From Alphaproteobacteria bacterium (GTDB taxonomy: Bacteria; Pseudomonadota; Alphaproteobacteria; SHNJ01): DNA of 35,003 bases. The position numbers and the translations under genes were made by a program. Where the stretch lies: positions 234,898 through 269,900 of the forward strand of contig SHNJ01000031.1 of NCBI GenBank assembly GCA_004295055.1, in the 5' to 3' direction. Positions within the stretch are counted from its first letter, which is position 1. Each line of letters opens with the position of its first letter. This document shows, piece after piece, positions 1-35,003 of this stretch. The notes under the pieces were generated by a model. The model had not been told where the DNA came from and ran no database searches. It saw only the letters and a program-made list of their open reading frames with translations.

Positions 1-12
1 ATACTGACTTTA

Positions 13-167
13 TACCCTCCCCTTGAGGGAGGGTCAAATGCTGAAGCGTAGCGAAGCATTTGGGGTGGGGATGCGGTGGTGAATATTAGAGAATCTTTGG
101 GGGAGAGAATCGGTCCCCACCCCAAAGTTGCTCACCGCAACTTTGACCCTCCCTCAAGGGGAGGGTA
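13..167. repeat. Nested GC-rich palindromic repeat element
   Basis: The outer arms at 13-38 and 142-167 are perfect 26-bp inverted complements. Each arm is itself a hairpin (ACCCTCCC, loop CTTGA, GGGAGGGT at 14-34). Inside lie three further structures: CAAATGCT at 35-42 pairing with AGCATTTG at 55-62; a 13-bp arm at 59-71 pairing with 114-126; and CAAAGTTGC at 123-131 pairing with GCAACTTTG at 137-145. The element lies just downstream of the mlaF stop, so on the minus strand it could also act as a terminator. The same hairpin recurs at 19373-19397. It looks like a dispersed palindromic repeat; the family is not identified. Confidence 0.85.
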
Positions 168-179
168 ATTGTCTACAAT

Positions 180-950
180 TTAAGCAACTTTAACGGCCAT
201 TTCAATCGGGCCCTGGGCTTTGCCATGGATGAATTGATCGACATATTCATTCATGCTGGAATCAATTTCTTTTACCGGGCCGGTCCAGATAATTTTGCCA
301 TTGTATAGCATCGCGACGCGGTCGGCGATTTTACGCACGCTAGCCATGTCATGGGTAATGGAAAGCGTGGTGGCACCCAGTTTTTTCACTGAGTCCTTGA
401 TCAATTGATTGATGACATCCGCCATGATCGGATCAAGGCCCGTGGTCGGTTCGTCAAAGAAAATAATTTCTGGATTCGCGGCAATCGCGCGCGCCAGCGA
501 TACGCGTTTTTGCATCCCGCCCGATAATTCGGCCGGGAACAAATCGCCGGTTTGCGCCGGCAATCCGACCTGCGCCAGTTTTTCAATCGCAATCTTTTTG
601 GCTTCTTCACGGGCAACACCGCGGCCTTGGATCAAGCCGAATGCCACGTTTTCCCATACGGGGAGCGAGTCGAACAGGGCGGAGCCTTGGAACAACATGC
701 CGAATTTATGCATGATTTCCTGGCGTTCGCGCGCGCTTAATTTGGTGACTTCTTCGTCATCGATTTTAATGCTGCCGGCATCGGGACGGACAATGCCTAA
801 AATACATTTCAACAATACCGATTTGCCCGATCCCGATCCGCCGATAACGACAACCGATTCGCCCTGATTGATATCGAGATCCAATCCTTGCAAAACTTTT
901 TTCGGGCCGAAAGATTTATACAGGCCGCGTATGGAAATTTTTACGGTCAT
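180..950 (-). CDS. mlaF: MlaF-type ABC transporter ATP-binding protein
   Basis: This is the cytoplasmic ATPase of an Mla-type phospholipid transporter, which moves lipids between the inner and outer membranes. At 256 residues it is one complete ABC domain. Walker A GGSGSGKS is at 37-44, the Q-loop glutamine at Q88, the signature LSGGMQ at 142-147, Walker B IIFFDEP at 162-168 and the switch histidine at H200. Its start overlaps the mlaE stop by 4 nt (ATGA), which implies translational coupling. No mlaD or mlaC follows; instead a palindromic repeat does, so the substrate-binding parts must be encoded elsewhere. The exact Mla assignment rests on the MlaE partner. Confidence 0.92.
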   Translation of the reverse strand: MTVKISIRGLYKSFGPKKVLQGLDLDINQGESVVVIGGSGSGKSVLLKCILGIVRPDAGSIKIDDEEVTKLSARERQEIMHKFGMLFQGSALFDSLPVWENVAFGLIQGRGVAREEAKKIAIEKLAQVGLPAQTGDLFPAELSGGMQKRVSLARAIAANPEIIFFDEPTTGLDPIMADVINQLIKDSVKKLGATTLSITHDMASVRKIADRVAMLYNGKIIWTGPVKEIDSSMNEYVDQFIHGKAQGPIEMAVKVA

Positions 951-1732
951 CGGGCAAAGAACATTTCAGTGATAAAGTAGTTGAAGATTAGAATCATGAT
1001 CGAGGCCGTAACGACGGCCTTCGTCGTTGCCGCGCCAACGCCTTGTGCGCCGCCGCGGGAATTATAGCCTTGATAGCAGCCCATCAAAGTAATCAGGAAT
1101 CCGAAACAGGCGGCCTTAACAAGGCCGGAATACACATCTTCGAATTCTAAATAATCAAAAGTATTTTTAAGATAAGTCGCGCCGTTAAAGCCCAATTTGT
1201 AAACACCAATAATATATCCGCCAAACACGCCGATAATATCGCCAACCAGAACGAGCAGGGGAAGCATCGTCACACCGGCAATCAGCCGGGGCGCGACTAG
1301 ATAATGCATCGGGTTGGTGGAAAGGGTGGTCAACGCGTCGATTTGTTCGGTCACGCGCATGGTGCCGATTTCGGCGGCCATCGCGGCGCCAATGCGCCCG
1401 GCGACCATCAATCCCGCCAATACGGGGCCCAATTCGCGGGTCATGGATAGAACGACGACGGTTGCAACCGCGCCTTCGGCCGAAAAGCGCGCAAAGCCTG
1501 TATAGGATTGCAATGCGAGCACCATGCCGGAAAATAGACAGGTCATGCCAACGACGGGCAGGGAGTAATAGCCGATATCGATAATCTGCCGCAAAATCAG
1601 GCGCGGATAAAATGGCGGCGACACGCTGGCGCGCAGACCGCTCCAAGTAAAGGCGGCCAGCCGCCCAGTCGCGGCAAGAAAAGTAATAAAAGTTTGACCG
1701 ATAGTGGATAAGAATAAGGTAGGATTTTGCAT
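947..1732 (-). CDS. mlaE: MlaE-type ABC transporter permease
   Basis: This inner-membrane permease of 261 residues belongs to the MlaE/YrbE family and is the membrane partner of the adjoining ATPase. Hydrophobic segments run through the protein, with the family-like region SMTRELGPVLAGLMVAGRIG near residues 95-115 and EIGTMRVTEQIDAL directly after it. The length is typical. It overlaps mlaF by 4 nt and lies 49 nt downstream of the PEP-CTERM-like gene. I see no convincing Shine-Dalgarno sequence before the ATG at 1730-1732. Placement of mlaEF downstream of alr is consistent with alphaproteobacterial gene neighbourhoods. Confidence 0.92.
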   Translation of the reverse strand: MQNPTLFLSTIGQTFITFLAATGRLAAFTWSGLRASVSPPFYPRLILRQIIDIGYYSLPVVGMTCLFSGMVLALQSYTGFARFSAEGAVATVVVLSMTRELGPVLAGLMVAGRIGAAMAAEIGTMRVTEQIDALTTLSTNPMHYLVAPRLIAGVTMLPLLVLVGDIIGVFGGYIIGVYKLGFNGATYLKNTFDYLEFEDVYSGLVKAACFGFLITLMGCYQGYNSRGGAQGVGAATTKAVVTASIMILIFNYFITEMFFAR

Positions 1733-1781
1733 AAGCGAAACTTATACCAAGATTAAGCCCAATTGGCCAGAAAATGTTACT

Positions 1782-2411
1782 CTAACGCCGGCGCCTGTTG
1801 GCCAATAAGCCTGCGAATCCAAGCAAGACCGGCGCGCCAGGGGAAGGAACCTGTTCTACATCGAAATTGATTTCAAAATAGGCAGTGATGTTGTTCGCGC
1901 TTTGCGACAAGACGGTAAAATCCGGATTCGTGGTTGGTACCAAAGGACCAAATTGAAATGTGATATTGTTCATGCCAGTGCCATAAAAGGCGTTAGGGTC
2001 AATCAGGCCTTGTCCGGTAGATCCCCAAATATCGTTTGTAAACGATATGTTGCCGCTTTGCGGAGTATAATTAAAGACAAAAGCCAATCCAGGAGCGCTT
2101 ACTAAAACATTCGGATCGGAATTGACTAGGGCATAAATTTGATATCCGTGGGCGAAAGAAAACGAAACAGGGTTGGGAACATTCAGATTAATGTTGGCGG
2201 TGCCGTTATGGGATACCCAATAGCTCATTCCGTTGATTCTGTATTGATTTGGATCAATGGCGGGAATCCACCATTCTCTGGTAGATGGGGTGCCGTTGTA
2301 ATCAACATTGCTGACACTGTGGGTGTACTGAATAATATCGGCATTTGCCAAAGGGGCTATGGTAGTAACCGCGCCTACTGCAATAGCAGGAATATAATTT
2401 TTTATAGTCAT
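1782..2411 (-). CDS. Secreted protein with PEP-CTERM-like sorting tail
   Basis: This 209-residue protein starts with a likely signal peptide (about residues 1-24, hydrophobic core ending ANA). It ends with a sorting-type tail at residues 188-209: a VPSPG motif, a hydrophobic stretch, then RRRR at the C-terminus. In the PEP-CTERM/VPxPx families this tail is recognised by an exosortase and removed at the membrane. The middle is rich in Asn, Gly, Ser and aromatic residues, like an extracellular beta-rich protein, and I recognise no domain in it. The start codon overlaps the alr stop by 1 nt (TAATG), with GGAG 9 nt upstream. No exosortase is in this window. The function is unknown. Confidence 0.8.
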   Translation of the reverse strand: MTIKNYIPAIAVGAVTTIAPLANADIIQYTHSVSNVDYNGTPSTREWWIPAIDPNQYRINGMSYWVSHNGTANINLNVPNPVSFSFAHGYQIYALVNSDPNVLVSAPGLAFVFNYTPQSGNISFTNDIWGSTGQGLIDPNAFYGTGMNNITFQFGPLVPTTNPDFTVLSQSANNITAYFEINFDVEQVPSPGAPVLLGFAGLLANRRRR

Positions 2412-3544
2412 TATACATATCTCCGTTTTGGTTTACGGCCTAGGCCGCATAGGATTTCCGTGGTGCGGGTGCGTGCTTCGCCGGCCAGGTGATTGACCGT
2501 ATATTGATCGTGCAGAATCGCGACCATTTGCCCTGGTTGCACTAAATGCGCCGGAATATCGGTGACATCGACGGTGATTAAATCCATAGACACGCGGCCG
2601 ACGACTGGGCAACGGTAATCGCCAATCCAAATCGTGCCGGCGTTCGACAGGGATCGCATATATCCATCCGAAAACCCGCCACCCAGCGTCATGATGCGGG
2701 TGGTGCGTTCGGTTTTATAGGTGCAGCCGTATCCGATGGTTTTTCCCGCCGGAATTTCTTGCAACTGTAGGACTGGAAATTCGAGCCGCGCCACGGCACG
2801 CATGATGTTGGGCTTATTCGGTTGCGGATTCATGCCGTAAATGCTTGAACCGATGCGCACCATATCGAAATGATAATCCTTGCCCAGGAACGAACCGCTG
2901 GATGCGGCGATGCTGGCTGGGACCTTTGGCAATAACGCAAGGGCCTTGCGGAAATCGTGTAATTGCTGCGCATTCATCGGGTGATTGGCAAGGGCAGGAA
3001 CGGCCAAATGACTCATCACCAATTCTAATTGCAAACCGCTTAATAAATCCGGGTTCTGGGAAAGTTTAGTGACTTCTTCAATCGGCATGCCCAAACGATT
3101 CAACCCGGAATCGACATGAATCGCGACAGGTAGAATTTTTTCAACCCGCGCCGCATAATTGGCGCATTCCGCCAATTGGCCCAAATGATTTACGACTGGG
3201 ATCAAATTATGTTTGTAAATTTCAGGGACTGTGCCGGGAATCGCGCCGTGCAGTACAAAGATTCTGGAATTCGGCAAATGTGGGCGTAAATCCATGCCCT
3301 CTTCGACCCAGGCGACAAAGAAATCTTTGCATCCAACTTCGGATAGGGCGACCGCCACCCGGTCCATGCCCAGCCCATAGGCATCGGCCTTGACCACGCT
3401 GGCGCAAATAGCCGGCGCAACCGTTTTTTGCAGCAATTGATAATTGCTGCGAACGGCATCCAGGTCCACGGTCAATACGGGACCCGCGTTAAACAGCTGA
3501 TTGCTGTTAGAAACCGGAATGATCTTCGCCGTCGGCTGGGGCAT
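2411..3544 (-). CDS. alr: Alanine racemase
   Basis: This PLP enzyme interconverts L- and D-alanine to supply peptidoglycan synthesis. It is 377 residues, a normal length. The PLP lysine is K52 in VKADAYGLG, the catalytic tyrosine Y272 in GYGCTY, the arginine contacting the PLP pyridine nitrogen R230 in FDMVRIG, and the MD pair 320-321. Two substrate-entryway tyrosines of characterised enzymes (Tyr284 and Tyr354 in Geobacillus numbering) appear as F291 and T362 in a by-eye alignment. The gene overlaps the 3' end of dnaB by 38 nt if the ATG at 3542-3544 is used. No strong ribosome binding site is visible, so a non-ATG start further in is possible. Confidence 0.93.
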   Translation of the reverse strand: MPQPTAKIIPVSNSNQLFNAGPVLTVDLDAVRSNYQLLQKTVAPAICASVVKADAYGLGMDRVAVALSEVGCKDFFVAWVEEGMDLRPHLPNSRIFVLHGAIPGTVPEIYKHNLIPVVNHLGQLAECANYAARVEKILPVAIHVDSGLNRLGMPIEEVTKLSQNPDLLSGLQLELVMSHLAVPALANHPMNAQQLHDFRKALALLPKVPASIAASSGSFLGKDYHFDMVRIGSSIYGMNPQPNKPNIMRAVARLEFPVLQLQEIPAGKTIGYGCTYKTERTTRIMTLGGGFSDGYMRSLSNAGTIWIGDYRCPVVGRVSMDLITVDVTDIPAHLVQPGQMVAILHDQYTVNHLAGEARTRTTEILCGLGRKPKRRYV

Positions 3545-5063
3545 AGTTTGAAAACTTTGTGGTTGATGGTTGGAAATGCAAGGTCACGGAACCGATCGGG
3601 CCGTGACGTTGCTTGCCGACGATAACTTCGGCCAAATTTTTGATTTTCTCAAAACCCATATTCCATTTTTCGGCGCGGGCGTAAAATTCATCCTGGCTTT
3701 CATCGCTTTTGGCGTGGCGCGGTTCGGCCCGTTCGGCGTAATAGGCTTCGCGATACACAAACATAACCACGTCGGCATCCTGTTCGATCGAACCGGATTC
3801 GCGCAAATCCGCCAATTGCGGACGCTTATCGTCGCGGTTTTCCACCTGGCGCGATAACTGGGACAGGGCAATGACTGGAATATGCAATTCTTTCGCAACC
3901 GCCTTTAGTCCGCGGGAGATTTCGGAAACTTCCTGCACGCGGTTATCGCCCTTGGAAAATCCGCCTGGCAGGGTCATCAATTGCAAGTAATCGATAATGA
4001 TCAGGCCCAAATTGGTTTGGCGCGCCAAGCGGCGGGCGCGGGTACGCAGCGCGGAAATGGACAGCGCCGGAGTTTCATCGATCCAGAACGGGATTTGCGA
4101 TAATGTGTTCGCGGCATCGACCACACGTGAAAATTCATCGCGGTTAATCGCGCCGCGGCGGATCAATTCGGATGAAATTCCCGATTCCTCGGAAATAATA
4201 CGGTTGGCCAATTGTTCGGCCGACATTTCGAGCGAAAAGAATGCGACGGTTTTCGGCTTTTCTTTTGGATTTTCCCGGTTTTCCTGGCCGAATTTGCGCG
4301 CGACGTTAAAGGCGATGTTGGTGGCTAGCGCAGTTTTTCCCATCGACGGGCGGCCAGCGAGAATAATCAAATCGGAATTGTGTAACCCGCCCATTTTTTT
4401 GTCGATATCGAGGAATCCCGTCGCAACGCCGGAAATACGGCCATCGTTCTTATGCGCCGCCTGGGCGGTGTTGATCGCGCTGGTCAGCGCCTGGGACAGG
4501 GGTTGAAACCCGCCCTCGACATTGCCGGTTTTAGACAGTTCGAATAATTTCTGCTCGCATCCTTCGACTTGTTCATTCGCGGTCAATTCTACCTTGGGAT
4601 CATAGGCATCGTTGACCATTTCTTCGCCGATGGATATCAACTGGCGCCGCATGAATAAATCATGGATCAACCGGCCATAATCGTAGACGTTGACGATGCT
4701 GCCGATCGATGCGGCCAGGCGCGCCAGATATTGCGTTCCGCCCAATTGCGCCATATCGGCATCGGTTTCAAAAAACGGTTTCAGCGTAACGGGATTGGCA
4801 ATCTGGCCGCGTTCGATGATTTTACAGATCGCATCGAAAATCCGCGCATGCAGCGGATCGAAAAAATGCTGCGGAATCAGAAAATCGGAAATTTTTTCAT
4901 AAGCCTGATTGTTGATTAAAATCGCGCCGAGCAAACCTTGTTCCGCCTCCACACTGAATGGCGGCGTGCGGTAATTGACCGGACCGTCTTCGGTCAGATA
5001 ATTCTTATTGCTGAAACGCACTGCGCTGGCGGATGTTTTGACCAATTCCATGAAACCCTGCAT
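3507..5063 (-). CDS. dnaB: Replicative DNA helicase DnaB
   Basis: This is the hexameric helicase that unwinds DNA ahead of the replisome. It has 518 residues, with the N-terminal DnaB domain at about 30-135 (PFSVEAEQGLLGAILI) and the RecA-like ATPase domain from about 205. Walker A GRPSMGKT is at 237-244, and IIIDYLQLM is the Walker B-type strand. It ends in an additional polar tail. The start chosen is the ATG at 5061-5063; a second ATG four codons later is also possible. A perfect 9-bp inverted repeat ends 7 nt upstream. The position downstream of rplI and upstream of alr is the usual alphaproteobacterial order. Confidence 0.97.
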   Translation of the reverse strand: MQGFMELVKTSASAVRFSNKNYLTEDGPVNYRTPPFSVEAEQGLLGAILINNQAYEKISDFLIPQHFFDPLHARIFDAICKIIERGQIANPVTLKPFFETDADMAQLGGTQYLARLAASIGSIVNVYDYGRLIHDLFMRRQLISIGEEMVNDAYDPKVELTANEQVEGCEQKLFELSKTGNVEGGFQPLSQALTSAINTAQAAHKNDGRISGVATGFLDIDKKMGGLHNSDLIILAGRPSMGKTALATNIAFNVARKFGQENRENPKEKPKTVAFFSLEMSAEQLANRIISEESGISSELIRRGAINRDEFSRVVDAANTLSQIPFWIDETPALSISALRTRARRLARQTNLGLIIIDYLQLMTLPGGFSKGDNRVQEVSEISRGLKAVAKELHIPVIALSQLSRQVENRDDKRPQLADLRESGSIEQDADVVMFVYREAYYAERAEPRHAKSDESQDEFYARAEKWNMGFEKIKNLAEVIVGKQRHGPIGSVTLHFQPSTTKFSNYAPADGEDHSGF

Positions 5064-5069
5064 TTGTTA

Positions 5070-5093
5070 TTTGTAAAGTATAAGCTTTACAAA
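5070..5093 (-). promoter_or_regulatory. Inverted repeat just upstream of dnaB start
   Basis: TTTGTAAAG (5070-5078) and CTTTACAAA (5085-5093) form a perfect 9-bp inverted repeat with a 6-nt spacer. The repeat ends 7 nt from the dnaB ATG, where a ribosome binding site would be expected. It could be a protein operator or an mRNA hairpin limiting translation. No regulator is known from the sequence. Confidence 0.5.
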
Positions 5094-5166
5094 GGCCGGG
5101 GTATAGGCCGAAGAATATAGGTAAATGTGAGAATGGGGGATAAGTGTTGAAGAAGGGTAGTAGGGT

Positions 5167-5220
5167 ATAGAGTAGTAGGGTAATAGGGGAATATTTCTTC
5201 CCTATTACCCTATACGCTAT
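5167..5220. repeat. Intergenic inverted repeat between rplI and dnaB
   Basis: Arms at about 5167-5191 and 5198-5220 are complementary with one mismatch and two single-base indels, around the loop TATTTC. The arms consist of roughly 8-bp units built on TAGGG(T/G)A, and a further partial unit lies at 5153-5166. The hairpin could attenuate transcription between rplI and dnaB, although no T-run follows it on the minus strand. Its periodic arm design resembles the elements at 28517-28589 and 30643-30721. Confidence 0.7.
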
Positions 5221-5228
5221 TGACCTAG

Positions 5229-5912
5229 TTAGGCTGCTTCGCCTTCTGCCTTATCGGCTTTGGCTTTCTTGGCTTTTTTCGGCTTTTTCTCGCCTTCGGC
5301 AGATGCTTCCGCGGAAACCGCTTCGCCTTCTACAGATGCTTCTTCAGCGGCTGGTTTGGCTTCGCGCGCGCGGCGAGGTTTTTTCTCTTCGTCATCCGCA
5401 GTCGCTGGCGGCATTGCGCCCAATGGACGGCCATTTTTCACGGCAGTGGCTTGGGTTTTCGCCTCTTCATCGCTGCGTGCAACGTTGGCAGTAATCGTTA
5501 CCGATACTTCCGGATGCAAAGTGATGTTGATTGGATATACGCCGATGATTTTAATCGACTGTGGAATTTCCACTTGTTCGCGGGTGATCGAGCAGCCCGA
5601 TTCAGTTACAGCCACAGCAATGTCACGAGCAGTGACAGAGCCGTATAATTGGCCGGCTTCGCCCGCTTGGCGCAGCAATACCACCGACAGATCGGCGATT
5701 TTTTTGCCAACCGATTCGGCTTCGCCTTTTTTCTTCAGGCTGGTCGCTTCCAATTGCGCCCGTTGTTTTTGAAAAAAGTCACGATTGTTTTCCGTGGCGC
5801 GCAAAGCTTTTTTACGCGGTAACAAAAAGTTCCGTGCGTACCCTGGCGCTACGGTGACTTCTTCACCCATTTGGCCCAAACTTTGGACCCGTTCTAATAA
5901 AATAACACGCAT
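5229..5912 (-). CDS. rplI: 50S ribosomal protein bL9 with charged C-terminal extension
   Basis: This large-subunit protein binds 23S rRNA near the L1 stalk base. The N-terminal domain is clear (MRVILLERVQSLGQMGEEV, then GYARNFLLPRKKA), followed by the connecting helix and C-terminal domain up to about residue 150. The protein is 227 residues, against roughly 150 in E. coli. The extra C-terminal part (about 165-227) is low-complexity, made of Ala, Glu and Lys, for example KKPKKAKKAKADKAEGEAA. Such tails occur in several alphaproteobacterial L9 proteins. It is the last gene of the rpsF-rpsR-DUF2232-rplI cluster and is separated from dnaB by an inverted repeat. Confidence 0.96.
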   Translation of the reverse strand: MRVILLERVQSLGQMGEEVTVAPGYARNFLLPRKKALRATENNRDFFQKQRAQLEATSLKKKGEAESVGKKIADLSVVLLRQAGEAGQLYGSVTARDIAVAVTESGCSITREQVEIPQSIKIIGVYPINITLHPEVSVTITANVARSDEEAKTQATAVKNGRPLGAMPPATADDEEKKPRRAREAKPAAEEASVEGEAVSAEASAEGEKKPKKAKKAKADKAEGEAA

Positions 5913-5931
5913 AGTTTCCTCCGATTCAAAA

Positions 5932-6885
5932 TTAATTTACACGTTTCCGTAATTCCAACCATTGTTCGGCCAATCCAATTGCTGCGATTAAAAACAGCGG
6001 CATCATTGCCAAGAAAGGGCTGAACAAAACAATCCCATACACGATTACCAGCCATACCATCCGCATCGGCGATTTCAGCACCAGCGTGTGAATCACCGAC
6101 AATCCAGCAAGCAATAGCGGGATCAAACAGATCACCAACATATTGATGGCCCAGATTTGCCAATTGCCGCTGGCCAGGAATACGATCAGGCCAATCCCGG
6201 CAACCACCATCGGGGTCCAGTCTGGCAAATCGAGTTCATGCATTAACGGCATCGGGCGTTGTTGCTTGCCCATGCGTACCAACAACCATTCGGCAATCAA
6301 TGCGTTGACGACGACGGTCAGCAAAAAGATGCTGACGACGACACCAGGCAAATATTGCAGAATTGACGATACTAGGGCTTGCAAATCTTCCAGGGCCAAT
6401 TGCTGATCCGGCGGCATTTGCGAGGACATGTATTTCACGATTTCGTCCTGCAATTGCACGGTCCATTCATTTCCTGGCTGACTTGCGGCCAGGAAGAAAG
6501 TGGTATAGATCGCAAACGATGCCGCGACCAGCCACACCAGCACATTGCCGATTGGATACCATTCGGTTCGTCCCATGACATCACGGGACAGTAAAGAAAA
6601 ATGGCCAATTACGATCGAAGGAATGCCGCATAAGAATAAAAACAGCATTGCGCCTCCGGCCGAAAATACGCCTTCGACTTTGACTAAGAACAGCATCAAC
6701 AACGTGCCGGCAACGGTGCCAAGCATGGCGCCGGTATGGGATAAAGCCAAGGCCACCATGAACAATGGAATATGACATAGATTGGATACGGTCGCCGCCA
6801 GTAACGGATTGTGAAATCCGACGTACAGCAACAGGGCGCTTAGAACGCCGCCTGCAATTGCATATATCCAATTCTGTTTATCCAT
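5932..6885 (-). CDS. DUF2232 family multi-pass membrane protein
   Basis: This protein of 317 residues has about eight hydrophobic segments, with a long central loop (about 140-185) containing the acidic EIVKYMSSQMPPDQQ region. Its position between rpsR and rplI is the characteristic place of the DUF2232 membrane family in alphaproteobacteria, and that is the main reason for the call. The biochemical role is unknown. It is 19 nt upstream of rplI and 27 nt downstream of rpsR, so it is probably cotranscribed with the ribosomal protein genes. Confidence 0.85.
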   Translation of the reverse strand: MDKQNWIYAIAGGVLSALLLYVGFHNPLLAATVSNLCHIPLFMVALALSHTGAMLGTVAGTLLMLFLVKVEGVFSAGGAMLFLFLCGIPSIVIGHFSLLSRDVMGRTEWYPIGNVLVWLVAASFAIYTTFFLAASQPGNEWTVQLQDEIVKYMSSQMPPDQQLALEDLQALVSSILQYLPGVVVSIFLLTVVVNALIAEWLLVRMGKQQRPMPLMHELDLPDWTPMVVAGIGLIVFLASGNWQIWAINMLVICLIPLLLAGLSVIHTLVLKSPMRMVWLVIVYGIVLFSPFLAMMPLFLIAAIGLAEQWLELRKRVN

Positions 6886-6912
6886 GATCGGTAACCTGAC
6901 TGGTTTGGTTGA

Positions 6913-7212
6913 TTAGACTTCGACGTATGGCAACAAGCCCAAGTAACGAGCGCGTTTAATCGCCCGGGCCAACTTGCGTTGGGCTTTCGGACTTACGGCG
7001 CTGATACGGCTTGGTACGATTTTTCCGCGTTCAGAAATGAAACGCGACAATAAACGCGTATCCTTGTAATCAATTTTCGGAGCATTCTCGCCCGAAAATG
7101 GACAGGTTTTACGGCGTTTGAAAAATGGGCGACGAACACCTGCTGCTGCGCCGGCGGTTGCACCGGTGCGCGGACCGCGCGATGATCTGCCTTCTCTTTG
7201 TTGAAAAGCCAT
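6913..7212 (-). CDS. rpsR: 30S ribosomal protein bS18
   Basis: This small-subunit protein pairs with S6 on the 30S platform. The core is recognisable from about residue 28 to the end ([13 protein letters not shown], then [24 protein letters not shown], split here by length: IDYKDTRLL and [14 protein letters not shown]). Its 99 residues exceed the usual 75-85. The excess is an N-terminal tail rich in Gly, Arg, Ala and Thr (residues 1-27). It lies 17 nt downstream of rpsF. The start at 7212 is preceded on the minus strand by the purine-rich GGAGATCATC. Confidence 0.96.
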
Positions 7213-7229
7213 GATGATGATCTCCTGCT

Positions 7230-7622
7230 TTAATTGCTATCGCCGGCGGCGAAATCAAAGCGATCTTCATCATCGCCAAATTCCTCGCGGCCTTCGTTAT
7301 TTTTCGCACGCATCACAACCGACGGGCCGGTTTCCAGCGCGTCTACTTTGATGCTTTGATAACGCATAACGTCTTCGTGAATGCGCAAATTACGCTCTAA
7401 CTCGATCACGGCCGGACCTGGCGCTTCGATGTTCAGCATAATGTAATGTGCTTTACGATTTTTGTTCATGCGGTAAGCAAGATTGCGTAAGCCCCAATAT
7501 TCGCGGCTGACGACTTTGCCACCATTTTTGGTGATAATATCGGCGCAGAAATTGCCGATTTGTTCTACTTGCGCGGCCGCAATATCCGGACGTGCCAAGA
7601 ACACGGTCTCATAAAAAGCCAT
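7230..7622 (-). CDS. rpsF: 30S ribosomal protein bS6
   Basis: This small-subunit protein forms a heterodimer with S18. It has 130 residues, beginning [14 protein letters not shown], with the S6 core containing [20 protein letters not shown] and [13 protein letters not shown] and an acidic C-terminal tail ([14 protein letters not shown]). AGGGAG lies 6 nt before the ATG. It is the first gene of the minus-strand ribosomal cluster, transcribed from a good promoter at 7733-7761 through a leader of about 100 nt that may carry an autoregulatory structure. Confidence 0.97.
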
Positions 7623-7657
7623 GTGTTTCTCCCTCTGGCTAATCGTTTGCGTTTATC

Positions 7658-7711
7658 CCCAGGCCCATCCCGGGTAAAAACCAAACAAGCCGACGGTCAT
7701 ATGCCGCCGGC
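7658..7711 (-). promoter_or_regulatory. Structured rpsF leader, possible S6:S18 autoregulatory site
   Basis: On the minus strand the rpsF leader can form two hairpins. GCCGGCGG pairs with CCGTCGGC (8 bp with one G-U, loop CATATGA; 7689-7711), and CCCGGG pairs with CCTGGG (loop ATGGG; 7658-7674). Many bacteria control rpsF by binding of the S6:S18 complex to a leader hairpin with a conserved CCG. A CCG is present in the first hairpin, but I could not match the full consensus, so the autoregulatory role is inferred. Confidence 0.4.
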
Positions 7712-7732
7712 AAGGAGTTATGTAAGGGGTGT

Positions 7733-7761
7733 TTTATAGGGTATTTTAAACAGCCTGGCAA
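7733..7761 (-). promoter_or_regulatory. Promoter for rpsF operon
   Basis: On the minus strand, TTGCCA (7756-7761) and TATAAA (7733-7738) are separated by exactly 17 nt, close to the sigma-70 consensus. The start site would be near 7726, about 100 nt upstream of rpsF. Confidence 0.7.
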
Positions 7762-7866
7762 GCCTAGATTTGCCCTAAAATATTAATATTTATGACATTT
7801 TTTAGTGGACGGGGCAGGTGGCTTATATTATTGATGCGGCGCAGTAAATTATAAGGGGTGGGGGTA

Positions 7867-8814
7867 ATGACACGTGCATTCGTATTTCCGGGCCAGGGAT
7901 CGCAAGCCGTCGGCATGGGCAAGTCCATTTTCGAATCGTCTGCCAAGGCGCGCGAAGTGTTTGGCGAAGTCGACGAGGCGTTAAAGCAGAATCTATCGAA
8001 ATTGATGTTCGAAGGGCCAATCGAAGAATTGACCCAAACCGAAAACGCGCAACCGGCTTTGCTGGCAGTCAGTATGGCATTGTTGTCGGCGATGGAAAAA
8101 GAAGCCAATATCAAATTGACCAATGCAGCGAAATTCGTGGCCGGGCACAGCTTGGGCGAATATTCGGCCCTATGCGCGAATCGCACTTTCAGTTTAACAG
8201 AAGCGGCCAAGTTATTGAAATTACGTGGACAAGCGATGCAAAAAGCGGTGCCGAACGGCATTGGCGCCATGGCGGCCTTATTGGGCATGAATTTGGAACA
8301 AGCGCAAGAAGTCGCAAAACTTGCCAGCAATGGCAAGGGCGAAATTTGCGTGGCGGCGAACGACAACTCGCCGGAACAAGTGGTGATCAGTGGGCACAAG
8401 GTTGCGGTGGAACGCGCACTTCCGATTGCCAAGGAACGCGGCGCGAAACGCGGACTGCTATTGCCGGTTACGGTGCCATCGCATTCGCCATTGATGGCAC
8501 CCGCCGCCGATACGATGCAACAAGCGCTCGTTAATACACGATTTGGCATGCCGTCTTTGCCGTTGGTTGCAAACGTCACGGCAAAGGCAGAACAAGATCC
8601 CAATAATTTGCGCAAATTGTTGGTCGAACAAATGACCAACATGGTCCGCTGGCGCGAATCGATTCAGTTTTTGAAATCCCAAGGCGTAACGCAGATTGTG
8701 GAAATCGGTTCGGGCAAAGTGCTAACGGGTTTGGTAAAACGCATTGATCCCGAAATCCAATTGGTCAATATTGAAGGCCCGGCGGATATCGAAACCTTTT
8801 TAAAAGGAATGTAA
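7867..8814 (+). CDS. fabD: Malonyl-CoA:ACP transacylase
   Basis: It transfers malonyl from CoA to acyl carrier protein, the entry step of type II fatty acid synthesis. There are 315 residues from the ATG at 7867. GQGSQ is at 9-13, the nucleophile S95 in GHSLGEYS, R120 in LKLRGQAMQ and the catalytic H206 in VPSHSPLM. An in-frame GTG lies at 7858, but MTRAFVFPGQGSQ is the usual N-terminus and purine-rich AAGGGG lies 9 nt before the ATG, so I use the ATG. It is followed directly by fabG with a 1-nt overlap (TAATG). Confidence 0.96.
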   Translation: MTRAFVFPGQGSQAVGMGKSIFESSAKAREVFGEVDEALKQNLSKLMFEGPIEELTQTENAQPALLAVSMALLSAMEKEANIKLTNAAKFVAGHSLGEYSALCANRTFSLTEAAKLLKLRGQAMQKAVPNGIGAMAALLGMNLEQAQEVAKLASNGKGEICVAANDNSPEQVVISGHKVAVERALPIAKERGAKRGLLLPVTVPSHSPLMAPAADTMQQALVNTRFGMPSLPLVANVTAKAEQDPNNLRKLLVEQMTNMVRWRESIQFLKSQGVTQIVEIGSGKVLTGLVKRIDPEIQLVNIEGPADIETFLKGM

Positions 8815-9551
8815 TGATGAATTTATCTGGAAAAACCGCATTGATTACTGGCGCTACGGGCGGCATTGGCGGCGCGATTGCAAAAAAATTGCATGCTGCC
8901 GGCGCAACGGTAATGTTGACTGGCACGCGTGTGGAAGTATTACAAAAACTAGCGGGTGAACTCGGCGATCGTGCGCATGTATTTCCAGTAAATTTATCCG
9001 ATGGTGCGGCGATCGATGGTTTGATTACCGAAGCCGAAACCAAATTAGGCAAAATCGATATCCTGATCGCCAATGCTGGCGTGACGCGCGATACGTTGTT
9101 GATGCGCATGAAAGACGAAGATTGGCAGCAAGTGATCGATATCAATTTAACCGGTACTTTCCGGTTGGTGCGCGCTGCGTTGCGCGGGATGATGAAAAAT
9201 CGTTATGGCCGTATTATTTCGGTTGGATCGGTGGTGGGTACCACCGGCAATCCAGGCCAAGCAAATTATTGTGCCTCGAAAGCAGGTTTGATCGGTTTTT
9301 CCAAGGCCTTGGCGCAAGAAGTCGCCAGCCGCAATATCACCGTGAACGTTATTGCGCCGGGATTCATCGAAACGCCGATGACCGATGTGTTGACACCAGA
9401 ACAAAAAGAAAAAATTCTCACCCGCATCCCGATGGGTAAAATGGGTACCGCGAATGATATCGCCGATACCGCTTTATTCCTGTCCAGCGATGCGGCGGGC
9501 TATATCACCGGCCAGACATTGCATGTGAATGGCGGCATGGCGATGATTTAA
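8814..9551 (+). CDS. fabG: 3-oxoacyl-ACP reductase
   Basis: This NADPH-dependent SDR reduces 3-oxoacyl-ACP during fatty acid elongation. It has 245 residues. The cofactor motif TGATGGIG is at 12-19 and NAG at 87-89; the catalytic residues are S139, Y152 and K156 (YCASK). Two consecutive ATG codons (8814 and 8817) could each start it; AAGGA lies just upstream inside the end of fabD. The conserved neighbour downstream would normally be acpP, but two carrier-like genes come first. Confidence 0.96.
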   Translation: MMNLSGKTALITGATGGIGGAIAKKLHAAGATVMLTGTRVEVLQKLAGELGDRAHVFPVNLSDGAAIDGLITEAETKLGKIDILIANAGVTRDTLLMRMKDEDWQQVIDINLTGTFRLVRAALRGMMKNRYGRIISVGSVVGTTGNPGQANYCASKAGLIGFSKALAQEVASRNITVNVIAPGFIETPMTDVLTPEQKEKILTRIPMGKMGTANDIADTALFLSSDAAGYITGQTLHVNGGMAMI

Positions 9552-9592
9552 TATCATCTTTTAAAACCCTGATTTTCTTATATTTCTATTCG

Positions 9593-9620
9593 TTGACATT
9601 AAAGAAACGAATATTATGAT
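9593..9620 (+). promoter_or_regulatory. Promoter ahead of the carrier-like gene pair
   Basis: TTGACA (9593-9598) and TATGAT (9615-9620) are 16 nt apart, a near-consensus sigma-70 promoter. It lies in the 99-nt gap after fabG and would start transcription near 9627, about 24 nt upstream of the first carrier-like gene. This shows that the pair need not rely on the fabD-fabG promoter. Confidence 0.7.
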
Positions 9621-9650
9621 GACGGCATAATATTTATCAGGAGAATATGC

Positions 9651-9968
9651 ATGACTACTACAGCACAGCCAGTAACCGCCTCTTTCGGCCAGCAAGAAAT
9701 TAACGACGGCGTTCGTGAAATTGTAATGGCGGCATTGAGCGTAGATAAAGCAGAATATAATCCAGCCTCAAGCTTTATTGATCTGGGAGCATCGTCTATG
9801 ACTGTGGGTGGCGGGAAGGGTGAGCCCACGGATGCCGTAGATATTCGGATGAGAGCAAACGCCATGTTTGGCGTTGAAGTAACAGAATTGAATTTGAGAT
9901 GGTCGCCGGAGCAGTTAGGCTTAACCGTTGCTGGTTTATTAAAAGCCACCAGCCGTTTTAGAACCTAA
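9651..9968 (+). CDS. Acyl-carrier-protein-like protein with insertion after the Ser motif
   Basis: This 105-residue protein resembles acyl carrier protein. Aligned by eye with the AcpP encoded 1 kb downstream, INDGVREIVMAAL matches helix I, and SSFIDLGASS (40-49) matches [10 protein letters not shown], putting the candidate phosphopantetheine serine at S49. DAVDIRMRANAMFGVEV (61-77) matches [17 protein letters not shown]. Between them is a Gly-rich insertion of about 10 residues (MTVGGGKGEPT) directly after the serine, where helix II should begin. Whether it is still modified is unclear. AGGAG (9639-9643) lies 7 nt before the ATG, and a promoter lies just upstream. The function is unknown. 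Confidence 0.7.
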   Translation: MTTTAQPVTASFGQQEINDGVREIVMAALSVDKAEYNPASSFIDLGASSMTVGGGKGEPTDAVDIRMRANAMFGVEVTELNLRWSPEQLGLTVAGLLKATSRFRT

Positions 9969-10050
9969 ATTCATAATTCTGTCATATATAAATGCTATTA
10001 CCACTCGACTTTTAAGAAAAATATTTAAGGTAGAGATGGAGAAGAAATAA

Positions 10051-10560
10051 ATGGCAGATTTAGATTTTGCGCAAATATTGGATACTGTAGCTCGTGCAAC
10101 GCATGGTTTCCGTTCGGATTATACGCCGAAGGACCCAATGGCTAATCTTTTATTTGTAAATAGACCCAGAGCTTACGAAACTGTTTCTGACATTGTTCGC
10201 AGAGAATTAGGTGTAGAAATTGCTTCTACCGATTTTGGCGCAATGGAAACAGTGGGTAGATTGGCAACTGCGATTGCCATGACTTTAGATCCCGATCAAG
10301 CAGTACCACAAATTGTTCAAACCGTGATTCGTGTTAATACTCAAAATCCTGCGCAGGTAATGCCTCTGGATGCGGAACTGACCAGGGATCGTATGCGTCC
10401 CGAAAGAACCATGAGTCCTGATGGAAGATTGTCAGCAATATTTGCTTGTGAAGAATATTTTGGCTTGGAAGGGCAAGATCCAAGCGTAGCATCGATTAGA
10501 ACCGGCGATAATTTGGTGGCTTATATACGGGAAGGGCTTCTGGCAAACGCTGGACGGTAA
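10051..10560 (+). CDS. Unknown protein, possibly two degenerate carrier-like repeats
   Basis: This 169-residue protein has no family that I firmly recognise. Two segments resemble the C-terminal two-thirds of a carrier protein. One is RAYETVSDIVRRELGVEIAS with ETVGRLATAI following; the other is GRLSAIFACEEYFGLEG with IRTGDNLVAYIREGL following. Both lack the DSL phosphopantetheine serine. AGA codons for arginine are frequent here (at least six), whereas fabD and fabG nearby favour CGC/CGT, which hints at acquisition. It lies 82 nt after the first carrier-like gene, with GGAGA upstream of the ATG. The carrier resemblance is a by-eye judgement and could be wrong. Confidence 0.6.
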   Translation: MADLDFAQILDTVARATHGFRSDYTPKDPMANLLFVNRPRAYETVSDIVRRELGVEIASTDFGAMETVGRLATAIAMTLDPDQAVPQIVQTVIRVNTQNPAQVMPLDAELTRDRMRPERTMSPDGRLSAIFACEEYFGLEGQDPSVASIRTGDNLVAYIREGLLANAGR

Positions 10561-10623
10561 TTATCCTAACCCCTTACTTATACACAATATTTCCTGGTTT
10601 TTCAGGCAGTAAGCGGAAAATAA

Positions 10624-10661
10624 TTGTCAAAATGGCAAAAAAACGGTATTGGATACCGTTT
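10624..10661 (+). promoter_or_regulatory. acpP upstream region with perfect palindrome
   Basis: AAACGGTA (10641-10648) and TACCGTTT (10654-10661) are perfect 8-bp inverted arms around TTGGA, 26 nt before the acpP ATG. TTGTCA at 10624-10629 could be a -35 box with a weak -10 (TATTGG) 17 nt later, inside the palindrome. That layout would suit a repressor operator. Read on the minus strand, the same hairpin is followed by a T-run, so a terminator is the alternative. Confidence 0.5.
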
Positions 10662-10687
10662 GAATTAACCCAATAAGAGGTAAAACA

Positions 10688-10921
10688 ATGTCTGATGTAC
10701 AAGAACGCGTAAAGAAAATTATCGTCGAGCATTTGGGCGTGGAAGACGGCAAAGTCACCACCAACGCCAGCTTTATCGATGATTTAGGGGCAGACAGCCT
10801 CGATACCGTTGAGTTGGTAATGGCGTTCGAAGAAGAGTTCGGTTGCGAGATTCCGGACGAAGCGGCGGAAAAAATTCTGACCGTTAAAGACGCTGTCGAT
10901 TACATCCAACAGCACGCCTAA
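10688..10921 (+). CDS. acpP: Acyl carrier protein
   Basis: This is the canonical 77-residue acidic carrier of fatty acid synthesis. The 4'-phosphopantetheine serine is S37 in [10 protein letters not shown], followed by the [12 protein letters not shown] recognition helix. AGAGG (10676-10680) lies 7 nt before the ATG. It is followed by fabF after 31 nt. Compared with the two carrier-like proteins upstream, it has the complete DSL motif and normal length, so it is the housekeeping carrier. Confidence 0.98.
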
Positions 10922-10952
10922 TTCTAGGCCCTTCGTTGCTGTTCATCGCATA

Positions 10953-12215
10953 ATGAGAAGAGTCGTCATCACCGGACTTGGTTTGGTAACGCCGCTTGGT
11001 TGCGGCGCCAAACACGTATGGCCGCGCCTGCTTGCGGGGGAATCCGGCTTGCGCCAAATTCAGGCGTTCGATGTATCGGATCTGCCGGCGAAAATAGGCG
11101 GAACCTTGCCGCCCGGCGCATCGGCTGATGGATTCTTCAATGCCGATGATTATGTTCCGGCCAAAGACCGCCGCCGCATGGGCGATTTTATCGTGTATGC
11201 GATGGCCGCCGCGCAGCAAGCGATCGAAGACGCCAGTTGGAAACCCACGGCGGAAAATGAATTGGAACGCACCGGCGTTCTGGTCGGGTCCGGCATCGGC
11301 GGTTTGGTGGAAATTGCCGAAGGCGCCAATATTTTGGCCGAAGGCGGTCCACGCAAAATCAGCCCATTCTTTATTCCATCGGCTTTGATCAATTTGGCTT
11401 CTGGCCAGATTTCGATTAAATACGGATTCAAAGGCCCGAATCATGCGGTGGTTACCGCTTGTTCCACAGGCGCGCATGCGATCGGCGATGCCGCACGCAT
11501 GATTATGCTGGATGATGCGGATGTAATGGTTGCCGGCGGCGCCGAAGCCACGATTTGCCGTTTGGCGATTGCTGGATTTTCTCAAGCGCGCGCGCTTTCG
11601 ACCGGTTTCAATGACACGCCAACCCGCGCATCGCGCCCATGGGATAAAGACCGCGACGGATTCGTGATGGGCGAGGGTGCTGGCGTTGTTGTATTAGAAG
11701 AATACGAACACGCCAAAAAACGCGGCGCCAAAATTTATGGCGAAGTCGCTGGATATGGTTTGTCCGGCGATGCGCACCATATTACCGCGCCGCCCGAAGA
11801 CGGCAATGGCGCTTTCCGCGCGATGCAAGCGGCGTTGAAACGCGCGCATGTCAATCCATCGGATATTGATTATATCAATGCACACGGCACATCGACGCCG
11901 CTGGGCGATGAAATCGAAGTCAAAGCGGTCAAACGTTTATTCGGCGATCATGCCTATAAATTGTCGATGTCGTCGACCAAATCGTCGATCGGGCATTTGC
12001 TAGGCGCGGCTGGAAGCGTTGAGGCAATTTTCAGCATCATGGCAATTAACGATAATGTCTGTCCGCCAACCTTAAATTTGGAAAACCCGTCGGATGGATG
12101 CGATTTGGATTTCGTTCCGAACCAGGCTAAACAACGTAAAGTAAACGTAGCCTTGTCCAATTCCTTTGGTTTCGGCGGGACCAACGCCAGTTTGGTCTTC
12201 AAACGGGTCGGTTAA
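10953..12215 (+). CDS. fabF: 3-oxoacyl-ACP synthase II
   Basis: This beta-ketoacyl-ACP synthase condenses malonyl-ACP with acyl-ACP during elongation. It has 420 residues with the thiolase fold and the Cys-His-His triad C170 (TACSTGAH), H311 (NAHGTSTPLGD) and H348 (SIGHLLGAAG). The C-terminal Gly-rich NSFGFGGTNAS is present. No strong ribosome binding site precedes the ATG at 10953, but MRRVVITGLGLVTPLG is the expected N-terminus. Its stop is only 4 nt from the stop of the convergent decarboxylase gene. Confidence 0.97.
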   Translation: MRRVVITGLGLVTPLGCGAKHVWPRLLAGESGLRQIQAFDVSDLPAKIGGTLPPGASADGFFNADDYVPAKDRRRMGDFIVYAMAAAQQAIEDASWKPTAENELERTGVLVGSGIGGLVEIAEGANILAEGGPRKISPFFIPSALINLASGQISIKYGFKGPNHAVVTACSTGAHAIGDAARMIMLDDADVMVAGGAEATICRLAIAGFSQARALSTGFNDTPTRASRPWDKDRDGFVMGEGAGVVVLEEYEHAKKRGAKIYGEVAGYGLSGDAHHITAPPEDGNGAFRAMQAALKRAHVNPSDIDYINAHGTSTPLGDEIEVKAVKRLFGDHAYKLSMSSTKSSIGHLLGAAGSVEAIFSIMAINDNVCPPTLNLENPSDGCDLDFVPNQAKQRKVNVALSNSFGFGGTNASLVFKRVG

Positions 12216-12219
12216 TAAA

Positions 12220-13497
12220 TTACCGGCCAAATCTCTCAGGTTTTTTTACTGGTAAAACCTGCATCATACTCGTACGGCTCATTCTATCAAAAGCTCGTGC
12301 TGTTTTTTGAATAATAGTTTTTGTAATTTCGCGTTTAGGAGTAATAACAATTCTTAAACCGTGTATGCTTCTATCTACTGTTTCGAGATGAAGTTTTCCA
12401 ACGGCCAGTCCGTGAACTTCGCTTAGCAGATTTTGATAATTGACGGCCCGAATTTGTGCGATGCATTCCGCGGTTTGCTCGGGAGTGTCGGTAATTGGTT
12501 CGCCATTTCGCATCCCCATATCCACGGCTATGATAGTGGTTTCCAGAGGTGCTACTAAATCATATCCCGCTTTTTGAATGCTAGTGCTTAGACTTTTGGC
12601 CCAGCGATGGCGTGTCTCGGCTATTTTCCTAACTCCTTCAATGCCGTTCCACATTTGTATGGTTTTCCAAGCGACCGCGATTGGGAATCCACCACGCGTT
12701 GTACCAAACTGAGTCTGCAATCCAGGAAAATAATGTTGATCTGGTAAATTGGTAGATTTTATATGGGATTCTTTTACAAATAATAAACTTAAATCCATAA
12801 CCCCGACGAATTTGTGGGGGTCGATCATGACTGAATCTGCGTTTGCCAATAATAGACGAGTCGTTTCATTGCTGGCAGTTAAATGGGCTTGGATTCCCAT
12901 GGCTGCATCTACATGTAGCCATATCTTTTTTTCTTTTAATAAGGCGGCTATCTCGGGGTCAAAGGGGAAATCATTCATAGTGCCAAGCTGTGTCGTCCCT
13001 ATAGTGACGACTAGACAGCTAACGCGGTCGCCATGATCCTTTAAAAAGCGAATTAGGTCCTCGCGCGGAACACGAAAATTACAGTTGCGGGAGCAATAAA
13101 TAGGTTGTGCCGTTTGTTTAGTAATGTGGCATGCCTGGGCGATCGATTTGTGAGAAAGGTCGCTGCAAATGACCAAGTCTCTATTATTATGATTAGCGGC
13201 TAAACTAATTGCGTGCAGGTTGCTAGTGGTGCCGTTATTAAATGGCACTCCAACAACATTTTCTAGGCTAAGAATTTGGGTGCTGATAAAGTCACAGAAC
13301 TCTGTACGAATTCCATCTAATTCTATATCGCTGCAGTCGGTTAAACTGCGGTCAGTAAATCGCAACCCAAATCGTTTAGCGGTAAGCGTGCTTCGCGGCG
13401 CCATCAACCACAGATTGGTGCCGCGGCCGTCGGATATGCCTGAATCATGCGACGAAGAACTATCTGGGTTTGGCTCTCGTGTAGGGATGGCAATCAT
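12220..13497 (-). CDS. Group II PLP-dependent decarboxylase-like protein (copy 1)
   Basis: This 425-residue fold-type I PLP enzyme resembles group II amino acid decarboxylases. It has a Gly/Ser-rich cofactor region NNGTTSNLHA (87-96), H116 in LSHKS in the place of the PLP-stacking histidine, GTTQLG (167-172), D197 in WLHVDAA and the PLP lysine K229 in DPHKFVG. The substrate cannot be told from sequence. It shares many aligned motifs with the protein at 14558-15763 but has about 25 extra N-terminal residues. AAGGA lies 7 nt before the ATG. It follows a 48-codon small gene by 53 nt and probably shares its promoter at 13759-13787. Fold and cofactor are well supported; the reaction is inferred. 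Confidence 0.85.
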   Translation of the reverse strand: MIAIPTREPNPDSSSSHDSGISDGRGTNLWLMAPRSTLTAKRFGLRFTDRSLTDCSDIELDGIRTEFCDFISTQILSLENVVGVPFNNGTTSNLHAISLAANHNNRDLVICSDLSHKSIAQACHITKQTAQPIYCSRNCNFRVPREDLIRFLKDHGDRVSCLVVTIGTTQLGTMNDFPFDPEIAALLKEKKIWLHVDAAMGIQAHLTASNETTRLLLANADSVMIDPHKFVGVMDLSLLFVKESHIKSTNLPDQHYFPGLQTQFGTTRGGFPIAVAWKTIQMWNGIEGVRKIAETRHRWAKSLSTSIQKAGYDLVAPLETTIIAVDMGMRNGEPITDTPEQTAECIAQIRAVNYQNLLSEVHGLAVGKLHLETVDRSIHGLRIVITPKREITKTIIQKTARAFDRMSRTSMMQVLPVKKPERFGR

Positions 13498-13550
13498 TAA
13501 TTTTCCTTTACGGTAACTTATGTAAATTAATGATTGTTGTCAATAAGGAT

Positions 13551-13697
13551 CTATTTGTTTTGTTTTTTTTCAATGGAGTTTTTAAAGCGCTGTTGTTGTT
13601 TTAGTTCAACTAAAAGACGCAAATTGATTTGTTCTAACTCAAATAAAAGCTTAGAAAAATCAATATCTTGTGCAATTAATGGATTAATATTCTTCAT
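13551..13697 (-). CDS. Small 48-residue protein upstream of decarboxylase copy 1
   Basis: This short gene runs from the ATG at 13695-13697 to a TAG at 13551-13553. It encodes 48 residues, starting MKNINPLIAQ and ending with a Lys/Gln-rich tail. Residues 15-36 (SKLLFELEQINLRLLVELKQ in the middle) are predicted by eye to form an amphipathic helix, possibly a coiled coil. GGGAG lies 8 nt before the ATG, and a consensus-like promoter (TTGACA-17-TATTTT) lies about 60 nt upstream, which supports a real gene. No family is recognised. It is probably cotranscribed with the decarboxylase gene downstream. Confidence 0.65.
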   Translation of the reverse strand: MKNINPLIAQDIDFSKLLFELEQINLRLLVELKQQQRFKNSIEKKQNK

Positions 13698-13758
13698 CTC
13701 TTAGTCTCCCTGTCCAACTCGCTTTTGTTTAATTGCGGCTGTTGTAATTATGGTTAGT

Positions 13759-13787
13759 AAAATATACTTAAAGGAAACGGCTGTCAA
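13759..13787 (-). promoter_or_regulatory. Promoter for small gene and decarboxylase copy 1
   Basis: On the minus strand, TTGACA (13782-13787) and TATTTT (13759-13764) are separated by 17 nt. The start would be near 13752, giving a leader of about 55 nt before the small gene. Confidence 0.75.
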
Positions 13788-13812
13788 TACAAATTTAGCG
13801 TTTCTTACAGAG

Positions 13813-13857
13813 AAAATAAGGTTTTTTACCTTGTTTTAGGAAAATTTAAAGTATAAT
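13813..13857 (+). promoter_or_regulatory. Promoter and candidate operator of the XRE regulator gene
   Basis: A perfect -10 box TATAAT lies at 13852-13857, with a weak -35 (CTTGTT at 13830-13835, 16 nt spacing). An inverted repeat AAGGT (13818-13822)/ACCTT (13828-13832), extendable outward by A/T pairs, overlaps the -35 region. Because it lies between the divergent regulator and decarboxylase promoters, it could be the regulator's own binding site. This is inference. Confidence 0.5.
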
Positions 13858-13879
13858 ACTCTATTGGGAAATTTTTTTT

Positions 13880-14557
13880 ATGATCACAATTCAACAAGTA
13901 AAGGCGGCGCGTGCTCTGCTCGATTGGAAGCAATCTGATCTTGCCGATGCTTGTGGCCTTTCCTTAACTGCAATCAATAACTTAGAGCGCGGTATTGGTT
14001 CCCCACGCGTGGAAACCATTAATGCTATTCGGCAAACCCTAGAAAATGTTGGTATCGAATTCACGGATGGAGAAGGCGTGCGCAAACGCGGGGAAGTGAT
14101 TGAATTGCATGTGTTTGAAGGATCCCGCTTTATTACCTTGATGAACGATTATGCGTTCCCGTATTTAAAAGCATCTGGACAGAGCTTGATGTGCGGTATT
14201 GATGAAAGGCGTTTCGTCGAATACGGCAAGGAAGAAGTGAAGCGATATGACGATTTTATTCGTCAGAATAAGGTCGTTGAACGCATCATTATCCGGGAAA
14301 ATGACACCTACATTTTGTCTGATCCAAAAGCCTATCGTTGGGTTCCCGAAGGTTTGATTGGAAAAGTTCCATACATGATTTATGGCGAGGTATTCGTACT
14401 TATTATTTGGGACGCTAAGAAAACTATTTGCATTAGGAATGCATCATTGACAGACAGCTTTCACCGTCAATTTGAGTTTTTGTGGAGCATGGGGCGTGGC
14501 CTGCCGTCAGACGTCAGCCGCGCTTTGTCCCAGCCCGATTTTTACGGCGGATCTTAA
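13880..14557 (+). CDS. XRE-family transcriptional regulator with C-terminal sensor-like domain
   Basis: This 225-residue protein has an N-terminal helix-turn-helix of the XRE/HTH_3 type (residues 3-58; ALLDWKQSDLADACGLS, then AINNLERG). The C-terminal part (about 75-215) contains EYGKEEVKRYDDFIR, YRWVPEGLIGKVPYMIYGE and RQFEFLWSMG. These resemble the effector domain of TrmB-like regulators, a tentative assignment. It is divergent from the small gene and decarboxylase copy 1, and its stop abuts the stop of decarboxylase copy 2 with no gap. It probably regulates one or both decarboxylase units. The ligand is unknown. Confidence 0.85.
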   Translation: MITIQQVKAARALLDWKQSDLADACGLSLTAINNLERGIGSPRVETINAIRQTLENVGIEFTDGEGVRKRGEVIELHVFEGSRFITLMNDYAFPYLKASGQSLMCGIDERRFVEYGKEEVKRYDDFIRQNKVVERIIIRENDTYILSDPKAYRWVPEGLIGKVPYMIYGEVFVLIIWDAKKTICIRNASLTDSFHRQFEFLWSMGRGLPSDVSRALSQPDFYGGS

Positions 14558-15763
14558 TCAGGCCGCTATGTGGTCAGGCCGCGATGGATGGTTGGCCGGA
14601 ACTTCTGGGGCGATATACGATAAATTTTCCGATATCTGTCCTGGCAGGAGCGATTTCAAAATAGAATCCATTTTGCGCAGCCGGTCATAAAACAATTTCT
14701 TTGGCGCTGGGTTCATCATAAAGCGCAAAGAATGCTGACCATTAATTTCGCAAATATCCATATCAACGCCAATCATGCCGAATGAATCTTTCAGATAGTC
14801 ACCCAGCATCAAAGGCGAATCGAATTGGCGAATTTCCGGATGGTATAAATCAACCGCTACTACCCTGGTTTCTACAGGGCAGACCAATTTGAAGCCATGT
14901 TTAGTAAATATTTCCGCCATTTTTTGGGCGTTGCTGAAAACTTCCTTGGATAATTTTTCTAACATATAAATAGAGCCTGGCCGTTTCATCAAATGCCATG
15001 CCGCAGCTAATGCGTAGCCGCTTTGAGAGCTGCCAAACATGGTATAAGCACCAGCAAAATATTTTTGATCGGGCAATTTCGGCAATTTACCATCTTTAAA
15101 TCCAACCAAACTTAACCCCATAGGTCCAACCCATTTGTGCGGATTGACCGTCCAAGAGTCGGCGTGTTGCATTAACTGACGAATCTGTTGGTCTTTACGC
15201 CGCAATATTTCCGTATATCCAAAAGCTGCGTCAACATGCAGCCAGATAGGGTTGCCCAGGGCGCGTTGCTGTAGAATGAAATATTGCACCACATCGATAG
15301 GGAAATCGTATAATTTGCCATGCGCGGGTACGCCAATGGTTAACACAATTGTGCCAATTCGACCGCTAAGCTGATTCAATTTTTGAATCAATTCCTCGCG
15401 GTCCATTTCATATCCCAATTCTGCATGGCATGGGATTAATTCCAAATCCAGGGATTGTTTTTCTACCGCCTGGTGAATTGATTTGTGTGTGAAATTGCTG
15501 CCTACAACCAGTTTTTTGCCGGTGTGGTGATGGCCCGCTAGGATGGCGTAATCGTTGCTAAGCGTTCCTTTTTCCGTGGGAACCACATAAAAATTATTTA
15601 CTTGCAGAACTTTCTCTTGAAAAAAATCCAAGAAACTACGGCAAATGGATTGCATTTCGGTATTGCCTAAATCGGTAATCAATGCGGTATCGAATTCTGC
15701 GGCAAATTTTCTTGCGGCGTTATCATTGATCGCTTGGGTAACGCGAAAATTGAGTCTTTCCAT
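14558..15763 (-). CDS. Group II PLP-dependent decarboxylase-like protein (copy 2)
   Basis: This 401-residue fold-type I PLP enzyme is paralogous to the protein at 12220-13497. Matched motifs are TEKGTLSNDYA (63-73), H93 in FTHKS, D178 in WLHVDAA, the PLP lysine K210 in NPHKWVG, and DQKYFAGAYTMFG matching DQHYFPGLQTQFG. The GTT segment of copy 1 is GVPAHG here, so the active sites differ and the substrates may too. AAGGA lies 6 nt before the ATG, and a candidate promoter is 33 nt further upstream. The reaction is inferred; a decarboxylase or an amine-lyase-type activity are both possible. Confidence 0.85.
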   Translation of the reverse strand: MERLNFRVTQAINDNAARKFAAEFDTALITDLGNTEMQSICRSFLDFFQEKVLQVNNFYVVPTEKGTLSNDYAILAGHHHTGKKLVVGSNFTHKSIHQAVEKQSLDLELIPCHAELGYEMDREELIQKLNQLSGRIGTIVLTIGVPAHGKLYDFPIDVVQYFILQQRALGNPIWLHVDAAFGYTEILRRKDQQIRQLMQHADSWTVNPHKWVGPMGLSLVGFKDGKLPKLPDQKYFAGAYTMFGSSQSGYALAAAWHLMKRPGSIYMLEKLSKEVFSNAQKMAEIFTKHGFKLVCPVETRVVAVDLYHPEIRQFDSPLMLGDYLKDSFGMIGVDMDICEINGQHSLRFMMNPAPKKLFYDRLRKMDSILKSLLPGQISENLSYIAPEVPANHPSRPDHIAA

Positions 15764-15795
15764 GCTGCATCCTTAAAATATTCTGTGTATAAAAC

Positions 15796-15824
15796 TTTTT
15801 AGATTAATCCAATGTCGTGGTCAA
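15796..15824 (-). promoter_or_regulatory. Candidate promoter for decarboxylase copy 2
   Basis: On the minus strand, TTGACC (15819-15824) and TAAAAA (15796-15801) are 17 nt apart. A perfect TATAAT on the same strand at 15868-15873 is an alternative -10 without a clear -35. The 245-nt gap to mltG is strongly AT-rich, and I see no gene in it. Confidence 0.5.
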
Positions 15825-16008
15825 TATATAATTGATATTATAACCATATAAAATAGTTAATTAACGTATTATACATTAAGAAAATGTAAAAATACTCCAT
15901 AAATAGGTTTTAGGCACATTGTTTTGATGTCGGATCACTTTTAAAGCAAGATTATTTGTGAGCCAAATTTCATTTTGGGATCGGCAGGAATAGTCTACAT
16001 CTGTCGCT

Positions 16009-16989
16009 ATGAATCGTAAAAATGTCATCGGTATTTCTATCGCTATTGCGCTCGCTATAATTTTAGGCACTGGAATTGGTTTAAGTTTCTGGGGAATTGG
16101 CCAATGGAATAATGCAGGTCCATTGCAAAACTCTAAAATCATTATTATTCCGCCGGGTAAAGGCTTGTCGGCTATTTCCAGGCAATTGGAGCAAGAAGCC
16201 GCTATTGGAAACCGCTTTGTATTTATGGCCGGTACGTTTTTGCAAGGCGCCGAGAAAAAATTGAAACCTGGTGAATATGAATTTGGCGCTTACGATTCAT
16301 CTTCCAGAATTATGCAGAAAATAGCATCTGGGAAAACAGTGCAGCATCGGTATACGGTGATTGAAGGCGCGATGATTGCCGATGTGTTGGCCCAAATCGC
16401 GGCAATGCCAAATTTAACGGGCGATATTAAGTTCAGGCCAAATGAAGGCGATATATTGCCGGAAACCTATACCTATGCTTACGGCGATACGCGGCAAGGA
16501 TTGATCGACCAAATGACGGCCGCGATGCAGAATCTGCAAAAACAAATATGGGACGGCCGCCTGGCGGATCTGCCGCTGCGCGACTGGCATGATGCGATAA
16601 CATTGGCGTCGATTGTCGAGGCTGAAACGCCAATTGATGCCGAACGGCCGCGCGTTGCGGCGGTTTATATTAACCGCCTGCGCATCGGCATGGCACTGCA
16701 AGCCGATCCAACCGTGGAATACGCGATGATATTGCTTGGTAAAAATCTAAGTAAAGGTTTGACTTACGACCACTTAAAAACCGCGCATCCTTATAATACC
16801 TACATGGTTACAGGTTTACCGCCAGGGCCGATAGGCAATCCAGGGCGCAAATCGATCGAAGCGGTTTTGCATCCGCTGGAAACCAAGGAATTGTATTTTG
16901 TCGCCGATGGCAAGGGTGGGCATGTGTTTTCGCAAACGCTGGCGGAACATGAAAGAAACGTCAAAAATTGGCGGAAAATAAACCGGTAA
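16009..16989 (+). CDS. mltG: Endolytic murein transglycosylase MltG
   Basis: This inner-membrane lytic transglycosylase (YceG family) cleaves nascent glycan strands and terminates their elongation. It has 326 residues. One N-terminal membrane anchor lies at about 6-30, a LysM-like region follows, and then the catalytic domain with E204 in ASIVEAET, LQADPTVEYA and the signature HPYNTYMVTGLPPGPI. The position after fabF and before yicC/gmk is conserved in alphaproteobacteria, but here the decarboxylase segment intervenes. Its stop abuts the stop of the convergent SDR gene. Confidence 0.95.
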   Translation: MNRKNVIGISIAIALAIILGTGIGLSFWGIGQWNNAGPLQNSKIIIIPPGKGLSAISRQLEQEAAIGNRFVFMAGTFLQGAEKKLKPGEYEFGAYDSSSRIMQKIASGKTVQHRYTVIEGAMIADVLAQIAAMPNLTGDIKFRPNEGDILPETYTYAYGDTRQGLIDQMTAAMQNLQKQIWDGRLADLPLRDWHDAITLASIVEAETPIDAERPRVAAVYINRLRIGMALQADPTVEYAMILLGKNLSKGLTYDHLKTAHPYNTYMVTGLPPGPIGNPGRKSIEAVLHPLETKELYFVADGKGGHVFSQTLAEHERNVKNWRKINR

Positions 16990-17793
16990 TTACTGACTTG
17001 GTTTTTCCGGCAAATTCGCCAGCATGCGGTCGAACAGGCGTGGCGGCATGACCATTAAAAACCATGTCATGAAATAAGTGAAAAATGGAAACGCGATACG
17101 CGGCCGGTTTTTGCTAAGGCCATTTCTGATAATTTGTGCCGCACGGGACGCCGGCATCAACAAAGGCATAAAGAAGTTATTGACATCGGTCATCGGCGTT
17201 TTAACATATCCTGGACAAATAACCGTAACGCCAATTTTTTCCCGCATTAACATGCCGCGCCAGGATTCGCCCAGCGATTTTACCGCGGCTTTGCTGGCGC
17301 AATAGGCTGGCGCGCCGGGAAAACCGCGCATTCCGGCCAGCGAACTCATAATTGCGATCTGGCCCTTTAATTTGGATTTATCATTTTGATCTTCGGGCGA
17401 TAACCTGCGTCGGCGAATAGCATCCAGCGCGGGATAAATCGTATTGATTACGCCTTCTATATTAACGGCAAGGATGCTTCGGGTTTGTTGTTCCGATTCG
17501 CCATCGCCGCCGGTACCGGCGGAAATACCGGCATTGGCAATCACCAAATCCAACGGCGCCGTATTATGCGCCCAACCAATCCAGGATGACATAGTAACCT
17601 TGTCCATCACATCCACCGGCGATATATGCGCGGTGGCGCCCTTGCTCCGGCATTGTTCGGCGACTTGTTCCAGACGTTCTTTGTTGCGTCCGCCTAAAAA
17701 CAGCGTTACGCCAGACTCGGCATATTCTTCGGCCAGGGCTGCGCCGATTCCGCTGCTGGCACCGGTAATTAAAATTGATTTTGGCTGTAACAT
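16990..17793 (-). CDS. SDR family NAD(P)-dependent oxidoreductase
   Basis: This is a classical short-chain dehydrogenase. From the ATG at 17791-17793 it has 267 residues, starting MLQPKSILITGASSGIG. TGASSGIG is the cofactor motif and NAG follows in LVIANAG; the catalytic tyrosine and lysine are in YCASK. The C-terminal part is hydrophobic (FPFFTYFMTWFLMVMPP), which suggests membrane association. An upstream in-frame ATG at 17892 would run into yicC and add a non-conserved stretch, so I reject it. The substrate is unknown. It is divergent from yicC with a 33-nt gap. Confidence 0.88.
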   Translation of the reverse strand: MLQPKSILITGASSGIGAALAEEYAESGVTLFLGGRNKERLEQVAEQCRSKGATAHISPVDVMDKVTMSSWIGWAHNTAPLDLVIANAGISAGTGGDGESEQQTRSILAVNIEGVINTIYPALDAIRRRRLSPEDQNDKSKLKGQIAIMSSLAGMRGFPGAPAYCASKAAVKSLGESWRGMLMREKIGVTVICPGYVKTPMTDVNNFFMPLLMPASRAAQIIRNGLSKNRPRIAFPFFTYFMTWFLMVMPPRLFDRMLANLPEKPSQ

Positions 17794-17826
17794 CGCTAGT
17801 ATTCCGTTCAGAATAGGGAGTAGATA

Positions 17827-18699
17827 ATGACGATCAAGAGCATGACCGGATTTGCAAGGGCCATGGTACAATGGCAAGGCGCCGCCTGGCAATGTGAAAT
17901 TAAATCGGTCAATGGCCGTAATTTGGATTTACGTTGCCGCGTGCCCGAAGGATATGACTTGTTGGAACCGTTTTTGCGCCAAGAAGTACCCAAAATCATT
18001 CGGCGCGGCACGATAACCTTAAATATTTCCGTATTGTCCGGCAAATCGGACAATGTCGATATTAACGAAGCGTTATTGCATCGTTTTATGGAATTGCAGC
18101 GCAAGCTGAAAAGCAATTTCGAAGATGTATCCATGCGGTTTGAACAAGTGCTGGCAATCCCCGGGATCGTGCAATCGAAACCGCCGGCGGATATCCCGGA
18201 TAATGCTGCGATGGAATTGTGGCAGGCCTTGATCCTGCCAACCATTCAGCAATTGGACGGGGCGCGCCGCAACGAAGGCCAGGCATTGTCTAAAATTATG
18301 ACCGGGCAGATCGAGGCGATTGCAAAATTCACCGAACAAGCGGAAGCGCGGCTTGTGCCGCAAGCGGATGTTATGCGTGCCCGGTTAATCGATCAAGCGG
18401 CCAATTTGACCAAAGGGGTTAATATAGACGACCAGCGGCTGACCCAGGAATTGGCATTGCTGGTCATTAAGGCGGATGTACGCGAAGAATTGGACCGTTT
18501 AAAAGCGCATATTCAGGCGGCCAAGGAATTGCTGGGTGGCGAAGGCAATGGCCGGAAATTCGATTTTCTGTGCCAGGAATTTAACCGCGAGGCCAACACT
18601 TTATGCTCTAAATCGGCGGATATCGAGCTGACCAGGATCGGGCTGGAACTTAAAAACACCATAGATCAGCTGCGTGAGCAGGTGCAAAACATAGAGTAG
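17827..18699 (+). CDS. yicC: YicC family endoribonuclease
   Basis: Members of this family have been described as RNases. It has 290 residues. The N-terminus MTIKSMTGFARA and LRCRVPEGYDLLEP are typical of YicC, and the C-terminal DUF1732 region contains KADVREELDRLKAHI and the conserved FLCQEFNREANTLCSKS. GGGAG lies 6 nt before the ATG. Pairing with gmk downstream (36 nt) is a common bacterial arrangement. Confidence 0.94.
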   Translation: MTIKSMTGFARAMVQWQGAAWQCEIKSVNGRNLDLRCRVPEGYDLLEPFLRQEVPKIIRRGTITLNISVLSGKSDNVDINEALLHRFMELQRKLKSNFEDVSMRFEQVLAIPGIVQSKPPADIPDNAAMELWQALILPTIQQLDGARRNEGQALSKIMTGQIEAIAKFTEQAEARLVPQADVMRARLIDQAANLTKGVNIDDQRLTQELALLVIKADVREELDRLKAHIQAAKELLGGEGNGRKFDFLCQEFNREANTLCSKSADIELTRIGLELKNTIDQLREQVQNIE

Positions 18700-18735
18700 C
18701 TTGCCTCGCGCACGGATCAATAGTATAAACCCGAA

Positions 18736-19365
18736 ATGGATATACAGCGCCGAGGATTAATGTTTGTTTTGTCCTCGCCCAGCGGGGCGGGGAAGACCAC
18801 GATCTCGCGCCGGTTGCTGCAACGCGATCCTAACATCAGCCTTTCTATTTCCGTTACCACGCGTCCGAAACGCCCCGGTGAAACCGAAGGCGTGGATTAT
18901 TATTTTCTGGATACTACGGAGTTCAATTTGCGTTTGAATCGCGGCGAGTTGTTGGAACACGCCAAAGTGTTCAATCACTATTATGGCACGCCGCGCGACC
19001 CGGTGGAGCAAGCCCTGTCTTCGGGCAAAGATGTGTTGTTCGATATCGATTGGCAAGGCACACAGCAATTGGCGGAAAAAGCGCGCGAAGATCTGGTCAG
19101 CGTTTTTATTCTGCCGCCATCGACCGTGGAATTGGAACGCCGCTTGATTGCCCGCGCGCAAGACAGCGCTGAAGTCGTGGCATTCCGCATGAACAAAGCC
19201 GCCGACGAAATGAGCCATTGGGGCGAATATGATTATATTATCGTGAACAACGATTTGGACAGCAGTGTGCTGGCGGTTGAAAAAATCCTGCATGCCGAAC
19301 GGTTGCGCCGCAATCGGCAATTGGGCCTTTCCGATTTCGTCAAACATTTACGCCAGGGGCAGTAA
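18736..19365 (+). CDS. gmk: Guanylate kinase
   Basis: It phosphorylates GMP to GDP in nucleotide metabolism. It has 209 residues with the P-loop SSPSGAGKTT at 13-22, the GMP-binding region SVTTRPKRPGETEGVDYYF (about 40-58) and the lid region. The start at 18736 puts eight residues before the conserved MFVLSSPSGAGK; the internal ATG at residue 9 is also possible. No strong ribosome binding site is visible. It is followed by a perfect palindrome separating it from the convergent rsmA. Confidence 0.96.
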   Translation: MDIQRRGLMFVLSSPSGAGKTTISRRLLQRDPNISLSISVTTRPKRPGETEGVDYYFLDTTEFNLRLNRGELLEHAKVFNHYYGTPRDPVEQALSSGKDVLFDIDWQGTQQLAEKAREDLVSVFILPPSTVELERRLIARAQDSAEVVAFRMNKAADEMSHWGEYDYIIVNNDLDSSVLAVEKILHAERLRRNRQLGLSDFVKHLRQGQ

Positions 19366-19372
19366 TAAAAAG

Positions 19373-19397
19373 CTACCCTCCCCTTGAGGGAGGGTAG
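19373..19397. terminator. Palindromic hairpin between convergent gmk and rsmA
   Basis: CTACCCTCCC (19373-19382) and GGGAGGGTAG (19388-19397) are perfect 10-bp arms around CTTGA. On the minus strand the hairpin is followed by CTTTTTATT, which makes a good intrinsic terminator for rsmA. On the plus strand a T-run is missing. Twenty-two bases of it (19374-19395) are identical to part of the repeat at 13-34, so this is a dispersed repeat used at a gene end. Confidence 0.8.
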
Positions 19398-20237
19398 TTA
19401 AAGTAAGGAAACCAATTTCCCAAAATCTTCGATGTTTAATTCCTCCGCCCGTGCGGTGGGATTCAATCCCGCCGCGATCAATTTGGCTTCGGCGTCTGGC
19501 CAGATTTGTTTCAGGGACACCCTCAACATTTTCCGCCGCTGGCCGAACATGGCGGCGGTTAGCCGTTCCAAATCTTTTATTTGGCCGGGAAATAATGGCG
19601 CCGCGCGCGGGGTGATCTGCACCACGGTCGATTCTACTTTCGGCGCTGGGGTAAATGCCTGTGGCGGCAAGGTAAACAGGGGTTTTACGTGGCATAGCCA
19701 TTGCGAGATCACCGACAAGCGCCCGTAATCCTTGGTGCGCGGTACGGCGATAATGCGATCCGCGACTTCGCGTTGGAACATTAAAATCATATCGCTGATT
19801 TTGCCGGGCACCGCGTATATTTCATGCAGCCATTCCAATAATAAAGGCGTTGCGATGTTGTATGGCAGATTAGCGATAATTTTGATCGGGGCAGGGCCGA
19901 TATCGGCAATTTTAACTTCCAGAGCGTCTTCGTTGCGAATATCCAGTTTTGCATCGGTGTGCGCGGCGATTTGTTGCAATGCCTCGATACAGCGGTAATC
20001 TTTCTCAATCGCCACAACATGTTTCGCGCCTTCTAAAAATAACGCGCGGGTCAGGCCGCCAGGCCCGGGGCCTATTTCAACAATGGTGCCGTTATCCAAT
20101 GGCGCGGCATAACGGGCGATTTTGCGGGTGATATTTAAATCCAGCAAAAAATTCTGGCCCAGCGATTTTTCGGCGCGCAAGCCAAATTGACCGATAGTTT
20201 CGCGCAAGGGAGGCAAATGTTCGATGGACTTATCCAT
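19398..20237 (-). CDS. rsmA: 16S rRNA dimethyladenosine transferase
   Basis: It dimethylates two adjacent adenosines near the 3' end of 16S rRNA, using SAM (KsgA). From the ATG at 20235-20237 it has 279 residues. LGQNFLLD is the N-terminal motif, EIGPGPGG (54-61) the SAM-binding motif I, and NLPYNI (123-128) the catalytic motif IV. An upstream ATG at 20276 would add 13 residues inside pdxA; I prefer the internal one, whose start overlaps the pdxA stop by 8 nt. It is the last gene of the lptF operon. Confidence 0.95.
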   Translation of the reverse strand: MDKSIEHLPPLRETIGQFGLRAEKSLGQNFLLDLNITRKIARYAAPLDNGTIVEIGPGPGGLTRALFLEGAKHVVAIEKDYRCIEALQQIAAHTDAKLDIRNEDALEVKIADIGPAPIKIIANLPYNIATPLLLEWLHEIYAVPGKISDMILMFQREVADRIIAVPRTKDYGRLSVISQWLCHVKPLFTLPPQAFTPAPKVESTVVQITPRAAPLFPGQIKDLERLTAAMFGQRRKMLRVSLKQIWPDAEAKLIAAGLNPTARAEELNIEDFGKLVSLL

Positions 20238-21228
20238 GCGACCCCGCCATTTTTGCCGCCATTTGGATGGCGGCAATCATACTGTCGCCGCGCGCAATGC
20301 CGCGCCCGGCGATATCAAGGGCCGTGCCGTGATCGGGCGAGGTGCGAATAATATCAAGGCCCAGCGTTACATTGACGCTGCGCCAGAAATCGACGGTTTT
20401 AACGGGAATCAAAGCTTGGTCATGATAAGCGCAAATGGCCACATCATATTCGCGCCGCGCTTCGGCGAAAAACATCGTATCGGCCGATAACGGCCCCATG
20501 ACTTGCATGCCCATATTGCGCAATTCGGCCAGGGCAGGGGCAAAGATATCAATTTCCTCCCGTCCAATTTCGCCATCTTCCCCCGCGTGCGGGTTCAGCC
20601 CGGCAAAAGCCAGGATAGGATTTTTAATGCCGAATTTGCCTTGCAATCCGTCACGAACAATTTTCGCAATTTGCAGGATTAAATCGCGATTTATCTTCAT
20701 CGCCACATCCCGGATCGGCGTATGCACGGTCAACGGCACCACGCGCAATTGATCGTTGGCCAGCATCATCACCGGTTTCACGCCGCCGCAAAGATGCGAT
20801 AAATATTCGGTATGGCCGGGAAATTGAAATCCGCCCTTGATCATTACGGCTTTGTTGATGGGATTGGTGACCATCGCCGCCGCTTTGCCTGCGCGGCATA
20901 ATTCCACGCCCATTTTAATGGATGATGAAATTGCCGGCACATTCGCCGTATCGGTTTGGCCAATAATGGGTTTTTGATTTAATTGGATTGGCAAAACCGG
21001 CAATGCACCTTTAAATACGGCCGGGGCTTCGCCAATGCCCTGCACAATTTGCAAAGGTATATCTAAGTTTGCGGTTTGCGCGGTTAGGCGCAAATAATCC
21101 GGATCGTGGTGCAAAATAAAGCAGCAATTCTGGGTATGACGCAATTCCATCCAGGCGCGCAAAGTGATTTCGGCGCCAACGCCGCCCGGTTCGCCCATGG
21201 TTACGAATATGGGTTTAGGGGCGTCCAT
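20230..21228 (-). CDS. pdxA: 4-hydroxythreonine-4-phosphate dehydrogenase
   Basis: This enzyme of de novo pyridoxal 5'-phosphate synthesis oxidises 4-phosphohydroxy-threonine. It has 332 residues. TMGEPGGVG is at the N-terminus (10-18), HTEYLSHLCG carries a metal-binding histidine, and AYHDQALIPVKT is the conserved C-terminal segment. It is coupled to surA by a 1-nt TAATG overlap. The order surA-pdxA-rsmA is widespread in proteobacteria. PLP made by this pathway is the cofactor of Alr and the two decarboxylases in this window. Confidence 0.95.
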   Translation of the reverse strand: MDAPKPIFVTMGEPGGVGAEITLRAWMELRHTQNCCFILHHDPDYLRLTAQTANLDIPLQIVQGIGEAPAVFKGALPVLPIQLNQKPIIGQTDTANVPAISSSIKMGVELCRAGKAAAMVTNPINKAVMIKGGFQFPGHTEYLSHLCGGVKPVMMLANDQLRVVPLTVHTPIRDVAMKINRDLILQIAKIVRDGLQGKFGIKNPILAFAGLNPHAGEDGEIGREEIDIFAPALAELRNMGMQVMGPLSADTMFFAEARREYDVAICAYHDQALIPVKTVDFWRSVNVTLGLDIIRTSPDHGTALDIAGRGIARGDSMIAAIQMAAKMAGSHG

Positions 21229-22166
21229 TAGCTGCGAATATCGACCAGCGCTAAACTTCGCAAATCGCGCAAATATTTGCGCGCGGAGCTTTCCAGTTTC
21301 TTTTGCCGTAACGTATCGGCAATCGCCTGGCGGTCGGGCGCGGGAACGGAATCCGCTTCCGGTGTGCGCGTTTCACGTAAAAATAAAATGACAAAGCCGT
21401 CTTCGGTGCGCAATGGACGGGTAATTTGGTTCGGCTGCATTTTAGCCAATTTTTGTTCGACCATTTCCGGTAACTGGCCTTGTTTTATCCATCCCATATC
21501 GCCGCCGTTCTGCGCGGTGCCGCTTTTTGAAAATTGGCGGGCAATATCGGCAAATGGAGCTCCATTTAAAATATCCTGAACCATGCGGTCGGCATTTTGC
21601 TTTGCTTCCGCTTCGCCAGCCGGATCATCGAAGGGAACGAATATTTCCGACAGCAAGTATTCCGGAGTTGGCGCAGCCGGATTTGTTTTGGCAATCTCGT
21701 CTTGAATTTCATCTTCGGTGACAATGGCGGTTGTCGAGAATTTCTGCCGGACTACTTTGGTCCAATTGATCGTGGCTTTGATCTGTTCCAACAACGAATC
21801 GTAACTGCCGCCTTTTTGGGTGATAAAGGATTCAAAGTCCGCGGGTGGGATGTTATTTTGCGTGGCGATACGGCCTACCGCGGCAACGATTTCCCCTTCG
21901 CTGGCGGTAATATTCAAGCGCCTTGCTTCTTGGATTTCCAATCGTTCGTCGATCAAATTGCGCAGAATTTGCGGGTATATTTTTTGTTTTTCTTCGTCGG
22001 TCAATGCCCTATCGCCAGACAAAGTAATCAGGGATATGCGTTGTTCCACATCTAGGCGCGAGATCACTTCGTCATTGACCAGGGCGGCGATTTCCATAGT
22101 CTGCGCCGCAACACTGCCTGTGTGGACCAAAAAGCAGAATAAAATAAAAGTAAACAATTTACGCAT
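21228..22166 (-). CDS. surA: SurA-type periplasmic peptidyl-prolyl isomerase
   Basis: This periplasmic chaperone assists folding of outer-membrane proteins such as LptD. It has 312 residues: a signal peptide at about 1-21 (FTFILFCFLVHTGSVAAQ), a SurA-type N-terminal helical domain (about 25-150) and a single parvulin domain (about 165-275; FSKSGTAQNGGDMGWIKQG). E. coli SurA has two parvulin domains, so this is the shorter form usual in alphaproteobacteria. AAGGT lies 6 nt before the ATG. It lies 9 nt downstream of lptD. Confidence 0.9.
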   Translation of the reverse strand: MRKLFTFILFCFLVHTGSVAAQTMEIAALVNDEVISRLDVEQRISLITLSGDRALTDEEKQKIYPQILRNLIDERLEIQEARRLNITASEGEIVAAVGRIATQNNIPPADFESFITQKGGSYDSLLEQIKATINWTKVVRQKFSTTAIVTEDEIQDEIAKTNPAAPTPEYLLSEIFVPFDDPAGEAEAKQNADRMVQDILNGAPFADIARQFSKSGTAQNGGDMGWIKQGQLPEMVEQKLAKMQPNQITRPLRTEDGFVILFLRETRTPEADSVPAPDRQAIADTLRQKKLESSARKYLRDLRSLALVDIRS

Positions 22167-22175
22167 AATAGAACC

Positions 22176-24434
22176 TTATGGTTGTTGCGGTAACAGGGTG
22201 CCGGTATATTCGCTGGAACGGCGTTGGGTGAAGTAATCGGGTTGAATTTCGCCGCCGAGATGTTTTAAATCAACGCGCAGCAAAATGGAAGTGCCGGGTT
22301 TGTTTTCGCTGTCGGTAATAAATTCGCGTTCCACCGCCAGCCCCACCGAAATACATTCATTATGATAGGTTAATCCCGTGCCCCATTCGCGCGTGGAATG
22401 GCTGGAATTGATATCGCTTAAGATGCGTCCCGATAGATTCCAGTTTTCGGTCATCTGCCAGGAAGCGCGGGTTCCAACCTGTTCGCGATCGTTGAATTCA
22501 TTGTTACCCACCAAACGATCCAGGAAAATATAATCGAGGCCCAGCGTCAGCGCGCCGGTACGGGTTTGCGCGGAAAATTCGCTGCGGCGGAATGCGGGTT
22601 TATCCGTGTCGATGCGGAAGCGATAAATTAAATCCAATTTCTGGCTTGGGTTAACCTCGATTTTTCCAACCGCGTCGGAAAAGTGATTTTCTAGGCCGGA
22701 TCCAGATTCATAAGTATTATCTTCGCGCGCGCGCCAGCTTTGTCCGATAAAGATTTTACCGCCACGGCTTTCATCGTCGAATAATCCCATGTTGAGGCCG
22801 TAATCGATCCGATGTCCGCCGGCAATCCGGTCGTAACCCGGAAAACGTTTAAAGGAAAACAAATTGCTTTCGTCGAATTCGAATGCTTGGCTGTCTTCGT
22901 TCGGAATTTTGGAATTTCGGCCGACATTAGGCGAAGTAACCATGAAAATAATTGGTTCCACATACTTGGTCAGCCGGCGATTATCAAGATTGAAATTTCC
23001 GGCCAATGGATAACGCCAGCTTAATCCCGCTTGCGGCACCGCTCTGCCGGTCCAGCCATTGTCGGGATCGACGGCAGACGTGGTTGGGTCGTCATAATCG
23101 TCTATCGCATATCCGCTGGCCTGCGTTCGCAAAGTTAAATCAATCAATTGTCCGTTGTCGGTACGCATCGGTTTACGCCATGCTCCATCGACACTAAGCC
23201 GTCTGCTGTCCGTTCCGTCTTGCCGCTGCAAATTCAGCAAATCGGTGTTGACTTGCCACAATCCGCCCCAGCCATCATAACCGCTGACATAGTTATACCG
23301 CATTTGCGGCAAAATAATGGGTGTAGTGCGGGATTTGTCGAAACTGCGCAAGCCTTGAAACGACATGGCGCGCATTTGCGCATAGCTTTGGCCAAAAAAT
23401 CCTTCGGCTTCGGCCTTGCTGATCAAAACATCATCCCCGCTGAAACGGTAGCGGCGCAAATAGGTTTTGTCGCTGGCCCGGTCGATCGTTAAATTGCTGC
23501 GCCAGTTATCGCTTATATCCTGGGTCCATACCGCGTCAATATGGCCACGGGTGGTGGTGTCGTTCTGGCCATCGGCCCGCCGCCGGTCCACTTCGCCGAC
23601 CGATCCCTTGAAATCGATCCGGCCGCTTTGCAAACGCTGACGGTATTCTTGGGACAGAATAAATCCATCCTTGGTCATGATGATGGGTTCCACCGTTAAA
23701 TCGGTGGATGGATTAATATCAAAATAATAGGCCTGACGATAAACGAAGCCCAATTCATCGGAATTTTTAAAATTTGGGCCCAATAATCCGCTGCGCCGTT
23801 TCAAATTGGGATCGGGATGCGATAAATAAGGGCTGTAAAATACCGGTACGCCCCACAATTCCAGACTGGCGTCTTCGTACTGAATTTCCCTGGCTTGCTG
23901 GTCATGCGTGACATTCTTTGATTTGATTTGCCAGGTGGGCGCTCGCTCCGGATGTTTTGCGCAAGGCAAGCATGGCGAGAATACCGCATAATCCATTTTG
24001 TTATACCGGCCTTCGCTGCGTTCGGCCCGGCGCGCGGCAAGACGGCTGTTATCGTTCAATCGCAGGCGCAGATTTTGAATCACGCCTTTTTTCATGTCGT
24101 CTTTCAATTCTATGAAATCGGCGTAAATTGTATCTCCGCCACGGTCGCGCAGGGCGATATTGCCGCTGGCGGTTAGAATATCTTCTTTTTCGTTGTAATT
24201 GATTTGATCGGCGGTGACTTCGCGTCCGGCCTGAACGATAACGACACCGCCGCGTGCGGTGATAGCCCCGTAATCATGATCGTAAGTGACGCTGTCGGCT
24301 TCGACATACACGGGTTCTTTTTTAAATTCATCGCCGCTGGCGGCTTGGCTGGCGGCAAAAAAACTGCTTTGCGCCAGGCATGAAATTGGCGCCAACAGGA
24401 CCGCTGCGATTAAGAATAGGGTGGAAAAACGCAT
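22176..24434 (-). CDS. lptD: LPS-assembly outer membrane protein LptD
   Basis: This outer-membrane translocon inserts lipopolysaccharide into the outer leaflet. It has 752 residues: a signal peptide at about 1-21, an OstA-like N-terminal jellyroll domain (about 40-150; repeats such as GGVVIVQAGREVTADQINY), and a C-terminal beta-barrel with many aromatic-alternating strands. A PCLPC cysteine pair near residue 158 and NEC near the C-terminus could form disulfides. It lies 3 nt downstream of lptG and 9 nt upstream of surA, in one operon. Confidence 0.95.
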   Translation of the reverse strand: MRFSTLFLIAAVLLAPISCLAQSSFFAASQAASGDEFKKEPVYVEADSVTYDHDYGAITARGGVVIVQAGREVTADQINYNEKEDILTASGNIALRDRGGDTIYADFIELKDDMKKGVIQNLRLRLNDNSRLAARRAERSEGRYNKMDYAVFSPCLPCAKHPERAPTWQIKSKNVTHDQQAREIQYEDASLELWGVPVFYSPYLSHPDPNLKRRSGLLGPNFKNSDELGFVYRQAYYFDINPSTDLTVEPIIMTKDGFILSQEYRQRLQSGRIDFKGSVGEVDRRRADGQNDTTTRGHIDAVWTQDISDNWRSNLTIDRASDKTYLRRYRFSGDDVLISKAEAEGFFGQSYAQMRAMSFQGLRSFDKSRTTPIILPQMRYNYVSGYDGWGGLWQVNTDLLNLQRQDGTDSRRLSVDGAWRKPMRTDNGQLIDLTLRTQASGYAIDDYDDPTTSAVDPDNGWTGRAVPQAGLSWRYPLAGNFNLDNRRLTKYVEPIIFMVTSPNVGRNSKIPNEDSQAFEFDESNLFSFKRFPGYDRIAGGHRIDYGLNMGLFDDESRGGKIFIGQSWRAREDNTYESGSGLENHFSDAVGKIEVNPSQKLDLIYRFRIDTDKPAFRRSEFSAQTRTGALTLGLDYIFLDRLVGNNEFNDREQVGTRASWQMTENWNLSGRILSDINSSHSTREWGTGLTYHNECISVGLAVEREFITDSENKPGTSILLRVDLKHLGGEIQPDYFTQRRSSEYTGTLLPQQP

Positions 24435-24437
24435 TGT

Positions 24438-25529
24438 CTAACCATCCTCGTTATGCAGTAAAGTGGCGACTCCAAGAAACGCCGTGATAAAAAATGGCGC
24501 CCAGGCGGCAAAAATCACTGGAATACGGCCCGATCCGCCCAGCGCGTGAACGATGTCGGAAAATGTGTAAAACAAAAATCCGCAGAAAATGCCGCCAACG
24601 ATCAGCAGCATGGTTTTTTGGTTGCGCGCCGGCGATATGGTAAAGCAGGCGGCAATCAATACCATCGCCATCAACATAAATGGCGTTGTCAGCATGCTGT
24701 GAAAATACAGCCGGTGCGGCATTGCCGAAAATCCGGAATTTTCCAGTACCGTGATAAAGCCCGGCAATTTCCACACCGACAGGCTTTCCGGCGGAGCAAA
24801 GCTTTCTTGAATCTTGTCCAATGTTAAACTGCTGATGATTTGCAAAGTAGGCAGCATCTTGCGCGTGCCGCTTTGTTCGGTAACGGTAACGCGGTCGAAT
24901 GTCCAGCTTCCTTCGCTTAATCTTGCGGTATCGGCGTCGATGCGCCGTTGAAATACAAAGCTTGGGTCGAAAATAAACGCATTGATTTCGCGCAAGGACA
25001 AATCCGGCTCGACAACGTTGGCATGCAGTATCATGGTGAAATCGGTTTCGATTTGACGGATCCATAAACCGTCGGTCGAAATAAAGGATTGGTATATGCC
25101 GCGTTCGAAATATTTTGCCTCTAGCTGCGAGTATTTGGCATACAGCGCGGCGGAAAACGGATTGAACAAGGTTACTTGCAATATGCCCCATAAGGCGGCC
25201 ACGGCCAAAGCCGGTTTTAAAAATTGCCAAACCGATACGCCGCCGGTGCGGATGACAACCAATTCATGGGCGCGATTCAGCCGCCAGAATGTAAACATCG
25301 CGCCGAATAAAAATACGAACGGCAGCAACATTTCCATCATTTGCGGCAATTTCAACAACCCCATTTCCAGGATAGTGCGGAATGGAACGAACGAACGCCC
25401 CGATGCGCGGCGCATCAATTCCACCGAATCGAACAGCAACACCACAAAGGCGAGGCCCATGTAGACGGTAAAAAATCCTTTGAAGAACTGCCGTACCAGA
25501 TAATTATGCAGGCGGTCGAAAATATGCAT
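24438..25529 (-). CDS. lptG: LPS export ABC transporter permease LptG
   Basis: This inner-membrane permease of the LptB2FG exporter extracts LPS from the inner membrane. It has 363 residues: membrane segments near residues 15-35, 55-80 and 100-120, a periplasmic jellyroll in the middle, then three C-terminal segments. YjgP/YjgQ family features include ELVVIRTGGVSVWQFLKPAL. It is assigned as LptG rather than LptF by its position second in the pair, directly before lptD. The two families are related, so the F/G labels could be swapped. Confidence 0.92.
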   Translation of the reverse strand: MHIFDRLHNYLVRQFFKGFFTVYMGLAFVVLLFDSVELMRRASGRSFVPFRTILEMGLLKLPQMMEMLLPFVFLFGAMFTFWRLNRAHELVVIRTGGVSVWQFLKPALAVAALWGILQVTLFNPFSAALYAKYSQLEAKYFERGIYQSFISTDGLWIRQIETDFTMILHANVVEPDLSLREINAFIFDPSFVFQRRIDADTARLSEGSWTFDRVTVTEQSGTRKMLPTLQIISSLTLDKIQESFAPPESLSVWKLPGFITVLENSGFSAMPHRLYFHSMLTTPFMLMAMVLIAACFTISPARNQKTMLLIVGGIFCGFLFYTFSDIVHALGGSGRIPVIFAAWAPFFITAFLGVATLLHNEDG

Positions 25530-25532
25530 TCG

Positions 25533-26681
25533 CTACGCCTCCGCCGCTTGAATGGCTGTAAGGGTTGCACCAATGCGCGGCAACAATTGCAGCAGATACA
25601 GGCAATAGAAAATAATGCCTATCGGCAGCAGATAATTCAGCGCCAGCAGGGCATAGAACATTCCGCCGGAATAAGATCCCAGCATGTTGTAGAAAATTAA
25701 AAACAGTCCCTGCAATCCGATAACGGTGCCAATGGTTGCGCCAAGACGAATCGTGGAACCTTGGCGGCGCGGCATGCAGTGGCGATATGTAGCCAAAGCG
25801 ATCAGGCAGAATACCAGAATGCTCAACGGGCTGATCAGACGCTGATGCGCGATGGCTTGATACCGCATTTGCGTGCGCGGTTCGGTATTGGCGCCGGGAA
25901 AAAATAAATCGCCCAATCCCATTTCTTTGGGGTCGGCCGCGCGGTCGGCATTTTCTGCGTTCATGATTTGATTTAAATTCAGCGTATAGGAATCGAAATA
26001 CAACATCGATACGGTGTTGTTTTTATGGTTCAATACCTGGCGGCTGCCTTTGATGACGGAAATAACCGGATCGCCGCGCTGTAAACTTAGAACTCCGCTT
26101 TCGGCCAAAACCGTCACTGGCTGATTAATATCGCGATTGTCATGCACCAATATGCCGTGCAGCGATCCGTCCGATTGCCGTTCGCGGATGAACACCGTGA
26201 TACCCTTGGACACTTGGGTGAATACGCCTTCTTCCAGCAGCGTCAGCGAATAATCGTTACGCAGCCTGAATTGCAGATTTTTAAACGCGGTGTAGGATAG
26301 CGGCGTTAGATACAGCGTTAGCAAGTATGTAAAAGCCGTCATGATTAGCGCGAATATCAAAGGAGAACGGCTGATTCGCCAGGCGCTGAGTCCGCCGGAA
26401 TGCATCACCACCAATTCGCTGTCCGAATTCAGGCGGTAGAAAATAAATAAAACGGCGGCAAAAACCGTCAGCGGCAAAATCACCGGCAACAAGCCAGGCA
26501 AAGTCAGCAATGCAAGATAGATAAAGGTCGATACCGGAATTCCCCGATTGACAATGAAATCAACCAGTTTCAGCGACTGGGTAATCCAGACGATGAAGGT
26601 TAGAGACAAAGTGATTACCGTGGCCGCCACCGCGATTTGACGCATCAAATATCGGTCGAGCCGGGACAGGTTTCGAAACAT
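25533..26681 (-). CDS. lptF: LPS export ABC transporter permease LptF
   Basis: This is the partner permease of LptG. It has 382 residues with the YjgP-family signature DSELVVMHSGGLSAWRISRS after the second hydrophobic segment, a periplasmic middle domain and three C-terminal membrane segments. It is the first gene of the lptF-lptG-lptD-surA-pdxA-rsmA series, 3 nt ahead of lptG. Its promoter should lie in the 133-nt divergent gap shared with pepA, but I see no convincing hexamers there. Confidence 0.92.
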   Translation of the reverse strand: MFRNLSRLDRYLMRQIAVAATVITLSLTFIVWITQSLKLVDFIVNRGIPVSTFIYLALLTLPGLLPVILPLTVFAAVLFIFYRLNSDSELVVMHSGGLSAWRISRSPLIFALIMTAFTYLLTLYLTPLSYTAFKNLQFRLRNDYSLTLLEEGVFTQVSKGITVFIRERQSDGSLHGILVHDNRDINQPVTVLAESGVLSLQRGDPVISVIKGSRQVLNHKNNTVSMLYFDSYTLNLNQIMNAENADRAADPKEMGLGDLFFPGANTEPRTQMRYQAIAHQRLISPLSILVFCLIALATYRHCMPRRQGSTIRLGATIGTVIGLQGLFLIFYNMLGSYSGGMFYALLALNYLLPIGIIFYCLYLLQLLPRIGATLTAIQAAEA

Positions 26682-26814
26682 CCGGCGAATCTAGCCTTTT
26701 TGCATCGCTTTTTCCAGTATTTACAAATATTTGTTCACAGGCCTGGATTGCGCTGAAATTTTTCGTTATCTTAAGAGAAATTCTCTAAAACCCTCTATTT
26801 CCAAAGGATTCCTC

Positions 26815-28314
26815 ATGAAAATCGCTTTTGCCGGTTTAGGCACCCCCGATCATGGCGCTTATGTCGTTGGCGTATACGAAGGCAAAGGCCTTTCCCCGTC
26901 CGCAACCAAAATCGACAAGGACCAAAAAGGCCTGGTGAAACGCGCGATGGAGGCGAGCAAATTTACCGGTAAACGGAATCAGTTTTTAACCATACTTGCG
27001 CCGTCCGGCATGAAAGCCAGCCAGATCGTATTGATGGGTCTGGGCAAACCGGAAGAATTGACCGCGTTTCAGGTGGAAGCGCTGGGTGGAAATCTAATCG
27101 GCTATTTGGCGAAAAATCCGGATAAATCGGTATCGGTGGCGATTGACGGATTTGCCAAAGCGAAAATGGATGCCGGCAAAATGGCGGCGCATTTTGCAAT
27201 CGGCGCCCAGCTTCGTTCTTACCGGTTCGATAAATATCGTACCAAGGACAAACCCGAAGACAAACCGGCGTTGCAAAATTTAAATGTCATGTCGGGCAAA
27301 TCGGCTGGCGCAAAATCGCATTTCGAAACATTATCCAAAATCGCCGATGGCGTGAATTTCACCCGGAATTTAGTGAACGAGCCGCCAAATGTGCTTTATC
27401 CGGAAAGCTTTGCCGTGGAAATCAAGAAGTTGACCAAGTTAGGCATCAAAGTTGAAGTATTGGATGAGAAGCAAATCAAAGCCTTGAAAATGGGCGCATT
27501 GCTTGGCGTGGCGCAGGGCAGCGTACGTCCGGCGCGCGTTGCGATTATGCAGTATAACGGCGCAAAATCCAAAGGCAAAGCCGGGCCGATTGCCTTGGTC
27601 GGCAAAGGGGTCACCTTTGACACTGGCGGTATTTCGATCAAACCCGCCGCCGGGATGGAAGAAATGAAATGGGATATGGCCGGGGCCGGGGCCGTGGTTG
27701 GAACGATGATGGCGCTGGCCGGGCGCAAGGCCAAGGTGAATGTGGTCGGTATCGTGGGTCTGGTTGAAAATATGCCCGATGGCAACGCGCAGCGTCCGGG
27801 CGATATTGTAACCTCCATGTCGGGCCAAACCGTCGAAGTGTTGAATACCGATGCCGAAGGGCGGATGGTGTTGTGTGATATCATGTGGCATGTGCAGCAG
27901 AAATTTAAACCGAGCGTGATGGTGGATCTGGCCACGTTGACCGGCGCCATTCTGGTGGCGTTGGGTCATGAATTCGCCGGGCTGTTCAGCAACGACGACG
28001 GATTGTCCAAACAATTGACGGCTTCAGGCGAAGCGGTGGGCGAGCGTTTATGGCGTATGCCGATGTGCGAAGCCTATGACCGCGAGTTGGATGGATTCCA
28101 ATCCGATTTGAAACATATCGGCAATGGCCGCGAGGCAGGCAGCGCCACGGCAGCCCATTATCTCGGCCGGTTCGTGCAAAAAGGCGTCAAATGGGCGCAT
28201 CTCGATATCGCTGGAACCGCCTGGTCGAAAAAGGACAATGGCGTCACACCCAAAGGCGCATCGGCATACGGCGTGCGTTTATTGAACCAATGGATCGCGG
28301 ATAATTTCGAGTAG
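26815..28314 (+). CDS. pepA: Leucyl aminopeptidase (M17 family)
   Basis: This cytoplasmic metallo-aminopeptidase removes N-terminal residues from peptides. It has 499 residues from the ATG at 26815. The M17 motifs are clear: GKGVTFDTGG (263-272, with metal-ligand K264 and D269 by family analogy) and the signature NTDAEGR (344-350). AAGGA lies 6 nt before the ATG. A longer reading frame starts at a TTG at 26731, but its extra 28 residues are not conserved in character. It is followed by an intergenic repeat cluster. Confidence 0.95.
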   Translation: MKIAFAGLGTPDHGAYVVGVYEGKGLSPSATKIDKDQKGLVKRAMEASKFTGKRNQFLTILAPSGMKASQIVLMGLGKPEELTAFQVEALGGNLIGYLAKNPDKSVSVAIDGFAKAKMDAGKMAAHFAIGAQLRSYRFDKYRTKDKPEDKPALQNLNVMSGKSAGAKSHFETLSKIADGVNFTRNLVNEPPNVLYPESFAVEIKKLTKLGIKVEVLDEKQIKALKMGALLGVAQGSVRPARVAIMQYNGAKSKGKAGPIALVGKGVTFDTGGISIKPAAGMEEMKWDMAGAGAVVGTMMALAGRKAKVNVVGIVGLVENMPDGNAQRPGDIVTSMSGQTVEVLNTDAEGRMVLCDIMWHVQQKFKPSVMVDLATLTGAILVALGHEFAGLFSNDDGLSKQLTASGEAVGERLWRMPMCEAYDRELDGFQSDLKHIGNGREAGSATAAHYLGRFVQKGVKWAHLDIAGTAWSKKDNGVTPKGASAYGVRLLNQWIADNFE

Positions 28315-28328
28315 TGGTGTTTAAAATT

Positions 28329-28462
28329 CCCCTCCCTTTGGGAGGGGGTAGGGGGAGGGTTAGGCAAGCGGTTTGGCTTATTGATGAAACTGAATTTATC
28401 TCTACCGCGCCTATCCCCCTCTGCAAACGCTGTCGCATTTGCGCCTCCCCCAAAGGGGGAGG
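28329..28462. repeat. Pair of GC-rich hairpins downstream of pepA
   Basis: CCCCTCCC-TTT-GGGAGGGG (28329-28347) and CCTCCCCC-AAA-GGGGGAGG (28444-28462) are perfect hairpins about 100 nt apart. They resemble the CCCTCCC/GGGAGGG palindromes at 13-167 and 19373-19397, in a similar nested layout. An open frame that runs through them is probably not a gene. Either could help end pepA transcription, though no T-run follows. Confidence 0.7.
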
Positions 28463-28516
28463 AATAACCCCCTTGCATTTCAGGCCTTTTCGCTTTATAA
28501 GCACCGCAGCAATTAT

Positions 28517-28600
28517 AGGTTTCAGGTTCCAGGTATTAGGTGTCAAAAACAAACTTAACCTGATACCGGAAACCTGGTACCTGACACCTTTTTTATTTTG
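28517..28600 (+). repeat. Heptad-periodic inverted repeat upstream of ndk
   Basis: The left arm (28517-28544) is four tandem heptads AGGTNNN; the right arm (28562-28589) is the inverted equivalent NNNACC(T/G) four times. The arms pair with about six mismatches in 29. The right arm is followed by TTTTTTATTTT, so the structure may also work as an intrinsic terminator ahead of ndk. No gene lies between pepA and ndk. Confidence 0.75.
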
Positions 28601-28609
28601 AGGGACAAA

Positions 28610-29038
28610 ATGGCTATGGCTATCGAACGTACTTTTTCTATTCTGAAACCGGATGCAACCCGCCGCAATTTGACTGGCAAAATCAACGCCAAGATCGAAG
28701 ATGCCGGCCTGCGCATTATCGCGCAAAAACGCATCCAAATGACCCAAGCGCAAGCGGAAGCATTTTACGGCGTGCATAAAGAACGCCCATTCTTCAAAGA
28801 TTTGTGCAAATTCATGACCTCGGGCCCCGTAGTGGTTCAAGTATTGGAAGGCGACAATGCCGTTGCCAAATACCGCGAAGTCATGGGCGCAACCAATCCA
28901 GCCAACGCCAATCCAGGCACAATCCGCAAAGAATTCGCCGAATCGATCGAAGCGAATTCGGTGCACGGTTCCGATTCCTTGGATAACGCGAAAATTGAAA
29001 TTAGCCATTTTTTCAAGAACGACGAAATCGTCGGCTAA
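28610..29038 (+). CDS. ndk: Nucleoside diphosphate kinase
   Basis: It transfers the gamma-phosphate of ATP to nucleoside diphosphates through a phospho-histidine. It has 142 residues from the ATG at 28610, with [12 protein letters not shown] at the N-terminus and the active-site H119 in [13 protein letters not shown] lies 5 nt before this ATG. A second ATG at 28616 gives the more usual MAIERTFSI start of 140 residues and is also plausible. A strong terminator follows. Confidence 0.97.
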
Positions 29039-29062
29039 TTTAATTGGCTTAATAATTTTTTT

Positions 29063-29095
29063 AAACGCACCCAGCTTGGGTGCGTTTTTATTTTC
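29063..29095 (+). terminator. Intrinsic terminator after ndk
   Basis: AAACGCACCCA (29063-29073) and TGGGTGCGTTT (29077-29087) form perfect 11-bp arms around GCT, followed by TTATTTTC. This is a classical rho-independent terminator. It ends at the stop of the convergent acetyltransferase gene. Confidence 0.88.
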
Positions 29096-29804
29096 TGACG
29101 CGTCGATTGGCAAAAACGGCGGTTGCGAAAACGCGAAAATCTTCGATGCGAGATCCGGAAGAATTCATATAACGATCTAAAGATCCTTCATCTATGGTCA
29201 GGTCCGGTTTTTCGCCGCGTAAACGCATAACCAATCCGGGCAGATCGTCAAATTCAATATTGGTCCAAGGCAATACGACAGGTTCCGGCATTTCTTTACT
29301 TAACAAAGTTTTTGTTACCGGACGAAATTGGGTCGCGGTCGCAATCGCGCCTTTGCGCGATAAAAATTTTATCCAACGGAATTTTTCCGGCGCGGGTTCA
29401 ATGTCCGCAGTCATGGTTCGCGCGCCATGTCCTATCAGCCAATTGAATCCGTGAATCATTAAATTAGTGCCGATTCCCTGGTCTTTATATTTCGGATCGA
29501 TATATAGGAAATAAAAAGTAGATACGGTTGGCGATGTCATCCTTGTATGGATCACCCCTCTGATTTCCTGGGGATTGGTTTTGGAACATGCGGCCCATGT
29601 CGCATAAGGCCGATTATTAGGGGTGGTGCCGCATAAAGGGCGTGGAAAACGGTCCCAATTTAAATCCGGCCAATATGGCTGCAATACCTGGTGATGCGCC
29701 GCGCACATAGATATTTGATAGGCACTAGTATACATACCAGTTATAGCCGGGCGCTGGTCTTCCGTGGCTTGCTGGATAACATATGGTGCTTCACTGGCGT
29801 TCAT
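29088..29804 (-). CDS. GNAT family N-acetyltransferase
   Basis: This 238-residue protein has the acetyl-CoA-binding motif A of GNAT enzymes in LYIDPKYKDQGIGTNLMIHG (about residues 105-124; the Q-x-x-G-x-G/A pattern is Q-G-I-G). The substrate is unknown. The start codon (29802-29804) lies in the 3-nt loop of a perfect 10-bp palindrome, with no clear Shine-Dalgarno sequence. It is convergent with ndk. Confidence 0.8.
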   Translation of the reverse strand: MNASEAPYVIQQATEDQRPAITGMYTSAYQISMCAAHHQVLQPYWPDLNWDRFPRPLCGTTPNNRPYATWAACSKTNPQEIRGVIHTRMTSPTVSTFYFLYIDPKYKDQGIGTNLMIHGFNWLIGHGARTMTADIEPAPEKFRWIKFLSRKGAIATATQFRPVTKTLLSKEMPEPVVLPWTNIEFDDLPGLVMRLRGEKPDLTIDEGSLDRYMNSSGSRIEDFRVFATAVFANRRVRK

Positions 29805-29814
29805 AACGCCAGTG
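29792..29814 (-). promoter_or_regulatory. Perfect palindrome enclosing the acetyltransferase start codon
   Basis: On the minus strand CACTGGCGTT, ATG, AACGCCAGTG: perfect 10-bp arms with the start codon exactly as the loop. In mRNA this hairpin would hide or expose the start codon; in DNA it could be a protein operator. The arms also encode the first codons. Confidence 0.6.
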
Positions 29815-29858
29815 TAATAAAAATTTAGTTAATGTAAATATAGGCTTATAGGGTATTC

Positions 29859-29999
29859 TTAAACTAAGAAAAACGCCATTCCAGCCAGCAAGACGACCAC
29901 GCAGACGATACCGATCACGGTCATGCGTAAAAATGCTTCGTAAGTCTTTTTATTGCCAACATAATAAGCGTCGTTGTTTTGGGTAGGGGCTTTGGCCAT
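29859..29999 (-). CDS. aa3-type cytochrome c oxidase subunit IV-like small membrane protein
   Basis: This 46-residue protein has a short polar N-terminus (MAKAPTQNND), then YVGNKKTYEAFLRMT, and a single hydrophobic segment at about 27-46 that ends the protein. The pattern of a TYxxFL motif followed by one membrane helix matches the bacterial aa3-type cytochrome c oxidase subunit IV family (about 44 residues). A strong GGAGG lies just before the ATG at 29997-29999. No other oxidase genes are nearby, which is common for this orphan subunit in alphaproteobacteria. Confidence 0.8.
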   Translation of the reverse strand: MAKAPTQNNDAYYVGNKKTYEAFLRMTVIGIVCVVVLLAGMAFFLV

Positions 30000-30018
30000 G
30001 GATTCCTCCGTAATTGAC

Positions 30019-30681
30019 TTAACTATTTACCACAACTTTATTGCCTGTCATCTGAATTCTTCCTTCTGACAGCAATTTCAGCGCCATGGGGTAACACCGA
30101 TGCTCCGCCGCCAATACCCGCGCCGCCAGGGTTTGTTCATCATCGTCAGGCAAAACGGGCACAGATTGTTGCAATATAATCGGGCCTTCATCCATTTCGG
30201 CGGTTACAAAATGCACCGTGCAGCCATGATGGGCATCGCCGGCGGCAAGGGCGCGTTTGTGCGTATCGAGCCCTTTATGGTTCGGCAGTAACGATGGATG
30301 AATATTGATTAATTTATTTTTCCAAGTCTCGCAAAATTCCGCGCTTAGTAACCGCATGAAACCGGCAAGGCATACAAGATCGATTTTATTGGCACGCAAA
30401 ATTTCGGTGATCTTGGCGTCATATTCGCGCCGGTCTTTATATCCTTTGTGCGGCAGAATTTCAGTTTTAACTTTGTATTGTTTGGCGATTTCCAAACCCG
30501 GCGCATCGGCGATATTCGATAAAACCAACGCAATTTTTGCCTGATCGATTTCGATATCGGGAATTTCCCCGGCACAACCGCGGAGCAGGGCATGCATGTT
30601 GCTGCCCCGGCCAGAGATCAAAATTGCCACACGCAATTTCGAGGGTTCTGGGTTCCGGGTTTTGGGTTTTGGGCTGGACAT
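30019..30681 (-). CDS. purN: Phosphoribosylglycinamide formyltransferase
   Basis: This is the folate-dependent GAR transformylase of purine synthesis. It has 220 residues from the ATG at 30679-30681. The core begins at KLRVAILISGRGSN (from residue 15) and carries NIHPSLLPNHKG with the catalytic histidine, and VHFVTAEMDEGPI. Residues 2-14 (SSPKPKTRNPEPS) are encoded by a heptad repeat arm (30643-30673) and have no counterpart in the family. The true start might instead be a TTG or GTG near residue 15. It lies 44 nt downstream of purM, its usual partner. Confidence 0.93.
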   Translation of the reverse strand: MSSPKPKTRNPEPSKLRVAILISGRGSNMHALLRGCAGEIPDIEIDQAKIALVLSNIADAPGLEIAKQYKVKTEILPHKGYKDRREYDAKITEILRANKIDLVCLAGFMRLLSAEFCETWKNKLINIHPSLLPNHKGLDTHKRALAAGDAHHGCTVHFVTAEMDEGPIILQQSVPVLPDDDEQTLAARVLAAEHRCYPMALKLLSEGRIQMTGNKVVVNS

Positions 30682-30721
30682 GGCTTAAATCCCAAACCCC
30701 AAACCCCAAACCCCAATACCC
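30643..30721. repeat. Telomere-like heptad inverted repeat at purM-purN junction
   Basis: The left arm is four GGGTTNN heptads plus GGG (30643-30673). The right arm is three CCCAAAC heptads plus CCCAATACCC (30691-30721). They form an inverted repeat around a 17-nt loop containing the purN start codon. The left arm lies within the purN reading frame; the right arm fills the purM-purN gap. Confidence 0.85.
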
Positions 30722-30725
30722 ATGA

Positions 30726-31793
30726 TTATATCCATGCCGCCTCAAGACCCAGCAAATTGACACTGCGACCGCTTTCCGGACGTGACACGATTTGACCCAA
30801 ACGGTAAACCGTTTCACCGGAATCTTGCAATGCTTTGGTGACGAAATTGACTTCGTCCGGATCGACCACGGCAATCATGCCGATGCCGCAGTTAAAGGTG
30901 CGCACCATTTCATCTACGGGCACGCCGCCGGTTTTCATCAACCATTGGAATACCGGTGGCAATTGCCAGGCGGCCAAATTGATTTCAGCGCAGGCCGATT
31001 GCGGCAATACGCGCGGAATATTTTCCACCAAACCGCCGCCAGTAATGTGGGCGAGGGCTTTTAATTTTTGCTGGCGCACCAATGGCAAACAGCTTTGCAC
31101 ATAAATGCGGGTTGGGGTTAACAACGCATCGCCCAATAATTTGTCTTTGGCGAATGGCGCGCTGCCGCGATAATCGAAACCGACATCGCCGACAATTTTA
31201 CGTACTAATGAAAAGCCATTCGAATGAATGCCGCTGCTGGCCAAGCCCAAAATCACATCGCCAGTTTTTACATTGCTGCCGGTAAGAAGCATATTGCGTT
31301 CGACCGCGCCGATGGCGAATCCCGCCAAATCGTAATCTTCGCGTGCATACATGCCCGGCATTTCGGCGGTTTCCCCGCCAACCAAGGCGCAGCCCGCCAT
31401 GCGGCAGCCATTGGCGATTCCGGCGATCACTTCGCGGGCGATGGCCACATCCAATTGGCCGGTGGCGTAATAATCTAAAAAGATAAGCGGTTCCGCGCCT
31501 TGTACGATCAAATCGTTGACGCACATCGCAACCAAATCGATGCCGACCGTATTATGTTTGCCAAATTCGATGGCGACTTTCAATTTGGTGCCGACGCCGT
31601 CGGTGGTGGAAATCAATAGCGGGTCCTGATATCCCGCGCCGCGCAGATCGAAAATCGCGCCAAATCCGCCCAGACTTCCGTCCGCGCCGGGGCGGGCCGT
31701 TCCCCGCGCCAAAGGCTTAATTACTTCGACCAGCGTATTGCCGGCATCAATATCGACTCCAGATTGTTTATAAGTGCGTTTCATCGGCATCAT
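30726..31793 (-). CDS. purM: Phosphoribosylformylglycinamidine cyclo-ligase
   Basis: This is the AIR synthetase of purine synthesis, closing the imidazole ring with ATP. It has 355 residues with the N-terminal [16 protein letters not shown], the ATP-binding region [13 protein letters not shown] and the C-terminal [15 protein letters not shown]. Three ATG codons (31791, 31788, 31782) lie at the start; AAGGA is 11 nt before the first. It is divergent from the DUF2066 gene with a 108-nt gap, in which I see no consensus promoter. Confidence 0.96.
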
Positions 31794-31901
31794 TGACAGT
31801 AAATTCCTTATTTATCGACTAGGCAATGGGGCCGATTTGGCTTACATTGCAGGCGCTGAATCTACCCTAAAACCGCCATAAATTCCAACTCTAATTTGTG
31901 C

Positions 31902-33005
31902 ATGAACGCCTTTAAAATAGCGCTTTGTTTCGTTTTTATAATGCTGGCTGGCTGGTGGGCCTCGGTTTTACCCGCCCACGCGCAAAATGACGATTCCGTA
32001 TTTACCGTCAGCAATGTGCATGTCGAAGTCGAGGCGGCGGATGCCAATACCGCCAAATCCAAGGCCTTGCAACAGGCAAGGCAAGAAGCCTTTCAGATTT
32101 TAATCAAGCGTTTGGTCGCGCAATCGAACGCGGAACAGATTAAAAAACTGTCCGCGCAGCCGGCGCAAAAATGGGTGCAGGCGGTGGAATTGCGCAATGA
32201 ACGCACGACGGCCAGCAAATACAGCGCGGATGTAACGGTGATTTTCAAATCCTCCATGGTCGAAACTTTTTTAGAAGGCCAGGATATTTCCTATACCACC
32301 GCGTCCAGCGCGCCATTTTTGGTGATTCCGGTTTATAATCGCGGCGATCAGTGGTTGTTATTGCAAGAAGACAGTTTGTGGCTGTCCGTCTGGCGCAAGA
32401 TTCAGGATACGAAATCATATGGCCTGGTGCCGATCAAGGTGCCTTTGCCCAGCGTAAAATTGCAGGCGTCCGATATCGCGCCGGAACCGAACCGCGATTA
32501 TTTACTACAGCTTGCGGCGCAACATGGTCTTGCGCAGGCACTATTGGTCAAAGCCAGCTTGGATGTGTCTAATACCGCGGCCGGTACGGTAACGCGGGTA
32601 AAAATGATTGCGGAAAACATTTCGCCGACGATGCAGTCGACGCCGGTCGAATTGGAATATGAGGCGCCACCCAATACCAACCTGATGGAGGTATTCAATA
32701 CCGCCGCGCACAACCTGTTATCCGCCATCGAAGAGGGTTGGAAAGAAAAATCGGCGGCGAATTTGGGCGACGTTAAAACGGTCGATGTAATGGTGCGGGT
32801 GCCGGATATAGGCAATTACATTAATCTATGGCAGCGATTGCAGTCCATGTCCGAGGTGCGCAAGATTCATTTACGGGCGATGACCCGCGATGTTGCGCAA
32901 TTATCGCTGGATGTCAGCGATAACGGGGATCTTATTGAATTGTTCCGGCGGTATAATTTTGCGCTAACGCAAGGGGCGCAAATCTGGCTATTGCAGCCAT
33001 TGTAA
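31902..33005 (+). CDS. DUF2066 family exported protein
   Basis: From the ATG at 31902 it has 367 residues: a signal peptide or membrane anchor at about 5-27 (ending PAHAQ), then a periplasmic domain starting FTVSNVHVEVEAADANTAKS. The call rests on that N-terminal character and on its place directly before an AI-2E permease gene and hda, the usual neighbourhood of DUF2066 in alphaproteobacteria. The frame also opens at a TTG at 31896, which I do not favour. The function is unknown. Confidence 0.8.
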   Translation: MNAFKIALCFVFIMLAGWWASVLPAHAQNDDSVFTVSNVHVEVEAADANTAKSKALQQARQEAFQILIKRLVAQSNAEQIKKLSAQPAQKWVQAVELRNERTTASKYSADVTVIFKSSMVETFLEGQDISYTTASSAPFLVIPVYNRGDQWLLLQEDSLWLSVWRKIQDTKSYGLVPIKVPLPSVKLQASDIAPEPNRDYLLQLAAQHGLAQALLVKASLDVSNTAAGTVTRVKMIAENISPTMQSTPVELEYEAPPNTNLMEVFNTAAHNLLSAIEEGWKEKSAANLGDVKTVDVMVRVPDIGNYINLWQRLQSMSEVRKIHLRAMTRDVAQLSLDVSDNGDLIELFRRYNFALTQGAQIWLLQPL

Positions 33006-33025
33006 TTTAATAAACGGGGAATCGA

Positions 33026-34117
33026 ATGGTTTTAAGAGCAGATAAGAAACTGGCAGTTTGGTTTTGGGCTTCAATCGCTATCCTGACCTTGGGGGCGCTG
33101 TATATTTTACAGGATATTTTGCTGCCCTTTGTATTGGGATTTGTGATTGCCTATTTGCTGGATCCGGTGGTCGATAAATTGGGAAAGCTGGGCAAGCGCA
33201 AAGGTTGGCGCAAAATTTTTTCGCGCAGCACCTGCACCCTGATTGCGCTGGCTATTTTTACAACCGTTATCGTTTCGATTATTTCATTGCTCGTTCCGGT
33301 ATTGCAAAGCCAAGTGCGCAGTATTGTTCAGTCATTTCCGCAATACATGTCCAATTTCATAGAATTGATCCGGCCATATTACGAACCTTTTCTAAGCGAA
33401 GTCAGCCAGGATCCCGCCAGTATAAAGGATATCGCCGGCAAGCAAATGACTACCGCGCTGACGATTCTGGATGGCGCCTTCGGCAAGGTAATTGAAAGCG
33501 GATCGGTTTTATTATCGCTGTTTTCAGTGGTGATCGTAACGCCGATCGTTTCTTATTATTTGCTGCGCGATTGGGATGGAATTGTCGCCAAGGTTGATGG
33601 ATGGCTGCCTCGGGAAGAAGCGCCGATTATCCGCCAGCAAATTCGTCTGATCGATGATTGCCTGTCCGGATTTGTGCGTGGACAGGGGATGGTGTGTCTT
33701 TGCCTGGGCACGTTTTACGCAACGGTTTTAAGTATTATTGGACTCGAATTCGGCCTGACTATCGGTCTGTTTACGGGATTGATGTCGTTCGTGCCATATT
33801 TCGGATCTGGCCTTGGTTTGTTGATCAGTATGCTGGTTGCGGTCAAACAATTCCCGGATTGGTTTTCGGTTGGTCTGGTATTGGGCACATTCATTGTCGG
33901 TCAGATTTTGGAAGGTTATGTGTTGTCGCCGCGACTGGTGGGCGAACGCGTCGGGTTGCACGCGGTTTGGATTATCTTTGCGTTGATGGCCGGCGGCAGT
34001 TTGTTCGGCTTTGTCGGAATTTTGCTGGCGGTGCCGGTTGCCGCGACTTTGGGCGTGTTATTCCGCTTCATTATCGACCAATATAAAGACAGCCCGATAT
34101 ACAGGGGACGCAAATAG
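33026..34117 (+). CDS. AI-2E family transporter / PerM-like permease
   Basis: This 363-residue multi-pass membrane protein of the PF01594-type family has an N-terminal pair of membrane segments (about 10-45), the hydrophilic and amphipathic middle region (about 95-160) and several C-terminal segments, including FVPYFGSGLGLLISMLVA and LSPRLVGERVGLHAVWII, a hallmark region. Family members include putative autoinducer exporters and PerM-like permeases; the substrate here is unknown. It lies 20 nt after DUF2066 and 2 nt before hda. Confidence 0.9.
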   Translation: MVLRADKKLAVWFWASIAILTLGALYILQDILLPFVLGFVIAYLLDPVVDKLGKLGKRKGWRKIFSRSTCTLIALAIFTTVIVSIISLLVPVLQSQVRSIVQSFPQYMSNFIELIRPYYEPFLSEVSQDPASIKDIAGKQMTTALTILDGAFGKVIESGSVLLSLFSVVIVTPIVSYYLLRDWDGIVAKVDGWLPREEAPIIRQQIRLIDDCLSGFVRGQGMVCLCLGTFYATVLSIIGLEFGLTIGLFTGLMSFVPYFGSGLGLLISMLVAVKQFPDWFSVGLVLGTFIVGQILEGYVLSPRLVGERVGLHAVWIIFALMAGGSLFGFVGILLAVPVAATLGVLFRFIIDQYKDSPIYRGRK

Positions 34118-34119
34118 AT

Positions 34120-34821
34120 ATGGCCAGCAGGCAAATCAGTTTCGAATGGCCGCATTCAGTATCGATGCGGCGGAACAATTTTGCCGTCAACCCCAGTAAT
34201 CAGACGGCATTGCAATGGATCGAATCCTGGCCGCATTGGGGATCTTATGCCAGCGTGATTTACGGGCCAAAGGGATCGGGCAAAACGCACCTCGCGCATA
34301 TTTGGGCGGAAAAATCGCAAGGAGTTTTTTTGGATTCCAAACTGGCGGAAGCCGATTTCATGGCGGTGGCGCAAAAATTTAAATGCCTGGTGATCGATGA
34401 CGCCGATCAATTCACCAATCAGCAGTTATTGTTCCATACGCTGAATTCCGCCAAAAACAATAACGGATCTTTGTTATTGCTGGCACGTTCTGCAACGCCG
34501 CAATGGAAAGTGACGCTGCCCGATTTATCTTCGCGCCTGAACGCCTTGCCGCAAATTGCTATCGCCACGCCGGATCAGGAAATGCTGGCGATTTTGATGA
34601 CCAAGCAATTCGCGGACCGGCAAATGGCGGTGGATCCTGGCGTTATCGACTATGCGGTGGTGCGGCTAAACCGTTCTTATGCCGCAATTCAGGCCTTTGT
34701 GGATATGGCGGATCAGTTTTCCCTGGAAATGAAGCGCCGGGTGACAGTATCATTGGCGCGCGACATCGTTCAGGAATTAGACCGGCATTTCGCCGTTCCC
34801 GATGTCCCGGATAAAGCATGA
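34120..34821 (+). CDS. hda: DnaA-related regulatory protein Hda
   Basis: This 233-residue AAA+ protein is related to DnaA but lacks its DNA-binding domain IV. In alphaproteobacteria Hda (HdaA) promotes hydrolysis of DnaA-ATP, turning off initiation after replication starts. Walker A GPKGSGKT is at 49-56 and Walker B VIDDAD at 91-96; LSSRLNAL lies at the sensor position. The N-terminal QISFEW weakly resembles the clamp-binding motif QLxLxL. It overlaps ppk by 4 nt (ATGA). Confidence 0.88.
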
Positions 34822-35003
34822 CCGAACATAAAACAAAACCAGCCGACGACCCGATCGATTTGCAAAGCCCACGCCGTTTTTTGAACCGCGAATTATCGTC
34901 GATCGCTTTTAATCGCCGGGTATTGGAAGAGGCGCAGAATAAAAAAGCACCGGTGCTGGAGAGGGTGAAGTTTTTATCTATTGTCGGCAATAATCTCGAT
35001 GAA
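34818..35003 (+). CDS. ppk: Polyphosphate kinase 1 (5' part, runs off window)
   Basis: The first 62 codons are present. [20 protein letters not shown] and [17 protein letters not shown] match the N-terminal domain of PPK1, which polymerises phosphate from ATP; most homologues read RELSWLAFN and SNLDEF. The gene continues past the window end. The start overlaps the hda stop by 4 nt, so the two are coupled. Confidence 0.92.

Follow-up and report, generated by a model that had tools for sequence, protein, structure and literature searches.

The acyl carrier protein AcpP of type II fatty-acid synthesis (PF00550) is the nearest point of comparison for the two proteins considered here, ORF1 and ORF2, whose genes are sited beside acpP. 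ORF1 shares with AcpP helix I and the DLGAxS motif and has a model that resembles the overall ACP fold, and the C-terminal half of ORF2 shares the helix II to IV pattern (..FACEEYFGLE..TGDNLVAYI..). Unlike AcpP, ORF1 scores below the Pfam cut-off, has 10 extra residues separating the serine from helix II, and has a helix II that is not acidic, while ORF2 has neither the DSL serine nor a match to PF00550. ORF1 also resembles the specialised ACPs PA3334 and RPA2022 (PDB 2lte and 2kw2) in being longer than AcpP and distinct from the housekeeping carrier. Both of these are structural matches of the ORF1 model, and no specific sequence relation to either was found.

A further point of reference is the serine-less mitochondrial ACP of Plasmodium (mACP), which binds Isd11-Nfs1 without phosphopantetheine and has a Phe in place of the Ser, modelled to pack against Isd11 (PMC8547962). 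This protein is a precedent for an ACP fold that works via a protein partner with no modifiable serine, as a functional analogy only; unlike the pair described here, it is eukaryotic and single-domain. For bacterial ACPs that lack the serine, literature searches turned up no direct match. Our leading interpretation, to which we give a probability of roughly 0.45, is that ORF1 and ORF2 represent a lineage-specific, fast-diverging offshoot of the ACP fold, most likely protein-binding or adaptor proteins and not fatty-acid acyl shuttles.

Layout of the fabG-acpP interval

The window, the whole stretch of 35,003 nucleotides that was analysed, lies on contig C31 of a 1.95-Mb, 99%-complete genome (G000), and its gene order points to Alphaproteobacteria. 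One further genome of the same order, from a sister genus (G001), was used for comparison. The features of the interval are collected in Table 1. The original prediction held that two genes separate fabG from acpP and that these are normally adjacent, and both points stand: ORF1 and ORF2 fill a gap of 1136 bp here, and the distance is 40-299 bp at 26 of 28 related loci where fabG and acpP were both located. G013, which is the other outlier, holds an unrelated opposite-strand ORF in its gap.

Table 1. Positions of features between fabG and acpP, numbered from the first letter of the window
Feature	Position	Strand	Basis
fabG	8814-9551		
Sigma-70-like promoter, TTGACA-16-TATGAT	9593-9620	+	Consensus match only
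ORF1, 105-aa diverged ACP homologue, S49 kept	9651-9968	+	Profiles, shuffles, Smith-Waterman, AF2 model
Gly-rich in-frame insert of ORF1, 30 nt (TVGGGKGEPT)	9801-9830	+	Alignment and model
ORF2, 169-aa protein with two probable carrier-like domains	10051-10560	+	C-terminal half ACP-related; N-terminal half unproven
Original acpP upstream region, also conserved in G001	10561-10687	+	Alignment to the G001 gap
acpP, normal acyl carrier protein (yardstick)	10688-10921	+	NCBIfam equivalog, 144.7 bits

The AcpP proteins of the window and of G001 are 99% identical. The fabG-acpP gap of G001 (158 bp) aligns to the 127 bp that immediately precede acpP in the window, with a score of 76 where the best shuffle reached 41, and the 100 bp that follow fabG here gave no alignment to that gap beyond chance. 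Since this alignment covers the acpP promoter region, the pair was inserted after fabG, upstream of an acpP promoter region that stayed intact. The empty site in the sister genus, the partly carrier-like character of ORF2 and the second cluster described below all go beyond the original prediction.

The prediction that the pair has its own near-consensus promoter was borne out as to the motif. TTGACA (9593-9598) and TATGAT (9615-9620), separated by a 16-nt spacer, match 11 of 12 consensus bases and form the best of four promoter-like matches in 9400-11100; shuffled sequences average 3.6 such matches, so the site is a plausible, unproven candidate promoter for the pair. ORF1 and ORF2 are preceded by the ribosome-binding sites AGGAG and GGAGAAG, respectively. 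Both frames are longer than expected by chance, an open frame of the length of ORF2 being reached in this spacer by only three of 1000 shuffles.

The base composition of the carrier-like genes is atypical, with a GC3 of 0.31-0.43 in G000, compared with 0.49-0.62 in resident genes, and of 0.44 in G001. GC content declines from codon position 1 to 3 in ORF1 and ORF2, as it does in coding DNA. Codon usage in the real frame of ORF2 is no better than in the other frames, and both genes fall below the resident genes. The low GC3 and, in G000, the poor codon fit of the carrier-like genes would suit a foreign origin, weakly expressed genes or relaxed constraint.

It is very unlikely that the pair is foreign cargo brought into the fab cluster by a phage or another mobile element. 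Carriage of acpP by phages is possible and fabG-acpP-fabF has been reported in prophages (PMC8224337), which together with the base composition would fit such an origin, as would the matches to PHROG families of C26A and G001 proteins (see below) and the presence of an unrelated gene set, absent from relatives, between fabF and mltG. However, no integrase, repeats or att-like ends were recognised around the pair, neither ORF1 nor ORF2 has a match in phage or PHROG collections, ORF2 has none in viral contigs either, and the G001 counterpart of the family retains the same flanking genes. Searches with ORF2 of 385 genomes of the class, GTDB contigs, viral contigs and phages returned the window itself or chance-level matches only. 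Those with ORF1 covered 96 genomes as well as GTDB contigs, plasmids and phages, and returned the window itself, chance-level matches (the only kind among plasmids) or, in G022, the normal acpP of that genome.

A perfect 9-bp inverted repeat, AAACGGTAT-TGG-ATACCGTTT, lies at 10641-10661, upstream of acpP. It is not conserved in G001 and could be an operator or a weak terminator. Part of this repeat (13 nt, 92%) is found again inside ORF2, at 10076-10088.

Relationship of ORF1 and ORF2 to acyl carrier proteins

The relation to carrier proteins for which a profile search had been suggested was recovered for ORF1, which matched NCBIfam acyl carrier models with an E-value of 8e-5 and PF00550 with 17.2 bits, under the curated cut-off of 20.8. 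Against an ACP HMM built from 30 AcpP sequences and two further carriers, ORF1 scored 22.7 bits, a value reached by none of 3000 shuffles, and its Smith-Waterman comparison with AcpP gave Z = 9.4. Judged from these sequence comparisons, ORF1 is a true but diverged ACP homologue. The DLGASS motif does contain the expected serine site, in that S49 aligns to the attachment serine invariant in 25 sequences, and its neighbours are altered, reading S-S-M for D-S-L (Asp to Ser before the serine, Leu to Met after it). An alignment with 24 ACPs likewise located the Gly-rich insertion of about 10 residues that had been noticed after the serine; it is TVGGGKGEPT, residues 51-60, and begins one residue past S49. 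The corresponding 30 nt are 70% GC, compared with 45% for the remainder of ORF1, and rank among the GC-richest 30-mers of the spacer; no second copy was found within the window.

In the AlphaFold (AF2) model of ORF1, helix I spans residues 14-29, helix II residues 61-73 and the last helix residues 93-102. The onset of helix II is pushed to residue 61, 12 residues after S49, in keeping with the proposal that the insertion falls where the recognition helix starts. Residues 50-57 have a pLDDT under 50, indicating a disordered insert, and the mean of 67.8 is moderate. The matches listed by Foldseek in the PDB are all carrier proteins or carrier-containing complexes, with probability 1.00, TM scores of 0.6-0.8 and a best E-value of 0.037. 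Since the model was guided by ACP rows in its alignment, the outcome of the structure prediction put forward as a check represents consistency with an ACP fold and not independent proof. Helix II of ORF1 holds two acidic residues and has a net charge of 0, compared with five and -5 in AcpP. Taken together, the model and the charge count indicate that ORF1 has neither a serine at the start of helix II nor an acidic recognition helix. The phrase 'specialised or non-functional acyl carrier', used originally of the first protein, fits ORF1 as an ACP homologue with a displaced serine and a lost acidic surface, and the interpretation as a whole is supported in part.

That ORF1 is a working specialised carrier, with the loop serine S49 modified by AcpS, a dedicated enzyme for loading and ORF2 as an accessory, appears somewhat unlikely but is a serious alternative. 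The retention of DLGAxS and S49, the predicted ACP fold, the promoter-like site of the pair's own and the existence of specialised ACPs of unusual length, with PA3334 and RPA2022 among those in the fold search, are set against substitutions on both sides of the serine, an insert at the very position read by AcpS and a helix II that is not acidic. Moreover, the 99%-complete genome yielded one ketosynthase hit (FabF) and one phosphopantetheinyl transferase (PPTase), so no second carrier-dependent synthase is evident, and the fab genes are the only same-orientation biosynthetic neighbours of the pair.

For ORF2, the relationship lies in the C-terminal half (approximately residues 81-169), which scored 10.6 bits against the ACP HMM (0 of 3000 shuffles) and gave a Smith-Waterman Z of 7.0 with AcpP and p = 0.003 with a constrained PSSM. 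On these profile and alignment scores the C-terminal half is ACP-related. It reads SPD at the DSL position, and the whole protein is devoid of a DSL-type motif. ORF2 did not match PF00550 up to E 10, and weak NCBIfam acyl-carrier matches fall in residues 130-161 (E 0.09). The N-terminal half is alike by eye and predicted to be helical; as an ACP domain it failed the tests applied (constrained PSSM p = 0.45). An AlphaFold model of ORF2 alone had a pLDDT of 41, and its PDB matches were meaningless.

The carrier-like cluster on contig C26

A domain profile search of the genome revealed one further place of this kind, C26:4240-6203, with approximately six domains encoded by three genes. The products are a 291-aa protein with about three domains, a DSL carrier of 122 aa and, with about two domains, a 200-aa protein. 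The cluster has one normal DSL carrier, and its other domains are without the DSL serine. The profile was built from these domains, so their own matches to it are not independent evidence. A relation to ACP is secure for the DSL carrier and for the middle one of the three domains of the 291-aa protein, whose score none of 2000 shuffles reached. It is marginal for the last of those three (p = 0.009) and for domain 1 of the 200-aa protein (p = 0.02), and unproven for the remaining domains. Searches of 385 genomes of the class gave no match for C26A and a single marginal one for C26C (E 9.7e-5), with two stops inside.

The positional counterpart in G001 is one 247-aa protein (C59) with a DSL carrier domain. 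In both genera the carriers are flanked by a conserved small gene and by a gene that we take to be 4-hydroxyphenylpyruvate dioxygenase (HPPD)-like. The flanking genes of the two genomes are 65% and 70% identical, whereas the carriers between them share 49% identity over 39 aa only. The carriers thus diverge far faster than their neighbours and, as the flanks are the same, a fast-evolving carrier-like family has been kept in two genera. Like the pair, the C26 and C59 proteins are multi-domain, mostly without the DSL serine and atypical in GC3; unlike the pair, they lie between the HPPD-like gene and the small ORF, and each locus has one DSL-type domain. ORF1 and ORF2 are probably a further branch of this family, with no clear one-to-one orthology to C26 or C59. 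Pairwise Z scores did not support one-to-one orthology with individual C26 domains, and the Gly-rich insert common to ORF1 (GGGKGE) and domain 1 of C26A (GEGGGW) is not matched by a similarity of the two as a whole (p = 0.39).

The persistence of this family bears on whether the pair could consist of decaying ACP duplicates that have lost their function and are drifting toward pseudogenes, which we regard as unlikely but as a serious alternative. Decay would account for the extreme divergence of the pair beside a 99% conserved AcpP, for the poor codon usage and low GC3 given above, for the absence of the pair at this site in the sister genome and for a GC-rich 30-nt insert at a key site of ORF1. 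Against it stand intact frames of above-shuffle length, good ribosome-binding sites, a coding-like fall in GC from codon position 1 to 3, and the fact that both genera have kept such a family at the HPPD locus.

Within the cluster, at L009 5290-6203 (G000:C26), the gene for the DSL carrier overlaps the carrier-like gene that follows it, in another frame. A single fused ORF of 247 aa occupies this place in the sister genus; a frameshift or fission is possible. The small conserved gene beside the cluster (L009 6282-6587 and L012 2148-2456) encodes approximately 101 aa, 70% identical between the genera, and its G000 copy had no Pfam or NCBIfam match.

Possible roles of the pair

The most cautious statement is that ORF1 and half of ORF2 derive from ACP, with the features that receive phosphopantetheine and dock enzymes changed. 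In the offshoot interpretation favoured here, ORF1 would keep the ACP fold and the serine, a flexible Gly-rich loop would move that serine off the start of helix II, and the helix itself would be without the acidic face that ACPs present when they dock to AcpS or the enzymes of fatty-acid synthesis. ORF2 would contribute at least one ACP-like domain without the DSL serine. We infer that both proteins have lost the carrier role and act as partner-binding or adaptor versions of the fold. A partner-binding role is the likeliest because the family has been kept and expanded while cofactor sites were lost, and because a partner-binding, serine-less ACP is known (PMC8547962). Counting against an adaptor function, S49 is still present in ORF1 and open to modification, and the atypical codon usage of the pair also fits relaxed constraint.

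A broader version, by analogy, is that a bacterial lineage turned the ACP fold into a multi-copy adaptor family, largely free of phosphopantetheine, whose members bind partners independently of acyl chains. This is doubtful; it would involve approximately eight extra domains without the DSL motif, in addition to a normal AcpP and a single further carrier of the DSL type. The pair and the second cluster do suggest reuse of the carrier fold outside ordinary fatty-acid synthesis. If the adaptor proteins favoured here are produced and do have binding partners, bacteria would possess carrier-fold proteins that work without the cofactor defining their family, and these would offer a natural experiment on the need for an acidic helix II and for the position of the serine. 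They would also explain how about ten carrier-like domains persist in a genome that has only one synthase and one PPTase.

The suggestion that the pair serves a pathway tied to the nearby decarboxylases found no support, as these genes lie past fabF on the opposite strand, the first of them had no counterpart in the 58 other genomes searched, and none occurs among the neighbours read at the C26 and G001 carrier clusters. The set (12220-15763), which lies between fabF and mltG, comprises an HTH regulator gene and, on either side of it, PLP decarboxylase-like genes that are 35% identical to each other. Elsewhere in the window, positions 1782-2411 encode a predicted secreted protein with a PEP-CTERM-like tail (PSPGAPVLLGFAGLLANRRRR).

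Follow-up and report, generated by a model that had tools for sequence, protein, structure and literature searches.

The short tandem heptanucleotide repeats (STRRs) of cyanobacteria are direct arrays, and work by Vioque in 1997 is said to have placed STRR sequences inside an RNA gene as well. We know of no description of a gene-bearing STRR form. REP/BIME elements have a GTAG-type hairpin and a RAYT protein (a Y1 transposase) as a partner, and the ring protein TRAP recognizes short NAG motifs set at regular intervals in RNA. Intervening sequences (IVSs) of rRNA are excised by RNase III and were long ago proposed to be mobile or selfish elements; that of Coxiella burnetii carries tandem GACAGAT heptamers just upstream of an S23 open reading frame (PMC4990558). 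In the multicopy repeat classes 1–3 of Geobacter metallireducens, tandem units of 7 or 8 bases form inverted pairs that are variably spaced, and class 3 has five heptads (PMC2700814). Intergenic heptads of the types GGGAATC and GGGGAYT, with four full units preferred, occur in Xanthomonas and Nostoc, and each Xanthomonas genome holds 70–75 convergent inverted heptad pairs (PMC4692102).

We analyzed a 35,003-nucleotide stretch (the window) of an alphaproteobacterial genome of 1.95 Mb in 37 contigs (G000). Positions 28517–28589 of the window form an inverted pair of tandem heptad arms with the unit NGGT-D-Y-C. The left arm (28517–28544, plus strand) has four cores and reads AGGTTTC AGGTTCC AGGTATT AGGTGTC. 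A 13-bp spacer without a gene (28545–28557) separates it from the right arm (28558–28589, minus strand), which has five cores in four heptads plus AGGT and reads AGGTGTC AGGTACC AGGTTTC CGGTATC AGGT. Four consecutive complete NGGTNYC units lie in a single frame on each strand, and none of 2000 dinucleotide-preserving shuffles of 28501–28610 reproduces four units on both strands. The inverted heptad arms proposed in an earlier sequence-only reading of this DNA are thus confirmed. Each arm had been described there as four AGGTNNN 7-mers; the unit is better given as NGGT-D-Y-C, and a fifth core usually closes the arms of this family, as it does on the right but not on the left here. As RNA, the element folds at −33.8 kcal/mol (z −6.4) and the other strand at −31.3 kcal/mol (z −5.0). 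No Rfam family matches the window at gathering score. A run of T residues follows the element at 28590, and a partial terminator function is possible.

We think it quite probable that the window element derives from a mobile hairpin element that encodes an S23 protein (PF05635/TIGR02436), of which it would be a short, MITE-like copy without the gene. A full copy of 433 bp is present on contig C36 of the same genome (L098, 2545–2977), where an intact 122-residue gene occupies the place between NGGTDYC arms that is taken by the short spacer in the window. The two copies have the same heptad core. The C36 protein matches TIGR02436 ("four helix bundle protein"; E 5e-34) and PF05635 ("23S rRNA-intervening sequence protein"; E 2e-37). 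Exactly two S23-family genes exist in the genome, and the other one, on contig C24 between neighbors that we take to be murB and murC, is flanked by arms of a different heptad, GGGTTNN. Both S23 genes therefore lie between heptad arms, one for each family, so that each of the two families has one gene-bearing copy and its remaining copies are short. That the arms belong to an element with an S23 gene, and that the short copies are gene-less derivatives of it, had escaped the sequence-only reading.

The second family is represented in the window by an element between purM and purN (30643–30721), whose GGGTTNN arms lie at 30643–30673 and 30687–30721. As previously proposed, it follows the plan of the 28517–28589 element with a different core. 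The start of PurN lies within this element (30643–30681), so translation of the arm at 30643–30673 gives the protein a proline-rich tail at its N terminus, MSSPKPKTRNPEPSK. A pattern for the GGGTT family gave 50 matches compared with 61 for the reversed control, which is uninformative here because it also picks up the repeats of the family itself; no copy number is claimed beyond the places named here. The element between rplI and dnaB (5150–5221) is more irregular, with 7- and 8-base units of the TAGGGTA type; the looser likeness noted earlier stands, but the units are not 8-mers only. It resembles the TAGSGTA family of the sister genome G001, for which we found 65 pattern matches in G001, 5 in the source genome and 0 for the control, and which has a gene-bearing copy in G001 (L122). 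The suggestion of several families of one architecture is therefore well founded: different cores occur in one genome, are multicopy and differ between relatives.

A genome-wide search with AGGTNNNAGGTNNNAGGT yielded 21 matches compared with 1 for the reversed control, and a looser heptad pattern yielded 108 compared with 30. When matches were merged by place, they resolved into 20 dispersed paired elements of two inverted arms each, including the window copy. This is the count that the sequence-only reading had called for, and its alternative of single-copy elements lacking periodicity fails. A one-sided AGGTACT array on contig C34 (L097, ~3024–3054) has no partner arm and was dropped from the family. 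The spacers of the 20 elements range from almost nothing to ~370 bp. Exactly five cores are present in 34 of the 40 arms; two arms have three, two have six and two have four, the left arm of the window element being one of the last. A gene-less copy lies at the S10–L3 junction in L096, and single paired AGGTNYC elements were found in L102 (G057) and L101 (G001). G057 is a genome of another family with no listed TIGR02436 match, and its element is placed between a TGA stop codon and an ATG that overlaps.

At D, the base that follows GGT, we found A, G and T but C in none of 160 units. Between paired units of the two arms, D is identical in 17 of 80 cases, whereas ~27 are expected from composition. 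Judged by sequence, a conserved core with a free spacer base is the pattern of a binding site and not of a perfectly paired stem, which makes the arms candidate binding sites. With simple, crude gene calls in this compact genome, 15 of the 20 elements start no more than 6 bp from a stop codon, and tolerance or targeting at gene ends is therefore likely.

The window element is located between two genes that we named from their sequences: upstream, what we take to be a pepA-type leucyl aminopeptidase gene (26731–28314, plus strand) and downstream, presumably, the nucleoside diphosphate kinase gene ndk (28610–29035, plus strand). The ndk protein has a 78% identical counterpart in G001, and the syntenic pepA–ndk junction of that genome does not contain the element. 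A comparison for presence or absence, of the kind proposed in the sequence-only reading but made with a sister genome, finds the locus occupied in one relative and unoccupied in the other. The sequences AATAACCCC and TTATAAGCA, which lie upstream of the element, are retained at the empty junction. A promoter-like TTGCAT-17-TATAAG was read by eye just upstream of the element (28473–28501, plus strand), where an automatic promoter scan listed none. This promoter-like sequence and the retention of TTATAAGCA in the empty sister locus suggest that the element probably resides in the 5′ leader of ndk, and the hairpin is probably a tolerated passenger there. A second, unrelated inverted repeat (CCCCTCCCTTTGGGAGGGGG ... 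CCTCCCCCAAAGGGGGAGG) occupies 28328–28470 between pepA and the heptad element, and it too is missing from the G001 junction.

Heptad pairs at such places might be RNA devices kept by the host, acting within operons as transcript-end or RNase III processing hairpins. Their hairpins are indeed stable (z −6.4 for the window element and −7.7 for L081), most copies are at gene junctions, and heptads favor the vicinity of stop codons between aligned genes according to Rehm et al. (PMC4692102). However, the sister locus in G001 does without the element, and an intrinsic terminator scan of 28300–28800 found none. Moreover, the absence of D co-variation between arms indicates that perfect pairing is not the feature being retained. 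We consider host-kept devices an unlikely explanation.

On plasmids of the Nostoc group, a given site can be seen both with and without the element, and two sites have clean empty versions. At the first, AAAAAGTAAT is joined directly to TAACAAA in the empty version, whereas the occupied version consists of AAAAAGTAAT, the element and GTAATTAACAAA. One 5-bp direct repeat is found at the stop codon of each site, GTAAT or TTCTA, and TTCTA is present at both ends of the second. In two plasmids of one strain (L242 and L248), elements reside at different junctions of the same three-gene operon, and each plasmid is nearly the empty site of the other. A third plasmid site exists in three states, with the full element (L261, L267), with a short copy that lacks the gene (L266) and empty (L264, L265), and shows no clean duplication. 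For the sites in L245 and L250, empty relatives exist whose flanks are too divergent for exact junctions, and the plasmid relatives searched around L241 included no empty version. What L252 has at the L249 site is a broken remnant and not a clean short copy.

The 5-bp repeats at two plasmid insertions, and the fact that the element comes without an enzyme, are what might be expected if these were MITEs of an ordinary DDE, HUH or serine transposase with S23 merely as cargo. End-to-end repeats of at least 5 bp occur at only 6 of 73 loci, however, compared with ~8 in permuted pairs. Because there is no excess of end repeats over these 73 elements, the 5-bp duplication does not appear to be general, and target-site duplication was set aside as a general rule. 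Furthermore, the termini of the elements are completely different and could not be read by any single transposase, and S23 is the sole constant gene. No recombinase or transposase is encoded by the element: its gene-bearing copy encodes S23, so its terminal repeats are not those of a transposon with a transposase of its own. Dependence on some ordinary transposase seems rather improbable.

A different possibility is that heptad pairs are immobile and serve as fixed sites at which a nucleoid protein or a chromosomal regulator binds. The regularity of the cores and the freedom of the spacer bases do resemble what is seen in protein sites, and paired inverted tandem sites with variable spacing have been read as regulator sites in G. 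metallireducens (PMC2700814). Such sites would not be expected to enclose a gene, to be empty in relatives (cleanly so on plasmids) or to have different cores in neighboring families of one genome. Also, the 15 of 20 copies noted above adjoin stop codons, by crude gene calls, and not promoters. Immobile sites of this kind are quite unlikely to account for the data, and we continue with the mobile S23 element as the preferred reading.

Arms were also looked for around S23 genes elsewhere. Four sets were assembled: a class-wide profile search with 19 matches in 14 of 289 genomes, the best 80 of 555 relatives from a GTDB contig scan, 34 viral contigs, and 13 loci chosen for examination from 34 plasmid records. 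The arm test used the best summed period score of two 220-bp flanks, with periods of 4 to 12 and a threshold of 18. This threshold was set after the contig set had been inspected and was subsequently applied to the viral, plasmid and Avd sets; several plasmid arms had by then been read by eye, and Avd scores had been seen.

Arms of period 7 or 8 flank 60 of the best 80 contig loci (the other 20 are below threshold), 16 of 18 class-wide loci (L117 omitted; 16 of 19 at worst), 27 of 34 viral-contig loci and 13 of 13 chosen plasmid loci. The latter include all 12 chosen cyanobacterial loci, which are flanked by heptad or octad arms. Among the periods scored, no S23 locus passes with any other than 7 or 8. 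In control window pairs 500–1345 bp away, 20 of 397 pass, some of which may hold neighboring copies, and 6 more pass with other periods. The homologous Avd genes of diversity-generating retroelements (DGRs), which are the strongest negative control, have no heptad arms in the same flank test (0 of 15). Six weak matches to the Avd model do carry arms (L292, L295, L296, L299, L300 and L301) and are probably S23 genes; L300, the one that was checked, is an S23 gene (PF05635 E 3e-33).

The core sequence varies from element to element. In three other S23 genomes, solitary matches to the genome's own core number 23 (control 0), 73 (control 16) and 102 (control 0). No S23 match occurs in 50,697 phage records, and the 34 viral-labeled contigs that carry S23 genes may be host DNA. 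Some S23 elements are situated at operon junctions, between genes that we read as sdhA and sdhB (L198, L206) or cas6 and cas4 (L244, L245), and one in Ramlibacter (L139) lies between genes read as carA and carB. In Anabaena sp. 90 (L245, 2100–2500), dozens of GACAGGT-type units precede the S23 gene as the result of the expansion of one arm.

Both arms are clear at 61 of 97 scored loci, and in 55 of these the right arm is of the reverse complement type of the left. The six direct pairs (L155, L178, L186, L193, L197, L199) are perhaps in some cases adjacent elements. Similarity between matched arms is 0.49, compared with a mean of 0.37 and a maximum of 0.38 in 200 permuted sets. A conserved AG is present in 84 of 122 arms, and the inward-read strand is mostly purine-rich. 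Outside the source genome, the most common number of cores per arm is five (36 of 127), and 90 of 127 arms have four to six; the spread is broad, and the count is approximate, since counting with one mismatch inflates run lengths; the figure from the source genome is the better one.

Heptads could also be plain tandem slippage or G-quadruplex repeats, with their association with S23 a by-product. Unit number is highly variable in some arms (L136, L178, L244), as slippage would produce, and G-rich heptads form quadruplexes in vitro (PMC4692102). But every passing S23 locus has a period of 7 or 8 and none has 5, 6 or 9, the arms are inverted and share a core far above permuted pairs, Avd genes have no arms, and many cores lack GGG. 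An origin by slippage or quadruplex formation is highly improbable.

Three observations point to specific recognition of each arm by its S23 protein. The first is the matching of arms described above. The second is that the cores are more alike the closer the S23 proteins are to each other, also between phyla. This correlation is weak (Mantel r 0.15, a value reached in 8 of 5000 permutations; n = 45) and was computed on period-7 loci with two clear, inverted arms. For S23 pairs at 55–65% identity, mean core similarity is 0.50 compared with 0.41. Shared cores include AGGATTN, found both in a betaproteobacterium and in a Bacteroidota MAG, and TAGTGGT, which an acidobacterium has in common with Thiohalocapsa. 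The third is that period 7 or 8 clusters on the S23 protein tree, with 6 changes compared with a shuffled mean of 9.5 and 0–1 of 500 shuffles as low, on a tree with many unresolved branches from which 6 of 97 proteins are missing.

The AlphaFold model of the C36 protein has a pLDDT of 94.8 and most resembles 2gsc (TM 0.87) and 2rld, followed by Avd (4dwl) and the DGR ribonucleoprotein complexes 8ub7 and 8ube. The 2gsc and 2rld crystals contain five chains each, and the Xanthomonas S23 protein is a homopentameric torus (PMC4990558). Five is also the usual number of cores per arm in the source genome, so one core may be bound per subunit, with the nucleic acid most simply wrapped single-stranded around the ring, as in TRAP. 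The arms are then probably binding sites for the S23 pentamer.

A mechanism consistent with these findings can be proposed. The full form would comprise an arm of about five heptad cores, a gene for the four-helix-bundle S23 protein and an inverted arm of the same heptad. S23 would form a pentameric ring whose subunits each hold a single core on the purine-rich strand of an arm, the bound form being RNA or single-stranded DNA with five cores at a pitch of 7 or 8 nt. Pairing of the arms would give an imperfect hairpin, which RNase III could cut from transcripts as it does the rRNA version, and this would make insertion between the genes of an operon tolerable. The complex of S23 and arm might be the unit that is copied or inserted, with the host or another element providing the enzyme that cuts the strand, and short copies consisting only of arms could ride along. 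Only 6 of 12 S23 genomes have a reverse transcriptase, so a route through this enzyme alone is not general, and dependence on it was rejected as a general rule. Besides this, the lack of an encoded recombinase and of a general target-site duplication, the 20 contig loci below threshold, the six direct arm pairs, the spread of core counts elsewhere and the weakness of the protein–core correlation tell against the mobile S23 reading. The source genome has one reverse transcriptase-like gene (G000:C6:83573-84082).

A broader proposal is that S23 proteins, orphans since their discovery in rRNA IVSs, are TRAP-like pentameric single-strand readers of five purine-rich cores at a 7- or 8-nt pitch and, at the same time, the core of a pan-bacterial, recombinase-free class of mobile hairpins that has rRNA IVSs, Geobacter sites, Xanthomonas heptads and perhaps cyanobacterial STRRs as members or relics. 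We advance this tentatively: it could well be true, but we stop just short of favoring it. The S23 element as read here, with or without this extension, joins separate puzzles, namely, the role of the S23/IVS protein, the spread of rRNA intervening sequences, and the intergenic inverted heptamer arrays of unrelated bacteria. It also leads to the sharp prediction that one pentamer binds five cores and that the core is specific to each element, and inverted arms of period 7 or 8 around a PF05635 gene offer an annotation rule for many small mobile elements.

Among known systems, the TRAP ring also has one motif per subunit, as proposed for S23, but its fold is unrelated and it has eleven subunits, so the likeness is an analogy only. 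The GTAG-type hairpin of REP/BIME elements differs by eye from the window hairpin. Avd, the DGR accessory protein, has the fold of S23 (4dwl, TM 0.75) with a weak profile match (E 4e-11) and is part of a solved RNA–protein complex (8ub7), but its genes have no heptad arms. A DGR/Avd system was rejected as an identity for the element, given the 6 of 12 genomes with reverse transcriptase and the far higher score of S23 on its own model than on that of Avd. The cyanobacterial STRRs, which we compared by description, share tandem heptanucleotides and multiple copies with the window family. This resemblance, also drawn in the sequence-only reading, may be real in view of the heptad or octad arms at the 12 chosen cyanobacterial plasmid loci, but it does not mark a cyanobacterial trait.

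The Geobacter and Xanthomonas paired repeats look like the same thing as the S23 arms, judged by their arrangement. The former were interpreted as sites of global regulators (IHF/HU), unlike the S23 reading given here (PMC2700814, in the part cited). The Xanthomonas heptads were explained by G-quadruplexes, and the sections of that report used here draw no link to S23 (PMC4692102); the S23 structure 2gsc comes from Xanthomonas. In the open-access literature, to which the search was confined with most subscription journals outside its scope, we found no paper that links S23 genes to heptad arms. The closest relative is the rRNA IVS with an S23 open reading frame, as in C. burnetii, which shares the protein family, hairpin-forming ends and a size of ~430 nt, compared with 433 bp for the C36 copy (PMC4990558). 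IVSs reside in rRNA, however, whereas the S23 elements described here are found between protein genes on chromosomes and plasmids. They have diverse cores and short gene-less copies, while the heptamers of the IVS are treated as a local feature in the portion of the source consulted (PMC4990558).
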